A stretch of 64,000 nt of DNA from Trileptium ribeirensis (Eukaryota; Nematoda; Enoplea; Enoplida; Thoracostomopsidae): assembly GCA_030248225.1 (NCBI GenBank), contig JASANE010012761.1:1-64000 (forward strand). Direction: 5' to 3'. Of the stretch, positions 1-64,000 are shown piece by piece; positions within the stretch are counted from its first letter, which is position 1; the number at the start of each line of letters is the position of its first letter. A model generated the notes under the pieces. It saw only the letters and a list, made by a program, of their open reading frames with translations, made no database searches and was not told the DNA's origin. Position numbers and translations under genes: made by a program.

Positions 1-960
1 ACATATTTAATCGAAATTGCATATCACATCAGGTAACAGGTGGATATTCCGAAAGCTCCGTTCCTTGACCCATGTCACTTCCAATATATCTAACGAAAAT
101 CTGACTAATAAAGGTTTATATACCACACGATTTAAATAAGTTTTCCAAAGCCCTACGATCCACCAATGGCTAACTTCGGCAGTACCAATCAATTGTTATT
201 CATGACCAGAAGATGAATCTTAAGGCAAACGTCGGATGTAGAGAAAACCTAAATCGTCACGCCAAGTAAATTCCAATATACCTAGCTGACATAACATTAA
301 CGTCTATAGCATAATGTTTTTTCAAAACTCTATCATCTACGAATGGTTAATTCAAACGGTACGAATCAATTGATATGTATGACCCGAAAGAGAATTTTTA
401 AAGTTAACGTCATATATTCCTAAACCCTGAATCGTTACCCCAAGTAAATTCCAATATACTTAGCTGAAATTTACACTAACATCTATATAGCACTGGATTT
501 ACATAAGGCTGCTCAAAGCTATAAGATATAAGAATAGTTAACTCAAACAGTACCAATCAATCGATCTTCATGACCCGATAATGAATTTTAAGATAAACGT
601 CAGATATCCCGAAAACCTAAATCGTTACCTCGACTAAATTCAATTATACCTAGCTGAAATTACATAACATCTATATACCACCCATCCACGAATGATTAAC
701 TTCTACAGTACCAATCAATCGATATTTATGACCCTAAGGTGTATTTTAAAGTAAACGTCAGACATTCCGAAAACCTAAATCGTTACCCCAAGGAAATTCC
801 ATTATACATAGCTGAAATCACACTGTCATCTATATTACCACCCTATTTACATAAAGCTGCTCAAAGCTCTACGATCCAAGAATGATTAACTCAACCAGTA
901 AACAGCACCAGTCAATCGAAATTAACGACCAGATATTGAATTTTTTAGAATATAAACTTC
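1..960. repeat. Degenerate satellite, about 160-190 bp units
   Basis: About five diverged copies of one unit run in tandem and the array begins before the window. The landmark phrase AAACCTAAATCGTTACCCC (with variants) recurs near 246, 423, 611 and 770, so spacing is roughly 160-190 bp. Each unit also carries variants of GTACCAATCAATCGAT and CCAATATACCTAGCTGA. The unit is close to nucleosome size. I see no coding capacity. Confidence 0.75.
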
Positions 961-1015
961 TAATTTATATATAAATAGTATGGAACTGGCGCATAAATGG
1001 TGTATTTAATTTACC

Positions 1016-1480
1016 CAATGGCTCAGTTGGGAGAAGACAGGACGTTCAATTGGAAGGTTAGGTGTTGGACTGCAGGTACGGTGACTTTTCGTTTTCAGAG
1101 TCAGTAAATTGAGAAGTATATGTGGCAAAATGGCCGCTCAGTTGGGAGTAGACATGACTTTCGATTGGAAGGTCAGGTGTTGGACTGCAGGTACGGTGAC
1201 TTTTCGTTTTCGGAGTCATTAAATTGAGTAGTATATGTGGAAAAATGGCCGCTCAGTTGGGAGAAGACAGGACTTTCAATTGGAAGGTCAGGTGTTGGAC
1301 TGCTGGTACGGTGACTTTTCGTTTTAAGAGTCAGTAAATTGAGAAGTATATGTGGGAAAATGGCCGTTCAGTTGGGAGAAGACATGACTTTCGATTGGAA
1401 GGTCAGGTGTTGGACTGCAGGTACGGTGACTTTTCATTTTCGGAGTCAGTAAATTGAGTAGTATAACGTGGGAAAATGGC
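1016..1480. repeat. 115-bp tandem repeat, four copies
   Basis: Units begin at 1021, 1136, 1251 and 1366 with GCTCAGTTGGGAG (GTTCAGTTGGGAG in the last), so the period is exactly 115 bp. Copies differ by only a few substitutions, so this array is younger or better homogenised than the satellite on its left. It ends abruptly near 1480. Confidence 0.9.
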
Positions 1481-2481
1481 CGATCGAAACGTCACTGGTA
1501 GTTAGTGGTACTACTCTGAACCTCGCCCGGGCCCAAATATTAGAGGAAAACGAATATCCGGGGAACAACTGTGTATAAGAATTTTCAATGTTTCATTTTT
1601 CATTTTAATATATGTAAAATATAAAATGTATATATTTATCTACTTTTTATTATAAATATTTAGAAATAAATCAAACTTGACGCTTACCTGGAAAAAGATG
1701 CAATCCGTAGATGTACTGAACACAAAAATCATCGCAGCATTGGCCACCCTCGGTGTTCTCATCAGCATTACGGTCAAATGTAGATCCAGCAGCCCACGAC
1801 ACACGCCGTTTAGATTTATGATTTTTGCAGTACATTTTAAGGTAATATATATAAAAATGCGTAAACTTCTAGTATTCTCTTCAAAATAATGTTATCAGTT
1901 GGCAATAAATGATTTCAATTTTTATAGTATGATGTATTATTAAATAGAATTATTTTAATGTGTTTACTCGTACGCAAAATTCTATTAAAATATTTTTACA
2001 TAATATAACATTACACCATAAATGTTGAAATCATCTAATGTCAATCTATAACATTATTTTGAAAAGAATAGTAGGAGTTTGGCAACTAAACTGCAACATT
2101 TCATATAAACTGGCCGCGGTTAAATGCACTTATAACTTAAGTCAGCCGGTTACTTCGGCCATGGTTCCAACTCCTGGGGGAGGGCATAAATATGGGTTTA
2201 AGCAGGCAGTAACCCCATTACCCTCTATGGACACCTATATTCTCGTCAGCATCACCAGTTTTAAGATACATCGGTAATTATGGTAAGGTCCAGCACAGCT
2301 TACCTATGCTGGTCGGACATTACCATTATAGTGTCTTATTTGTGACAAAAAATTTACAATTTTTAATCCAAATATTAAAATTTTGGTCCAAAATGTTTAA
2401 AATTTTCGAAAGAACTTTTCTCGATAAATGTGCATTGTTACAACCTCATTGACCGCAAAGTCAAAGGGATATGTTGAAGCA

Positions 2482-2520
2482 AGAGTGCATTAATGTAATC
2501 TAGTTACATTAATGTACTCT
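2482..2520. repeat. 39-bp near-perfect palindrome
   Basis: The left arm AGAGTGCATTAATGTAA and right arm TTACATTAATGTACTCT are reverse complements at 16 of 17 positions around a 5-base TCTAG centre. It could form a cruciform or a short hairpin transcript. No adjacent gene suggests a role. Confidence 0.7.
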
Positions 2521-3639
2521 GCATAGTTAGACTAATGGTTCGCTGAATAACAAGTTAGGCGATTTTATAAAACTACCCATGGACAGCAGTAATTTAAAAA
2601 AATATTCTTAGTTCCATTGCGAACATATGAAGCTGATTTTGGGGCCGTTCGACTCTGCTCATCAGGTCGAGCACGACTAGTACAAAACGATTCAAATTTT
2701 TCGAAAATGGCATTGGTAAACAAAAAATTATAAATAATGTCTAGGTAGGAATTTTTGAACCGCCCGCTCGAACCTGGTCTAATGGTACCAAGGCGAACAA
2801 TGTTTGTTTTAGATTGACAATTTTCAGGCTGGCTGATATAACAGAAAAATTACCGTCCACGTAAAAAGTACTGTTGTAGTCAGTGTAGCTTGTAAACTTT
2901 CACTGTATGGCACTAAGTTTTTGTTTTTTCAAATTCAACAAAAAAATGTTTCTGAACAGGAGAACGTTCTACGTATTGCAGGTAAGTACGGGGCTTTTGA
3001 AAAATATGAACTTTATTTCTTCTGTATTCTCTAAGGTGAGCTTAATTTTTGCCGACAGTTCAGTAATACATAACAAACCCAACAGCGTTTGTAGTAATAT
3101 CCGTCTGTTTGCGGATCGCCACCACAACCCTAACCCAACTTGTTTACGTTTTTAGGCCGTAGACTTCGCCAATTGGATTTTGTTAAAATTTATATCGAAA
3201 CTAAGAATGTTTTGTAGCACGTTTGTTGTCATAGGAGTTTACAAGCAGAGGCAGATCCAGTGGGTCACCGAGATTTGGCGCCTTAAAAATCGTCTACGGG
3301 CTACGGGCTGCACTACACACTAAAAGTAGGGCTTTGGTGGCGTGCAGTGCGGACCCTGATAATGGTTGGGACACTGTCCCCTGCCACTTCCGTCAGAAAT
3401 ACCTGGGTGCGTCACTGGTTCAAAACGTGCGTTTAGACATTAGTTGTGTACCCGACATAAAATGAGTACTAAATGGTTCGTTAAAACCCTTGGGTTTCCA
3501 CTGCTTGAAAAAACTCTTAGCACTATTCAAGGGTGCAAACGCGAAAAAGATCTTGAGGGTGGTATTCACGGTCGAAAAAATCAGGGGGGGGCGCGGGACA
3601 AACTGCATCTTGCAACCTGTGCATGCTGGTTACTATGAG

Positions 3640-3860
3640 CTTATATTTATATGCATGACCAATTTGTTATATTTCTGAAGCATCAACCTACATATTCGTT
3701 CCCGACGAATATATCCTATATACATGCGTACATAATTGATCAGCAAGACAATATTTTGGGCGTGGGACGCCAGACATATTCCTAGATATACATACATGAT
3801 TGACCAAATTTACATATTTCCGGGGAATGTAACCACCCTACCCACCCCCTTTCCCAACCC
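3640..3860 (+). repeat. Dispersed repeat, copy 1
   Basis: This segment resembles the reverse complement of about 41870-42140. Shared landmarks in order are TGACCAA..TTGTTA..ATTTCTG, CATAATTGATCA, GGACGCCA and ATGA.TGACCAA. The two copies are diverged. The family is unidentified and carries no coding sequence. Confidence 0.5.
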
Positions 3861-5854
3861 ACAGTGTTTGCGGTCACTTCGCTATTGTCTGACACTACAT
3901 TAAGACAATAAGGCAGGGTATTTACAAACTTTAATGTAAAAAATGCACAAAATTTGTGTAATTATAATTTAATTTATGTCTTGTTGTGCCCCATTCGTAA
4001 TCAAACTCGTATCAAGAATTGTCAATGCAGTGCCGCAGCAACCACTATTTTACCTTCCCCTAAAGGGGCCTGGGTCATAACTGACCTCATGTCTGATGCA
4101 AAAGGACAATCTATGGCAGATTTACTGTACTGTTCTAATGGGACATTGTCGTTGGTACATTTCGCATTGTGTTGCCTATGCTATTTTATGTGGTGGATGG
4201 CACTGGAATACCAATAACTACACTGCTGCGTTGGGACCTCTAACACCGTGGCCTATTCTGTTCTATTGGAGGGCCTCAAACACTGTTACTTTGTTGCTTA
4301 TACCTTTCTTTTGGCAGCCTCGAATACAGCCTATACCCTTTTGCGTAACCTGGGCGGGGTGAGCTCAAACACCGCTGACCCAGCGCTGCGTCAATGCACG
4401 GAATTGTAAGAATTAGGAAATTTGCACTCCTTTTGAATGAAACATTGGACTTCTGCTATGCCGTCTTAAGCAGGTAAATTCTACAAAAACATCCGCTTTC
4501 GCGATAAGTGCTAGTCCCAATGTTCGTTCCAGCTGGAAAAAAACTATCTCGGTCGTTAAATCATATAAACAATCATTCTTCCGTGTAATAGAGTACAAAA
4601 CACGCTAAGTACTCTTATTTTGATTATGATTGGTTGTAAGCTGGCCATACGTACATATTGACCCAATACCACTGATTATCATATTGATGCGTTAACCGGT
4701 CATAACCAATTCTTCGTCGCTATCTTAATATTATGCCCTGGTCTGATTGGCTACACGACGGTCCCGCGTGTATCTCGCCAACGAATCGAATGAAAAATTT
4801 GCTCTCTCGACGGACAACATATACAATATCGTGGCTTAAATAAGTATATGGAAGTTCCGTTAAGCTGGTGATGATGCAAATAGTTTTAGGCAGTTATTTT
4901 GCGAATATTTAGTTACGAATTTCTTCTACATGTAAAATTTGCAAATGTTACGCTACAATCTCATAGCTCCAAAAGAAATTTTGGTGTTCATGACAGTAAA
5001 AACACATTATTAACTAAGTAAATAGATTATAATTTAAATATTTTTCAGTAAATATAATAGCTCTTGTAAAATGTTTGATTTTAAGCTGCACTTGGAATAT
5101 AATGAAGCAGTTGGCGCCAGGGAGTTATGGGCTCCTAGCCAAAGTCCGTAAGCTATCATTTAGAAAAATTTCGTATCTGTAACTATCGGGCTGTTGTTAA
5201 ACACTTCGTACTAACGCAGCGGCGAACGAATTAATGTTTGATATAAGCTACGGTTTTCGACCCAACTGCTATTAAGATTCTTAAGATTTACAAAGAAATG
5301 TTATTCTTTCTTATTCTGACAGTAAAACTAAAATATATAACCTTTGTAGAAATAGGTCTTTAAATAGCGAAATTTAGATTTACTTGCAACGATGATATGG
5401 AAGATAGCACCAGCTAAGAAAGCCCCAGCAAAATATTGTACGCCAACTAGTCACCAACCAACCAATAAATCTAATATTTATGGCGGGTAATATTTTTAAG
5501 TGTTTCATATTGTTTAGGGTTTTAGGGGATTTCCTAATCTTGATACGGTGTGCTTGATACGGTTCAATAATGATAAGTGAATTCAAAAATATTATGTGCG
5601 TCACTGAAGTGTGTTTGTTTTGTTGTTCACTTCGGATCATACCGACTAGTTGTATCACAACAAATTGCTGTTGATAACCCTACGATCAGCAGAGTGGTTA
5701 GCCTGTATCCAAATCGAATACATACACATTGTGCTGGATAGCTTAGCTTTTCCAAGTAATGCATGGAAACAATCCTCTCTATCTATAGAGTGCAGGCGAC
5801 TACAGTTTGGAACAAAAGTTTCAAATGCTGATGACATTATAGCCAACATCTGAC

Positions 5855-6185
5855 TTACCATGAACCACTGAGGCTAAAGTCTGGTAAACATTGACTTACC
5901 ATGAACCACTGACGCAAAAGTCTGATACACATTGACCTACCTTGAACCACTGAAGCAAAAGTCTGGTACATATTGACCTGCCTTGAACCACTGAGCAAAA
6001 TTCTGGTAAACATTGATCTACCATGAACCACTGAGGTAAAAGTCTTTGTAAACATTGACCTACTATGAAACACTAAGCAAAAGTCTGGTAAACATTGACC
6101 TAACATGAACCACTGAGGCAAAAGTCTCGTAAACATTGACCTACCATAAACCACTGAAACAAAAGTCTGGTAAACATTCGCATAA
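5855..6185. repeat. 41-bp minisatellite, about eight copies
   Basis: The phrase ATGAACCACTGAGGCAAAAGTCTGGTAAACATTGACCTACC recurs in variant form with its TGAACCACTG core at about 5861, 5902, 5943, 5984, 6024, 6066, 6105 and 6147. Because 41 is not a multiple of three, the open frame that runs through it on the minus strand (111 codons) cycles through three translations of one unit. I treat that frame as a by-product of the repeat, not a gene. Confidence 0.88.
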
Positions 6186-6769
6186 AACATGAAATTTAAT
6201 CAGAAAATAACAATTCTGAATAACATTCATACGAGCAATCTGTATCGAGAGATAGGCAAATATAAACACGATTGGATGTAACTACATTTATTGTTGTTAT
6301 GTTGCTGTACAATAAAACAAACAAGATGATAATAGAATCACGATTTGAACTTGCACACGAGGACAGTGATACAACTGGAACGCCCCTGACATGGGCCGTA
6401 TAGACCTCAGTTGCAGTGGAGGGTACAATATATTTATATATTTACAGCGGCTCAATCTTACGAACACTACCTAAATTAACGGATATTTCCTATTTTTAGC
6501 AATATAGATGACACGAAATGATCTGCCTGTGTAAAATAAATATGACGAATAACGCCGATTTAAACCTGTCTTGTGTTTAAAGTTCTTACTTTATGAAATA
6601 ATTTGCTTAATACCGATGAACATACTGTTGCCTGCCTCATGATTTTAAACAGGTTCGTTAGGCTTATGCTCGCGCTTTGTAACCACTGAGCAATGAATGT
6701 GCTGTTGCTCGCATTTTTAGGCTAATAATGACATGAAGTCTAACGCAGCAACATCATATTTTGTATAAA
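6186..6769. other. Non-coding spacer
   Basis: AT-rich spacer between two tandem arrays. I see no gene, RNA or clear repeat in it. Confidence 0.5.
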
Positions 6770-7432
6770 ATTGCCGTAGAGCAACCATACACGTTAAAGG
6801 GTTAACAACCTCGTTGCTGTTGCTGAAGTGCATGTTAACAATCTCAGTGCGTCTATGAAGTTAAAGTAATTTTGCTAAATGTTTTTTTCGAAACCAGAAT
6901 CTTAAAACCTTCAAACTTAGATGTAAAACCCAACTTTCGATCGAACATACACGTTAAAGGCATAACAACCTCGTTGCTGTTGCTGAAGTGCGTGTTAACA
7001 ACCTCAGTGCGTCTATGAAGTTAAGGTAATTTTGCTAAATTTTTTCGAAGCCAGAATCTTAAAACCTTCAAACTTAGACGTAAAAAGCCAACTTTCGATC
7101 GAATATACACGTTAAAGGGTTAACAACCTCGTTGATGTTGCTGAAGTGCATGTTAACAATCTAAGTGCGTCTATTAAGTTAAAGCAATTTTGCTAAATGT
7201 TTTTTTCGAAGCCAGAATCTGAAAACCCCTCAAACTTAGATGTAAAAAACTAACATTCGATCGAACATACACGTTAAAGGGTTAACAACCTCGTTGCTGT
7301 TGCTGAAGTGCGTGTTAGCAATCTAAGTGCGTCTATGAAGTTAAGGTAATTTTGCTAAATGTTTTTTTCGAAACCAGAATCTTAAAACCTTCAAACCTAG
7401 ATGTAAAAACCAACATTCGATCGAACAAACAT
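6770..7432. repeat. 160-bp tandem repeat, four copies
   Basis: The phrase ACGTTAAAGG followed by GTTAACAACCTCGTTGCTGT starts at about 6791, 6951, 7109 and 7271, a period of 158-162 bp. Each unit ends in TTTCGATCGAACATAC. The array stops about 150 bp before the conserved part of the LINE that follows and may have helped truncate or host it. Confidence 0.88.
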
Positions 7433-7539
7433 TTGCTGCTTCATTTAGACATTATGTTCCAGTTGATAGTGCAGCAACGGCTAACGATGTTTATGGAATA
7501 TATATGTAGGAATAATAAATAGCAGTTTTTAACTCATCT

Positions 7540-9800
7540 GCTTCTACTTTTAAGCTTCATCAGGATAAAAATCAAGATTGGTTCGATGACAGTGACTCGG
7601 AGATTCAGTTAATGCTTGACAAAATGCATAGACAACACCTTGACTGGATAAATGACAAACAGTCTCACTTGAAAAAGTCCGTGTACACTCACTCGAAACA
7701 GCAAGTACAAGCCAAACTACGCACCATGAAAGATAATTGGTGGCTACAAAAAGCTCAAGTGTTACAAAAGGCGGCGGATAGTGGAGAGTCCAAAGGTTTA
7801 TTCAACGAACTCAAGACAATTTATGGCCCAAAATCAGGCGGAGCTACTCCCATATACAACAGCGATGGATCAATGCTGCTGACAGACAAACAGCAGATAC
7901 TCGATCAGTGGGCTGAGCACTTCAATGCAGTACTGAACTGTCCATCTTCCGTGGCTTCGTATGCGATCGACATCCTCGAACAGAGACCGACACTTGATAT
8001 GCTGGCAGATATGCCAAGTCAAGATGAAGTTCTCAACAACTTTCTCCTGGGAAGGCCGCAGGCTCTGACAGCATACCTGCCGAAATATACAAGCTCGGCG
8101 GGCAGAAACTGACCCACAAGCTAGCCTCCCTGATGAAACTAATCTGGAGACAGGAAATCGTCCTCAGGAGTTTCGTGACGCAAACATCATACACCTCTTC
8201 AAGCGGAAAGGCAACCGAGCCAGCTGTGACAACCATCGTGCATCTCTCTACTGGCTGCGGCCGGAAAAGTTCTTGCCCGAGTCATGCTCAATAGACTCAC
8301 AGAGCGGCTTGCCGGAAATATCCTCCCAGAAAGCCACTGCGGTTTCAGAGGCGGTCGTGGGATAGCTGATATGGTGTTCACTTCACGACAAATTCAGGAG
8401 AAATTTCGTGAGCAGGGTCAAGAGCTCTATACCGTATTCATCGACCTCACTAAGGCTTTTGACTCTGTCAACCGAGAGGGACTATGGAAGATACTCAAGA
8501 AGTGTGGCTGCCCAGACAAATTCATTAACGTTGCAAAGTCCTTTCACGACGGTATGCAAGCGCGTGTACTAGAGCAAGGAATCTTCTCAGACGCGTTCAA
8601 TGTCACAAACGGAGTTAAGCAAGGCTGCGTCCTGGCCCCGACACTACTTAAAATATTCTTTGCCACAGCGAAAACGATGTCCCTGGTATCTATCTTCGAT
8701 GTCGTATGGATGGCGGCATTTTCAAGCTCCGACGGCTTAAGGCTAAGTCTAAGGTGTGCATGGCAATTGTTCGTGAGCTCATGTTTGCAGACGATTGTGC
8801 ACTGATGGCCCACACTCTACCACTTATACAAAAACTGGTAGACTGTTTTGCTAGGGCAGCAATGCGTTTTGGCCTCACAATTAGTCTGAAAAACACAGAG
8901 ACCATGTTTCAATCGAGTTCTGCTAGCACATCTTCACATAAGCCAAATGTGACCATTGATAATGTTCCCCTCAATGTCGTGGATCAATTTTGCTATCTAG
9001 GTAGTATCCTGTCAAATACCCTGGATATTGGCCCGGACATAAAAAAGCGTATAGGCGCAGCCACCTCCGCGTTTGGACGGCTAGAATCTCGTGTGTGGAA
9101 GGAGCATCAAACTTACAACAAAAATTGCTATCTATAAAGCTGTAGTCCTTGCAACACTTGCACATGGCTGTGAATCATGGACTACTTACCGTCGCCACAT
9201 ACACAAACTTGAGCAGTTCCATATGCGTTGCCTATGGCACATTGCCCACATTCGCTATCAAGAAATGATACAAAAAACAGAGGTGCTGGGAAGATGTAAG
9301 ATGTCCACTATGGAGGCTACCATCATGAGGCATCAACTCCACTGGTGTGGTCATGTCGCTAGAATGTCAGAGAACCGTATTCCAAATGTCGTCTTCTACT
9401 CTGAATTATCCTCCGGAACAAGGAAAGTTGGTCGACCAAAAAAACGCTGTCGTGACAGTCTCGCGGCACACCTCATTGCAGCAGACATCTCCACTGCACG
9501 ATGGGAGAGTGCGGCGAGCGACAGGTCTTTGTGGAGACAGAAATGCCATGAAGGCATGAAGAAATTCGAAGAGACCTGGATCCTGCAAGCAGTGCAGTGG
9601 CGTAGGAGACGCAAGGAGATAGAAACAACAGCCCAGTCATCAGCTACAGTCGAGACTCAATTCACCTGTCAAGTCTGCGGGAGCCTCTGCGGAGCGAGGA
9701 TCGGTCTCATCTCACATATGAAGATGCACTAGTTCAACCAGTGATCTCATACGTCGCATCTACGGAAAACTCCATCATCAATAAATAGCGAATAAATTGC
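7540..9800 (+). mobile_element. RTE-like non-LTR retrotransposon, 5'-truncated
   Basis: The segment holds the region between endonuclease and RT, the RT domain, and a C-terminal zinc finger of a LINE. The apurinic-type endonuclease that should precede is absent and the 160-bp tandem array lies there instead, consistent with 5' truncation during target-primed insertion. After the coding stop at 9732 there is a short tail with CATCATCAATAAATAGCG and no long poly(A). I cannot fix either boundary to the base. Confidence 0.85.
7612..9732 (+). pseudogene. LINE reverse transcriptase (frameshifted)
   Basis: The product would copy element RNA into DNA at a nicked target. Open pieces lie at 7612-8112, 8284-8805, 8706-9137 and 9091-9732, in changing frames. 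The N-terminal piece has the linker-type QQILDQWAEHFNAVLN. RT blocks follow: CGFRGGRGIADMVF, YTVFIDLTKAFDSV, GVKQGCVLAPTL, then the catalytic FADDCAL at about 8784-8804. Downstream are HGCESWTTYRRH, RWCGHVAR-like and GRPKKRCRDSL blocks and a terminal C2H2-like finger CQVCGSLCGARIGLISH. At least three or four frameshifts (near 8045, 8160-8250, 8700 and 9110) inactivate it. Family assignment rests on motif recall: this RT plus C-terminal finger architecture is widespread in aquatic invertebrate and flatworm LINEs. Confidence 0.9.
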
Positions 9801-10094
9801 ACGTCGCGGAGGCGATACGTGGTTTTAATTTTCAAAATGCGGATATTGGCGATGCTTTATCGACGCCGTGTTTTTTTCAGATGTTTTGAATGTGGAAATA
9901 CACATTCAAGAATTCGTGAGTTCTAAAGTAGATATATATTGTTCGGTTTTGGTTGCTAAAAGCTTGTGGAGTATGGCTGCACTTTTAGCTGAATTCCAAT
10001 AATCAATTCATACGAGCATAACTGGCTTATTGTTGTTACGAAAATCGCCTTAGTCCCCAATATACATTTTGTCGTCGTTGCTTAGAAATGGAGT

Positions 10095-10735
10095 ACTACA
10101 TATTGTACATTTTTCATCGCTCATTATGCATCATTTACTACAGTAAGATGCGTGCGCATGGTCCTAATTATGTCACGCGTTCAAATGGGTTAGCTACTAT
10201 GTCACGCATACAGTCCAGCTGGACTGTTTAAATTTTGAATAGCTTAGCTAGGCTATGCATTTGTCGTCGAGTGTCGAGCCGGACTGTGCTTTTGTCACGA
10301 GGCGTTCAGCTGAGCACTATACTTCAGCCAGAGACTATTTAGTTCGCAAACATTGCATTTTAACTATACGTATCTAAATAATGCTCCGAAGGCGGCATAC
10401 GGCTTAAAACGTTAATTGTATATATTAAAATAAATATGAAACTTAGAATTAGTGTGAAGGCGCTATACAACAAAATGCTGTTACACTAAGCACATTACTA
10501 AATGAAATTCCTCAATTGACAGTTCAGCCGGACGCTCCGTTTGTCACGTAGAGCCTAGCTAAGCTCCCTGTTTATCACATTAAGACTAGCTCAGCTATAA
10601 GAATGTACCATAGTAGTCCAGCTAAGCTATAGTTCACCCGAACTAGTTGAGTTGGACGTGTGACATAATTTGGCCCTGGCGCACGCATCTTGTGAATGAT
10701 GCATTATGAGTGAACTCAGTAACAGTTGTACGTGC
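10095..10735. repeat. Foldback (MITE-like) element
   Basis: The left part (CATTATGCATCATTTAC, GATGCGTGCGC, AATTATGTCACGCGT, CCAGCTGGACT) recurs in reverse complement on the right between about 10600 and 10720 in the same order, giving diverged inverted arms of about 100-110 bp around a centre of about 400 bp. No open frame of note lies inside. Internal phrases GTCACG and AGCTAGGCTA or TAGCTAAGCT repeat several times. The transposase family and target duplication are not determined. Confidence 0.7.
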
Positions 10736-11915
10736 ATTCTGTACCTATGTAATAAACTTATAGGAAGACCTAGCAACGTTATCCTCCGCACTGCACGATA
10801 CTCCAGTATTCTGTACCAGTAGGAAATATCTACCACCATGTACCGAATTAGTCTCAGATCGGTGCGATATTACTCCTAGTGACAGGGTTTAGTGCCTATA
10901 ACTCAGGTCATCGATGTATTTTTCGCAGCTCCACACGAGCGGTGGGTTTACGTTATATATTTCCTTTGTGAGAAGAGAACATGTTGTTTTGTTTTTTGTT
11001 AAGCATAGAAGCTCACTTTTAGAAAACATGACGATCAAGGTTTTGGTCTCGTAGGACTCCATTAAAATTTGGGGAAACTATTTGAAGAAACAACGTTTTT
11101 CTATTCGCCTGAATTAAAACGTAAAATTTTATGTGATGTTCCAAGATGTTTACTACGAATAGTCTTGTTTCATTAAAAATACCGCTCCCTACTCATGCAT
11201 CATGAACAAATTCCTGTTGCACACTTCGTTCTCAACAAGATTGATATGGAATCGTCATATGTGGTATTGGCCGTGTCCTCGAGAATCTCCGATATTAAAT
11301 TTTTATTCAGCCTTTATGGCGAAAGCCTGATAATTGGAAATTCATTTTAGAGAACGACATTAATTTATTACTATGATAAAATAAAGTTAATTTGCAATTC
11401 TAATTAGTCCGAGCCTCAAATGTCTGGTCGTTGCATGCAAAATCTCAGTATCATTCCAGTTATCTTGTTTACAACTTAATCCGCGAGATCTAGTTCAAAC
11501 ACTTTGTTTTAACGCATTAGAAATTATTCAAAATTATTGTTCCAAAATTTAGTGCTAAACTTCACAAAAATTTCAACTAAGTTTTTTAGGTGTAGCTGTT
11601 TTACTCAAATTCAATAATGTATTATACAGTATTGAAATCGAGTTTTACACGCGTGGAAACCTTATATGTTTAGACATGGTAGCTAAGACGTTACCACGCA
11701 GTGCATCGAAATCAAATTTATTCAGTAGAGATGAGAAGTTAGGCTTGAAACATAGCTAATGTGTGAGCAGTCTCCAGTGTCCTGAAACCTCGTTATTTCA
11801 AAGCGAGCCTAACCAAACCGGAAATTTCATTTTTGTTTTGCATGTGGCTATTTTTCCCAGAAATCGTATCAGAAATCTTTGTCAGAACCCGAAGCGACTT
11901 AACTCCCACACAATT

Positions 11916-12076
11916 CATGTATACATACACGCTCATGGGGCGGGGTAGGGGGTTATCCTTCGTTATCGGCATGGATCGGCTGGATGACCATTCCTGGAAG
12001 CCTAAAATCGACTCTCTCTTCTGAGGCCCGTCTACCCAAGTGGGACTTCAGACCATGAGCATGTATGCTTGTACAA
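11916..12076. repeat. Short foldback repeat
   Basis: GTATACATACACGCTCATGG at the left is matched by the reverse complement of CCATGAGCATGTATGCTTGTAC at the right. A related phrase, TACATACATGCTCATAGGGG, appears near 13870 at the start of another repeat, so this is probably a dispersed family. It is non-coding. Confidence 0.5.
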
Positions 12077-12812
12077 AATAACCAATTACTGCTATCATGT
12101 AAATGTAACAGTGCTTTATCTTGCAGAAACGGTAAATTTAGATTAATGTTGTTAGCCGCAACGTCAGCTTTTTTATTTATGAATGTTATAGGCTGAAAGC
12201 CAAACATCCTTTTTATAATAAACATTCCTATTTATACGGTGAACCCATTTGGATTACTTGTACAATCGGGGATAGGGTTACAATGTCACATGCGACACGG
12301 ATTTTACATTAATGTCAGCGATGCAAATTACGTTTCTGCGCTAATTTTTTCATTTATCATGGTCAAGCACGCCAACATGAAAGATACCATGGAGTTGCTT
12401 GCCATGAGTCGTGTTTCCGTGAGTCAGTTTGGACCTATGAAACCGTGGTGTGAGTTGCGTACGAAATTTGTTTGGTACGATAGTGGGATGGCAGCTTGAA
12501 CATTAAAGATTTAAATGTTTTACATGCCTCAGTTAAGGCCACAATCCACTAAGTTTTATTGTTAATAGGGACCAATTTTTACTTTCTCCACCTGTGTTGT
12601 TTTCCTAGCCTTTTCATGTTCCTTACATGCCTGAGCAACTACAGTTCCTAAAACGATTTGTGGCTTGCTACGTTGCTTGCAACGATGCAATCATGCAATC
12701 GGTGCTATGTTCCTGGTTCTTCAAACATTGCAAGATACACAAATTCCGTTTTGTTTGGCATCAAATGATTAAATTATCATCACAATAAAAAGTACTCCAC
12801 AAAATCTACCAT

Positions 12813-12911
12813 TGAGTCAACATTTACCTAGTCTGAGCCAATAACTAATTGACTCAGACACTGTGTCAATCTTCGACTCAGTAGGAGTCAGCTTGGACTC
12901 ATTCTGAGTCA
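12813..12911. promoter_or_regulatory. Cluster of AP-1-like sites
   Basis: Three exact matches to the TGA[C/G]TCA heptamer lie in 99 bp: TGAGTCA at 12813, TGACTCA at 12850 and TGAGTCA at 12905. Near matches GACTCAGTAGGAGTC and GGACTCAT lie between them. Such sites bind bZIP dimers of the Jun/Fos type in animals. No gene is recognisable next to the cluster, so a regulatory role is only inferred. Confidence 0.4.
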
Positions 12912-13844
12912 ACCTGACTGAATCCTGATGGTACTGACGCAGCTGAGCTAAAATTCACTCCGTGTTTGTACAAGGAACGATATATGTGAACAGATATCGC
13001 ATGTATATAAATTCGTGTTTACAGTTTACCATATCGGCGTCGCATTCAGAGTCACGCGCTTTTGCCTTCTGCATCGAAGAAATTTTAGAAAATCAAATTA
13101 CCAATATCCAAACTTGAAAATAATGATTCAGAACCACGCAAACGCACTCGGAACGCCTTTTAGTTTTCTCCAAGCACCAAATATATATGTATGTGTATAT
13201 GTGTGTATATTTATTTACATATAGCATAGTTTTTCTAGAAACCCAACGTTCCGCTATTCATGTGATAATAAATTCTATTTTTTCATGTGACCCGAATGTT
13301 GTTTACAATCCAGCTTTTTCAATTTCATTTGTATTAAGTTAGCGTCGAACGATGAAATAGAAACCACAAAATTAGGTTTTCACTTTAAAAAGAAACAGCT
13401 GTGTTATTAAAACTCTCACAGCTGCAAATAACATATTTTAAAGCTTATATTAATATATATAATAATTATAGAAATCTTTTATCTTATACATGCGGCGGCC
13501 AGTTTATAAGGAACAGCATATCGTAATTTTGTCTGCGAATAGTCTAAATGGTACCATTCAAAGGTATACGGTACGTGACCATGTAATAAAACAGATGGTG
13601 TGTGAGACAAGCATCAAGGTAAACTATAGTGCACAGAATCATCTATTGAATCTTAGGCTCATGTCAACTTTAGGGACCGAAGTATAATGCATGCCATGCC
13701 GTTCTCGACATACTAAGCCTAAGCCTTAGTCTTAGCCTAAGCTAAAGTCCTTATATGAGCCATGTACTAAGCCTAAGTCTGGGGGCTGCCGCCCACCGAA
13801 CCCCACTCTTAGCTGTTCTTCTTTCTAACGTTATAACGGCCGGC

Positions 13845-14235
13845 CCCTAAAGTTGACATGGGCCGAATCTTACATACATGCTCATAGGGGGACAGTAGAT
13901 TGGCCCCTGAGGCTCGGACTGCCATTCGGGGCCCAGCCGCTCCCCATGGGACATAACCTGACCCCTCAGACGTTTCGCACCCCTGCACCCCCTCTTCGGC
14001 GCATGAAAAACTTTGGTAATAACAGGCAGAAAACTGGTAAAAATGTTTAGCTTGGGCGGAAATGTGAAAAACTGGGGAAAACTGGCAAAAGGTATGATAA
14101 AACAGGTACAATGTGTGTCAAAAAATTTCAAAATTTGACTTCCGAGAATCTTCAAATATTTCGTACCCCTGATGACCTCCCCCCGATGTGGCAGTATGAC
14201 TGACACCATAACCAAATATTCTGATTGTTTTCGTA
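13845..14235 (+). repeat. Dispersed repeat flanking the env element
   Basis: Its last about 129 bp (14105-14233, from GGTACAATGTGTGTCAAAAA to GATTGTTTTCG) are nearly identical to 23748-23881 on the other side of the env element, same orientation. An upstream portion, CCCCTGAGGCTCGGACTGCC near 13904, matches the reverse complement of about 42625-42650, where A/T-rich TTTTGGCAAA-type runs also follow. This points to a dispersed family with at least three copies here. Confidence 0.65.
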
Positions 14236-14271
14236 AAACTGTGTCAATTGCTATAAATGCGAAATTGTTAC

Positions 14272-14894
14272 TGTAACGATGTTAAACTGAAATTAAATAA
14301 CGATGATAGGGTTGAGTGTTAACTAAATGTGTGTTTGAAGAAGGAAAAGCAAATGAATGTACTGAAAGGCTAATGTAATCTCAATCGGTAGTGTGGGAAT
14401 AGGTTTAATTAACCGTGGAAGTAGCACTCAGGACTTAAGATAACGCTCGTTACTACGTTACCAATACACAATCACAACACACTACAAACATAATAAATGT
14501 ATAAGTATATATGAATTGATTGAGATAAGAAGAGGGATCGTAAGATCCAATGCCTATCCTTAGAAATATGAATATATAATATATGTGACACACTAACACT
14601 AAATACTCACAAGCACCAGTAGATTTTCGCTCGCAAAGAAGTATACGTATATTATTATTGATTGAGTTAAGAAGAGGGATCGTAAGATCCAAGTCCTAGC
14701 CTTAGATTGAATACACGTATACGCAATATCGGAGCACCAGCGTGCTCTCGCCACAACACTGTAGACTGAGTTCCACAGAGGCTAGGTTCAGAAATGGAGC
14801 ACCAGTGTGCTCTCAATAAGTGCTTAAACTGGAGCACCAATGTGCTCTCAACCGAATAGAACAGAAGCACTAATGTGCTCTCAAAAGTACTCAA
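14272..14894 (-). repeat. Inverted partial LTR (R-U5 only)
   Basis: This is the reverse complement of the U5 and most of the R region of the LTRs at 16450-17811 and 22239-23583. It starts TGTAACGATG, which is the inverse of their CATCGTTACA end, and runs as far as the second or third R hairpin. It contains no U3. It joins the env gene at about 14886-14898 across AGTACTC, a 7-base phrase present in both partners. Confidence 0.88.
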
Positions 14895-15400
14895 CGGAGA
14901 CAATCATTGAAAGTACAAGAGTTGGTATTCTGGTCCGCACTTCAGAAAAATTTGTCCATGTAACACGTATTCAACCAGGTAGTAAAGTCACGAATGCCGA
15001 TAAGCTACCAGTACCAAAACATGGTGTAATGTTTTTCGCTCACTCTAACTTTTCAATGATAATCGTGGAAGACCAAGTACTCATGGCCAGTTTTCGCCCA
15101 GTACAAGATTTCGAAGTCTTTATGCAGATTATTGGAAACTTTTCGTTTAATTTTTCTGAAATAGCCCCACCTACTTGGAGTAACCTAGGGGATGTGAAGT
15201 ACCACTCCTCGTTAACCGATCAGCGCTTAAAACGGGAACTTATGTATCTTATTCACGATGATTACGACTTTCCTGAGGAAGTCATGTATGCTATAGCTGT
15301 GTTGATCCTAGGAATAGTGTTACTGTGTGTATTATATGTGTTATGGAGAAAATGGCGTAAACTATTAACGTGCTTATGTAAAAGACAGAAGTTCTGTTAA
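14840..15400 (+). pseudogene. Envelope C-terminal part, 5' end lost
   Basis: From about 14898 this frame matches residues about 371-540 of the full envelope at 19531-21153, including the membrane-proximal region and the single transmembrane segment (YAIAVLILGIVLLCVLYVLW). The first about 19 codons are read from the inverted LTR and are not envelope. The cleavage site and fusion peptide are missing. The cytoplasmic tail differs slightly from the other copy, ending in CLCKRQKFC. No promoter or signal peptide in this fragment would allow normal envelope function. Confidence 0.88.
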
Positions 15401-15431
15401 CGCAAGAGGTTTAAATACTAAAGGGATCGAA

Positions 15432-16276
15432 ATGATAGAGACTCCAAGCATACAACAAAAGGTTCAAACGCACTACAGGGGCGCATGTGGCCGTCCAGCC
15501 ACCGTTCCAGAAGTTTGTGAGCTTCCCTTCTGTTGTGGCAGAGTGCCCAATATGACCAGTAAGCAACAAATAAACACACACGTGTCCGAGACCGTATTTA
15601 CGATGGGTAAAGCTGCGTCCCAAATTGATGTCACTATAGAAGGTGAACCATTCACCGGAATCTTAGATACCGGTAGCAATATAACCATAATTTCAAAAGA
15701 AACTCTTGATAAGCTTGGGCTAACGTCCGAAGACCTGGTTCCGGTCCCTTGGACTTCAGCTGTAGGAATAACAGGACACAATTTGCAAATGAAGGGAGCT
15801 GTTAAGGTTGCCCTTGGCATCGGTAAACGAAACTTTGATTTTCATGTTTTCGTGTCCAATGAGTGTACACATTCTGTAATAATAGGTGTTGACGTATTGC
15901 GTCAACTTGGCACAGTGACCATCAACTACCAAAAAGAACAAGTAGTAATAGATGGCGTACCTTACCAACTAGGAGGAACCGATTTCAAAACCCTGCGTTT
16001 GGAAACCAATACGACTATCCCACCCCGAACTGAGGTGGTAATACCCTGTGAGATTGAAGGGTTCAATTAAGAGGGTGATGTTATTTTTGAGCCGAGTAAT
16101 AAACTGGATCAATTTGATTTACAGGCAGCCCAAATTTTAATATCAAACGACACGAGAATTACTATCCCGGTTAGGTTATTTAACAAGAATACAAAAATTT
16201 ATAAAACTAGGGAAGTCGGGAACCGAAGTCTGCTATTGATTTTCGGGCCTGTAATGCCAAATATAAAAAAGTCCTA
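15432..16276 (+). pseudogene. Retroviral-type aspartic protease, copy 1
   Basis: Retropepsins cleave the Gag-type polyprotein during particle maturation and act as homodimers. The frame is open from 15432 to a TAA at 16068-16070, and homology to copy 2 then continues to about 16276. The active-site triad is intact (GILDTGSNITII), followed by the flap region and SVIIGVDVLRQLG, the usual second conserved block. The part after the stop corresponds to the beta-rich linker that in gypsy-type pol lies between protease and RT; RT itself does not follow. Relative to copy 2, this copy keeps DTG and the frame but has gained the internal stop (TAA where copy 2 has TAC). It starts 17 bases after the env stop in the -1 frame. 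Confidence 0.85.
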
Positions 16277-17003
16277 ATTGATTGAACGACCGTAAATACC
16301 GCCGCCTTTCCATGTTGTGGTAGAAATTGGGTAACCTGTTACTTTTCCGAACGGCCCATGATTAGCATTTTTATAGGTTTGGCTTATAATAAATATATAC
16401 ATTTACAGTCCTAATGTGTTAAAAGCAACTGTAGTGCGAGCAGTTGCTATGTAACACACCACCGTTCGCGCAGTTGCAGATTTTATGCGTAATTTTTGGC
16501 CATTTTATTTGCTTAATGTTCCATCTGTCTGTACTGTATTGCTGTTTGTATGTATATAAGCATAAGCATGTACGTATACGTTTAAGTAAGAGCATTTATA
16601 CATGTTTATATGCGTAAATATGCGCACATTTTGTTTCAAATAGACAACTTCAGTTGCCGTTTGCTTTAGATTTTAATAGATTTTTAACTCGAAAAGTTCT
16701 GTTAAACATAGAGCTTTGATTTATATCTTCGCAAGCCAAACTCTTAGTGCCACCTGCTGGGTTAGCAATATTTGTGGATTTGTTAGAAATATTTGTGGAT
16801 TTACGATAAATTTATGTAAATGTCAAATCTGGTTGTTAGTGAGATTTTTAGGTACAAATAGAACTTTTGCGGTTGCGAAAACAGTAAACATCAAAAAATA
16901 TTTCTCTGTGTAGGCTTCTAAAAATAACTGGAATGTAGCAATATTTCGCACAATTCTAAGAATAACTCCCAGCAGTCTAGGATTTCCTAGATAGTTTGAC
17001 ATG

Positions 17004-17061
17004 TATAAAAGATCAATCAGGTACTGCTCAGGCGCTCAGTCTCAAAGTGCCGATCTACTGG
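17004..17061 (+). promoter_or_regulatory. LTR core promoter and splice donor
   Basis: TATAAAA at 17004-17010 is the only good TATA box in the LTR and would place the start of transcription near 17035. CTACTG/GTAAGTG follows, with the exon boundary after 17060, a near-ideal donor about 25 bases into R. The donor is kept in the diverged relative (CTTACCAGT on the minus strand near 26124), but in the 3' LTR copy it is GTAATTG. It would let U5 and gag be skipped to express env. Confidence 0.6.
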
Positions 17062-17124
17062 TAAGTGTTCACTTTATTCTTACGACCAAGCGGTCTCCTT
17101 TATAACTTAAACAATTTTGCGAGC

Positions 17125-17358
17125 GAGCACGTTGGTGCTTCTATACAGCGTTGTTGACTGAGTTGCACGTATCTGAGAGCACATTGGTGCTTCAGTTGAG
17201 TACTTTTGAGAGCACATTAGTGCTTCTGTTCTATTCGGTTGAGAGCACATTGGTGCTCCAGTTTAAGCGCTTATTGAGAGCACACTGGTGCTCCATTTCT
17301 GAACCTAGCCTCTGTGGAACTCAGTCTACAGTGTTGTGGCGAGAGCACGCTGGTGCTC
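17125..17358 (+). repeat. Array of six short hairpins in R
   Basis: Six copies of GAGCAC-NNNN-GTGCT(C/T) begin at 17125, 17177, 17210, 17243, 17278 and 17343. Each forms a 5-6 bp stem with a 4-base loop; the loop varies (GTTG, ATTG, ATTA, ATTG, ACTG, GCTG) while the stem is kept. The same array is present in the LTR at 22239-23583, inverted at 14720-14890, and in both arms of the 25.4-27.2 kb element. Being in R, they would lie at both ends of the genomic RNA. Confidence 0.8.
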
Positions 17359-17813
17359 CGATATTGCGGTATTCAATCTAAGGCTAGGACTTGGATCTTA
17401 CGATCCCTCTTCTTAACTCAATCAATAATAATATACGTATACGGCTTTGCGAGCGAAAATCTACTGGTGCTTGTGAGTATTTAGTGTTAGTGTGTCACAT
17501 ATATTATATATTCATATTTCTAAGGATAGGCATTGGATCTTACGACCCCTCTTCTTATCTCAATCAATTCATATATACTTATACATTTATTCTGTTTGTA
17601 GTGTGTTGTGATTGTGTATTGGTAACGTAGTAACGAGCGTTATCTTAAGTCCTGAGTGCTACTTCCACGGTTAATTAAACCTATTCCCACACTACCGATT
17701 GAGATTACATTAGGCTTTCAGTACATTCATTTGCTTTTTTTTCTTCAAACGCACATTTAGTTAACACCCAACCCTATCATCGTTATTTAATTTCAGTTTA
17801 ACATCGTTACACT

Positions 17814-17830
17814 TGGAGGTCCCACCGAGA
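17814..17830 (+). other. Primer binding site, tRNA-Gln type
   Basis: TGGAGGTCCCACCGAGA begins two bases after the LTR end. It is complementary to the conserved 3' end of animal tRNA-Gln including CCA, over 17 bases. This fixes the LTR boundary and shows that the element is, or descends from, a tRNA-primed retroelement. Confidence 0.85.
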
Positions 17831-18015
17831 CCCGATTCTTTATATTCGGGTTCAACGAATTCGGAAAGGATTCACAAGTATTTGTAACCATAAATACCTA
17901 GCACATAAATACGGCCGCTTATCAGCTTCGAAGTACCCAAAATCTCTACAATTTAGAGTTAACGGACGACGAGCAAGATAGTTCTTTCTTTGAAACTGAT
18001 CTAGAAAACCAACAA

Positions 18016-19474
18016 ATGGATAGTTTAATTAAAAATATCGGCCAACTCGATCATGTTATCAAGGACCTAGCTACTAGATTAGACGATGGCTTAAGGGATC
18101 TTTCAGGCGAAGTTGACGAGGTATCTCAACGAGTCCGCCTAGGAAACGATACAAATCTTTCCATCTCACCTTTCCGTGGAGATTTAACTGGCCAAGATTT
18201 CAACTCCTGGTTAGAAAACTTTAACCTTATTTGCGATGCTAAAATAATTGATGACAATATGAAGCTTAGAATGCTACCCGCATACCTGAGAGACAGAGCA
18301 AGGGATGCGTATGAACGGGTCCCCGATGCAGCAAAGAGAAACTTTAACTCTGAGAACCGCCTTATTAACTCCAGAGTGGTCAATGTTTCATGAAGCAGCA
18401 CTTGAGCAGTGCCATCAAATGAGTGGTGAGACAGTGACCGCATATCTTAAGGCGATTAAGAAAGCCTGCCGTAGCATATATCAGCATGAAAATGATGCGA
18501 CCTTACAAAGGAAAATTATATCCCGATTCTTTAATGGATTGCGATCACCGGAGATGAAGCAACAAGTATTCCGGGATATGCCAAACACACTGAGGAAAGC
18601 AGAAGACCTTGCCCAGAAACTGGATATGCAATCCGTTCTTTGTGGAAATGTATCCTCACCAGTCGGATTGACCAGTGTTACTAATAATTTAGCACGGGAT
18701 CAAACCTTACAAAAGGTAGCACAAGGAATGGAACTGCTAGCTAGGAACCAAAAGGACATAGCAAATACTTTGCAGCGAGTTAGGAATAACCAACCAAGGA
18801 GAAACAACCGCCCATCTACTGTTAGTACAAATCAAAACCGGCCACCCGAGGATCGACCTCGTCCTAATAACTTTGAACAAAATTTCTCACCTCGCGGACC
18901 ACGCTGCTTCAATTGCGGTAGATTAGGCCACATGGCAATGGGTTGCTTGCTTGGAGGAAACCACACTATGACAAATAATATCAGTCGCCAACCAATCAGT
19001 GGTTTTCAACCTGGTAATAATTTTAGACAAAATTTCAGGAAACTTCCGGTCAGTACTAACCTTAGACCAAATATCCCCAACGTTGGCCACATGGCCAATG
19101 CTCCCAATACCAGACACGTTGTTGCAACAGCAATGCTGCATCCTATGCTCAAAGAAACGGAACACAAAGCTTCCAATGAAGTTATATATAGAACTGGGTT
19201 AGAAAAGCTTCGCAGGGAGGTGGATGCTCTTACCAAACAGAATTCCTTACTCGTTGAAAAGGCTTACCCACAATTAGTTGGTGCAATTGCGGTAAAATCT
19301 AAACCATCTGAACCAACTAGTATTGAAGTACAAACTGACCCGCAAAAAATACCTAAAGTGCCCAATGAGCCAAAGGCCAAACTAAGATATGGCCTAACAT
19401 CAGTTCGACCACTTTTGGTCCTACTCTCCTTGGTTACGCTAATGGCTCCAGCGCAATCCACAGTAGCTAGCTAA
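18016..19474 (+). pseudogene. Gag, one internal frameshift
   Basis: Gag forms the particle core and packages RNA. The first frame (18016-18393) starts MDSLIKN, has a coiled-coil-like N-terminus, then FRGDLTGQDFNSWLENFNLI, a capsid-type entry similar in style to gypsy gag (F.G....F..W...F). It passes to a second frame at about 18345-18370, which continues TPEWSMFHEAALEQ and on to a zinc knuckle CFNCGRLGHMAMGC (CX2CX4HX4C, 18905-18946). The last about 70 codons after the knuckle end in a strongly hydrophobic stretch (LLVLLSLVTLMAPAQS) that looks like a secretory signal peptide rather than gag; it may belong to the start of env (see 19531). The shift could be a lesion or a programmed event. Confidence 0.8.
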
Positions 19475-19484
19475 ACCGCTTACA

Positions 19485-19514
19485 TCCTCATATTTTCCCT
19501 TCTTTTGGTGTAGG
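19485..19514 (+). promoter_or_regulatory. Candidate 3' splice site before env
   Basis: A pyrimidine-rich run (TCCTCATATTTTCCCTTCTT) leads to GTGTAG at 19508-19513, immediately followed by the env frame and its first ATG at 19531. Paired with the R donor at 17060 it would remove the primer site and gag and yield an env message. Errantiviruses of the gypsy group express env by such splicing, which makes the reading plausible. Confidence 0.5.
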
Positions 19515-19530
19515 ATTTGTTCCCGAAGGC

Positions 19531-21153
19531 TTGGTCATGACAGCTGCAGATTCGGTTTATGTACCTATACTTGTCCATACAAGACATGAACAGCATGAAG
19601 CCTGTAAAACTGCGGTAAGGTATTCGGTCAACCCTAAGGATTGTAATTGTACAGGTCAACAATTTTTACATGATCAGACGCGGAAAGCCCTTAGTGAGCT
19701 GAGTGAAAATTTTCGCAATTCTATTGATCCGGCATTTTATGAGGCTCTCTTGCAGAGTATTTGCACCGACAAACCGTTTACCTGTACCCTTGCTCATCCA
19801 AAACGACAAAAACGTTTTGTCGCGGTTGCCTTAGCGGGAGTTGCCTCCGTTGCAAGTATAGGTTTGGGAATCGCTAATAGCATTCAAATGTCTCATCTTA
19901 AACCTAAACTCATAGCACTACAGAATTCGGTACGAGTATTTGGGGAACAAACCATCCGCAACGAAGAAGCAATAGCACAACTGACCGTTAATCAGGAACG
20001 AATATATGCCATCACACACGACATTGTCCGTTATATGGAACAAACATCTGTCGCCTTAGAATGCACACTCATGAAAACCGTAGCTTGGACCCACTTTATG
20101 GCACAAACTAACTTTTTCTTAAACGATGTTAGGAATGTAGTCCGCGCTATGGTTTTGGCAGGTAATAGCGGAACTCTATCGTCAGAAATCTTAACCACTT
20201 CGCAAATAAAATTGTTAGTCCAGCGAGAACCCACATTGCACGACACGATATATTTACACGATCCCAGTCTGTTCTATCATTTCGTTAAAGCCTACGCAGT
20301 AATAATGGATATAATGAACACTAGATTCGGACTCATATTAGAGATCCCCCGCATAAGAGTCAAGAATATTCTACCGCTTATGAGAGTTGTTAATGTAGGA
20401 TTTAATAACATAGCCTCTAACACAACTGTGAGATTGTCGCTTCCACAGTTCATTACATATGATACTGCACTAAATAAGGGTTACTTTTACGAAGTTAAAT
20501 CGGATGGCTGCCACAAAACTCCAGGCCTGTGGTATTGTAATAGAGCGGCATTGCCAACGAGCACCAGTGACAGATGTTTGCATGATTTGAGAAATTCATC
20601 AGTGAAAAATTCTTGCACATTCGATATCAAACAGTACTCGCCAGAGACAATCATTGAAAGTACAAGAGTTGGTATTCTGGTCCGCACTTCAGAAAAATTT
20701 GTCCATGTAAAACGTATTCAACCAGGTAGTAAAGTCACGAATGCCGATAAGCTACCAGTACCAAAACATGGTGTAATGTTTTTCGCTCACTCTAACTTTG
20801 CAATGCTAATCGTGGAAGACCAAGTACTCATGTCCAGTTTTCGCCCAGTACAAGATTTCGAAGTCTTTATGCAGATTATTGGAATCTTTTCGTTTAATTT
20901 TTCTGAAATAGCCCCACCTTCTTGGAGTAAGCTAGAGGATGTGAAGTACCACTCCTCGTTAACCGATCAGCGCTTAAAACGGGAACTTATGTATCTTACT
21001 CACGATGATTACGACTTCCCTGAGGAAGTCATGTATGCTATAGCTGTGTTGATCCTAGGAATAGTGTTACTGTGTGTATTATATGTGTTATGGAGAAAAT
21101 GGCGTAAACTATTAACGTGCTTATGTGAAGTTATGTTAACGCAAGAGGTTTAA
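19531..21153 (+). CDS. env: Class I-like envelope fusion protein
   Basis: A 540-residue intact frame for a probable membrane fusion glycoprotein. A basic cleavage site (KRQKR, residues 91-95) is followed directly by a glycine/alanine-rich hydrophobic fusion-peptide-like segment (residues 96-118). Then come a heptad-type helical region (about 125-175), several cysteines, sequons such as NTT, NSS and NFS, and one C-terminal membrane anchor (about 501-523) with a basic tail. Layout and cleavage-site position resemble baculovirus F and errantivirus env proteins; that is inference from architecture. No signal peptide follows the first ATG. A signal-like hydrophobic stretch lies just upstream in the gag frame (19414-19470), one frame away, so the true N-terminus may be shared with, or shifted from, gag. 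Its place before the protease, not after pol, is unusual. Confidence 0.85.
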   Translation: MVMTAADSVYVPILVHTRHEQHEACKTAVRYSVNPKDCNCTGQQFLHDQTRKALSELSENFRNSIDPAFYEALLQSICTDKPFTCTLAHPKRQKRFVAVALAGVASVASIGLGIANSIQMSHLKPKLIALQNSVRVFGEQTIRNEEAIAQLTVNQERIYAITHDIVRYMEQTSVALECTLMKTVAWTHFMAQTNFFLNDVRNVVRAMVLAGNSGTLSSEILTTSQIKLLVQREPTLHDTIYLHDPSLFYHFVKAYAVIMDIMNTRFGLILEIPRIRVKNILPLMRVVNVGFNNIASNTTVRLSLPQFITYDTALNKGYFYEVKSDGCHKTPGLWYCNRAALPTSTSDRCLHDLRNSSVKNSCTFDIKQYSPETIIESTRVGILVRTSEKFVHVKRIQPGSKVTNADKLPVPKHGVMFFAHSNFAMLIVEDQVLMSSFRPVQDFEVFMQIIGIFSFNFSEIAPPSWSKLEDVKYHSSLTDQRLKRELMYLTHDDYDFPEEVMYAIAVLILGIVLLCVLYVLWRKWRKLLTCLCEVMLTQEV

Positions 21154-21170
21154 ATACTAAAGGGATCGAA

Positions 21171-22066
21171 ATGATAGAGACTCCAAGCATACAACAAAAG
21201 GTTCAAACGCACTACGGGGGTGCATGTGGCCGTCCAGCCTCCATCTGCTATGCTGTTCCACATCATCATCCACCTACAAATTTAACAGCCACCGTTCCAG
21301 AAGTTTGTGAGCTTCCCTTCTGTCGTGGCAGAGTGCCCAATATGACCAGTAAGCAACAAATAAACACACACGTGTCCGAGACCGTATTTACGGTGGGTAA
21401 AGCTGCGTCCCAAATTGATGTCACTATAGAAGGTGAACCATCCACCGGAATCTTAGATATCGGTAGCAATATAACCATAATTTCAAAAGAAACTCTTGAT
21501 AAGCTTGGGCTAACGTCCGAAGACCTGGTTCCGGCCCTTGGAGTTCAGCTGTAGGAATAACAGGACACAATTTGCAAATGAAGGGAGATGTTAAGGTTGC
21601 CCTTGGCATCGGTAAACGAAACTTTGATTGTCATGTTTTCGTGTCCAATGAGTGTACACATTCTGTAATAATAGGTGTTGACGTATTGCGTCAACTTGGC
21701 ACAGTGACCATCAACTACCAAAAAGAACAAGTAGTAATAGATGGCGTACCTTACCAACTAGGAGGAACCGATTTCAAAACCCTGCGTTTGGAAGCCAATA
21801 CGACTATCCCACCGCGAACTGAGGTGGTAATACCCTGTGAGATTGAAGGGTTCAATTACGAGGGTGATGTTATTTTTGAGCCGAGTAATAAACTGGATCA
21901 ATTTGATTTACAGGCAGCCCAAATTTTAATATCAAACGACACGATAATTACTATCCCGGTTAGGTTATTTAACAAGAAGACAAAAATTTATAAAACTAGG
22001 GAAGTCGAGAACCGAAGTCTGCTATTGATTTTCGGGCCTGTAATGCCAAATATAAAAAAGTCCTAA
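21171..22066 (+). pseudogene. Retroviral-type aspartic protease, copy 2
   Basis: Same gene as at 15432-16276. The start ATG is 17 bases after the env stop, in the -1 frame relative to env, and the frame is open back to about 21129, overlapping the env end. This copy carries about 16 extra codons near the N-terminus (around 21236-21290). It has two lesions absent from copy 1: the active-site DTG is changed to DIG, and a one-base loss near 21535 breaks the frame (21171-21554, then 21572-22066). Its 3' part is open where copy 1 has a stop and continues through the protease-RT linker to a TAA at 22064-22066. No RT follows. Confidence 0.85.
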
Positions 22067-22238
22067 TTGATTGAACGACCGAAAGTACCGCCGCCTTTCC
22101 ATGTTGTGGTAGAAATTGGGTAACCTGTTACTTTTCCGAACGGCCCATGATTAGCATTTTTATAGGTTTGGCTTATAATAAATATATACATTTACAGTCC
22201 TAATGTGTTAAAAGCAACTGTAGTGCGAGCAGTTGCTA

Positions 22239-23583
22239 TGTAACACACCACCGTTCGCGCGGTTGCAGATTTTATGCGTAATTTTTGGCCATTTTATTTG
22301 CTTAATGCTCCATCTGTCTGCACTGTATTGCTGTTTGTATGTATATAAGCATAAGCATGTACGTATACGTTTAAGTAAGAGCATTTATACATGTATATAC
22401 GTGTAAACATGCGCATATTTTGTTTCAAATAGACAACTTCAGTTGCCGTTTGCTTTAAATTTTAATAGATTTTTAACTCGAAAAGTTCTGTTAAACATAG
22501 AGCTTTGATTTATATCTTCGCAAGCCAAACCCTTAGTGCCACCTGCTGGGTTAGCAATTTTGAGAAATATTTGTGGATTTACGATAAATTTATGTAAATG
22601 TCAAATCTGGTTGTTAGTGAGATTTTTAGGTACAAATAGAACTTTTGCGGTTGCAAAAACAGTAAACATCAAAAAATATTTCTCTGTGTAGGCTTCTAAA
22701 AATAACTGGAATGTAGCAATATGTCGCACAATTCTAAGAATAACTCCCAGCAGTCTAGGATTTCCTAGATAGTTTGACATGTATAAAAGATCAATCAGGT
22801 ACTGATCAGGCGCTCAGTCTCAAAGTGCCGATCTACTGGTAATTGTTCACTTTATTCTTACGACCAAGCGGTCTCCTTTATAACTTAAACAATTTTGCGA
22901 GCGAGCACGTTGGTGCTTCTATACAGCGTTGTTGACAGAGTTGCACGTATCTGAGAGCACATTGGTGCTTCAGTTGAGTACTTTTGAGAGCACATTAGTG
23001 CTTCTGTTCTATTCGGTTGAGAGCACATTGGTGCTCCAGTTTAAGCGCTTATTGAGAGCACACTGGTGCTCCATTTCTGAACCTAGCCTCTGTGGAACTC
23101 AGTCTACAGTGTTGTGGCGAGAGCACGCTGGTGCTCCGATATTGCGGTATTCAATCTAAGGCTAGGACTTGGATCTTACGATCCCTCTTCTTAACTCAAT
23201 CAATAATAATATACGGCTTTGCGAGCGAATATCTACTGGTGCTTGTGAGTATTTAGTGTTAGTGTGTCACATATATTATATATTCATATTTCTAAGGATA
23301 GGCATTGGATTTTACGATCCCTCTTCTTATCTCAATCAATTCATATATACTTATATAATTATTCTGTTTGTAGTGTGTTGTGATTGTGTATTGGTAACGT
23401 AGTAACGAGCGTTATCTTAAGTCCTGAGTGCTACTTCCACGGTTAATTAAACCTATTCCCACACTACCGATTGAGATTACATTAGCCTTTCAGTACATTC
23501 ATTTGCTTTTCATTCTTCAAACACACATTTAGTTAACACCCAACCCTATCATCGTTATTTAATTTCAGTTTAACATCTTTACA
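22239..23583 (+). repeat. Right LTR of the env element
   Basis: Same structure as 16450-17811: putative TGTAAC start, TATA box near 22796, six-hairpin R array about 22902-23136, and TTTACA end at 23583. It differs by scattered substitutions, a U3 deletion near 22559 and a weakened splice donor. The flank TTAC at 23584-23587 matches the one left of 14272. Confidence 0.8.
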
Positions 23584-23618
23584 TTACATTACTCGAAAAA
23601 CCATTTATAAATACAACT

Positions 23619-24010
23619 GGGAGGATAATGAATAAACACGCATAGTAGCACATGGTGTAATAGAGACTATACAACTTTGTCAAGGCTTCTGATTTTTATT
23701 CTACCCAATTATCTACGAACCGTTAGATATGTAAGTCCCTCAAAATAGGTAAAATGTGTGTCAAAAAATTTCAAAATTTGACTTCCGAGAATCCTCAAAT
23801 ATTTCGTATCCCTGTATCCCTGATGACCTCCCCCCGATGTGGTAGTATGACTGACACCATAACTAAATTCTGATTGTGTTCGGGAGGATAATGAATAAAC
23901 ACGCATAGTAGCACATGGTGTAATAGAGACTATACAACTTTGTCAAGGCTTCTGATTTTTATTCTACCCAATTTTCTACGAGCCGTTAGATATGTAAGTC
24001 CCTCAAAATA
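23619..24010 (+). repeat. 129-bp direct duplication around a dispersed repeat
   Basis: 23619-23747 and 23882-24010 (from GGGAGGATAATGAATAAACA to GTCCCTCAAAATA) are nearly identical. Between them lies a 134-bp copy of the repeat also found at 14105-14233. The pattern is X-R-X, immediately outside the right end of the env element. Confidence 0.85.
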
Positions 24011-25382
24011 CCATCAACAAGTTATTAACATATGTCCTAACATAAAAGTGAAAGCGATCGTTCATGCAAGACATATGAGGTTAGTTTTTAAGCGTTATTT
24101 TGTACATGATGCTAAGCACTAATGTAGCTAAATCCTCTAATATTTCAGAAAGTGAGTTAAAAATAAAATTGTGGACTTTAATTTATATATACTATTACGG
24201 TATTTTACGGGTCGAAAGTCCAAAACTTTTTTAAATATATATTTTTAAATTTTTCAAAGAACCCAGATGTTACTACCGTGTGCCCAAGGACAGGACTACC
24301 ACCTCCCCCGGGCTTCTGGTATGTTTAGGCCCATAAAACCCGAAATATGCCCATAATACCCGAAATACACGAAAATGGCAATATCTCTGTAACTGTTGGT
24401 GCTATACGGGAGCTTTTGGTCTCATTTAGTATAGCAATGTATCCAATATGTAGTAATTAACCAGCATTATTAAGAGCCTAAATATGTACACAACAAGCAA
24501 ATACATATCCGCCACTATATAGCAACATGGCTGACGATCCCCTATGAACGTGTTTGCAGTATCTTCTCTATTACCTATAAGCATGTATGCACATTTAAAA
24601 TCCGCGTTTTACTGAAAACACACACCCTAAAAAGCAGCATCGCAAAACATTGTAAACAGTCTTATAGAGGTTTATCTGCTTACAAAATGAGCCCAACTTG
24701 ACTTAATATATTGTCGAGAAGCAATACATAACGAGATTTTTCGTGTCCCATCGGGATCTGACCTGAGCCTTTGAGCCGCTTTTTTCAGCGGAAGATGTTG
24801 GAATGGGGCTTCGCATCCAACCACGAGGACCGATATTGATCAGATGAGCTATAAGTTGGTTCCACCAAAGTTAAGGTACGCGTGTCACACTAAACACGAA
24901 TAACAGATATAGTCAAATTTCACCGCTATTATATGGCTAGTGAATGTTCTTAGCTTTGCTCGATTTCCTCAATGCACTTAGAATTCAAATATATTGCACT
25001 GCCTTGGAGTGCCCAATATTCATACCTGGTCTCCACCCGCGAAATTTTTGTTGTATCACTAAAATACATTATACGTTCACACGGGTTTTTATCGAACAAA
25101 TCTCGATTAAACAATGTTCGGATAATAAAATTTATTCTATGCTTACTGGAATGAAAAGAAACTCTTTGGCTTAAAGCATGACCATTTATGACTACTAATA
25201 CACGGGTTTCACTGCCATAACTCTTGTATAAAAAGATCCTTTTAAATAAAACATATCGCCCAATGAAATTTTTTAAATAAATTGTTCCTGCGGACCGATA
25301 TAGCTTCCTTCTTTGATGCGTATGTTTAAGAACAACGAGATGTTTTAATAAATAAATTACAAAAGTAGATTTTTACACCGCA
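24011..25382. other. Non-coding stretch
   Basis: AT-rich with short open frames only. A C-rich phrase, CCCATAAAACCCGAAATATGCCCATAATACCCG, around 24325-24365 is a local imperfect repeat. I recognise no gene. Confidence 0.5.
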
Positions 25383-27216
25383 TTCGTGTAACGATGTTAG
25401 GTTTAGGCCTTAATTAAGACGTATATAAAGAAGAAATCTCAAACGAATGTATTAAAAAGCCAATATAGTCTCAATGGATAGCGTGGGAATAGATTTAAAC
25501 TCGGAGGTAGCACGCAGGACTTAGGTAACGCACGTTACTACGCTACGAATTACCCACCAACAACACGCTACAACAAAATAAAATGTATAGTATACATGAA
25601 TTGATTGTGATAAGAAGAGGAACCATAAGATCCAATGTCTATCCTTAGAAATACAAATATAGAATATATATGACACACAAACAACTAAATATTCACCAGC
25701 ACAAGTAAATTTTCGCTCGGAAAGACGTATACGTGTATTAGTATCGATTTAGTTACGTAGGTGATAGATGATCCAAGTCCTAGCCTTATGGAATACGCGT
25801 ATGCGCAATATCGGAGTACTAATGTGCTCTTGCTATAACACTATAGACTGAGTTCCACAGGGGCTAGGTTCAGAAGTGAGCACTAGTGTACTCTCGACGA
25901 AAAGGGACAGAAGCACCGATGTGCCCTCAAACTCGTATGCAAATGGTGCACCAACGTGTTATCAAGAATAGAAGCACCAACGTGCTGTTGGTATAATTGA
26001 AGCGCTATTGAGGTCTCACTTAAGTGCAACTCAGTCAACACCGCCGTATTGCCGCGCCAATGTGCTCTCAAAATCTTGAAGTTACAAAAGAGACTGCTTG
26101 GTCGTAAAACTAAAATAAACACTTACCAGTAAATCGGAGCTTTGACACTCTGGCCTCGATGATTGCCTGGAATAGTCTTTTATACCCGCAGAGCTGTCTA
26201 TGAAACCCTGCTGGGTGTAATTTTTTGATTATGAGGAATATTGTGTAATTTCAGCTGAAAAATTAACAACATTCGAGTTATTATTAGAAGCCTGCCACAA
26301 CAACTTTATTTTTGATGATTATTGTCTTCTCAGTAGTAAATCGTTCTATTTTTAATTAAAATTATAGCGGCTGACATTATAACAAAAATATGCTGGGCTA
26401 ACAGAACTGATCATCAAACACGGAAAATGCTGCTACAAGTACGACATTTTTTCGATGTTTACGATATGAGGACACGGAATCTATTTTAGTTAAGCATTTT
26501 GACAAAAGAATTGTGCTTTTAGTTATACTAAAAGTATAAGACGTTTGTCGTTTCTCTTCCTGAAAACACATTTGTGCTTCTTCTGTAACTGAGCTTAAGA
26601 GTATGTCTGTGCTCCATTTGCATGCAAATTTGAGAGCACATCGGCGCTTCTGTATCTTTCCGTTGAAAGCAAACTGGTGCTATAGTTGCAAGCTTATGAG
26701 AGCACGTTGGTACATCAGTTAGAGAATTTACTGAGAGCACACTCAGTCTTCAGTGTTGTGGCGAAAGCACACTAGTGTTCCCATATCACGTATACTTGTA
26801 TTCAATCTAAAGCTAGCACTTGGATCACACGATCATCTTCGTAACTCAATCAATACTAATAATAGACGTATACGCCTTTGCGAGAAAAAATTTACTGGCG
26901 CTTGGGTGTATCTAGTGTTTGTGTCATATATATTATATATTCATATTTCTAGGATAGGCATTGGATCTTACAATCCTTCTTCTTATCTCAATCAATTCAT
27001 ATGTACTTATACATTTATTTTGTTATAGTTTGTTGTTGATGTGTTATTCGTAACGTAGCAACGATCTTTACCTCAAATCTTGAGTGCTACTTCCAGTTTA
27101 AATCTATTCCTATGCTACCGATTGAGATTACATTGGCCTTTTAGCACATTCGTTTGAGTTTTGTTCTTCAAATACACACGCCTTATTAATGCCAAACCTT
27201 AACATCGTTGCATTCG
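25383..27216. mobile_element. Coding-free inverted-LTR relative of the env element
   Basis: 25387-about 26400 is an inverted, diverged LTR of the same family: U5 end TGTAACGATG, hairpin array with AGCACC..TGTGCTC motifs, donor CTTACCAGT near 26124, TATA inverse CTTTTATACCC near 26177, and U3-like sequence beyond. About 26530-27212 is the forward R-U5 portion, ending in CATCGTTGCA. The centre (about 26400-26530) matches nothing else here. Both outer ends are U5, flanked by TTCG at 25383-25386 and 27213-27216. There is no gag, env or protease, so it would need proteins supplied by others. Confidence 0.8.
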
Positions 27217-29000
27217 TAACAAAACACTCATAGCAGTACTTGTTATCTGTGCCTTTGGACGAAAAGTGTTTAGCCCAGTAACATCTAAGACCAATTATGG
27301 CACACCAGATAAGCTCTCGTTTCATCGCTGCTGAGTACTAGATGTGATAACGGGCTGAAATTTTTCGAGACTGTCGAGGCCGTTGAACAACTTCGTGAGC
27401 CCGGAACTGCAACTGGCGCGATCCGTTTGAAATCGAGGTTGACCCTGCGCGGAGCTGCAAAATTTCTTTCCAGCCAGGCCCGGCTTGTTTTTAATGGACG
27501 CTGTCTCTCTATAACAGCGCATATATAAAGCGAATCCAACAAGATATTCTTAAAATGACCTCAAAGCTATCGAACTGTGTATTAATATTCCATCTCTGAC
27601 TGTGGCCAGAACGAACCGAAAATTTCCAGACTGGAACTGGAATAATTTGGTCAGGTCTGGAGCGTTTATAATCGGGTATCTGCCCGTCCGGACCATCTTG
27701 CGGGTGGGGCATGTCCGAACCAATCCGCGGTAGAAATTTTTATTTAGACTAACTAAATGTCTTTATGCGGCGTTCACAGCATAAAATATTCCCAATATAT
27801 CGTACCTATGTATGCCACATAAGTGTCAGGCACACCGACAACAGGGTACACGGCACCACCATGTTTTTCCTGAAAATTTCCAATTGTAGTTAGCTTGGGG
27901 TGTTTTCATTTTCTGATGTTGTCAAAGACGCCATATCTTTTTTGTAGTTTTATTGATGATATATAGCATGTCATCTTGGCTCTTGCGAACGTTCATATTT
28001 ATAGAAATATCGAGATCTATCAAAAACACTAACAACGCAATTAATTAATAAACTGCATAAGCTATAGGTAGTATCATTACTGTTAGTTGGCAAAATATTG
28101 TAACCAGGTGTATGTACAACACGGTGAACAAAAAATGTAGTAGTTACGGTTGTGCCATATACCTTCAGGTATGGATTTTAAGGGTTTGTATGCGACTCTG
28201 ACTTACTGTATGGTAGGGCCGAGACTACAAGGAGACAAAACTTCCAAACAGTGGTCACATAGTAATGTGAACGACGCATTATGCATGAGTAAACTTCTGC
28301 TGCACACACTACCATTACCATTTTGAGACTATGTACAAAACACTGTTAGAGACCAAAACATTCTTTGTAATCGCCAATTCCAAATTCAAAAAGCTCCGTT
28401 CGCGAACGCAAAGCGACTGATTGCTAAGTGGTGTAAGCTCTGTTCGCTAACACAATGCATCTATTTGCTATTTGGACACAAATTCGTTTCATTAACACAC
28501 AGAGTGGTAACTAGCATTTCGCATTTTTTTCGTTACAGTAAATATTTCGTTTTATTATTGATAATAGGTGTAGTTCGCGAACATTACGTGTGGTGTGCAG
28601 GTTTTAAATCATTAAACGGTGGAATTTTCTTTCAATAAAATACAAATTTTCAAGTTCAAATGCCAAACTGTCATAGATCTGTTACTTAATGTTTTTGAAG
28701 TAATTATTAATAGGGCAATTTATTGTTACTTAACGTTTGGATGCGTTGCCCAAAACCCTAATTTTATGTTCTCTATGTTGACGGATGGCTGGTACCCCGA
28801 ACAAGCGATCGCGAATGACAAAACGGTGTATACCACAAAGTTAACTCATGCATTGCTTTAAGAGTGACATTGAGAAGGTTTCTTGAGATGAAGCTGCCCG
28901 GTATAATAACTTCAGCTATTAATTGTGCTGCTCGAATTTAACTCCAAAACTCATTACGTCGATTAATCGTTAATCTATCAACCGATTCAACTAATTGCGA
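27217..29000. other. Non-coding stretch
   Basis: No recognisable gene. Around 28190-28400 the sequence (CATTATGCATGAGTAAACTTCTGCTGC, then TTTTGAGAC..ATGTACAAAAC..GTTAGAGA..AAAAC) is related to the foldback element at 41490-41822. TTCGCGAAC occurs at 28399 and 28570. A GC-richer 27320-27720 segment holds short frames that I do not recognise. Confidence 0.5.
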
Positions 29001-29005
29001 CTTGG

Positions 29006-29184
29006 TGTAAAACTAAACAGCAAACCCGTTTTATTCTGGATGTAATTAGGTAAAAATTCGCTACGATATTTACTACATTTTTACTCCTAACTTTTAATAA
29101 CTATAACGACAATAACAAGCACTAATGTTATTCTCAACAAACTAGCTACATCTTAATATGCTAATGACTTCACATATTGTGACA
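29006..29184 (-). repeat. BEL 3' LTR
   Basis: Reads TGTCACAATATGTG.. on the minus strand and ends ..GTTTTACA. It matches 39986-40166 throughout with small differences. The preceding internal sequence on the minus strand, CGGGCCTCGGAA, is a modest purine-rich tract. The flank CTTGG lies at 29001-29005. Confidence 0.88.
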
Positions 29185-29547
29185 TTCCGAGGCCCGAGAA
29201 TTGGACTCTATCGGAAAAAGTAACCCAGGCTATTTTTCTATAGGCCATTGATTATTTAGAAACCATAATTGGGACCGTTTTCAACTCGGGAACTTCTAAA
29301 GCACATCTCTTTACAACACGTCGCAAACATTGGTGACATAGATGGAAACCGTCGCGATCATACAACCGAGTATTGATGCTACCTAGCGTGTCCCGCTGAA
29401 TGGCAGACCTGCCTCGTTACACCAATTAATGCATTTAATCGTCGAATTTGATAGACGGTGTTCGATGTAAGACGAATGTGCAGCTACTTGTGAACTAACG
29501 GACAGGGGAGGGGAGGAAGAAAACAAGAAAACGAAAAAGAACAAAAA

Positions 29548-29877
<330 letters not shown>

Positions 29878-30023
29878 TGGGTGTAGTATGGCGGTACAAA
29901 TAACGACCTTTGTCGTTGTGCGGCCAAAAAATTCTCAAACTTTGACCAGAATGCTGTTGATTCCGCACACTACGATCACGATGCTATAATATGACCTTTG
30001 AATGCGAAATTGGTGAATCAGGT

Positions 30024-30770
30024 CTACAACGTCTTTGTATTGTCCCCAGAACTTGCATACCCATCAACCCCAACAATCGTACCCATATTTCGACCGAGAC
30101 TGTCAGATAACCACAGTATGGACCGACTGTAGCCGGGCTGCTGAGAGAGCTCACGATAAAAACATTCCGGTGTAGTTCCGATACTACACGCCCAATTACA
30201 ATTGCTGTGGCGTTGTACGATGATATCAAGGCACTCGCCGTAAACGTTGAATCCCGGCAGCCAAAGTATTGTATTGCGATTGTCGGGTGCGCGGTGTCCA
30301 GATGACCAACTCATCTCACCTGAAGCCCAACACAGAATAAATTTGATGTCATTAGGATCTCTCAGCGCCCTCACAATCGATTAGAAAGTTGTTTTGAACG
30401 GATTTTCAGGACATTGTGGGTGAAGAAGCCCGAGAAGAATGTCGAACATGACCTGTTGCGAATGGAGAACCCATTCTGCCGTGAACCGAATCCCTTTTAT
30501 TTGCAGCCATATCCAAATTTCCGTTGGACGTTTGACGAGCCGTGGCATATCTAGTATTGTGTCCGCTATTCGTTGGTGCCCCATTTGATGCAAAATGACG
30601 TATGAACGAATCATTTCGACACAGCATTTCGAACGGCAAACCTTGCGCCCCGTGGTTGTAGCATGGGGACAACATACTTTCATGGTGAATGTAGAACGGT
30701 CGCATGATGATTTTGTGAAACAAACTAGTTTAAACTCTAGTGTTGACCATAGAAGCAGTACTTGAAACAC
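30024..30770 (-). pseudogene. Possible third ORF of the BEL element
   Basis: Two frames, 30770-30381 (129 codons) and 30374-30024 (116 codons), are in the same phase and separated by one stop (TAA at 30381-30383). Together they give about 249 codons between the end of pol (about 30985) and the 3' LTR, where some BEL/Pao elements carry an env-like gene. The product is cysteine-rich in its first half (such as VCCPH and KCCVE) and has no clear membrane anchor or family motif. A second frame of 105 codons overlaps at 30723-30406, so which frame is real is unsettled. I do not assign a function. Confidence 0.35.
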
Positions 30771-30782
30771 TATATACGTATT

Positions 30783-30875
30783 GAGTACCCTTCGTACTCT
30801 ATTATCAATAATGATTATGTGATACGGAGTACCCTTCGTACTCTATTGCTGACTTTATGAGTACCCTTCGTACTC
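30783..30875 (-). repeat. Three identical 17-bp hairpins between pol and ORF3
   Basis: GAGTACCCTTCGTACTC occurs at 30783-30799, 30827-30843 and 30859-30875. Each is a GAGTAC/GTACTC stem of 6 bp with a 5-base loop (GAAGG in the element's sense). They lie just upstream of the possible third ORF on the minus strand, in the pol-ORF3 gap. Confidence 0.85.
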
Positions 30876-30984
30876 CATTTCATAGTTCGATAGACACCGT
30901 ATCCCACTCGTCATCTTACAAATACCTTTGGTTTCGTGTAGAAGGAACCGATTGGTCTGTTTGACGATTTTATTGTACCGATTC

Positions 30985-31700
30985 GATGGCCTCCCCACCA
31001 CTAAAACCGCAACAAGGCTCCAAAGGGTATACCAATCTCAAGGGACGGTTGATGAGCGACTTATTAGAAAGCCGCAGGCGCACGGTGCGGCACAAACCAT
31101 CACTTCCAACAAAAACTTTTTCGATTGTGGTTTTTTACGGTTGTGCGAAGCTCCAACAAATAGAGATTTCGCCAAGTAAGCCAAAATTTTTCGAATACAC
31201 TTTGGATGCGCTTCCAGCTTAAAATTAGTTGATCAGGAGTAGCATTACAAAGATTCTTGGTAACGTCCCGCATGTCTACAGTTGGCATGTGACTGACTGG
31301 GCCACCCAAAAATGAGCGGGCGTAAGCGGTGGATGTACATCGTCCGTCTCCAAATATATGATTGGACGACTATACGGCAGCCGCTTCACTGACAACAGTT
31401 TGAAGCTCACAAAGTGATACTGCTCGAGTACCAAACGATTTCTCGTGAGCAAATTTTGCAATCCCCACCATGAGTTCGTAAAAGCCCCCATCCAAAGAGA
31501 AAGCTCCGCTATAAACTTCCACTGAATTCCTCGACCAGCCACAAAATTATGCACATCGCAATCATTGAGGACGTTGTTCCATAACTTAGTTAATAGTTTA
31601 TTTGCAGCAATGAAGGTTTTGGCGTTTTGTCCGTTACTATGAGGACAGGCTGTCCAAAACGAGCAATGAAACGCCTGAGGCACAAAAGGTTCAAGCCTCC
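30985..31700 (-). pseudogene. BEL integrase, C-terminal two thirds
   Basis: Integrase would insert the cDNA. On the minus strand the core begins at LCLRRFIARFGQPVLIVTD (about 31695-31640), corresponding to the block around the second catalytic Asp. After a frame change it continues AKTFIAANKLLTKLW, then a degraded form of the W..GG..E region (MGAFTNSWWGLQNLL), then RPIIYLETDD..PLTPAHFWV. The C-terminal BEL domain follows (FEKFWLTWRNLYLLEL, then DGLCRTVRL..RPLRLVYPLEP), ending near 30985. At least three frameshifts are needed. The zinc-binding N-terminus and first catalytic Asp are missing because the gypsy element begins there. Confidence 0.82.
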
Positions 31701-32616
31701 GCCGGTGCAACAGCGATACCTCAACCGTTGCCATCGGGGGACGTCCAATTTCACCACCTTCCGCAATTCAATTCGAAGTGTCCTCAATCCTGGTTCAATC
31801 TGGCGGAACAAATCATGGGTCACATGCCCGACGAGCTCAAGAAGCGGAACGTTTTGTGGGACATCGAAAATGCCATGGTCCACGAATCAGGGGCCGACCT
31901 CAACGCCGACTACAACGACACCAAACGCACCCTCATCGAATACTATGCGGATACTGACAACCGACGACTTCGCAAGCTGCTGACTGAGAAGGATCAAAAG
32001 GGTCGGAAGCCGTCAAGAGCGCTACGCGAACTACTCGACCTGACTCCAAACAGTCCTGATCTGGTCCGCCTCTGGTGTCTGGAAATCCTTCAAGAACGGG
32101 TTCGCCTCACACTCGTCTCAATGGACAACGTCCCTTTGGAACAATTGGCCCGTATCGCGGATACAATGATGGAAATGCAGACCCGGGTCTGGTCAATCAA
32201 GGCAACGCTAACCCCGTCGCAGCCGCAGCAACCGGTGGGTCGTATGAAACCGCAACTGGTAGGTCATGGCAATCCTCAATCGAGCAAAAGATCGCCGAGC
32301 TCACCGATGCCGTTCGACAACTATCGTATCGCGATGGGTCGATCGCAAATGGCCAGGCCGGTACCGCGGCAATCGTTCAGTCAACCGTGAGGGTCGCGAA
32401 CTATCCCGTTCGAAATCGCAACAACGTCAATCCGTGTATTGCTGGTATCATTTCAAATTCGGCGACGACGCCCAAAGTGTCACGGTCCTCAACTCTGCAG
32501 CCTCAACAGTCATCGCAACAATCGCCCCGCCCAGGGAAACGAGTAGCGCCCACCGCTGGGTCGCCAAGCGGTGGGAGTATCAACGCGGTCATCATCGGTG
32601 CAAACCCTGTGGGTTA
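31690..32616 (+). pseudogene. Gypsy Gag (frameshifted)
   Basis: Begins in frame at about 31690 with no clear start, then FHHLPQFNSKCPQSWFNLAEQ, the typical entry block of this gag type. It runs to about LARIADTMMEM (about 32175), then shifts frame through a glutamine/glycine-rich linker. A third frame holds CWYHFKFGDDAQSV near 32440-32480, which replaces a zinc knuckle in this lineage. Frames involved are 31728-32390, 32075-32617 and 32266-32637. The N-terminal matrix-like start is probably lost. Confidence 0.8.
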
Positions 32617-32618
32617 AT

Positions 32619-32890
32619 TCATTGCCGACAGTGGTAGTTCCTCGTCGTTCCTCAATCCGGTCAGTGCGCCGAACTACACTCCCCTCCGCCACCGATCAGT
32701 CCTCGCTTCTGCCGTCAACGGAACTTCAGTCTATATCAAGGGTACCCACGAACTATCATTTCGTCTTTCGGGTTTCCCACATAACTTCCAGTGGATTTTC
32801 TTCGTAGCAAACGCCAATCACGCCATCCTCGGCCGTGATTTCCTCCATCGATACGGGTTCGCGGTGGATTGTGTCAATGACTGCCTCATC
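32619..32890 (+). pseudogene. Gypsy aspartic protease
   Basis: Directly after a TAA at 32614-32616 the frame reads FIADSGSSSSFL, a DSG active-site variant, then an open stretch to HAILGRDFLHRYGF, the second conserved block of retropepsins. Length and order fit a CsRn1-type protease domain embedded in Pol. The stop in front and frame changes behind it isolate the domain. Confidence 0.8.
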
Positions 32891-33069
32891 CCAGCAAGTC
32901 GTCACCAATCCAGAACGCCGAGTCCGGTCAACTCAATTACAGCTACGACTGAGCCGAGGTATCGGGTCAACATGCCACAGTACCGTGATACCCGTTCACG
33001 GGTTATTCATTCAATACCCTGACATCTTCAAGCCCGTCGACGCTTCTTCCAACCGTTTCACGGGGTCCA

Positions 33070-33890
33070 GCATCAAATCGTCACCTCGGGTCCACTGTGT
33101 TTCGAACTACCGCGTCGTCTGCTCGGGCCCAAGTTAACCATCGCCAAACGGGTATTTTCCGATTGGGAAAAACAAGGTATCGTTTACCGGGGCGAATCTC
33201 CGTATGCCTCTCCACTTCACATGGCTCCGAAGAACGACCAGAGGACACCATGGTGCCCTTGCGGAGATTACCGTAAGCTAAACCGGCAAACGCTGCCGGA
33301 TCCCTATCCAATGCCGAACCTCACCGACCTTGTCAGTGATTTGCACGGGACAACAATCTACTACAAATTGGACCTCGTATGCGCTTACACACAAGTCCCG
33401 ATCGCAGAAGCTGATCAATCAAAGACGGCAGTAACAACGCCGTTTGGACTCTTCCTGTTTCGCCGCATGTTTTTTGGGTGTCGGAAAACAGCCCAGGCGT
33501 TTCTTTCGGATCTGCCGTTCGTCAAAGTGTATTTGGATAACATTTTAATCGCGAGCTGCAACGCCGATCAACACAAACGTCATTTGGCTGTCGTCCGCAA
33601 GCGTCTAAATCAACACACCACAGATTACGATTACGTCCTGACAAATGTCTTCTCTTCTGTCAGAAAGTGAACTTTGTCGGCGTGGATATTGATCATTTTG
33701 GAATTCGACCAGTGTCGTCGAAGATATCGGCTATTGAACATTTTCCTCAACCTAGTACAGTCAAGGGCCTCAGACGTTTTCTGGGTATGGCCGGCTTCTA
33801 CCACCGCTTCGTGCCCAATTTCTTCCAGATAGCTGCCCCGCTGACGAACCTTACCCGTGGGAAGACGGTAAGGGCGATTTCACTATAGAA
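33070..33890 (+). pseudogene. Gypsy reverse transcriptase
   Basis: Blocks in order: FSDWEKQGIVYRGESPYASP, MAPKNDQRTPWCPCGDYRKL, YYKLDLVCAYTQVPIA, KTAVTTPFGLFLF, then VYLDNILIAS, then FVGVDIDHFGIRP and VKGLRRFLGMAGFYHRFV. The catalytic YxDD box reads YLDN (GAT AAC at about 33535), a one-base loss of the second Asp. Between QAF and the YLDN block part of the usual sequence is missing. At least two frame changes (near 33215 and 33665) plus the D-to-N change make it inactive. Confidence 0.88.
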
Positions 33891-34335
33891 TGGTCGACCG
33901 AATCAAACAAGGCGTTCACCGACCTCAAATCCGGTCTAGCCAACGCAGTAACGCTGGCGTTCTCAAATCCTGCAACCCAACATCAGCTCGTCACTGATGC
34001 CTCCAATGCTGCTGTCGGTGCGGTACTAAATCAGGCAATAGACGGCGAATGGTAGCCGTTAGCCTTCTACTCCGAAAAACTAACAGACTTGGAAGCCAAG
34101 AAATCCGCCTTTGATAGGGAGTTGCTCGCCATCTACAAAGCGCTCAAACATTTCTCCTGGCTTCATGGATCATCGTTCACAATTCGCACCGACCACAAGC
34201 CATTAGTGAATGCACTCGGAATGGTCAATCCTCTGCACAACAGTCCCGCTGGTTGTCTTTCGTATCAGAGTTCGGTTGTGACACCGAACATGTACCTAGT
34301 GCCGACAACGTCGTTGCCGACGCTCTATCACGTCC
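33890..34335 (+). pseudogene. Gypsy RNase H
   Basis: Shows the connection (KAFTDLKSGLA), then the catalytic region TDASNAAVGAVLNQ, FYSEKLTDLEAKKSAFDRELLA (carrying the conserved Glu), and TIRTDHKPLVNALG. A TAG at about 34054 interrupts it just before PLAFYSEKL. It would degrade the RNA strand during cDNA synthesis. Confidence 0.85.
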
Positions 34336-34339
34336 GGTT

Positions 34340-35873
34340 TGTGCAATAGCAGCCACGTTCGACGACAAAATAGCAGACGCTCAAGCTGCCGACAACACAC
34401 TTATGCAGTATGTCACATCAACAACCCTTCCGGTGAAAGATCTAATGGTGAACGGCAAGCGTATTTTGTACGACGCATCACGCCATCAAATTCGCCCATA
34501 TTTGCCAACAACAATGCGCCGAGACGTGTTCAACGCGGTGTACAACCTATCTCATCCCGGAGGTCGTGCCACTCTTCATAATATCATCTAACCCAATATG
34601 AACAAAGACGTCAAGCAATGGTGTCGCAAATGTATCGTGCGCCAACGAAATAAAGTCACTCGACACACTAAAACGCCTGTTACAACAGTACCAACTCCCG
34701 GACGATTTCACACCGTTCACGTGGACATCGTTGGTCCTTTTCCGCCTTCAAACGGTCTACGGTATCTGGTAACGGTAATCGACCGTTTCTCGAGATGGCC
34801 CGAGGCAATTCCGGTCGCTGACATCACATCCCAATCTGTGGCCAACGCTCTCGTGTCGGGCTGGATTAGTCGATTCGGGGTCCCGCGCATAGTTGTCTCC
34901 GATCGAGGTGCACAATTCAAATCCGCACTCTGGTCAGCACTAATGACTCATCTTGGAATCGAGCGCGGCCGGACAACCGCATACCATCCGGCGTGCAATG
35001 GCCCGTTGAAAGATTCCACCGAACTTTAAAGACGGGCCTCTTCGCGCTAGAGGGTACCAACACATGGACAACAACACTGCCACTGGTACTGCTAGGGATT
35101 CGAACAAACCTCAATGACAAAGGTTTTACGCCCTGTCGAATGGTGTTTGGTTCTGGGGTGGATTGGCCTCACCATTATTTCATACCGACGTCAACGACAG
35201 ACGATTCAATCGATTCAACAAAATTCACCTAGAATCTGTTTTCTGCCGTCCGTCTACTCAATGCACCGGAACGACGTCATGACACGCCTGGGTTTGTCCC
35301 GCAAGAGTTGCAAATGGCACGCCATGTGTGGGTCAGAGACCCCTCCGTGAAAACAGCGCTACAACCAAGATATCAGGGTCCATACGAAGTCAAAAGCCGA
35401 AATGACAAGTCCATGATGTTACAGTTCCCATATACGGAGGAATGCGTCAGTATCAACCGAGTCAAACCAGCCCATATTGCGGAGAATACAAACAAGGATA
35501 CTACAAACGCACCACCGCTTCCGAAAACGGTGAAACGTCAAGCCTACGACAAACCAGCCATCCGTTCGGTCCTACTCGCGAAAGTCCGGAATTGGCCATG
35601 GTGGCCCGCTCAAGTCATCGATTCTACTAACACAGCCCTAGAACTCGAAATCTCCGAAAACAATCGCTGTCAAGTTCTTCACCACTGGTCGTCTGGCTTG
35701 GGTCCGTGAATCCGATACGAAACCATTCGATATGCCCGCAACGATTCAGCGCAAAGTTCTACGGCTGGCGTTCAAGGAGGCAAACATATTCAAAGCAGTT
35801 GCGTCGGGCAGCCCAAGGAACCAACGCGCAGAGAAACTGATTCATTTCAATCTTCAACCACACGTAGTCGACT
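34340..35873 (+). pseudogene. Gypsy integrase and C-terminal region
   Basis: A zinc-binding region (SHPGGRATLHNI..WCRKCIVRQR) crosses a TAA at about 34589. The core has HVDIVGPFP (first Asp), VVSDRGAQFKS (second Asp), and VERFHRTLK after a frame change at about 35000 (catalytic Glu). Then TPCRMVFG, and a tail ending ..SINRVKPAHI, the usual end of gypsy Pol. Frames are 34253-34591, 34598-35029, 34993-35232 and 35308-35709. There is no chromodomain. Confidence 0.88.
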
Positions 35874-36008
35874 AACGGGCGCTCCGCTTCCAACGACGGG
35901 TTCTGTAAGGACATGCTATCGTCCCCACGTCTCGCAGCAATGGTCCTCGCTCGCCAACGTTGACGTGTCCGATACCTTTCACGTGACAGAGCTCAGCGAC
36001 ACACGGAA

Positions 36009-36230
36009 TGTCACGTCGACAAAGAAGGTTCTGGACGCAGGTGGAAAACACGTCAGAAGAAAACGCGTGGAAGTCTAGAAGATTTGGTGGCGTGATCTCT
36101 GTGCTATATAAAGCCTTAGAAACTTTAGGTTCTTGACCCACTTCAGTTTTGCTTCCTACTATTCAGTCCAGTTCATGTTATCATTTACTTATGCTTTACT
36201 TCAATAATGCTTGTTTATTACACCGCGACC
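36009..36230 (+). repeat. Putative gypsy 3' LTR (boundaries uncertain)
   Basis: Non-coding sequence after pol includes TGTCACGTCG near 36009, a TATATAAAG box at about 36103-36111 and a T-rich tail. BEL RNase H sequence begins by about 36300 on the other strand. No matching 5' LTR exists here, so the ends cannot be checked by comparison. Confidence 0.4.
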
Positions 36231-36294
36231 GTTTGTCTACTTCCGCTTACGTATCGTGTACACTGTCTGTTCACAACGGCGGTCAGCGTCATTA

Positions 36295-37500
36295 CAGCCG
36301 TGTGCCAATTAACATAGCCACTAATTCCAGTTTCGGAATCGACAATGATTTCAACGGTGCTACTCCGGATTTTGCAAATACAACATGTGCCAATGTTTCT
36401 CTAGATGTCGATGAACGAAGATATACGACGGCGGCGTTCGCTTTCGCTGAAGCGTCGCAAAAGCAGTGCAACTCGTGCGAAACTGATTCAGACGTAGGAA
36501 GGTCGGCGATTTAATGGATGACTCCCGATAGCCATCAGGTTGGATAGGCACTTCTTCCAATCGGCTACCAAATTGGGTGACAAAATATCATCCCAACCCA
36601 ATTTTTGAGCCCACAGTTGCTGGATAAAAATTTTACTCGATACTGTGATTGGAGCAAAGAACCCACGTGGATCAAACAAGCTTGCCAAACTTTTCAAAAC
36701 CATTTGGTATATGTATCGTTGTGCATCGGTTTGAATGTAGCACACGAAATTGTGTCACCTTGGATATCCCAAGCGAGACCGAGCACTTTTGTCGTAGTGG
36801 CTGTGCTACGATCAGGTTCGGGAACAGATGTCATGAATTATTGACTGTTGCTACTCCACTCTCTGAGGTTCATCGACGCGGCGTTGAACAGGGATTTCGC
36901 TTCGCTGTAAAAGGTAGAAGCCTCCCCTAAGGCCACGCCGCAGATCATATTGTCCACATATATGTGGCCGTTGATCCGTTTTGCTGCTGATAGACTCGAC
37001 GTCTCAATCAGGTGCCGAATTACACCCCTAAAAGAAACGGACTAAGCGATAACACCAAAGGGAACTCTTGCGAACCGATAGGTAATCAAGTTGTCGCCAT
37101 GCATAGGCTTAGCAGGAGGGTCTCCTACCCACAGAAAACGCGTGCAATCGCGGGAATCATCGTTCAGGCCAATCTGCACGAAATCTTAAGATAAGGCCAC
37201 ATAAGTTATCTAGAATAATCGGACCTCGCAAGATGCACTCATTAAGCGCCGGGTCTGATTTTTTCGCTCTAGCCGATGCGTCATACACGATGCGCAGTTT
37301 GGTAGTGGTTTTGGTCGGGGTCAAAACAAAGTGATGCGGTAGGTAGTGCGTCAAATGCTGCGGCACCGATTCGTAAATGACGCTCTTTGTTGTAACGACT
37401 TCGATGATTCCCTTACAAAATTGGTCGCTCAAAATGTTGTCATAAGCAGAGAATAGCTTCGGATTTGCCACCATTCGTTTCTGTAAAGCTTTCAGTTTAC
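36295..37500 (-). pseudogene. BEL reverse transcriptase and start of RNase H
   Basis: Minus-strand order: MVANPKLFSAYDNILSDQF, then HHFVLTPTKTTTKLRIVYDA and the BEL RT entry block; HIYVDNMICG near 36955, the RT catalytic box in a YVDN form seen in some BEL elements; KSLASLFDPRGFFAPITV and LGWDDILSP from the region before RNase H; then [20 protein letters not shown] (about 36480-36420) and [16 protein letters not shown] (about 36355-36300) from RNase H. The frame changes several times. Coding stops at about 36295, where the gypsy element takes over. Confidence 0.85.
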
Positions 37501-38506
37501 ATATATACTGCTAAACACTTGTTGTCAGGAAGTTGCGGAGCATCGTCCTTGCAAGGCCATGAAACTGAATACCGACCATCCTTGAAGACCATAGACTTTT
37601 CGAGTTTTCTAGCCGCTTCGTCGACGTCTGATGTCTCTCGCGGTTGTTTGACTCCTATGTCCTCAAGACTCCAAAATTTTTCAATAGTGATCGGAAGCTC
37701 AGGAGTAACAGATAGCTGCAAAGTGCGAACTCGTTGGGCCGTCTGAAATGCAACCGGCAGTGATAAATCCAAGGGTTGACGACAAGAAATGTAAACCATC
37801 TTTGCACCAATGCGTTCAACACCTACGAAATCGTAATAGTAGTCGAGGCCGATTAAAATATCTACGGCGACAGAGCAACTTTCATTCGAAATAGGGTCAG
37901 CGAATCGTAATTGCTGCACAAACGGATAGTCCTCGATCTTCAAGGCGGCCTTATGGATTGGCCTTGCAATCGTGTCAATGACATTAGCTGCCAACTGCAG
38001 GCACGTGCCATTCGTTTGGTAGACATCAAAGTGCACACTTTTATACTCATTTGTTTTCTCGATGTATCTGCAAACGTTGCTGTTGAGATACGCTCGACTC
38101 CCACCATGGTAGCCCCGATTTTCTTCGCTACACCCGTCGTGATGAACGAACGCGACGATCCAGTATCGAATAAGAGTCGATCTTGCACTTGATTACCCGC
38201 AGCGACATCGGCCAAAGCGGTTTGTAGTACTACCTTCTGACCTTGCGATATCAAAACGGTAGATGCTGTATCCACAACCACGTCTGAAGAATTAGATTCT
38301 ATTAGATCGGCATCTGCCTGGGCCACCCCAGACTTAGTGCCAAACTTGAACAAGCACAGACTTATGTGATGACCGGCCTTTCTACAATGGAAACGTGTTG
38401 TTGCCGATTTCTTGCAATTCTCCACACTATGGCTAACTCCTAAACAGATGTAACAGCGACTTTTCAATTGATTTCGTCCCAACGACACGTCTGGATACCT
38501 GTGCAT
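37497..38506 (-). pseudogene. BEL zinc knuckle and aspartic protease
   Basis: Starts with CYICLGVSHSVENC (CX2CX4HX4C) and FHCRKAGHHISLCL, a knuckle pair of BEL Gag, the second one degenerate. The protease follows with DRLLFDTGSSRSFITTGVAK (intact DTG). A beta-rich stretch continues in a second frame (38036-37497) with VDILIGLDYYYDFVG, the second protease block of BEL/Pao. One frame change is needed near 38030. Confidence 0.88.
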
Positions 38507-39607
38507 TGATCATTGTAGTGGCTCTGCTGACAAAATGCGCACGACGGTGATGGTTTTGCCGAATTAGTAGTAGATGTCGTCAGAAGTGACGTCGGATTAC
38601 ACGGCGTGTTGCGCCTGTAGTTGCTTTGGTTTTGATTGCGTTGATATTGACAATCGACTTGACAACCCGGTTGATCTTCGGCTCCAAACGTGCGCTGGCT
38701 CAATTCGCGGGCGCGAATTTCCTCTTTCAGAAATTCGCGAAGATTTGACAAAGTCCATGCGGCACTGCCATTTTTGCGGTGTAGTTCAATTTTTACAAAA
38801 TGCGGCAACTTTGATAAAATTATGGGTGTAAACACCTGACCGAAAGTTTCCTCCGGCAAACCCAGAGCAATAAGACTTCTGATATGACGCTCACATTCGT
38901 CATATGTAGATTGCAGCTGCTGCGAGTCATGACCTACTGGACTTAACGAAATAAGCGATTCAAAATGCGTAAAAATAGGTTTTTGCTTTATTTCCAAAGC
39001 GGACAGTCTGATAATTGTTAGAAGTCAGTCTGTAACCCTCCACAACCCGCAAAGCATCGCCTGTCAGATAGCTTTTCAGATATTTAGATTTGTCAATTTC
39101 AGACAAATCAGAATTTTGATGGATGCTGGACGCAAAATTGTCCCAAAATTCGTCCCATTTAAGAGCATCCCACTAAATTTTGATAAATTATATTTGTATT
39201 TGTTATTTATATTTGTAACTTTGGCAGGCTAACTGTAAAATTATGAGGCGAATGCAATGAACCACCCGACACATCATGTGGAGATGTTGTTACAGATACA
39301 TTTTGCGAGCGAAAATTTTCAAGCTTAGTAGACAATTGCATGATTGCCTTAAAATGGACTCATCAACTCCAAACGACCGTTGTATATCTTTCTCCAACGC
39401 ATCTATAGATTCTAATGTTAACTGAATTTCATCGTTTTTATGCGTCAGCCTACTTCGATAATCATTTAGCTTACCTAGACTTTGCTGCAAACTATCGACT
39501 TGATGCTGGTTTGCAACAACATCAATTGTTTGTACGCTATTAATTTCACGAGCGACATTCCCGCGTAGTGCTTTGCGTTGATGTTCACGCAATGCAACTT
39601 GAGCCAT
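38464..39607 (-). pseudogene. BEL Gag (DUF1759-like)
   Basis: The likely start is the ATG at 39605-39607, about 380 bp inside the 5' LTR, with a coiled-coil N-terminus (39607-39290). After a frame break the piece 38997-38464 gives FTHFESLISLSPVGHDSQQL and LGLPEETFGQVFTPIILSKL, the DUF1759-type BEL Gag core, then an asparagine/glutamine-rich linker leading to the zinc knuckle region. Stops and frame changes lie between 39290 and 38997. Confidence 0.85.
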
Positions 39608-39971
39608 ATCATGAAAAATATGCAGTAAACAACTTACTGAACAGTAACAAGCTAGAAAATGCCAAAGCAGAGTATTGAACTATCGCCAGCCAAAAAAGGA
39701 GAGATTGAGCTCAGATTCTTCTTGTCTGTCTCGAGAAGCGCGTCCGAATAGCCTAGCGATTTGACAAATATTTTCTCTCGACTATCGAGAGCGATGCGAG
39801 TTAGGCGGTACGGACAGACAAATATGTCTCTTGACAACTGAGAGTAAATCGAATTTCGCGAACGAATTGAAAAAAATATTCTCTCACCTGTTGAGAGCGA
39901 CGTAAAATATGATTTGTGAATTGACAGCGAAAGTGATCAGTATTGACCCAAAGTTGTAACACTGCCTATGT

Positions 39972-40166
39972 GGTACGAAGGACCATTTAAAACTAAACAG
40001 CAAACCCGTTTTATTCTGGGTTGTAATTAGGTAATAAATTCGCTACGATATTTACTGCATATTTACTCCTAATTGTGAATAACTATAACGACAATTACAA
40101 GCACTAATGTTATTCTCAACCAACTAGCTACATCTTAACATGCTAATGACTTCACATATTGTGACA
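39972..40166 (-). repeat. BEL 5' LTR and primer site
   Basis: The LTR is 39986-40166, about 181 bp, matching 29006-29184. Reading the minus strand, the LTR end is followed at once by TGGTCCTTCGTACC (39985-39972), a BEL-style primer binding site. The outer flank CTTGG at 40167-40171 completes the target-site duplication. Confidence 0.88.
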
Positions 40167-41489
40167 CTTGGCTTGTCAATGCTGCATATTCTACATAGAA
40201 CTGTACAGTTATCGAGAAAATTTTTGTCACTGACGGATAATTGAAAACCAAAAAACTTTTGTCATAAAACTGGCCGTAAATTAATATTCTGTGAACCACA
40301 TCGTCGAATGATACCAAAATTATTGCTGAAACTTCAAAGCTGACCATTTCCAGGTTGGGAGTATAAGCGGAAAGAACAAATTGTTTACCGTGTATTCTTG
40401 GCCAACTCAAACAGGCATGAATCCGAATATGGGTGAAATCAGCGTATAAAAGAACCGTGTCGCTGTTCCCTAAAGAAACGAACCAAGCAAAGGGAGAGCG
40501 CACGTACAGAGATTATACGATTAAGACCGTTAACATAAGATTCAAAAATGTGTGGTTGGTGAATCCTTGTTAATGTGGAACTGCACAAATAACACTCAAT
40601 CCTGACAATGATTTAGTACATGGCTGCTCCCTATGCCTAGCCCCTCTCGCCACGTACTAACATTGCTAAATTAAACAAAGATAAAACTAAACAGAAAGTT
40701 CGCTCCTTTAAATAATTATCAAACAGAATTTTACTACGTCCATACATTATCTATACGAACATAGGAATAAACATATCGAAACGAGAAAAGAAATTAATAC
40801 TTTTCTATAAGACTGTGTTGGAGCAATATCTAAGCAGCCTACTGCAGCGGCTATGAAATTAATTACCGCACTATCAATAAATTATTTTTTGACCAATCAA
40901 TTTTGTCTGCGACAGTCACCAACCAATTATTGCAATTATTTCTTTATGCTCAAAGGTACAATAATTCAACGGACGTAAAAAAACAACTGTAAACCTGCAC
41001 ATCAATACTGTTTCAATGAGCTGTAATTTATATTTTATAAAAGAAACAAATATCGACATAAATATATTGGCACTTGGCTGCATAAAAGCTTGTTTGAAGT
41101 ATTGCTAGGTGCTGCACTTATACGACACTTTGTATTTTTGTACACATGAAATTCCCCACCTAAATATTGCGTACACAACATATTTGTATTACGGATCGTA
41201 CTTGATGTACATTACACAAAGACAGAAACACAATTAATGTCCCCGCAGAATCATAAGCATAGATTAGAACACGCTGTTGCTTTCGCCTATATCCAGACAG
41301 CTTCTTTGCTTGCTCCGAACCACATAATACAATTAATTTTTTCACCCCTGGCCAAGTGTTAAAACCCTACACATCCGTTCACAGCTGAGATTAAATTTCA
41401 CTACTTCCAAAATTTCTGTCAAACACCACTTTCATATTAACTACCGTGGATTGGCCCGATACGGGCCGATTCAATTGCAACTATAATGC

Positions 41490-41822
41490 AAGAGTAAACT
41501 TAAGTTGTACCCCAAATCATCCTCTTTTGACACCATGTACAAAACGTTGCTAGAGAACAAACCTCGGATTTCAATAGACATATCCGATTTCGACATTTTT
41601 CTGTTCCATAACGCCATCAGCGAATGCAATGCGGCCCCTTTGCTTTAACACCAAAGTGTTCGCGAACATTTTCAAATTATAATGTATGAAATATGAAACG
41701 CATAAATTTCTGTTCTTTAATGCAAAAATGAAATTTGTGTTGAGTGAACAACTGATAAGCAATTGCTTTTGACAAAAGAGGATGGTAAGGGCCGCAGCTT
41801 AAGTTTACTCATGCATAATTGT
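41490..41822. repeat. Foldback (MITE-like) element
   Basis: Left GAGTAAACTTAAGTTGTACC..ATCCTCTTTTGACA is matched in reverse complement on the right by GAGTAAACTTAAGCTGCGGC..ATCCTCTTTTGTCA, giving arms of about 45 bp. Inside is AGTGTTCGCGAAC. A diverged relative appears at about 28280-28570. There is no coding sequence. Confidence 0.65.
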
Positions 41823-41869
41823 TAAACAAGTCACCATCACTCTACCATGGAACATCCGGGTACTCCAAC

Positions 41870-42140
41870 ACACATGGGCGCAAACATGGGTGAGGAGGGC
41901 ACTTCCTGCCCTTAACGTCCCCTCTCCATTAATATGCCCGGTGGGGTACGGCCTTATACGTCATCCCTCAGAAGTAGGCAAGTTGGTCAGTCATAAATGT
42001 GTATTTTTGTAGTACGTGTGGCGTCCTCCCCAAAAATGTAACAAGTTGATCAATTATGTCAGGCGGAAGGATATCCAGGTCAATCCACCAGAAATGTAGC
42101 AGGTTGGTTATGTATCTATAATATATAAAGTCATAGTAAC
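41870..42140 (-). repeat. Dispersed repeat, copy 2
   Basis: The reverse complement resembles 3640-3860, with landmarks in the same order (ATAACCAACCTGCTACATTTCTG, CATAATTGATCAAC, GGACGCCA, ATGACTGACCAA). Non-coding. Confidence 0.5.
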
Positions 42141-42449
42141 CAGCGTTCATATAACCGTACAACGTTTGTCAAACCTACTATTTCTTCACTTCTGTGCGAA
42201 TGCAAACAGGCTATTTTTCCCAATTTACGATTCGGGACTGGTTGCTATATTAAAGGAAACGGCTAAGCTACAAGCGAGCTAAGCGTCTAAGCGCAGATCA
42301 TATCTGGTTATATATGAATGGCAAAATACATTTGATATTTGACTCCAGTGGCGCGAGACGCGAGCTGGTTGGGCGTCCTGAGACGGGTCCGGCTCGCAGA
42401 TGTCATACATGAGCGGTGTACCTCTGGGATAGATCCCAAGTTTCACACA

Positions 42450-42700
42450 GTTGATCTCCGTATGCCAAAAAATTTTGTTCATATTTCTCCTGCATTTTTA
42501 CTAAAAATTTTCCCAATTTTTTGCCAATTTATGCTAATTTTTCCTAAAATTTCCAAAATTTTGCCAAATTTGCCAAAAATTCTTTTATGTGCCTGGCGCA
42601 CTTAGGAGAGTGTGGCAGAAATGTTGTTTGGGCAGTCCGAACCTCAGGGGTAACTCCCTACCCGCTATTGGACACATATGTTCTATACACCCTGCCACTC
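42450..42700 (-). repeat. Dispersed repeat related to 13845-14235
   Basis: On the minus strand ACCCCTGAGGTTCGGACTGCC (about 42650-42630) matches the phrase near 13904, and T/G-poor AAATTTTGGCAAAA-type runs follow as they do near 14000-14090. The similarity is patchy. Confidence 0.4.
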
Positions 42701-43351
42701 ATTTGTTCCAGCTGGAAAATCTTTGTGCAGCTAACCTTGTGTAACTGGTACAGCTGCACCATACATGCTCTCATCCTAGAACACTTAAACCCTGAGACTC
42801 AGACCCCTGACAAGATGATAAGAAATCCTGCATTTTAAACGTCACAGCCCCCCCCCCCCCCCCAACCGTAAGAAGAAACCGAAAGTGCCGCAGACCCCTC
42901 ACCCCCGCCCGGGAGGCTAGATAGGTCCCCCGAGGATCCGGCTACCGCCTCGGACCTAGACTATGCAATGAGCTGGGCTCCATCCCCCACTCTCAGCTAG
43001 GGTTGTGCGCCTCTGCTCGATTCCATTCGCGGCACGGAATGGTTTCAGCTGATATAGAGGGCCTGAGCCAGATCTGATTCCAGCTGATGTAGAGGGCCTG
43101 AGCCACCCTTTGTTCCCGAAGTGCTTGTCTGTTGTGAATACAGCAGCTTTTATCACCCTTTGGACTTTAGTTTTGCGTTAGGTTTATACAAAAACATCAG
43201 ATATGTCTTGTTGGGCACTCAATAATTTCAGTATAAAAATCTAGTGTGGATATTGTGGTTTGTAAAAAAACAGTGTTCAAAAGCGAAAGTATAAAATACG
43301 CGCCCAAATCCGAATCTTATAAAGGGCACACTGGGTGCAGGGAGCAGCCGC

Positions 43352-43720
43352 TGGCGGATCGAGGTATTTGTGACGGGGCTCACTATCCCCCGAAGGCTTC
43401 AAACTTACCTCGCGGCTGGCCGCCCGCGGGCCGAACGCGCTAAAATTTTGCCGATACGATGAAAAGACGTAAAATGAGGACGTAAGTTGTAATTTTGTAA
43501 AATAAGATGAAAAGTAGTAAAAATTTTGGTAAAATTAGTAAAAAATTAATAGCTAGTTGCCGAAAAACCCAACAAGACCATCTGTCTCCCAAACGCAGTG
43601 GACCTTCGATACCTATGGATCTCAACCCATCTTTGATCAACAAACTTTATTGTGGTACTTCATATTTTGTAATTTTTGATGACGCGACTTAGGGCTCCAG
43701 CCCCCCTCTAGATCCGCTAA
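43352..43720. repeat. hAT-like non-autonomous element
   Basis: The left end GGCGGATCGAGG and right end CCCCCCTCTAGATCCGC form short imperfect terminal inverted repeats (GCGGATC.AG), a style common at hAT transposon ends. The interior is non-coding, with AAAATTTTG/GTAAAAATTTTGG runs. I did not find a clear 8-bp target duplication. Confidence 0.45.
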
Positions 43721-43998
43721 TAGAAAAAGCGCTATATTATGATTATTTAGCAACTGCCTATTTATCGTGTCATATGGGTCGTGATCCCCAGAATCCTTGT
43801 AATTATGTGCCGGCTTATGTGTTTTACCTCATATGTTGCAAAATAAAAAATTGTATGCAGAATATGTAGGCTGGCATAAGCCATCGTCTATATATTGTGT
43901 TCGACTTGTTTCAATGGCTTTCAACGCAGAATTATAAATAAGATGTAAGCCTCCTCAGCTAAGACTGAATGAGTACTAGAAATAAAAAAACCAAAACA

Positions 43999-44071
43999 GG
44001 TCCCGAGGGGGATTCGAACCCCCGATCTTTGGATTAGGAGTCCAACGCCTTATCCTCTAGGCCACCGGGAC
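43999..44071 (-). tRNA. tRNA-Arg (anticodon CCT)
   Basis: On the minus strand the sequence folds into a complete cloverleaf of 72 nt plus discriminator. Acceptor GTCCCGG pairs with TCGGGAC (one G:U), the D arm is GCCTAGAGGATAAGGC, anticodon stem TTGGA/TCCAA has loop CTCCTAA, the variable loop is AGATC, and T arm GGGGG/CCCCC has loop TTCGAAT. The internal promoters match well (box A TGGCCTAGAGG, box B GGTTCGAATCC). It decodes AGG. No intron. The discriminator base would be C, which is unusual for tRNA-Arg. A T-rich terminator, TGTTTTGGTTTTTTTATT, follows on the minus strand, suiting RNA polymerase III. Confidence 0.95.
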
Positions 44072-44956
44072 AACACCGAACTTGTCTTTTATCTTGTATA
44101 AGAACGGTTAGTGTACAACTACATATATAGTATGTTTACAGTTATTTATATTATAAAGTTATATTGTATTTACACAGTATGATATTGTGTTGTTTATCGT
44201 ACAGATGTCGATTGGACACATATTAATGTGTGGCAATATATCTTTTCTTGTAATTATGTACATCATGTGGTATTTTTTTAATAATAAAACATATATTATT
44301 ATGTATTACCAGTGATATTATTCCAATACAATACACATTATGAATAATTATAATACATATTACACATTATAATCAGTATTGGAATATTTAAGAGCTGAGT
44401 AATATGACGCCTTCCATTGAACACTGATCTGAATCTTCTTTCCATAAATGCTGATGCATCCAATATCTCGGTGGGCGATGGTAGCCTGGAATGGCGGGAG
44501 GTCATTTCAGGGGCAGAAGTCCTCGCGTCTTGGAAGGATCCTCCCCAGTGGGTGCAAAGGACAGCTCTGTGTGCCAGGCCTTTAGCTAGTACAAGTACAA
44601 TTCAGCAGGTGGGTAGGAACTTCAAGGGGGTGGCTTCGTGGTATTTTGGCCCAGTATTTGTTGTTGAACTATTTATTGACTTCATACAAAGGACTTTGTA
44701 CAAGTCAGAAAAAGGACTGCCGCTAGGTAGTGATCCCCCGATTTTTATTGGGACAATCTCCAAATTTACAACTGCAAAAAGGATTTTTTTAAACTTGCAT
44801 ACCAACTGACCTGATTTTTCCAATGCCTCAAATTCATCAATGCGGTTAAACTGATATATAAAATTCTATATTTATCGAGAAATTATTTTTCAAAAATTCG
44901 GGTAGCAAGGGAGGAATGCAAAACCCAAAAAATGCAGAAAAAATTTGTAAACTTAG
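44072..44956. other. Non-coding stretch
   Basis: AT-rich DNA with inverted TAATA/ATTAT-type runs near 44230-44370. A 130-codon frame at 44417-44809 has no motif I recognise and no start context or intron signals that would support it as a gene. Confidence 0.4.
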
Positions 44957-45757
44957 GCCCGTAGCGTAGACTTGCGCAGCAGGTGGGCTGGATGCATATT
45001 TGGGGCGCGACATCTGTGAAATAGCAGACTGTAGCAAACCCTGGTGCCAAAATGCCGGCAGGCATAGCAAAATGCAGCGTCACGCTCGACTGAGTATTCC
45101 AACCAATTATATTTACTGAACCACTGCGGCTAAAATGAGCGGTTGTGATGATTTTTCGGATACTGAGTCAATTTTGGCTGTTTTTGGTTATCCCCGGAAA
45201 TGTCATCTGGCAGTGCAATAGGGCGCGCTCTGGAAGAAGCAAGAGTAGCCCCTATCGGGCTGGCAATGGTGACTGCTTCATCATCGTTGCCTGGTGTTTC
45301 TGGTGATACTATGCTATATACTGGCCGACGGGGTTTCAGCTTGCTGAACAGTGTCAGTCATTTGCTGCTGCCGTGTGGCACTAGCCGAAGCCGTAGGGTT
45401 ACGGATGACAAACTTATCCATAAGTAAACAAATAGCCGAAATGGAACCGAAATTTTCGCATAAATGGTTAAATAGTTCATATGATAGGCTAGTTTAGCGC
45501 TAACTCTTCGAGTGTCTGAAATATATGTAATATAATCAAAGTAAAAACACGGTGTAATACAGAAGAAGATAATGTAATACATAGGGTAAATCCAGTTTTT
45601 GTGGAACTTATGATTTCTTGGCTATTTTCAAATTCTATTTTTTACAGCCTAATCTGTCAGTTCTCAGTCGGACGAAAATATTCGGCGGTCCCCGAAGCAG
45701 GGGGCCTCATTCAAACAAAGGGAGGGCCCCCCCCTGCTATAGATCGTAGCTACGGAG
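44957..45757. repeat. hAT-like non-autonomous element (tentative)
   Basis: Left GGCCCGTAGCGTAGACTTGC..CAGCAGGTGGGCT and the reverse complement of the right end, CCGTAGCTACGATCTATAGCAGGGGGGGGCCC, share spaced matches of the kind seen at hAT ends. The interior is non-coding. Boundaries and target duplication are not established. Confidence 0.4.
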
Positions 45758-47944
45758 AATGTCTTTGTAACAGCCTCGGGGGTTAATTGAAAATATCTCT
45801 TTTATGGGGAATTTTCTTCCCCAGGTGTTATTACTCCTGGTTATGGTGATCAAAAAACTTATTTGCAGAATTATGATGGCCATTGGTGTATAACGTTCAC
45901 ATGTTTTTAAACATCAATCTGATGTCCAGGACCATGTTAGCTTTATTACAGCCAACCGACATTTAGGTAGAACCTAACCAAAACTAAAGTCCTAAGGGTC
46001 AAGCTTACTTTTTAGGTAACCTCAACCAAGTTGGGTGCAATACCTTCAACCGAAAATGGGGGCACCATTTGGCCCAACACCCCCCACGAAAATATATACT
46101 TTAATTTTTTTACCTGCCGATAAACCAGTAGTCTAACATAGGCCAGTTATGGTTGTTTATATCATCTTCTGTAGTCGATACGTAAGTGCAACGTGGTCTT
46201 TCCGTTTTAGAAACTTGCCAGGTCCAACTAACCACTAGTGTTGAACACATGGCGATGAAAAACGCCGCCCAACAGCCGGTGGTGAACAGTTTTCCGGCCG
46301 GCAACGCCCGCAACTTGTCGGCCAGCCATATAACGTTTTCTGTCGTTGCCACATTCGCGAATGCCCTTGGTCAGCAGATATAGGCCAACGTTCGGTCGGC
46401 CGTGGCCTATACGTGTACTATTTTTAGAGTAGAGTGATGTAAAGCGCAGTACTGGAGCTTTTCTCTGTATATATAATCGCCTATAACCAACATTCGAGGA
46501 TTTTTGTGCCGTCTAGACACTACATGCTTGTCAGAGGAGAGTATTATGCCCCCTAAGGCTACGAGCTCCCTTTGAGGAATTAGACCATTACCGCGTGGAG
46601 CTGGGCAGCTCGTCGTCCGTCGCGTGCCCACTGCGGCGTTTACTCGTTGAAAGACCCCCACATAGAAGTTGTGTCCCCAAATAACCTAGCCCACACCATC
46701 CAGTGGTATACGGTGTATCACCTACGCTACCATAATGAAACAGATGCTATATGCATAAACCTTATCAAACTAACTATGACGTTCTACAACACAAGGAGTT
46801 GTTATTCAGTTTTACACGCTATGTCAGATACACCATACAAAAACAAATCTTTTAGAGATAGGCTGTTACTGACACTCTACAACATCTTAACAGAGTCCCT
46901 ATACCATGATTAAATTAAATGGCCAAAAAAAAATATAGTTGCTGACAATCAGACAACCACTTATGTATACAATTTTTGAGATATCAATGGGGTCCCGTCT
47001 GTGCCTGCGAAACAACCTAACCGCGCTAACGCCTTATTGGGAGGGCTTACGACAGCCTTATATTTCAAAGAAATAACCCGCTTTCCAAATATATAGGGTG
47101 TCAAATAAGTAACGCTCTTAAAAGTTTTGCTGAGACTGACATAATATAATTACAATCCTCATACTTTCAGAAATTATAACCGAACATATTATAAATATCT
47201 ATGTATATCATGTCCGTACATCCACGTAATTTAGCTGATCGAAGAGTTACAATAGACTTACTGTATTCAAAAAACCAAAATAGTCATGAAGTTGTGCAAC
47301 AATGATCCAGGCATTTGTCTTCAGACCCCACATATCGTAAAACCATTGTTTCAATTAACAAAAGCTTTGACCTACAGATTCCGTAGCTGAACTGTCCAGA
47401 AGAGGGAGACTACTAACTGCATCAGCCTCTGCTGCGATAGCTGATTTTTCCTATCATTCTGACCATGATCCGACAAAGTCAATTCGCCCTTGTGCTGTTG
47501 AAGCCGGCATCAGCAAATGGACCCTTTCCCAAATTGCTCAGTCCCCCTCTGAATTTAAAACCTTTTAGACTGACGTTAATATATGCTCAAAATGAGGTTG
47601 ATTTTGATCACAGGGTTGAATTTTTGAAAAACGCCTACACGTCTCGGCGATGATCCAGACTTAGCTGACGATGTCATTTGGTCCGATGCAAGCACTTTTA
47701 ATCCTAAACCCCCACGCTAACCGGCATAATTGTGCTAATTGGCAAATAGAAAACCCTTATAACACTACCGATCCCCATATGAATGTCCCTGGGTATGACA
47801 GTAAGGGTCGGTATGCGGTCTGGTGTATTTTTTGGATCGTTCTTTTTTCGTTGGTACTGTGAATGCAGTCCACTATGTAATGATGCTGGGAAATACATTA
47901 ATTCTTGAGTAAAAATATTCAACATTATCAAATATTGAGAGGCT
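45758..47944. other. Largely non-coding; one membrane-type short ORF
   Basis: Nothing recognisable as a gene. An 80-codon minus-strand frame at 46352-46110 starts MATTENVIWLADKL and has one hydrophobic segment (CWAAFFIAMCSTLVVSW), so it could be an exon of a small membrane protein, but there is no supporting context. The rest has short frames only. Confidence 0.35.
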
Positions 47945-48300
47945 TCACTTTATGCAGAACGGCACACCCTTGCAAGTTTTACGATGGCTGTGCGCCGTTG
48001 GTTGTACGAAATCTAATGTACGTAATAATTGACTAAAGTGGTCTGCCCACCGTTCGATTATCTTTACGGGTTCGCTCAGCTGTTTTCCCGTCCTTATGTA
48101 CGATGACGTCGCTAAGTACATTATTTTCTTACGTTCTGACAAGACCAAAAAAATTGGGTTTAGTCACGGACACATACAACATACTTTTTTCTCTGGTTGA
48201 GCCCGCGCAGCGATTTGTGCTTCTTTTAACAGCGTTTCGGATAGTGCACCCCACCTATCGTGAACCTTTATTGTCTTCTTCCTGAGTTTAAAACTGATTG
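47945..48300 (-). pseudogene. LINE fragment (region before RT)
   Basis: On the minus strand DRWGALSETLLKEAQIAA and then SEPVKIIERWADHFSQLLRT are separated by a stop and frame break. The second phrase is equivalent to QQILDQWAEHFNAVLN in the LINE at 7612, so this is a piece of a related RTE-like element from just before the RT domain. Nothing of the RT follows. Confidence 0.6.
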
Positions 48301-49578
48301 CGTAGGGCTATACACAAGGACTGTGGCGGTATATCTGATTTGGACCGCTAGACAGTGTAACTCCTGAAGACATTTATTAGTGTAAAATGTGACTGAATTA
48401 GAAAGCCGTGTAGTTAGCCCCTGTACTAGGACCAGTTCTGGCCCTAAGGGATTCCAGCTGCACCACCGTTTCCCCTAGAGTGGTGCCCGGACAACCCCGG
48501 CTTCCACGACTCCCCGGTGATCTACGCGATGACCTAAGGGAACCGCTTAGCTTAGCAGGCTGCCGGCGGGTTAACCAGGGTGTTCGGCCTGGCCCCTATT
48601 TTGGCCCACGTATCTAATGGTACGGAGGTCCCCTTGAGGGAGAGTCAGCCCCTAGGCCTGCTCACAGGTAATAAGGCTGACTCGCCTTTCCCTCGATTCT
48701 ACTTAAATCCTTAATGGGGGCGATGGGGGCGCGACTTCTTGTTGTAGTCTGGTACACGGGAGCCTAGATCCGACGATAAATTCTGAGGGTTTGACAAGAA
48801 GTTTTTTGCTAAACTGATAGCTCGAGGGAACACCTGGAGATCCATCCACAGGGTCCCTACCTAGCTGGAATAAAGTTGATCATAGCCGAGCACCAACTAC
48901 CAAACGAGTCTAACTATGAACTTCAAGACTAAACCAACAATTGGATTTGTCATTCGCCGCTGCGGCGGAGCCTTAACGGATGGCGTAATTTCCTCGCCAA
49001 CTTAGGAGAGCCTTACATGACCTAGGCACAGTAGGTCCTATAGACTTAGATTTAGCCTCAGGTTCACTCTAGATTGTTATTATTTAGAACGTGGGTTAAT
49101 CACTACGCGGAACAAGTATCGCCGACTATAGATAGCACACTCCAACACTTTATTTAGATGAATTGCAAGTTATGACATTCCAATAACCAATATGATTTAT
49201 ATACAACAAAATGTATGGGTACCTCGCAGGGCACCCCGTGATATACTTAGGTACCGAACGGGTGATGTGAATCCTGATTAAACCCCGCGTAAAAATCGAT
49301 TCAGCTTATGCCCACATTTTGTACCCTGTGGTCTGTCTTACCCGCCTGGCAGGACGCTGAAATGAAGTTTCCTGGCCGACCGTTTGGTGACTTTGCCTAT
49401 GAAAACACTCTGGACTCTCAGGCATCCTCTTGTCATTGCACTTTTTCTCTGTACTCCATCCTTGTGCCGTTCGTTATTTTGAGGCCGGACGTCAGCTGCT
49501 GGTTACTTGCAATGAAAGTTTGTCCTCAACCTCTGCGTGCGCCAGGGTCAGATAGAAAGCGGGGGCCTCGTCAAAAGA
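48301..49578. other. GC-richer non-coding stretch
   Basis: The composition changes at about 48410 to GC-rich, with phrases such as GGTGCCCGGACAACCCCGGC and GGGGGCGATGGGGGCGCGAC. This could be the untranslated part of a retroelement, but no coding domain supports it. A 109-codon frame at 49308-49637 is not recognisable. Confidence 0.4.
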
Positions 49579-49600
49579 GGGAGGCGCTGCCGCGCCTCCC
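49579..49600. other. Perfect 9-bp GC-rich hairpin
   Basis: GGGAGGCGC-TGCC-GCGCCTCCC forms a perfect 9-bp stem with a 4-base loop. It lies about 70 bp before the first of the three related stem-loops. Confidence 0.75.
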
Positions 49601-49667
49601 GAACATTGTTTGCCTTGTGAAAATTTTGAATTTATAACTTGACATGAAAACGGGGTGCTATGCCGAA

Positions 49668-49695
49668 ACCCACCGTGTCTAAACGGTTTATGGGT
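49668..49695 (+). other. Conserved stem-loop, copy 1
   Basis: Outer stem ACCCA (49668-49672) pairs with TGGGT (49691-49695). The inner stem CCGT/ACGG encloses the loop GTCTAA, with TTTA on the 3' side. The inner hairpin is identical in copies 2 and 3 while the outer stem differs. Confidence 0.6.
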
Positions 49696-50148
49696 CCGCG
49701 CCGATAACTTTCCCTTCGCTGAAAAGTTGCGGGAGACAGTTACTTTGTGTCCTTCTCAGGGTCGTCGCTCGATTAACGGGTGCGAGCACCAGAATTTCCT
49801 TAAGATTTAGCTCGACTATACGTGGCAGCTGACTCCGTCTCATTTGCTAATTTGTTAAGCGCTCCTCCAAATGCCTTTGATTGAAACGGAGGTCCGCAGT
49901 CATTTGCAAGCGTGGGTAGAGCGCACGCTGCTGCACCCTCGACGAATTTCGTAGTTTGAGAACCCAAAGGACGGCAGTGATGGTTTTAAGTTTGGAAACG
50001 CGTCGGATACCCCTGCATGGTTAGAATAGGGGATTCGCAAAACCGTGAGAAGTGGGGAAAACAACGCACGAAAGGTCCTGATACGTCGCTCCCTATGGGG
50101 CAACCGCATCGACCCATCGATAGTTGTTACATTGTTAAAATTGCATGA

Positions 50149-50184
50149 CAGGGTGCTCTACCGTGTCTAAACGGCCTGAGACCC
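50149..50184 (+). other. Conserved stem-loop, copy 2
   Basis: Outer stem GGGT-g-CTC pairs with GAG-ACCC around TA[CCGT-GTCTAA-ACGG]CCT. A further GAC/GTC pairing outside it is possible. The core spans 50161-50174. Confidence 0.6.
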
Positions 50185-50560
50185 GTCTGTATTTTGGGTT
50201 GGACGATAGAATTTTCATTGAAACGAAAACAAATCTCAGAGTGGAAGCTCGAACTTCTGGGGCTAGCGTCAGGGGTTCCGTTCTTAATTTTTTCAAAATG
50301 CTCCACGCGTGCAAGTGACTGCGTCCGTCCCGAGTGGACCTCTCTCTTTTTCCCCAATACTGGGTCTTTAAGTCGTGTGACCTGGGGTTGTTCTTGCCGA
50401 TTTCCCTATAACTTAGACTCGACTCAAGCTGTGGAAGTTAACGCGGAATGGAGCACGAGTCAAAAGAAGCTCCAGGGTCTCTCGAAGGTCGTTTGAAAAA
50501 TTAGAATTTTTTATAGTACCGATTTGTGGCGGGATCTTGAACTGCTTGATGAAAATTATT

Positions 50561-50598
50561 ACAGTCTTCTACCGTGTCTAAACGGCCTGGAAGACTGT
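50561..50598 (+). other. Conserved stem-loop, copy 3
   Basis: Outer stem ACAGTCTTC (50561-50569) pairs perfectly over 9 bp with GAAGACTGT (50590-50598) around TA[CCGT-GTCTAA-ACGG]CCTG. The outer stem shares no sequence with copies 1 or 2, yet is the best paired of the three. Confidence 0.65.
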
Positions 50599-50829
50599 GT
50601 GGTTTAGAAGACTCAACCGGGGCCGATCAGCTGAAACGCTCAGGGATCAAATGCTCGTAATTTTGACGGGTTACCCTAGCACGGATTCTCATGTGCTCAA
50701 ACTATCCGCTGTCTCAGCGGTTGCCTCCAGGTCAACACGCTATTAATCTTTAATTCCACACCTAAATTCAAAACCTTGCTTCGAGACCTAAATTCAAAAC
50801 CTTACCCATCCCGCGTGATTTTCTATTCC

Positions 50830-51090
50830 CCGTTCACATCACTAATCAGTTTTCGCCCCCCGGGTCCAAAACGAAAAATGGCGACCCGGCGAGCGGGGAA
50901 CCAGTCGAGATTTAAGATTTTCCTAACAACTTTAGCGGGCGCTTTGCTCAGCTGCGTTGGGACCGCACTTACGGGTGCGATGGGCATCCGCCGGACGCGC
51001 CAGCACCCGCAAGGGCGACCCCTGCTAGTTAATTTCGAAACATATAAAACTCACCAGGGGCGACTCCGTCCCGTTTTTACACGGTAGGAG
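50830..51090 (+). other. Possible retroelement leader
   Basis: AAAAATGGCGACCCGGCGAGCGGGGAA at 50874-50900 resembles the junction after a 5' LTR, where TGGCGACCC (50879-50887) would start a primer site, but I cannot name a matching tRNA. A 103-codon frame covers 50776-51087 and includes a basic and hydrophobic MATRRAGNQSRFKIFLTTLA section. No gag or pol follows. Confidence 0.3.
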
Positions 51091-54000
51091 ACACCCCTGG
51101 GCAAATAAAAGAAAACCAAAACGAAAGCCCAAAATTTGAAAACAGCAAAAACAAAAGGCGACAACCGCCTGCAGAAGAAAACCGCCTCCTTTAGAGCGGT
51201 ATCTCTCGACTGGTCCCGACGCTGCGTCGAGCCATTTCCTTTTATACCAGTGGCTCTACCCCCGTAAAAATCTGGGTTCCCTTAGTTGTCTTGGCCTAGC
51301 TCCCAAATTTGAAAATTTAAAATCTACGATCGCCCATATAGAAAACATAACTATAATAACAATTATACACAAAACATTTTGCAAAACTGGGACACATAAA
51401 GCAACTGTCCATCGCTGTGTAATCGCCGCTGGTCGGCTGTAGCAACATCGGTTTCAATTGCCTGTGAGCTGGGCGCGACAAATGGTGTAAACAACCTAAA
51501 CCTCGCGCTGGTGGGCGCGAGGCTCTCTGTAAGCTGTAGCAATACGTAAAATGCCATCCTACTTCGTTCAGTTACGTATTGCTAGCAGTACATAACAGCG
51601 CACACTGGCAACTACCGTCTAGTAGCATATTATGCCGTGGCAGTATCGCTTATCTTAACTGCCGACGCACAAGTACAAACTAGCAAAAATACATTGCAAA
51701 CAGGCAAAGTAACGAATATTATATGCGCTGTGAGTGTGCAGTGCGAGTGACCTTGGGTTTAGTTAATAGCACGGATAGTTAACGACAGCAAAGAATTTAT
51801 ATTTGACCTTTTCAAACGTCTAGGCAGGCATATTGCCTACACAACCAAATCGATCTCAGCGTACACAAATGCATCGAATTACTGGAATGGAAATGAAAGG
51901 TGTGAAAATGTGAACATAAATAGTCACAGACTGTGTGTGTGCAAAATATGTTAATATATATTAAAAGTGTGGTTTCCTTTCCGTAATGACGTCGATATAA
52001 AATCTAAAGGAGAAAATTTTTTAATTTTTACAAAGGACCAAGCACAATATTTTTTCTCTGTGTAGCTTTTTATAGCATATTTGTGCTCATGTCTGAACAA
52101 AGCCGTTAATTTGTACATTTATCCAAACCTTTAGCCAAGCGCCTCGTCTTCTAATTATTGACGCGCATCCATGGATTAACGAGATTCCTACTATCACTAT
52201 CTACTGTCTAGCGAAAAACAGCGGTGTTGACGGGCACAGCAAAGTCGGCGGAAGAAGACACTTACATATTTGGAATTCAATGTTACATGCATCATTCTGT
52301 GTAGTGGCTACTCGTTGTTGAATTACTGCTAGTATTCGTTTTAAAATTATGACCAGTTACTAGTAGCTTTATATACTATATATATCAGTTCATTTACATT
52401 ATCGTTTAAAAAAGCATGTCGATCTGTAATTTTTATTTAGCAAGATATTCATTTTGGTCTGTATTTCGAGTGGACAGTGCAAAGTCCTGTGTACCAGGGT
52501 TAGGTTGAGCGGTAGGTGACAGACAATGTTGCTGTTGTAGTGTTTTACAAAGATTTGTGAATTCTTGAACACTTGCACCAGAAAACAATTTTTAGTATAT
52601 GTTCAAGATTATAATAGTATTAAATTTTGTTACCGCCACCATTTACCGTAGGTTATCAGACTGAAGTAAATCCACACATAGCCGACTGATCACAGATGAA
52701 GCCGAGCTACCATCATCATAACATGGATGTTGTAAACTGTTACCCATTGTTAGTACGTTGCGGAATCAAGCAGGAGACGAATCAACAGTGGTACCGGTAT
52801 ATTTTTAAACACTGCCATTTTTATATCACGACGTATTTGGCATTTATATGCACTGACCCGACGTCGATATATATAAACTTCCTATATGCAGTTTTATATC
52901 CGTTGATAGCATGACGTCAAAGAAGGTTGTTTGACATCGCTCAGGTCCAGTGACCAGCAGGTCTACGAAGTGACTCCTCGCTGACCAGTTACACCTATAT
53001 ATGCCAGTGATACCTACACGCCGATAGTAAGCTTACCGTTTACTACATTTCACTCCACTTTTCACCTCTTATAATACATTTTTTGATAGCCAATTGCTTT
53101 AAATCAGCATCAATTCGATTGTAGCGCAGCCTTCTGAATGAAATTGGCCATGACTACACACATATATAATAGATTTTATTTCGATTTAGTTGACATTTTG
53201 CGTTAAATATCCAGCGTTATTGTCTTTCTACCCTGAATATATTTACACAACGAAATTCTATTTCTAGCCATAGGTAGGCTGAAGTATAATGATTTTTATA
53301 CAAGGATAAAACTAGGCAAATATTATTTGAATTGAACAACTAAACAGAAACGAAATAACTACAACGCCGCGCTCTCTATTGTAAACTGTGTGCTCGGTGT
53401 GTCTGTGTGCAACTGCAAATTTTTGCTTTTCGCTGGTATTTGTTGGTACACTTAGACAAATATAAAATGGTGCGCGCTTACACACATTTACTATTATTAT
53501 TCATTGTGTGCTGTACAGACACGATAATACAGTTCAGGTGGTTCTTCTGTCTTTATAATACGAGTTGAACGTAGACTAAATGCAAAACAATTTATATGGC
53601 TCGGCTGTATTATTAGAAATGTGTATATTTTCCCAAAATTTACACCGCAAAAGTAAATACTCACAACTCGAACGTATAATAGTTGTGTTCGAGATAAGTC
53701 ACGACTCCAAAACTGTTGTTTTCTTTAATAGTGTCGATGAAAAAGTAGGAGCATTTTATAGAAATGAGAAACAGAGTTTGAACTGGTAGAACTGAATCGT
53801 AGGAACAAATAATTGTCACAGTAAAGTACAAAACCAAAGCTATGGTGTTAACAACAAAGTTAAATTCAAGCATTAATTATAACTAATGATCTTGAAGGTG
53901 CTATACTAAATTTGTTGCAGCAGGGTCGATGGTAGCCAGTTATTTAGGTTAGTGTTAGTTTAGTTAGTTTAATTCTGGGTGAAGGCTGTAAGTTATGTGC

Positions 54001-54129
54001 GGGTGATATCGTTATCAAAACCACTAGGTAAGTTCATTATATATAACCCTTACGCTAAAATTATGTTTGGGGTTGCTCCTTTTCCTCGACACAAACTGTT
54101 AGTTGGTAAAGATATGAAACGTTTACGCG
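51091..54129. other. Non-coding stretch
   Basis: After an A-rich passage (51100-51180) the sequence returns to AT-rich DNA. CCTCGCGC-TGGTGG-GCGCGAGG at 51501-51522 is a perfect 8-bp hairpin. No recognisable gene is present; short frames only. Confidence 0.5.
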
Positions 54130-54545
54130 TCTGTGAAAATCATGTCAAGGATCGACTATTGTAATGCGCTGCTTCACAGTGTGCCAGTCGAACGTCTACA
54201 CCCTTCACCGCTGTCAGCATTGTAACCGGTACACATCGACGGGATCATGTCTGCGCCAACTGCATTGGCTGCCCCTGGACCAACGAATCAAACACAAGAT
54301 CCTCCCGATCATCCGCAACGCAATAGCAGACCCCGACACACCTGACCGAGAATCTCCAATTTTCAACATCAAGACTGGCTAATGAACGAATATTGCTAAT
54401 TGATGTGCCGAAACCAAACATTTGCGTTTGTTGGACCACCCGCATGAAACAATCTGCCATCTGAAATTCGAAGCCAATCTCTGCGTGCTGCCTAATATAA
54501 GTCTAAGTTGAAAACTTTCTTATTTCCTAGAAACTTATTATTATA
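54130..54545 (+). pseudogene. L2/CR1-like LINE, RT C-terminal fragment
   Basis: Three phrases in order but in changing frames mark the end of an L2/CR1-clade ORF2: SRIDYCNALLHSVPVERL (about 54140-54195), LRQLHWLPLDQRIKHKI (about 54250-54300) and LKTFLF (about 54510-54525). These match the well-known LDYCNALL, LHWLPV..RI..K and LK..LF blocks of that clade. Everything upstream of the RT palm is absent, as expected for 5'-truncated insertion. Confidence 0.78.
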
Positions 54546-57001
54546 CTCGTTATTTCGCTATATTCGAATTCTTTGGCGCTTTTGCAACGCCTTGTGCGAA
54601 AATAGAGCGGTATAGATGCATTATTATTTACGGCCGTAACAAACTCTGACGCCGCGCCGCTAAGTTCGCACCGCTTGGCGAGGTTCCTGAGCGATATAAG
54701 CAACTATAGCTGTTTTATTAAGCTTATAGTTCCTAGTGAGCACAGGTCGCACCCAAATGATCAATACTCAGCTCACCGTGGCGGAAAACCTTTTTAACAT
54801 TATACCAAACATTAAATTACCGTAAAGTATCAAAGATACGTATTCCTTATATGAAATACGAATCTTGACAAGGTACAGAATCATGCCCCAAGACATTGAC
54901 GCTCGGGTCCGATTCTAAATAGGGCTCGCAATCCTTAAACCCGCAATCCTTAAACCGGCATCATGAGTTACTAATTATAATATTCCTTAATTTGAAAAAA
55001 AAAACAATTTGAAACTTGCTTCAAAAATAGTAATTTTATATTTTTCATGAATGGATTACTGCGCACTTAATAGTGTAGTGTTAGACAAAGTTTTGTTGTG
55101 TCGGCGAATTCCTGCAGGATCATGCGGCTGGAAATTTCGTACGACAACAACTAAGCCATTACAATGTTGTTGCTTTCTTGCTTAGTGAATCTTGCAAAGC
55201 GAGCGAACAACAACGCACGTAAAATCGTAAAATACACAACAAAATTTAGGTACATTCACAACGTCAAAATGTTTGCTGAAATTTGGAGCTCATTGCTTTG
55301 ATCAAAATTTAGAAAATTTCTTCACTTTTAAGGTCAATTTGAACACGTGAACAATGTTCAAACTTTTATAGCAATGAAGGAACAGAATTTGAACTCAAAT
55401 TTTGGAACATTGTGATTTGCCATATTTTTTTATTACAATGTACTATCAAATATTGAACAAATTTTGAACTCAAAATTCGAGCAGAGTTTCACGTGTGAAC
55501 ACACCTTCAGTCTTAACAAGTTATTGCATAATATATGTTAGGTCTATTTGGAAACATTGTGCCTGGCAATATTAAAAAGGGCTAAGTCATGAATTCTCTG
55601 TAAGACTCTTAATTAATCAGTTTTATTGTGAACATAACATAAAATCTATATATCTGATTAACTGCTTCTAGCTGACGAACATCTCTCCGCCAAACCCCTA
55701 GAAAAATAGACCGTTGACGGTTTCTTAAATTTTTTCTAGCAATGTAACCTTATTTTAGATAAGTTGCCTATATTTTCCTAGATAATCTAAATGGAAACCG
55801 CCGAAGCAAAGCAGAAAGATGTATCTAGCACGGATGACGGACCAAAAAATCTAAACTAAACCCAGTCACTGTGCCTATTACAAATAATCCACCCTGCAAG
55901 GGCTTTAAGACCACTACTCAATTGACTACTATCAGAGGGTAAGTTTTTAAACCATGTGTGGTCATAGTTTTTGAAAAAATTTACAAAAAAAGATATTATT
56001 CCCACAATTTTAACGATAAAAAATTCTTCGAAACAATATTTTTTGACTGATCCAACACAGTTATGAAATACCGTTTTTTTTAATTTAGCAGAAAACTCGG
56101 TTAATGCCTGATTCCACTTTAAGCGCGTATACTTGGGTTGTTCTTTTGTCAAATCAGTACACGCACAGAAACCCAGTGACCGGTCATAGAAATTCTGATT
56201 TTCTCATTACGATTTAGGACACGCAACACGTAGGTGCTGTTGACAGTCAATATTTCACGATTTTTCATCTCAATGATTTCACCAATCGCATTTTAATTGT
56301 ATATTAATTATCATACACAAAAAGACCACGAACATAGCTCTCTACCCAACGATATTTATATTTTAGGGAACGCGAATTTTTACACAATGATTATGACCAA
56401 ACAACAACCATAATATACGAACCTAAAGTCGATTCATGCATAACTAGATTAAAAAACATACGATTCAACACACCATGAAAGAGAAATTTATGAGTGATCT
56501 TTGAGCAACACTATAAAATAATTTTATAGAAACTTATAGAAATCCTGTCGAAATATCGTAAGAACTTTATTCGTACTTTCTTCATGTATCCCTAGATGTC
56601 TTCCCAGCTATCAGCCCACCTTTAAGCCTTCTTCTCTAACTAATTCTTCTTCTGAAAAAGTTGTGTATTATTTGAAAACGATAAAAATGCGAACCTGAAT
56701 GAGAACATAAAAAAGAAACTCAAATAAAATCTCCAACATAATTAACAACTGAGATACAAAACGTTTGACGACACCAGAGTATACACCAGTACCCATACAA
56801 TAACCCATTCTTTTCGCTCACGATTTTTGTCACGTGCTTTAGGATTTACTTTGAAACAAGGGAAACAACTTGAAGACAGATCTCTAAGCACTTTTTAATC
56901 CTTCAGAATTTCTAAATATCACAAACACCACACCAACGCCGCGCCCCAAACAAAAAAAAAAAAAAACACAAAAAAAAAAAAAAAAAAAAAAAAAACCGAA
57001 A
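54546..57001. other. Non-coding stretch
   Basis: AT-rich DNA with no recognisable gene. It ends in A-rich runs (about 56949-56995) that abut the left end of the hAT transposon. A 98-codon minus-strand frame at 56152-55856 has no known motif. Confidence 0.5.
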
Positions 57002-57159
57002 CAGGGACTGCGGAGCGTAATTGAACGTGAGGGGGCTGGTTTGGTAACATGCACGTACCTTACACCTAACTTAGTTTAACATCTAGACAGAGTGATATTA
57101 TCAAAATTACGGCAAAGGTACAAACAGTTCAATTTTTCATCATACCCATCGCTCAGATT

Positions 57160-59542
57160 TTACTTTACGCCAAAGTCTTTGTCACTGAATGTCCCGAACA
57201 CGCGTTTTCGATTGTCATTAAGCTGAACAAAATCGTTGGCAACATCGGCCAAATTAAGCCCGTCGGTTCGCTCCTTGTGAATGTTTAATACGGCCAGACT
57301 ATTGAAGCGCTTTTGCGTCATTGTGGTTCGTAGCCATGTTTTGATGCGCCTCATAGCAGAAAATGATCGTTCGCCAATAGCATCCGTTGCAGGATTCACA
57401 AGAATTAGGGTGACGAGTTTCGTAATTTCGCTGAAGAGCCCCTTCGTGTGCGAATCCCATTTCTTCATCTTCTGGTAAATGTCGTCAAAGCATGTCACAG
57501 CTTGATCCTTCATCTGCTGCCGGAAAACGGGGCACTGAGCAGCTAAACTGTTAAAGTTAATGTCACAGCTGTAATCTGTCTTTAAGGTTTCCGTATCCAT
57601 TAAGTAGTCAGTACCATTGGCCACGTTTAGCAGAAGCCTTTCCATCGCTTTATACGTCTGGAACCCGGGTTGGTCAAATCTCTGCTGGATGCCCATAATG
57701 ATATCATCAATAGATTTAAAGTAGATTTGTCTGTAGTAGTCTTCAATTGAAAGGGGATGATACGCTTTGGCCGTCCCGTCATCGATTCTCTTAGGAGGAA
57801 CACGTTTTCGTGGCAACTTTGGATCGGTAATCTTGCATTCTAAGGAACGACGCCGCTTCTGGACAAGTGCAAAAAACGCATCGAAATCTTTGTCAGTTCG
57901 CATTGCCATTATACTTTCCTTAGTCAAGCCAGCCAAATGTTCTCCATGGGCAGCAGACATTTTGGACTTCTGTAATGTTTTTGATAGATTATCAGTGATT
58001 GAAAACAAACGCTGCCCGAGATTGAGCCCAAAAAAATACCCAAAATCTCCCATCTGAGATTGCACACCAATTATTCTTGCACGGACCTCTGTGTCTAATT
58101 TCTCTGCCAAACATTCTTCCCACAGTGTCATTAGTGCATCGTAATTTTCTATGATCCGCAGGAAACTGTCACCCCGGACAGTCCATCGTGTAGGGCAAAG
58201 AACCTTGAGACCGGGTGCTTCAGTGTTCATGTCACCCTTTATTCGGTCCAGAAAAGCCTGGCGTTTTGGCGAGAACTTTACCAGTTTACAGATTTCTTTC
58301 GTAGTATCTAAGGTGTTGCTCAGCAGCTGAGATGCTGACTTTTTGGACATATCATGAACTGCCAGGCTCAGAGCGTGGCCGTGGCAATGAGTCAGATGGG
58401 CTGTTGGTGCGTCACGTTTAATTCGGATTGCAACGCCGCTCTTCGCCCCAGCCATATTACTCGCGCCGTCGTAGCATTGACCTCGACAACTCTGCAAAGG
58501 AATATCAATCCGAATCAATGCATCCCTGATGACATTAGTAATGGTGTCAGCCGACGTGTCAGGTAGCTCATAAAATCCAATGAAGTCTTCGTTAGGGCTT
58601 AGGTCACTGTCAATCCATCGCAAACATACCGTAAGTTGCTCTTTATTCGCTGTGTCAGTGCACTCATCAGCCAACAGCGAGTAAAATGTCACGCCCTTAA
58701 TGCACTTGCAGATCTCCCGGAGAACATGCGATGCCATGATTTGGATTATCTCATTCTGGATGTCATGTGATGTGTATTTGTCAGACTTGCGACTTAGCCA
58801 CGGTTCGATCGAATTGTCGTCTGTTGCCCGCAAATGCAAAAGCTGCACGAAGTTTGACTCGAATTGATCTGTACCCAGGAATGGTATTCCTTGCCGGCCC
58901 AAAAACCGCAGATTTTGTAATATTTTTGCGAAAACGTGACGGTTACAGCTGCGTTGATGAGCAAGTTGGGAGCTGACCATATCGCCAATGTCACTACATG
59001 TTTTCGGTAACTCAATGAGCTTTTCCACTGCTGTTTTGTGACAATTGCTTTCTTGGTGCTCCTGGAACTTCACAAGCGCCTTTTTCCAATTGGAAAACCC
59101 TTTTGTGATAAATGTTTCGTCAATACTGGGGACTGCCATAAGTAGCTTCTTTTTGCTGGCACTCGCGCAAATGTGACATAAAACTGAATCTATGCCCAAA
59201 AGATAATGCAGCCATTTAAAGTCGTTGAACCATTTTTCCTGAAACGCCCTGCTTTCCCAACTGTCTTTTGGGAAAATTACAGCCTCTAGGCTGATACGGC
59301 TCGTCTGGAAGAGGCAAATCCTGATGTTGGGGTACATCTGGCGGTATACATGCTGTTTCTGCAGGAACTTTCTCCAGTGCTGAGTAACTAGTGAGTAAAG
59401 ATGTAGAAGGACTATGATCCACGTCTGCCACACCGACGGGTTGATTTTCTGGGACTGCCGCAGTTGACGCCTGTTCCCTATAAAGGAAAGAGTATACTAA
59501 AGGAGTATCTTTAATGAAATGAAAATTTTCGCATTTATCCAA
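57160..59542 (-). CDS. hAT transposase, nearly intact (one frameshift)
   Basis: The enzyme would excise and reinsert the element with an RNase H-like DDE fold. The natural N-terminus appears to start at 59542 (MDKCENFHF), giving PYQPRGCNFPKRQLGKQ, the entry to a TTF-type zinc finger. Near 59250 a one-base shift moves to the main frame, which continues RAFQEKWFNDFKWLHY, then the finger cysteines and FQEHQESNCH. That main frame is open for 757 codons to the stop at 57160. Motifs: LADECTD (first catalytic Asp, about residue 254 of the long frame), CRGQCYDGASNMAG (second Asp), CHGHALSLAVHD, and the C-terminal ERSFSAMRRIKTWLR dimerisation block (about residue 688). Apart from the shift there is no lesion, so it is recent or could be domesticated. 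An intron or sequencing error could explain the shift. Confidence 0.88.
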
Positions 59543-59754
59543 GTTTCCATCTAAAGATAGGAAGTTATCAGTTTACTATACTCGCGCACAGCTCTGCTTC
59601 CATTCATACAAATATAAATATCTTTTTCAACTTTGCGGCAAGTGAACGCAGAACTGTTATGTCACGAAATGCTAAGCTGCTTAAAAAGGGCAGGGGTCAA
59701 TTGCCATTGGGTTAGCACTGGTTTGCAACTACTAGTTAATCTGCAGAGTGTGGT

Positions 59755-59831
59755 TGACGCACATTAAAATCAGTTTGACGCAGATTAAAAACGCCTGACG
59801 CACTTTGAATGCAGGCTCTAAATGTGCGTCA
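59755..59831. promoter_or_regulatory. TGACGCA repeats upstream of the transposase
   Basis: TGACGCA at 59755, 59776 and 59796 (spacing 21 and 20 bp, about two helical turns) and the inverse TGCGTCA at 59825 lie 210-290 bp upstream of the transposase start, inside the element. Such regular short repeats could be transposase subterminal binding sites or bZIP (CRE/ATF-like) sites. Confidence 0.4.
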
Positions 59832-60744
59832 GTTCGAGGTTTTTTTGGTTTGAAAGAAACCAGAGCGGCCATGTCTGAACAAATTTCGATGAAAATTAAC
59901 ATGCGACCAGAAAAATGATACGGCTATAAGCGTAAAAAATTTTGTGCAGATCGGTCCAGTGGATAGTCAGCACTCGTGGTTCCAGAAAGCTGATATATTT
60001 TTATCAAAAATGCTTGCAAATTTCTGTCGCACATTTGGTGCCTTTACTATACAAGCCTAAATCGCACTCTGTCTGCACATGAGATTAAACATTTGTGCTG
60101 CAGCTGGGATTTAACTTAAAGCAATATGTCATAAGTGTTATCTAGTTAATCGTAGGAAGTTCCCCACGAAACCGAGACTTCGAGAAGTACTAAGTAATTT
60201 CAAAAGTATTTAATATCGACCAGGCAGTTTATTTTGGAGACCCTACTGCATGCGGCATAAAAACGCACCCAGCGAAAATCCTGTTTTCATACAAAAACTT
60301 TACATTGAAGCTTGTAAAACCGTCGTCTGCGATTCCGAACTTGTCTTACTATGAAGATAACTGCTTATGATTACCCAACACTTACCCCTTGGTTTTCTTG
60401 GAGGAACCTATGAATTCAGAGAGATTACATTGTCGTTTCTTCATTTCCAAAATCGAAACAGCTTTATAAAATCGAAAACGAAGTCAGGCTAGCCACGGAT
60501 TAGTTAAGAACACATATATATATATATAATAATTAATGTCCTGAAATAGTCACATCACAACAGTAGGTAGCTGCTGAGACACAGCTTATAGTTGAAGCTG
60601 CATCTCAGCAACCCAACTAATGTTACATTTAAATTCATTCTTGCGTTGTCGCGCAAAAACTGGGGGGGGGCTATAGCCCCCCTAGCCCCCCCGGCTCCGC
60701 GGTCCTAAACAGGAAACAAAGCAAAAAGAAAAAAAAAATCACTG

Positions 60745-61770
60745 AAACACTTCATATCGTGCTGCAAAAATGGGGGTATGCAGGGGTAGGTCTTCCCTTC
60801 CACATTCACAAAAAAAAAAGCCCACCATGGTACAAAAAAAAAAAAAAAAAATTTCATATGGTGTCAAAGACTCCGCAATTACTAAAGGATCTCTAAGAAA
60901 AAAAACACAAAAAAGAGAGAAAACACTTCATATAGCGTATTCAAAATACATGGATAACCACTAGATATCTCCCAAAAATAAATAACAAAAAAACCACACC
61001 CCCAAAAAAACAGGGGAACACACTCCCAGCGCTCCAAAACCCACAGCTATCCTTTACATTTAACACGACAAAAAGGTTAACACTGCTCATGAAAATAGAG
61101 AGCAAACACTTCTATATCGTGTTGCCAAAATCTATGGTATTTACTAGAAGTTATCTGCTTGACAAAAAGTCTAAGTCTGCTCATAAAAATAGAGAGCAAA
61201 CACTTCTATATCGTGTTGCCGAAATCTATGGTATTTACTAGTAGTTATCTGCTTAACATTTAATAAGACAAAACCTAAGACTGCTCATAAAAATAGAGCA
61301 GCAAATAATTTCTATATCGTGTTGTCAAAATCTATGGTAAATCCCAGTAGTTATCTGCTTAACATTTAATAAGACAAAAACCTAAGACTGCTCATAAAAA
61401 TAGAGCAGCAAATACTTTCTATATCGTGTTGCCAAAATCTATGGTATTTACCAGTAGTTATCTGCTTAACATTTAATAAGACAAAACCTATGACTGCTCA
61501 TAAAAATAGAGCAGCAAATACTTTCTGTATCGTGTTGTCAAAATCTATGGTATTTACCAGTAGTTATCTGCTTGACATTTAGCTACACAAAAAGCCTAAG
61601 ACTGCTCATAATAATAGAGCAGCAAATACTTTCTATATCGTGTTGTCAAAATCTATGGTATTTACCAGTAGTTATCTGCTTAACATTTAATAAGAGAAAA
61701 ACCTAAGACTGCTCATAAAAATGGAGCAGCAAATACTGTTTATATTGTGTTGTCAAAACCCATGGTTCCC
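60745..61770. repeat. 107-bp satellite, about seven good units plus diverged ones
   Basis: CTGCTCATAAAAATAGAGCAGCAAATACTT then CTATATCGTGTTG(C/T)CAAAATCTATGGTATTTACCAGTAGTTATCTGCTTAACATTTAATAAGA recurs with CTGCTCAT at about 61083, 61173, 61281, 61388, 61494, 61601 and 61709 (period about 106-108, first one shorter). Diverged CACTTCATAT units extend left to about 60745, nearly touching the right end of the hAT element. Confidence 0.88.
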
Positions 61771-64000
61771 ACGTTGGTTTTCGCCCTGACCATTAAATTG
61801 CCAGTAGCAAAGGAAGAACCACCGTAAGCCTTCTAGTAAAAATTAGTATAGAACTCTGCAATACCACATTGTCGATATTTCTCAGGATCATTTTCTGTCG
61901 AACGGACATTAATATGTATATCGGACCCCCATATTCGAGGAGGTGTCGGTTTCATCTAACGGATGTATCCAACCGACCTTTCCTCCAATAGAAATTGGCT
62001 GCTAAAAGCTAAGGAAAAAGCGAAGGTGACATCCAATACGGATTTATATTGAATTGGAGTGCTGGGACGTGTCATATTCCAATTGCGCACTCTGGTGTGT
62101 CGTACTCTTGGTTCGAATTAAAAAGACATTCACAATGCATAATAAATCGTTTGGTAGCTTTTGTTTGTGCGATTAATATTCAGGTCTGCAAGTTGCAAGG
62201 TCTATAGGCCACGCGAAGAAATTGATGACAGCGGAAGGCTCTTAAATTGCTCACAACTACTAATAATGCTCACAGTTATGTTGTTGAAATGAGAAATCGG
62301 TGTTTTCCTTTACATGAGATTTGTTACAACTCCGGCACATTTGCAAATGCTTACTAGTCCCAAAGACCCTGTTTTGCATGAATTAAGTTGCAGATTGTAT
62401 AACATTGCATTACGTATGTTAAACGGCAAGGATTTTTCGCACAGTCATCTTATCGGCAACCCATAGGTGTCGGTAGGGAGATAGGTGGGATATCCGTCAA
62501 TGGTCAGACCTCTGCCAAACCAAATCTACCCACGAAGGATTCGCCCCTCTCCCCGTTAGCCGCTGCCTTGGTTGGACACCCAAGCATTGCTGTACGAAAT
62601 GTCCAGTAACTCGTCCAACAGTTATTTGTGTAAATAAAACATTTACAGAGTCCTGTAGTTACTCACTGTGAAATAGTCATGCTTTAGACAATATGCGCAG
62701 TGTGTATTGTATGCAACATACCTTTGAAATAGGTTTGAACCGTAACTAATTCCTAGATTTTGCGCTTCTACAACATCTCGTCGTAAACATGTCCCAAATT
62801 TTATGAGATACACGTAGTAACTCATCTGAACATTGCTATCACTTTACGTGTGTGGTTCTAAATATAGACATGTCAAAACAATTCTTATTAATAAACCTAA
62901 ATAATGAAATTTCACAGCTTTTACAGTTAATAGTCTGCGATATTTGAAATTGGCCACAACGATGATGTCTTTCAGTTTGAGTCAATTCGTATAAACTACA
63001 CGATACTGCGCAAGTAACGATCGTCACAGTACGTAGAAATTTCTTAAGCAAGGTAAAGAATAAGTAGTTGGCGAGACCCTGGCCAGCATTCAATTGTGGG
63101 TCGGTTAGGGTTATACATCATAAGATATAACCCGGGTTCGGAACAATAATGTATTAATTCTTTATTTTTTATATATACCATATATCATTTTTTCTACGCT
63201 TTATGTATATGTTATCGTTCAACTAGTAGTAGAAACCAAACATACCAAAGCGATGTTCTAGCATACCTGACCTCAAAGTGTTATTTGATAAATGACTACG
63301 GGACATTAGCAAAACATAATCGTCTTAACATATATATATATACCTACTAATTCTATCAACGACTCTCTGTAATTCGATTACACCGATGCGGTAGGGAATT
63401 TGGAGCTGTTTTTAATTTCCTCGCAGACCTATTTTATATTCTAAATATTTTGTTAAAAAATAAAATATTTGGTTCACGCGCCATAACGCAATCACAATGT
63501 TAGGATGTTGTAGCTAAAATTTTAATGCATGATTGCTTTAGTCGATTGTTTTTACGTAGACATGCCTAATAAACGAACGTCTGTCATAAAACGATTTTGG
63601 TATGGAATGTACAAAAGCGGATTTAATTTTTACCTTGTTTGAGAAAATATATAAGCGCCGTCTGTATAGTATTAACGGGCAGGCTCAATGGTGTAGAAGT
63701 GCAAATTGTTTGTGTAATACCTATGCTAGGACCTATAATTAAAAGATGGTTTTCAAATGAATTATGCAATTCTATTATAGTCCGAATATTAAAATGAATA
63801 TAGCTAAGCGTTTGTAGTTTGATTTGTTTAATAAACGAAATGAAACTGCTCATTTGTTAATAAGCAAAGTTGTGACTCTGTCACAGACTGAATATAAAAA
63901 ATTTTCTATGATTTTTATAAATTTTTTCAGTTTACTGATCGAATCGAATTTTAAGCACGAAATTTTTTAATGCCTAACTAACTACCGTTGGGCCTTTAGT
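61771..64000. other. Non-coding stretch
   Basis: AT-rich DNA. No recognisable gene, RNA or repeat; open frames are under 90 codons. A TATA microsatellite lies near 63331-63341. Confidence 0.5.

What the first reader, a model, noticed from the sequence alone, without database searches (positions are those of the whole stretch)
17812..22238. LTR element with order gag-env-protease and no reverse transcriptase
Seen: between the tRNA-Gln primer site and the 3' LTR there are a gag with CX2CX4HX4C knuckle, a full 540-residue envelope, then a DTG-type protease with the usual protease-RT linker, then non-coding sequence and the LTR. The other copy (14898-16449) shows the same env-then-protease order, so this is a family trait. 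Known: retroviruses and gypsy/errantiviruses put env after pol. Inference: either an ancestor had env between gag and pol and later lost RT to integrase, or a non-autonomous lineage captured env upstream of a truncated pol. It would move with a helper's enzymes.
Basis: partly seen in the sequence, partly recalled or inferred. Interest (0 to 1): 0.87.

Follow-up and report, generated by a model that had tools for sequence, protein, structure and literature searches.

The report
Envelope gene inside Gag-Pol polyprotein
This is a shortened copy of a family of very large virus-like jumping elements that keep their cell-entry (envelope) gene between the shell gene and the enzyme genes, in one continuous reading frame, instead of at the end where retroviruses keep it.

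Summary
The order gag-env-protease is real and is a family trait. The window element is an internally deleted copy of a large Ty3-type LTR family. In the host genome env has 82 listed matches; 12 lie in open frames of 2,416-2,465 codons. Piecewise scans read protease, RT, RNase H and integrase after env in that frame. Gag precedes env in 28 of 30 loci and protease follows in 30 of 30. A signal-peptide-like stretch precedes env and a membrane anchor precedes protease in 7 of 7 copies. Env is under purifying selection. Eleven of 15 members match Pfam Fusion_gly (paramyxovirus F), best E 1.4e-7. Long copies also carry SF1-helicase and NADAR ORFs; one LTR pair suggests about 22 kb. P0051, a Ty3-type protein outside this clade, has a different, Monjiviricetes-type env in the same slot. 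A second RT-less sublineage exists. Best mechanism, inferred and untested: one membrane-threaded Gag-Env-Pol precursor. The window's second copy is not independent evidence.

The parts
16450..17811 (+). LTR at the 5' side of the gag-env-PR copy (also the 3' LTR of copy 1); left limit uncertain
   Evidence: 97.99% to 22239-23583 over 1345 aligned columns; R-U5 and leader found in six further contigs
17814..17830 (+). primer-binding-site-like TGGAGGTCCCACCGAGA (tRNA-Gln by recall, not tested)
   Evidence: also in L053 and L054 just before gag
18016..19474 (+). gag, split over two frames; CCHC knuckle
   Evidence: ORFs 18016-18393 and 18305-19474; zf-CCHC E 0.0031
19382..19471 (+). signal-peptide-like stretch at the end of the gag frame, out of frame with env here, in frame in full copies
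19531..21153 (+). env: cleavage site, fusion-peptide-like stretch, anchor
   Evidence: alignment A1; Fusion_gly in 11 of 15 members, not in the window copy itself
21171..22066 (+). protease and linker remains, active site D-I-G, broken frame
   Evidence: ORFs 21171-21554 and 21572-22066
21974..21975 (.). first deletion junction: homology to pol of longer copies ends
   Evidence: L031, L033, L035, L036
22185..22195 (.). second junction, 11-bp overlap
22239..23583 (+). 3' LTR
14272..14898 (-). inverted LTR piece (R-U5 end outward) at the left end of the compound
   Evidence: 98.2% to both LTRs
14899..16449 (+). copy 1: end of env, protease with DTG, remnant up to LTR
   Evidence: 98.18% to 20645-22238 over 1542 aligned columns, 61 gap columns; Pfam protease
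14268..14271 (.). TTAC, possible target duplication (left)
23584..23587 (.). TTAC, possible target duplication (right)

Best explanation
The window holds a deleted, non-autonomous member of an old Ty3-type LTR family whose long copies encode Gag, Env and Pol in that order as one open frame, followed by separate SF1-helicase and NADAR ORFs. Shown: order, open frames, signal-peptide-like and anchor-like stretches in frame, purifying selection, several diverged subfamilies. Inferred: the frame is translated as one membrane-threaded precursor. Gag stays in the cytosol, the internal signal peptide sends the F-like Env ectodomain into the ER lumen, the Env anchor stops transfer, and PR-RT-RH-IN stays on the cytosolic side of the Env tail. 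Signal peptidase would separate Gag from Env, a furin-type protease would cut Env, and PR would free Pol. The window copy would depend on enzymes from longer copies with related LTR and primer site.
For: 82 env matches, 12 in open frames of 2,416-2,465 codons; gag before env 28 of 30, PR after env 30 of 30, RT 18 and IN 17 of 20 pieces; env frame open for 1,356-1,379 further codons in 12 of 20 pieces; Pfam PR, RVT_1, RT_RNaseH, Integrase_H2C2, rve on pieces of L031, L044, L038; signal-like, fusion-peptide-like and anchor stretches in 7 of 7 copies; env dN/dS 0.04-0.11 within subfamilies; shared LTR, leader and primer site; P0051 shows the same layout with another env.
Against: No RNA or protein data. 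One frame does not prove one protein: splicing could still remove or isolate env. Gag of over 400 residues would be made before the signal emerges, and equal amounts of Gag, Env and Pol are unusual for a retrovirus (general knowledge). The full length rests on one LTR pair only 92% alike over 331 of 355 bases; other contigs give other spacings.
Confidence: 0.82

Rival explanations
1. Order and family as above, but expression is by splicing: env is removed to give gag-pol, or a spliced RNA starts near the env signal peptide. No Gag-Env-Pol precursor matters.
For: Retroviruses and errantiviruses make Env from spliced RNA (recalled; for simple retroviruses also the passage in PMC10309623). Nothing here measures RNA.
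Against: A spliced env RNA would still read into PR-RT-IN, since no stop separates them in 12 of 20 pieces. No conserved synonymous block marks the joints: best window 9 of 15 codons, about 0.0016 per window over 861 windows, three copies only.
Confidence: 0.3
2. Env is not of paramyxovirus type but a far branch of another class I fusion protein (for example the baculovirus F / errantivirus type) that happens to score with Fusion_gly.
For: Only one of seven members shown apart reaches the gathering score (L018, 30.6 against 29.8 bits); 4 of 15 members do not match at E 0.1; the window env itself does not; AF2 failed, pLDDT 34.
Against: The match is collinear over about 250-270 residues from the cleavage site on in 5 of 7 members. 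No baculovirus-F-type family is among the three families listed for the 15 members at E 0.1. The only PDB profile match, not significant, is also a Fusion glycoprotein F0 at the cleavage site (E 0.76).
Confidence: 0.3
3. Helicase and NADAR are neighbours or later insertions, not genes of the element.
For: LTR pairing was seen in one contig only; NADAR also occurs elsewhere in this genome (150 listed matches).
Against: Helicase N-part follows pol in 13 of 20 pieces; NADAR starts 9.7-10.4 kb after env start in 21 contigs of several subfamilies (read together).
Confidence: 0.06
4. A private rearrangement or assembly artefact of this locus.
For: The locus is rearranged (inverted LTR piece, two deletions).
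Against: The order recurs in 28-30 of 30 loci in diverged subfamilies with open frames and in P0051.
Confidence: 0.02

Closest known systems
Errantiviruses / gypsy-type insect endogenous retroviruses (Ty3 lineage)
   Same: Ty3-type pol, a captured class I envelope, LTRs, tRNA primer site
   Different: their env lies after pol and is baculovirus-like (recalled; capture from baculovirus also in a passage of PMC12440569); here env lies between gag and protease in one frame and matches Fusion_gly
P0051, unnamed 2294-aa Ty3-type protein from a 9.5-kb contig
   Same: CCHC gag, signal-like stretch, full env, anchor, protease, RT, integrase in one frame; gag alignable pairwise at E 8e-22 to 2e-23
   Different: env is Monjiviricetes_fusion type, and its RT is not in this family's clade
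Anakin, BEL/Pao elements with a chuvirus-type glycoprotein in mosquitoes (PMC7642597, passages seen)
   Same: an LTR element that took an envelope from a negative-strand RNA virus
   Different: BEL/Pao, not Ty3; I did not see the position of its glycoprotein in the passages
NADAR-bearing Gypsy elements of Ectocarpus (PMC12477816, passages seen)
   Same: Ty3-type elements with a NADAR domain
   Different: there at the N-terminus of Pol; here a separate ORF after a helicase ORF
Paramyxovirus fusion protein F (Pfam PF00523)
   Same: collinear profile match from the cleavage site on; similar length and layout
   Different: weak match near the family cutoff; embedded in a retroelement frame
Bdelloid rotifer LTR elements with additional ORFs (PMC5408684, listing and abstract start only)
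   Same: LTR elements that carry extra genes
   Different: no gag-env-pol order seen in what I read; not studied further

Membership tests
Ty3/gypsy (Metaviridae) LTR element | RT and RNase H followed by integrase in one pol | tested here: met
   RVT_1, RT_RNaseH, then Integrase_H2C2 and rve in L031, L044, L038; RT relatives are Ty3-type. The window copy itself has none of these.
Ty3/gypsy (Metaviridae) LTR element | LTRs and tRNA primer site | tested here: met
   window, L053, L054; LTR left limit unsettled
Ty3/gypsy (Metaviridae) LTR element | 4-6 bp target duplication | tested here: inconclusive
   TTAC on both sides of the window compound only; four bases can match by chance
Errantivirus | env downstream of pol | tested here: not met
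   env lies between gag and PR in 28-30 of 30 loci; no env in 20 pieces downstream of it
Errantivirus | baculovirus-F-type env | tested here: not met
   no such family among the three listed for 15 members at E 0.1; a distant link is not excluded
Retroviridae-type gene order | gag-pol-env | tested here: not met
Paramyxovirus fusion protein family PF00523 | profile match above the curated score | tested here: inconclusive
   11 of 15 at E 0.1; of seven shown apart, one above cutoff, five below, one without a match
Paramyxovirus fusion protein family PF00523 | F fold | tested here: inconclusive
   AF2 model unusable, mean pLDDT 34
Non-autonomous (internally deleted) LTR element | own LTR and primer site, no RT or integrase, related longer copies present | tested here: met
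Non-autonomous (internally deleted) LTR element | mobilised by enzymes of a helper | not testable with these tools
   candidate helpers exist; no experiment

The most novel reading that the evidence does not exclude
A lineage of giant (about 22 kb) Ty3-type retroviruses makes Gag, a paramyxovirus-type F protein and Pol as one membrane-threaded polyprotein, in the manner of flaviviruses, and adds its own helicase and NADAR enzyme. The same env slot was filled independently, with a Monjiviricetes-type glycoprotein, in another Ty3 lineage, and RT-less offspring that keep gag and env spread as satellites.
Probability: 0.5. Interest if true: 0.93.

Novelty: new variant of a known kind. Interest (0 to 1): 0.86.

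Why it matters
Retroviral gene order is a textbook constant: env lies last and is made from a spliced RNA. A conserved gag-env-pol frame would be a different way to make a surface glycoprotein and enzymes from one RNA, and would tie Pol to the envelope tail. Two Ty3-type lineages with unrelated envelopes show that the slot between gag and protease can accept an entry protein. The family also suggests envelope capture from a paramyxovirus-like virus, links NADAR and SF1-helicase genes to a retroelement, and offers RT-less gag-env copies with which cis and trans packaging can be studied by comparison.

Tried and rejected
Rejected: private rearrangement; an RT missed in the interval; the second window copy as independent support; P0114, P0085 and P0089 as further gag-env-pol cases (the stretches printed show no full env between CCHC and PR).

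In one search the open-frame column is not valid for the six minus-strand loci (script did not turn them); it is not used here. Paper searches answered: 14, 26, 41, 44, 57, 77, 112, 113, 115, 130. Their listings, and the passages read, showed no Ty3 element with env between gag and pol and no paramyxovirus F in a retroelement; this covers only these searches of open-licence PMC papers.

Full report
WHAT IS THERE. The stretch 17812-22238 reads, after an LTR and a primer-site-like TGGAGGTCCCACCGAGA at 17814, gag (18016-19474, CCHC knuckle, split over two frames), env (19531-21153, 540 aa), protease (from 21171), a short remnant and an LTR. No RT, RNase H or integrase match was found there. In this copy the protease reads D-I-G and its frame is broken; copy 1 (15432-16070) keeps DTG and carries the protease matches above cutoff.

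THE WINDOW LOCUS IS ONE COMPOUND. From 14272 to 23583 there is an inverted LTR piece, env end plus PR, an LTR, the gag-env-PR copy and an LTR. The two LTRs are 97.99% alike, the inverted piece 98.2% to both, the two env-PR copies 98.18% with 61 gap columns. TTAC stands at both outer ends, and both outer ends are R-U5 ends. The simplest reading is one insertion of an aberrant reverse-transcription product (inference). The second copy therefore does not count as an independent case of the gene order.

THE FAMILY. In the host genome (687,459,628 bases, 20,229 contigs) env has 82 listed matches; only the best candidates were scored, so this is a lower bound. Full-length matches fall near 95, 75, 64 and 58% identity. 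Twelve of 82 lie in open frames of 2,416-2,465 codons. I took the 30 loci that one search returned (1.5 kb flanks) and 20 downstream pieces of 7 kb. Gag lies upstream in 28 of 30; the two misses (L006, L026) lie on contigs that start within 157 nt of env. PR lies downstream in 30 of 30. Of the 20 pieces, PR is found in 19, RT in 18, IN in 17 and the helicase N-part in 13; L048 gives nothing and L041 is RT-less. The env frame runs on, open, for 1,356-1,379 codons in 12 of 20. Pfam on pieces of three copies gives protease, RVT_1, RT_RNaseH, Integrase_H2C2 and rve. In seven of seven copies examined a hydrophobic signal-peptide-like stretch lies in frame between gag and env, a fusion-peptide-like stretch follows, and a membrane anchor stands before PR; the R-x-K-R site is invariant in 15 of 15 aligned env sequences.

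SELECTION AND AGE. Nei-Gojobori dN/dS of env is 0.04-0.11 in the five within-subfamily pairs; in the three pairs between subfamilies dN is 0.14-0.18 with dS saturated. RT-RH pairs within subfamilies give 0.02-0.04; the helicase N-part is less constrained (0.18-0.20 in two pairs). The arrangement is thus old and kept.

MORE GENES. 407-1,033 nt after the pol stop a second long frame opens in 12 of 12 pieces with an open pol. In C11945 and C15084 it reaches about 1,180 and 1,169 codons and carries AAA_11 and AAA_12 (SF1, IGHMBP2-like). Then comes an ORF with NADAR (1.8e-37 in L052, 1.9e-35 in L051; TIGR02464 2.9e-40). NADAR has 150 listed matches. Reading together by eye, in 21 contigs a NADAR match starts 9.7-10.4 kb after env start; in C17906 it is nearer (6.1 kb), and many env contigs, such as C8298, C6631 and C11509, have no listed NADAR. 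C11945 has LTR stretches at 593 and 21410, the same strand, 92% alike over 331 of 355 bases, hence about 22 kb; the pairing is not certain. C8298 has 13.7 kb between LTR stretches, and C18612 and C10512 have 13.3 and 11.2 kb from NADAR to an LTR stretch, so length varies. After NADAR I saw about 2.8, 3.8 and 3.0 kb in L052, L055 and L051, without an ORF of 150 codons or more (120 in L055); the rest up to the LTR was not seen.

HOW THE WINDOW COPY AROSE. Its homology to L031, L033, L035 and L036 ends at 21974. The piece up to 22195 lies 7.5 and 7.4 kb before an LTR stretch in C17089 and C18194, with an 11-bp overlap at the junction. In C13006 the same two stretches stand in the other order, 13.1 kb apart. 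At least two deletions are needed. A separate RT-less sublineage exists: in 7 of 7 copies tested homology to L019 ends at the same base in PR, and the following 1.19 kb is 97.8 and 98.9% alike in the two copies compared with L020. Env is open in all seven, with mean dN/dS 0.208 (21 pairs) against 0.092 among four fuller relatives (6 pairs). Env dS among the seven (0.077) is not below that to the fuller copies (0.070), so recombination with them, or repeated origin, may explain part of this.

ENV IDENTITY. Searches with the window env alone failed. Scanning 15 members, 11 match PF00523 Fusion_gly at E up to 0.1, best 1.4e-7. Of seven shown apart, five match collinearly from residue 87-89 to 341-357 (E 1.4e-7 to 2.2e-5), L002 weakly (0.0066), L019 not; L018 alone passes the gathering score. 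The only PDB profile match is a Fusion glycoprotein F0 at the cleavage site, E 0.76, not significant. A class I, paramyxovirus-F-like protein is the likely reading, not a proven one.

A SECOND CASE ELSEWHERE. RT relatives are Ty3-type at up to about 55% identity. Among the 120 listed of 7,871 matches, one, P0051, has a signal-like stretch, a full env and an anchor between CCHC and protease. Its env matches Monjiviricetes_fusion (4.5e-18), and its gag aligns pairwise with this family's (1e-22, 2e-23, 8e-22). In the RT tree the nine own sequences (one, L049, with 37 X at stops) form one clade (0.988), and P0051 pairs with P0026, a Branchiostoma protein (0.968), so the slot was probably filled twice. 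This rests on a midpoint root and weak deep nodes.

HOW IT LIKELY WORKS. Inferred from topology: Gag in the cytosol, Env ectodomain lumenal, anchor, then PR-RT-RH-IN cytosolic, cut by signal peptidase, a furin-type protease and PR. Splicing is the main rival; three copies show no conserved synonymous block at the joints. The tRNA name, the likeness to flaviviruses and the errantivirus gene order are recalled.

HOST. Not named. Size and contig number are near the house fly assembly (0.691 Gb, 20,487 scaffolds; PMC4195910, passage seen); a guess only.

Noticed in passing
window 14272-23583: The compound ends in R-U5 LTR ends on both sides with TTAC at both flanks; all its repeats differ by about 2%, as if inserted as one aberrant reverse-transcription product.
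   Followed up: partly
window 25389-26361 (-) and 26629-27209 (+): A second, older pair of inverted LTR pieces (about 73 and 80% to the window LTR), U5 ends outward, 267 bp apart.
   Followed up: no
L020, L022, L025-L029: RT-less sublineage with one shared breakpoint in PR; env open in 7 of 7; four copies have the same 1,192-codon frame.
   Followed up: partly
L052:2925-2993, L056:1086-1154 and 1695-1748: A conserved stretch of about 69 nt (94%; 78% for a second copy) stands in otherwise diverged non-coding DNA after NADAR.
   Followed up: no
own genome, (e.g. C9184, C9357, C9988, C17622): NADAR matches also occur inside open frames of 2,199 and 1,677 codons, and twice in a row in several contigs, so other elements may carry NADAR too.
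   Followed up: no
window 17174-17292 and 22952-23070: 33-bp tandem repeats with GAGCACANTGGTGCT cores inside the LTRs.
   Followed up: no
window 14099-14217 and 23742-23868; 23619-23747 and 23882-24010: Short repeats flank the compound on both sides, 95-98% alike; possibly the host repeat into which it inserted.
   Followed up: no
P0114 residues about 435-760: A Ty3-type protein with a single hydrophobic stretch between CCHC and protease but no full env.
   Followed up: partly
window 43999-44071 (-): tRNA-Arg (CCT) gene.
   Followed up: no
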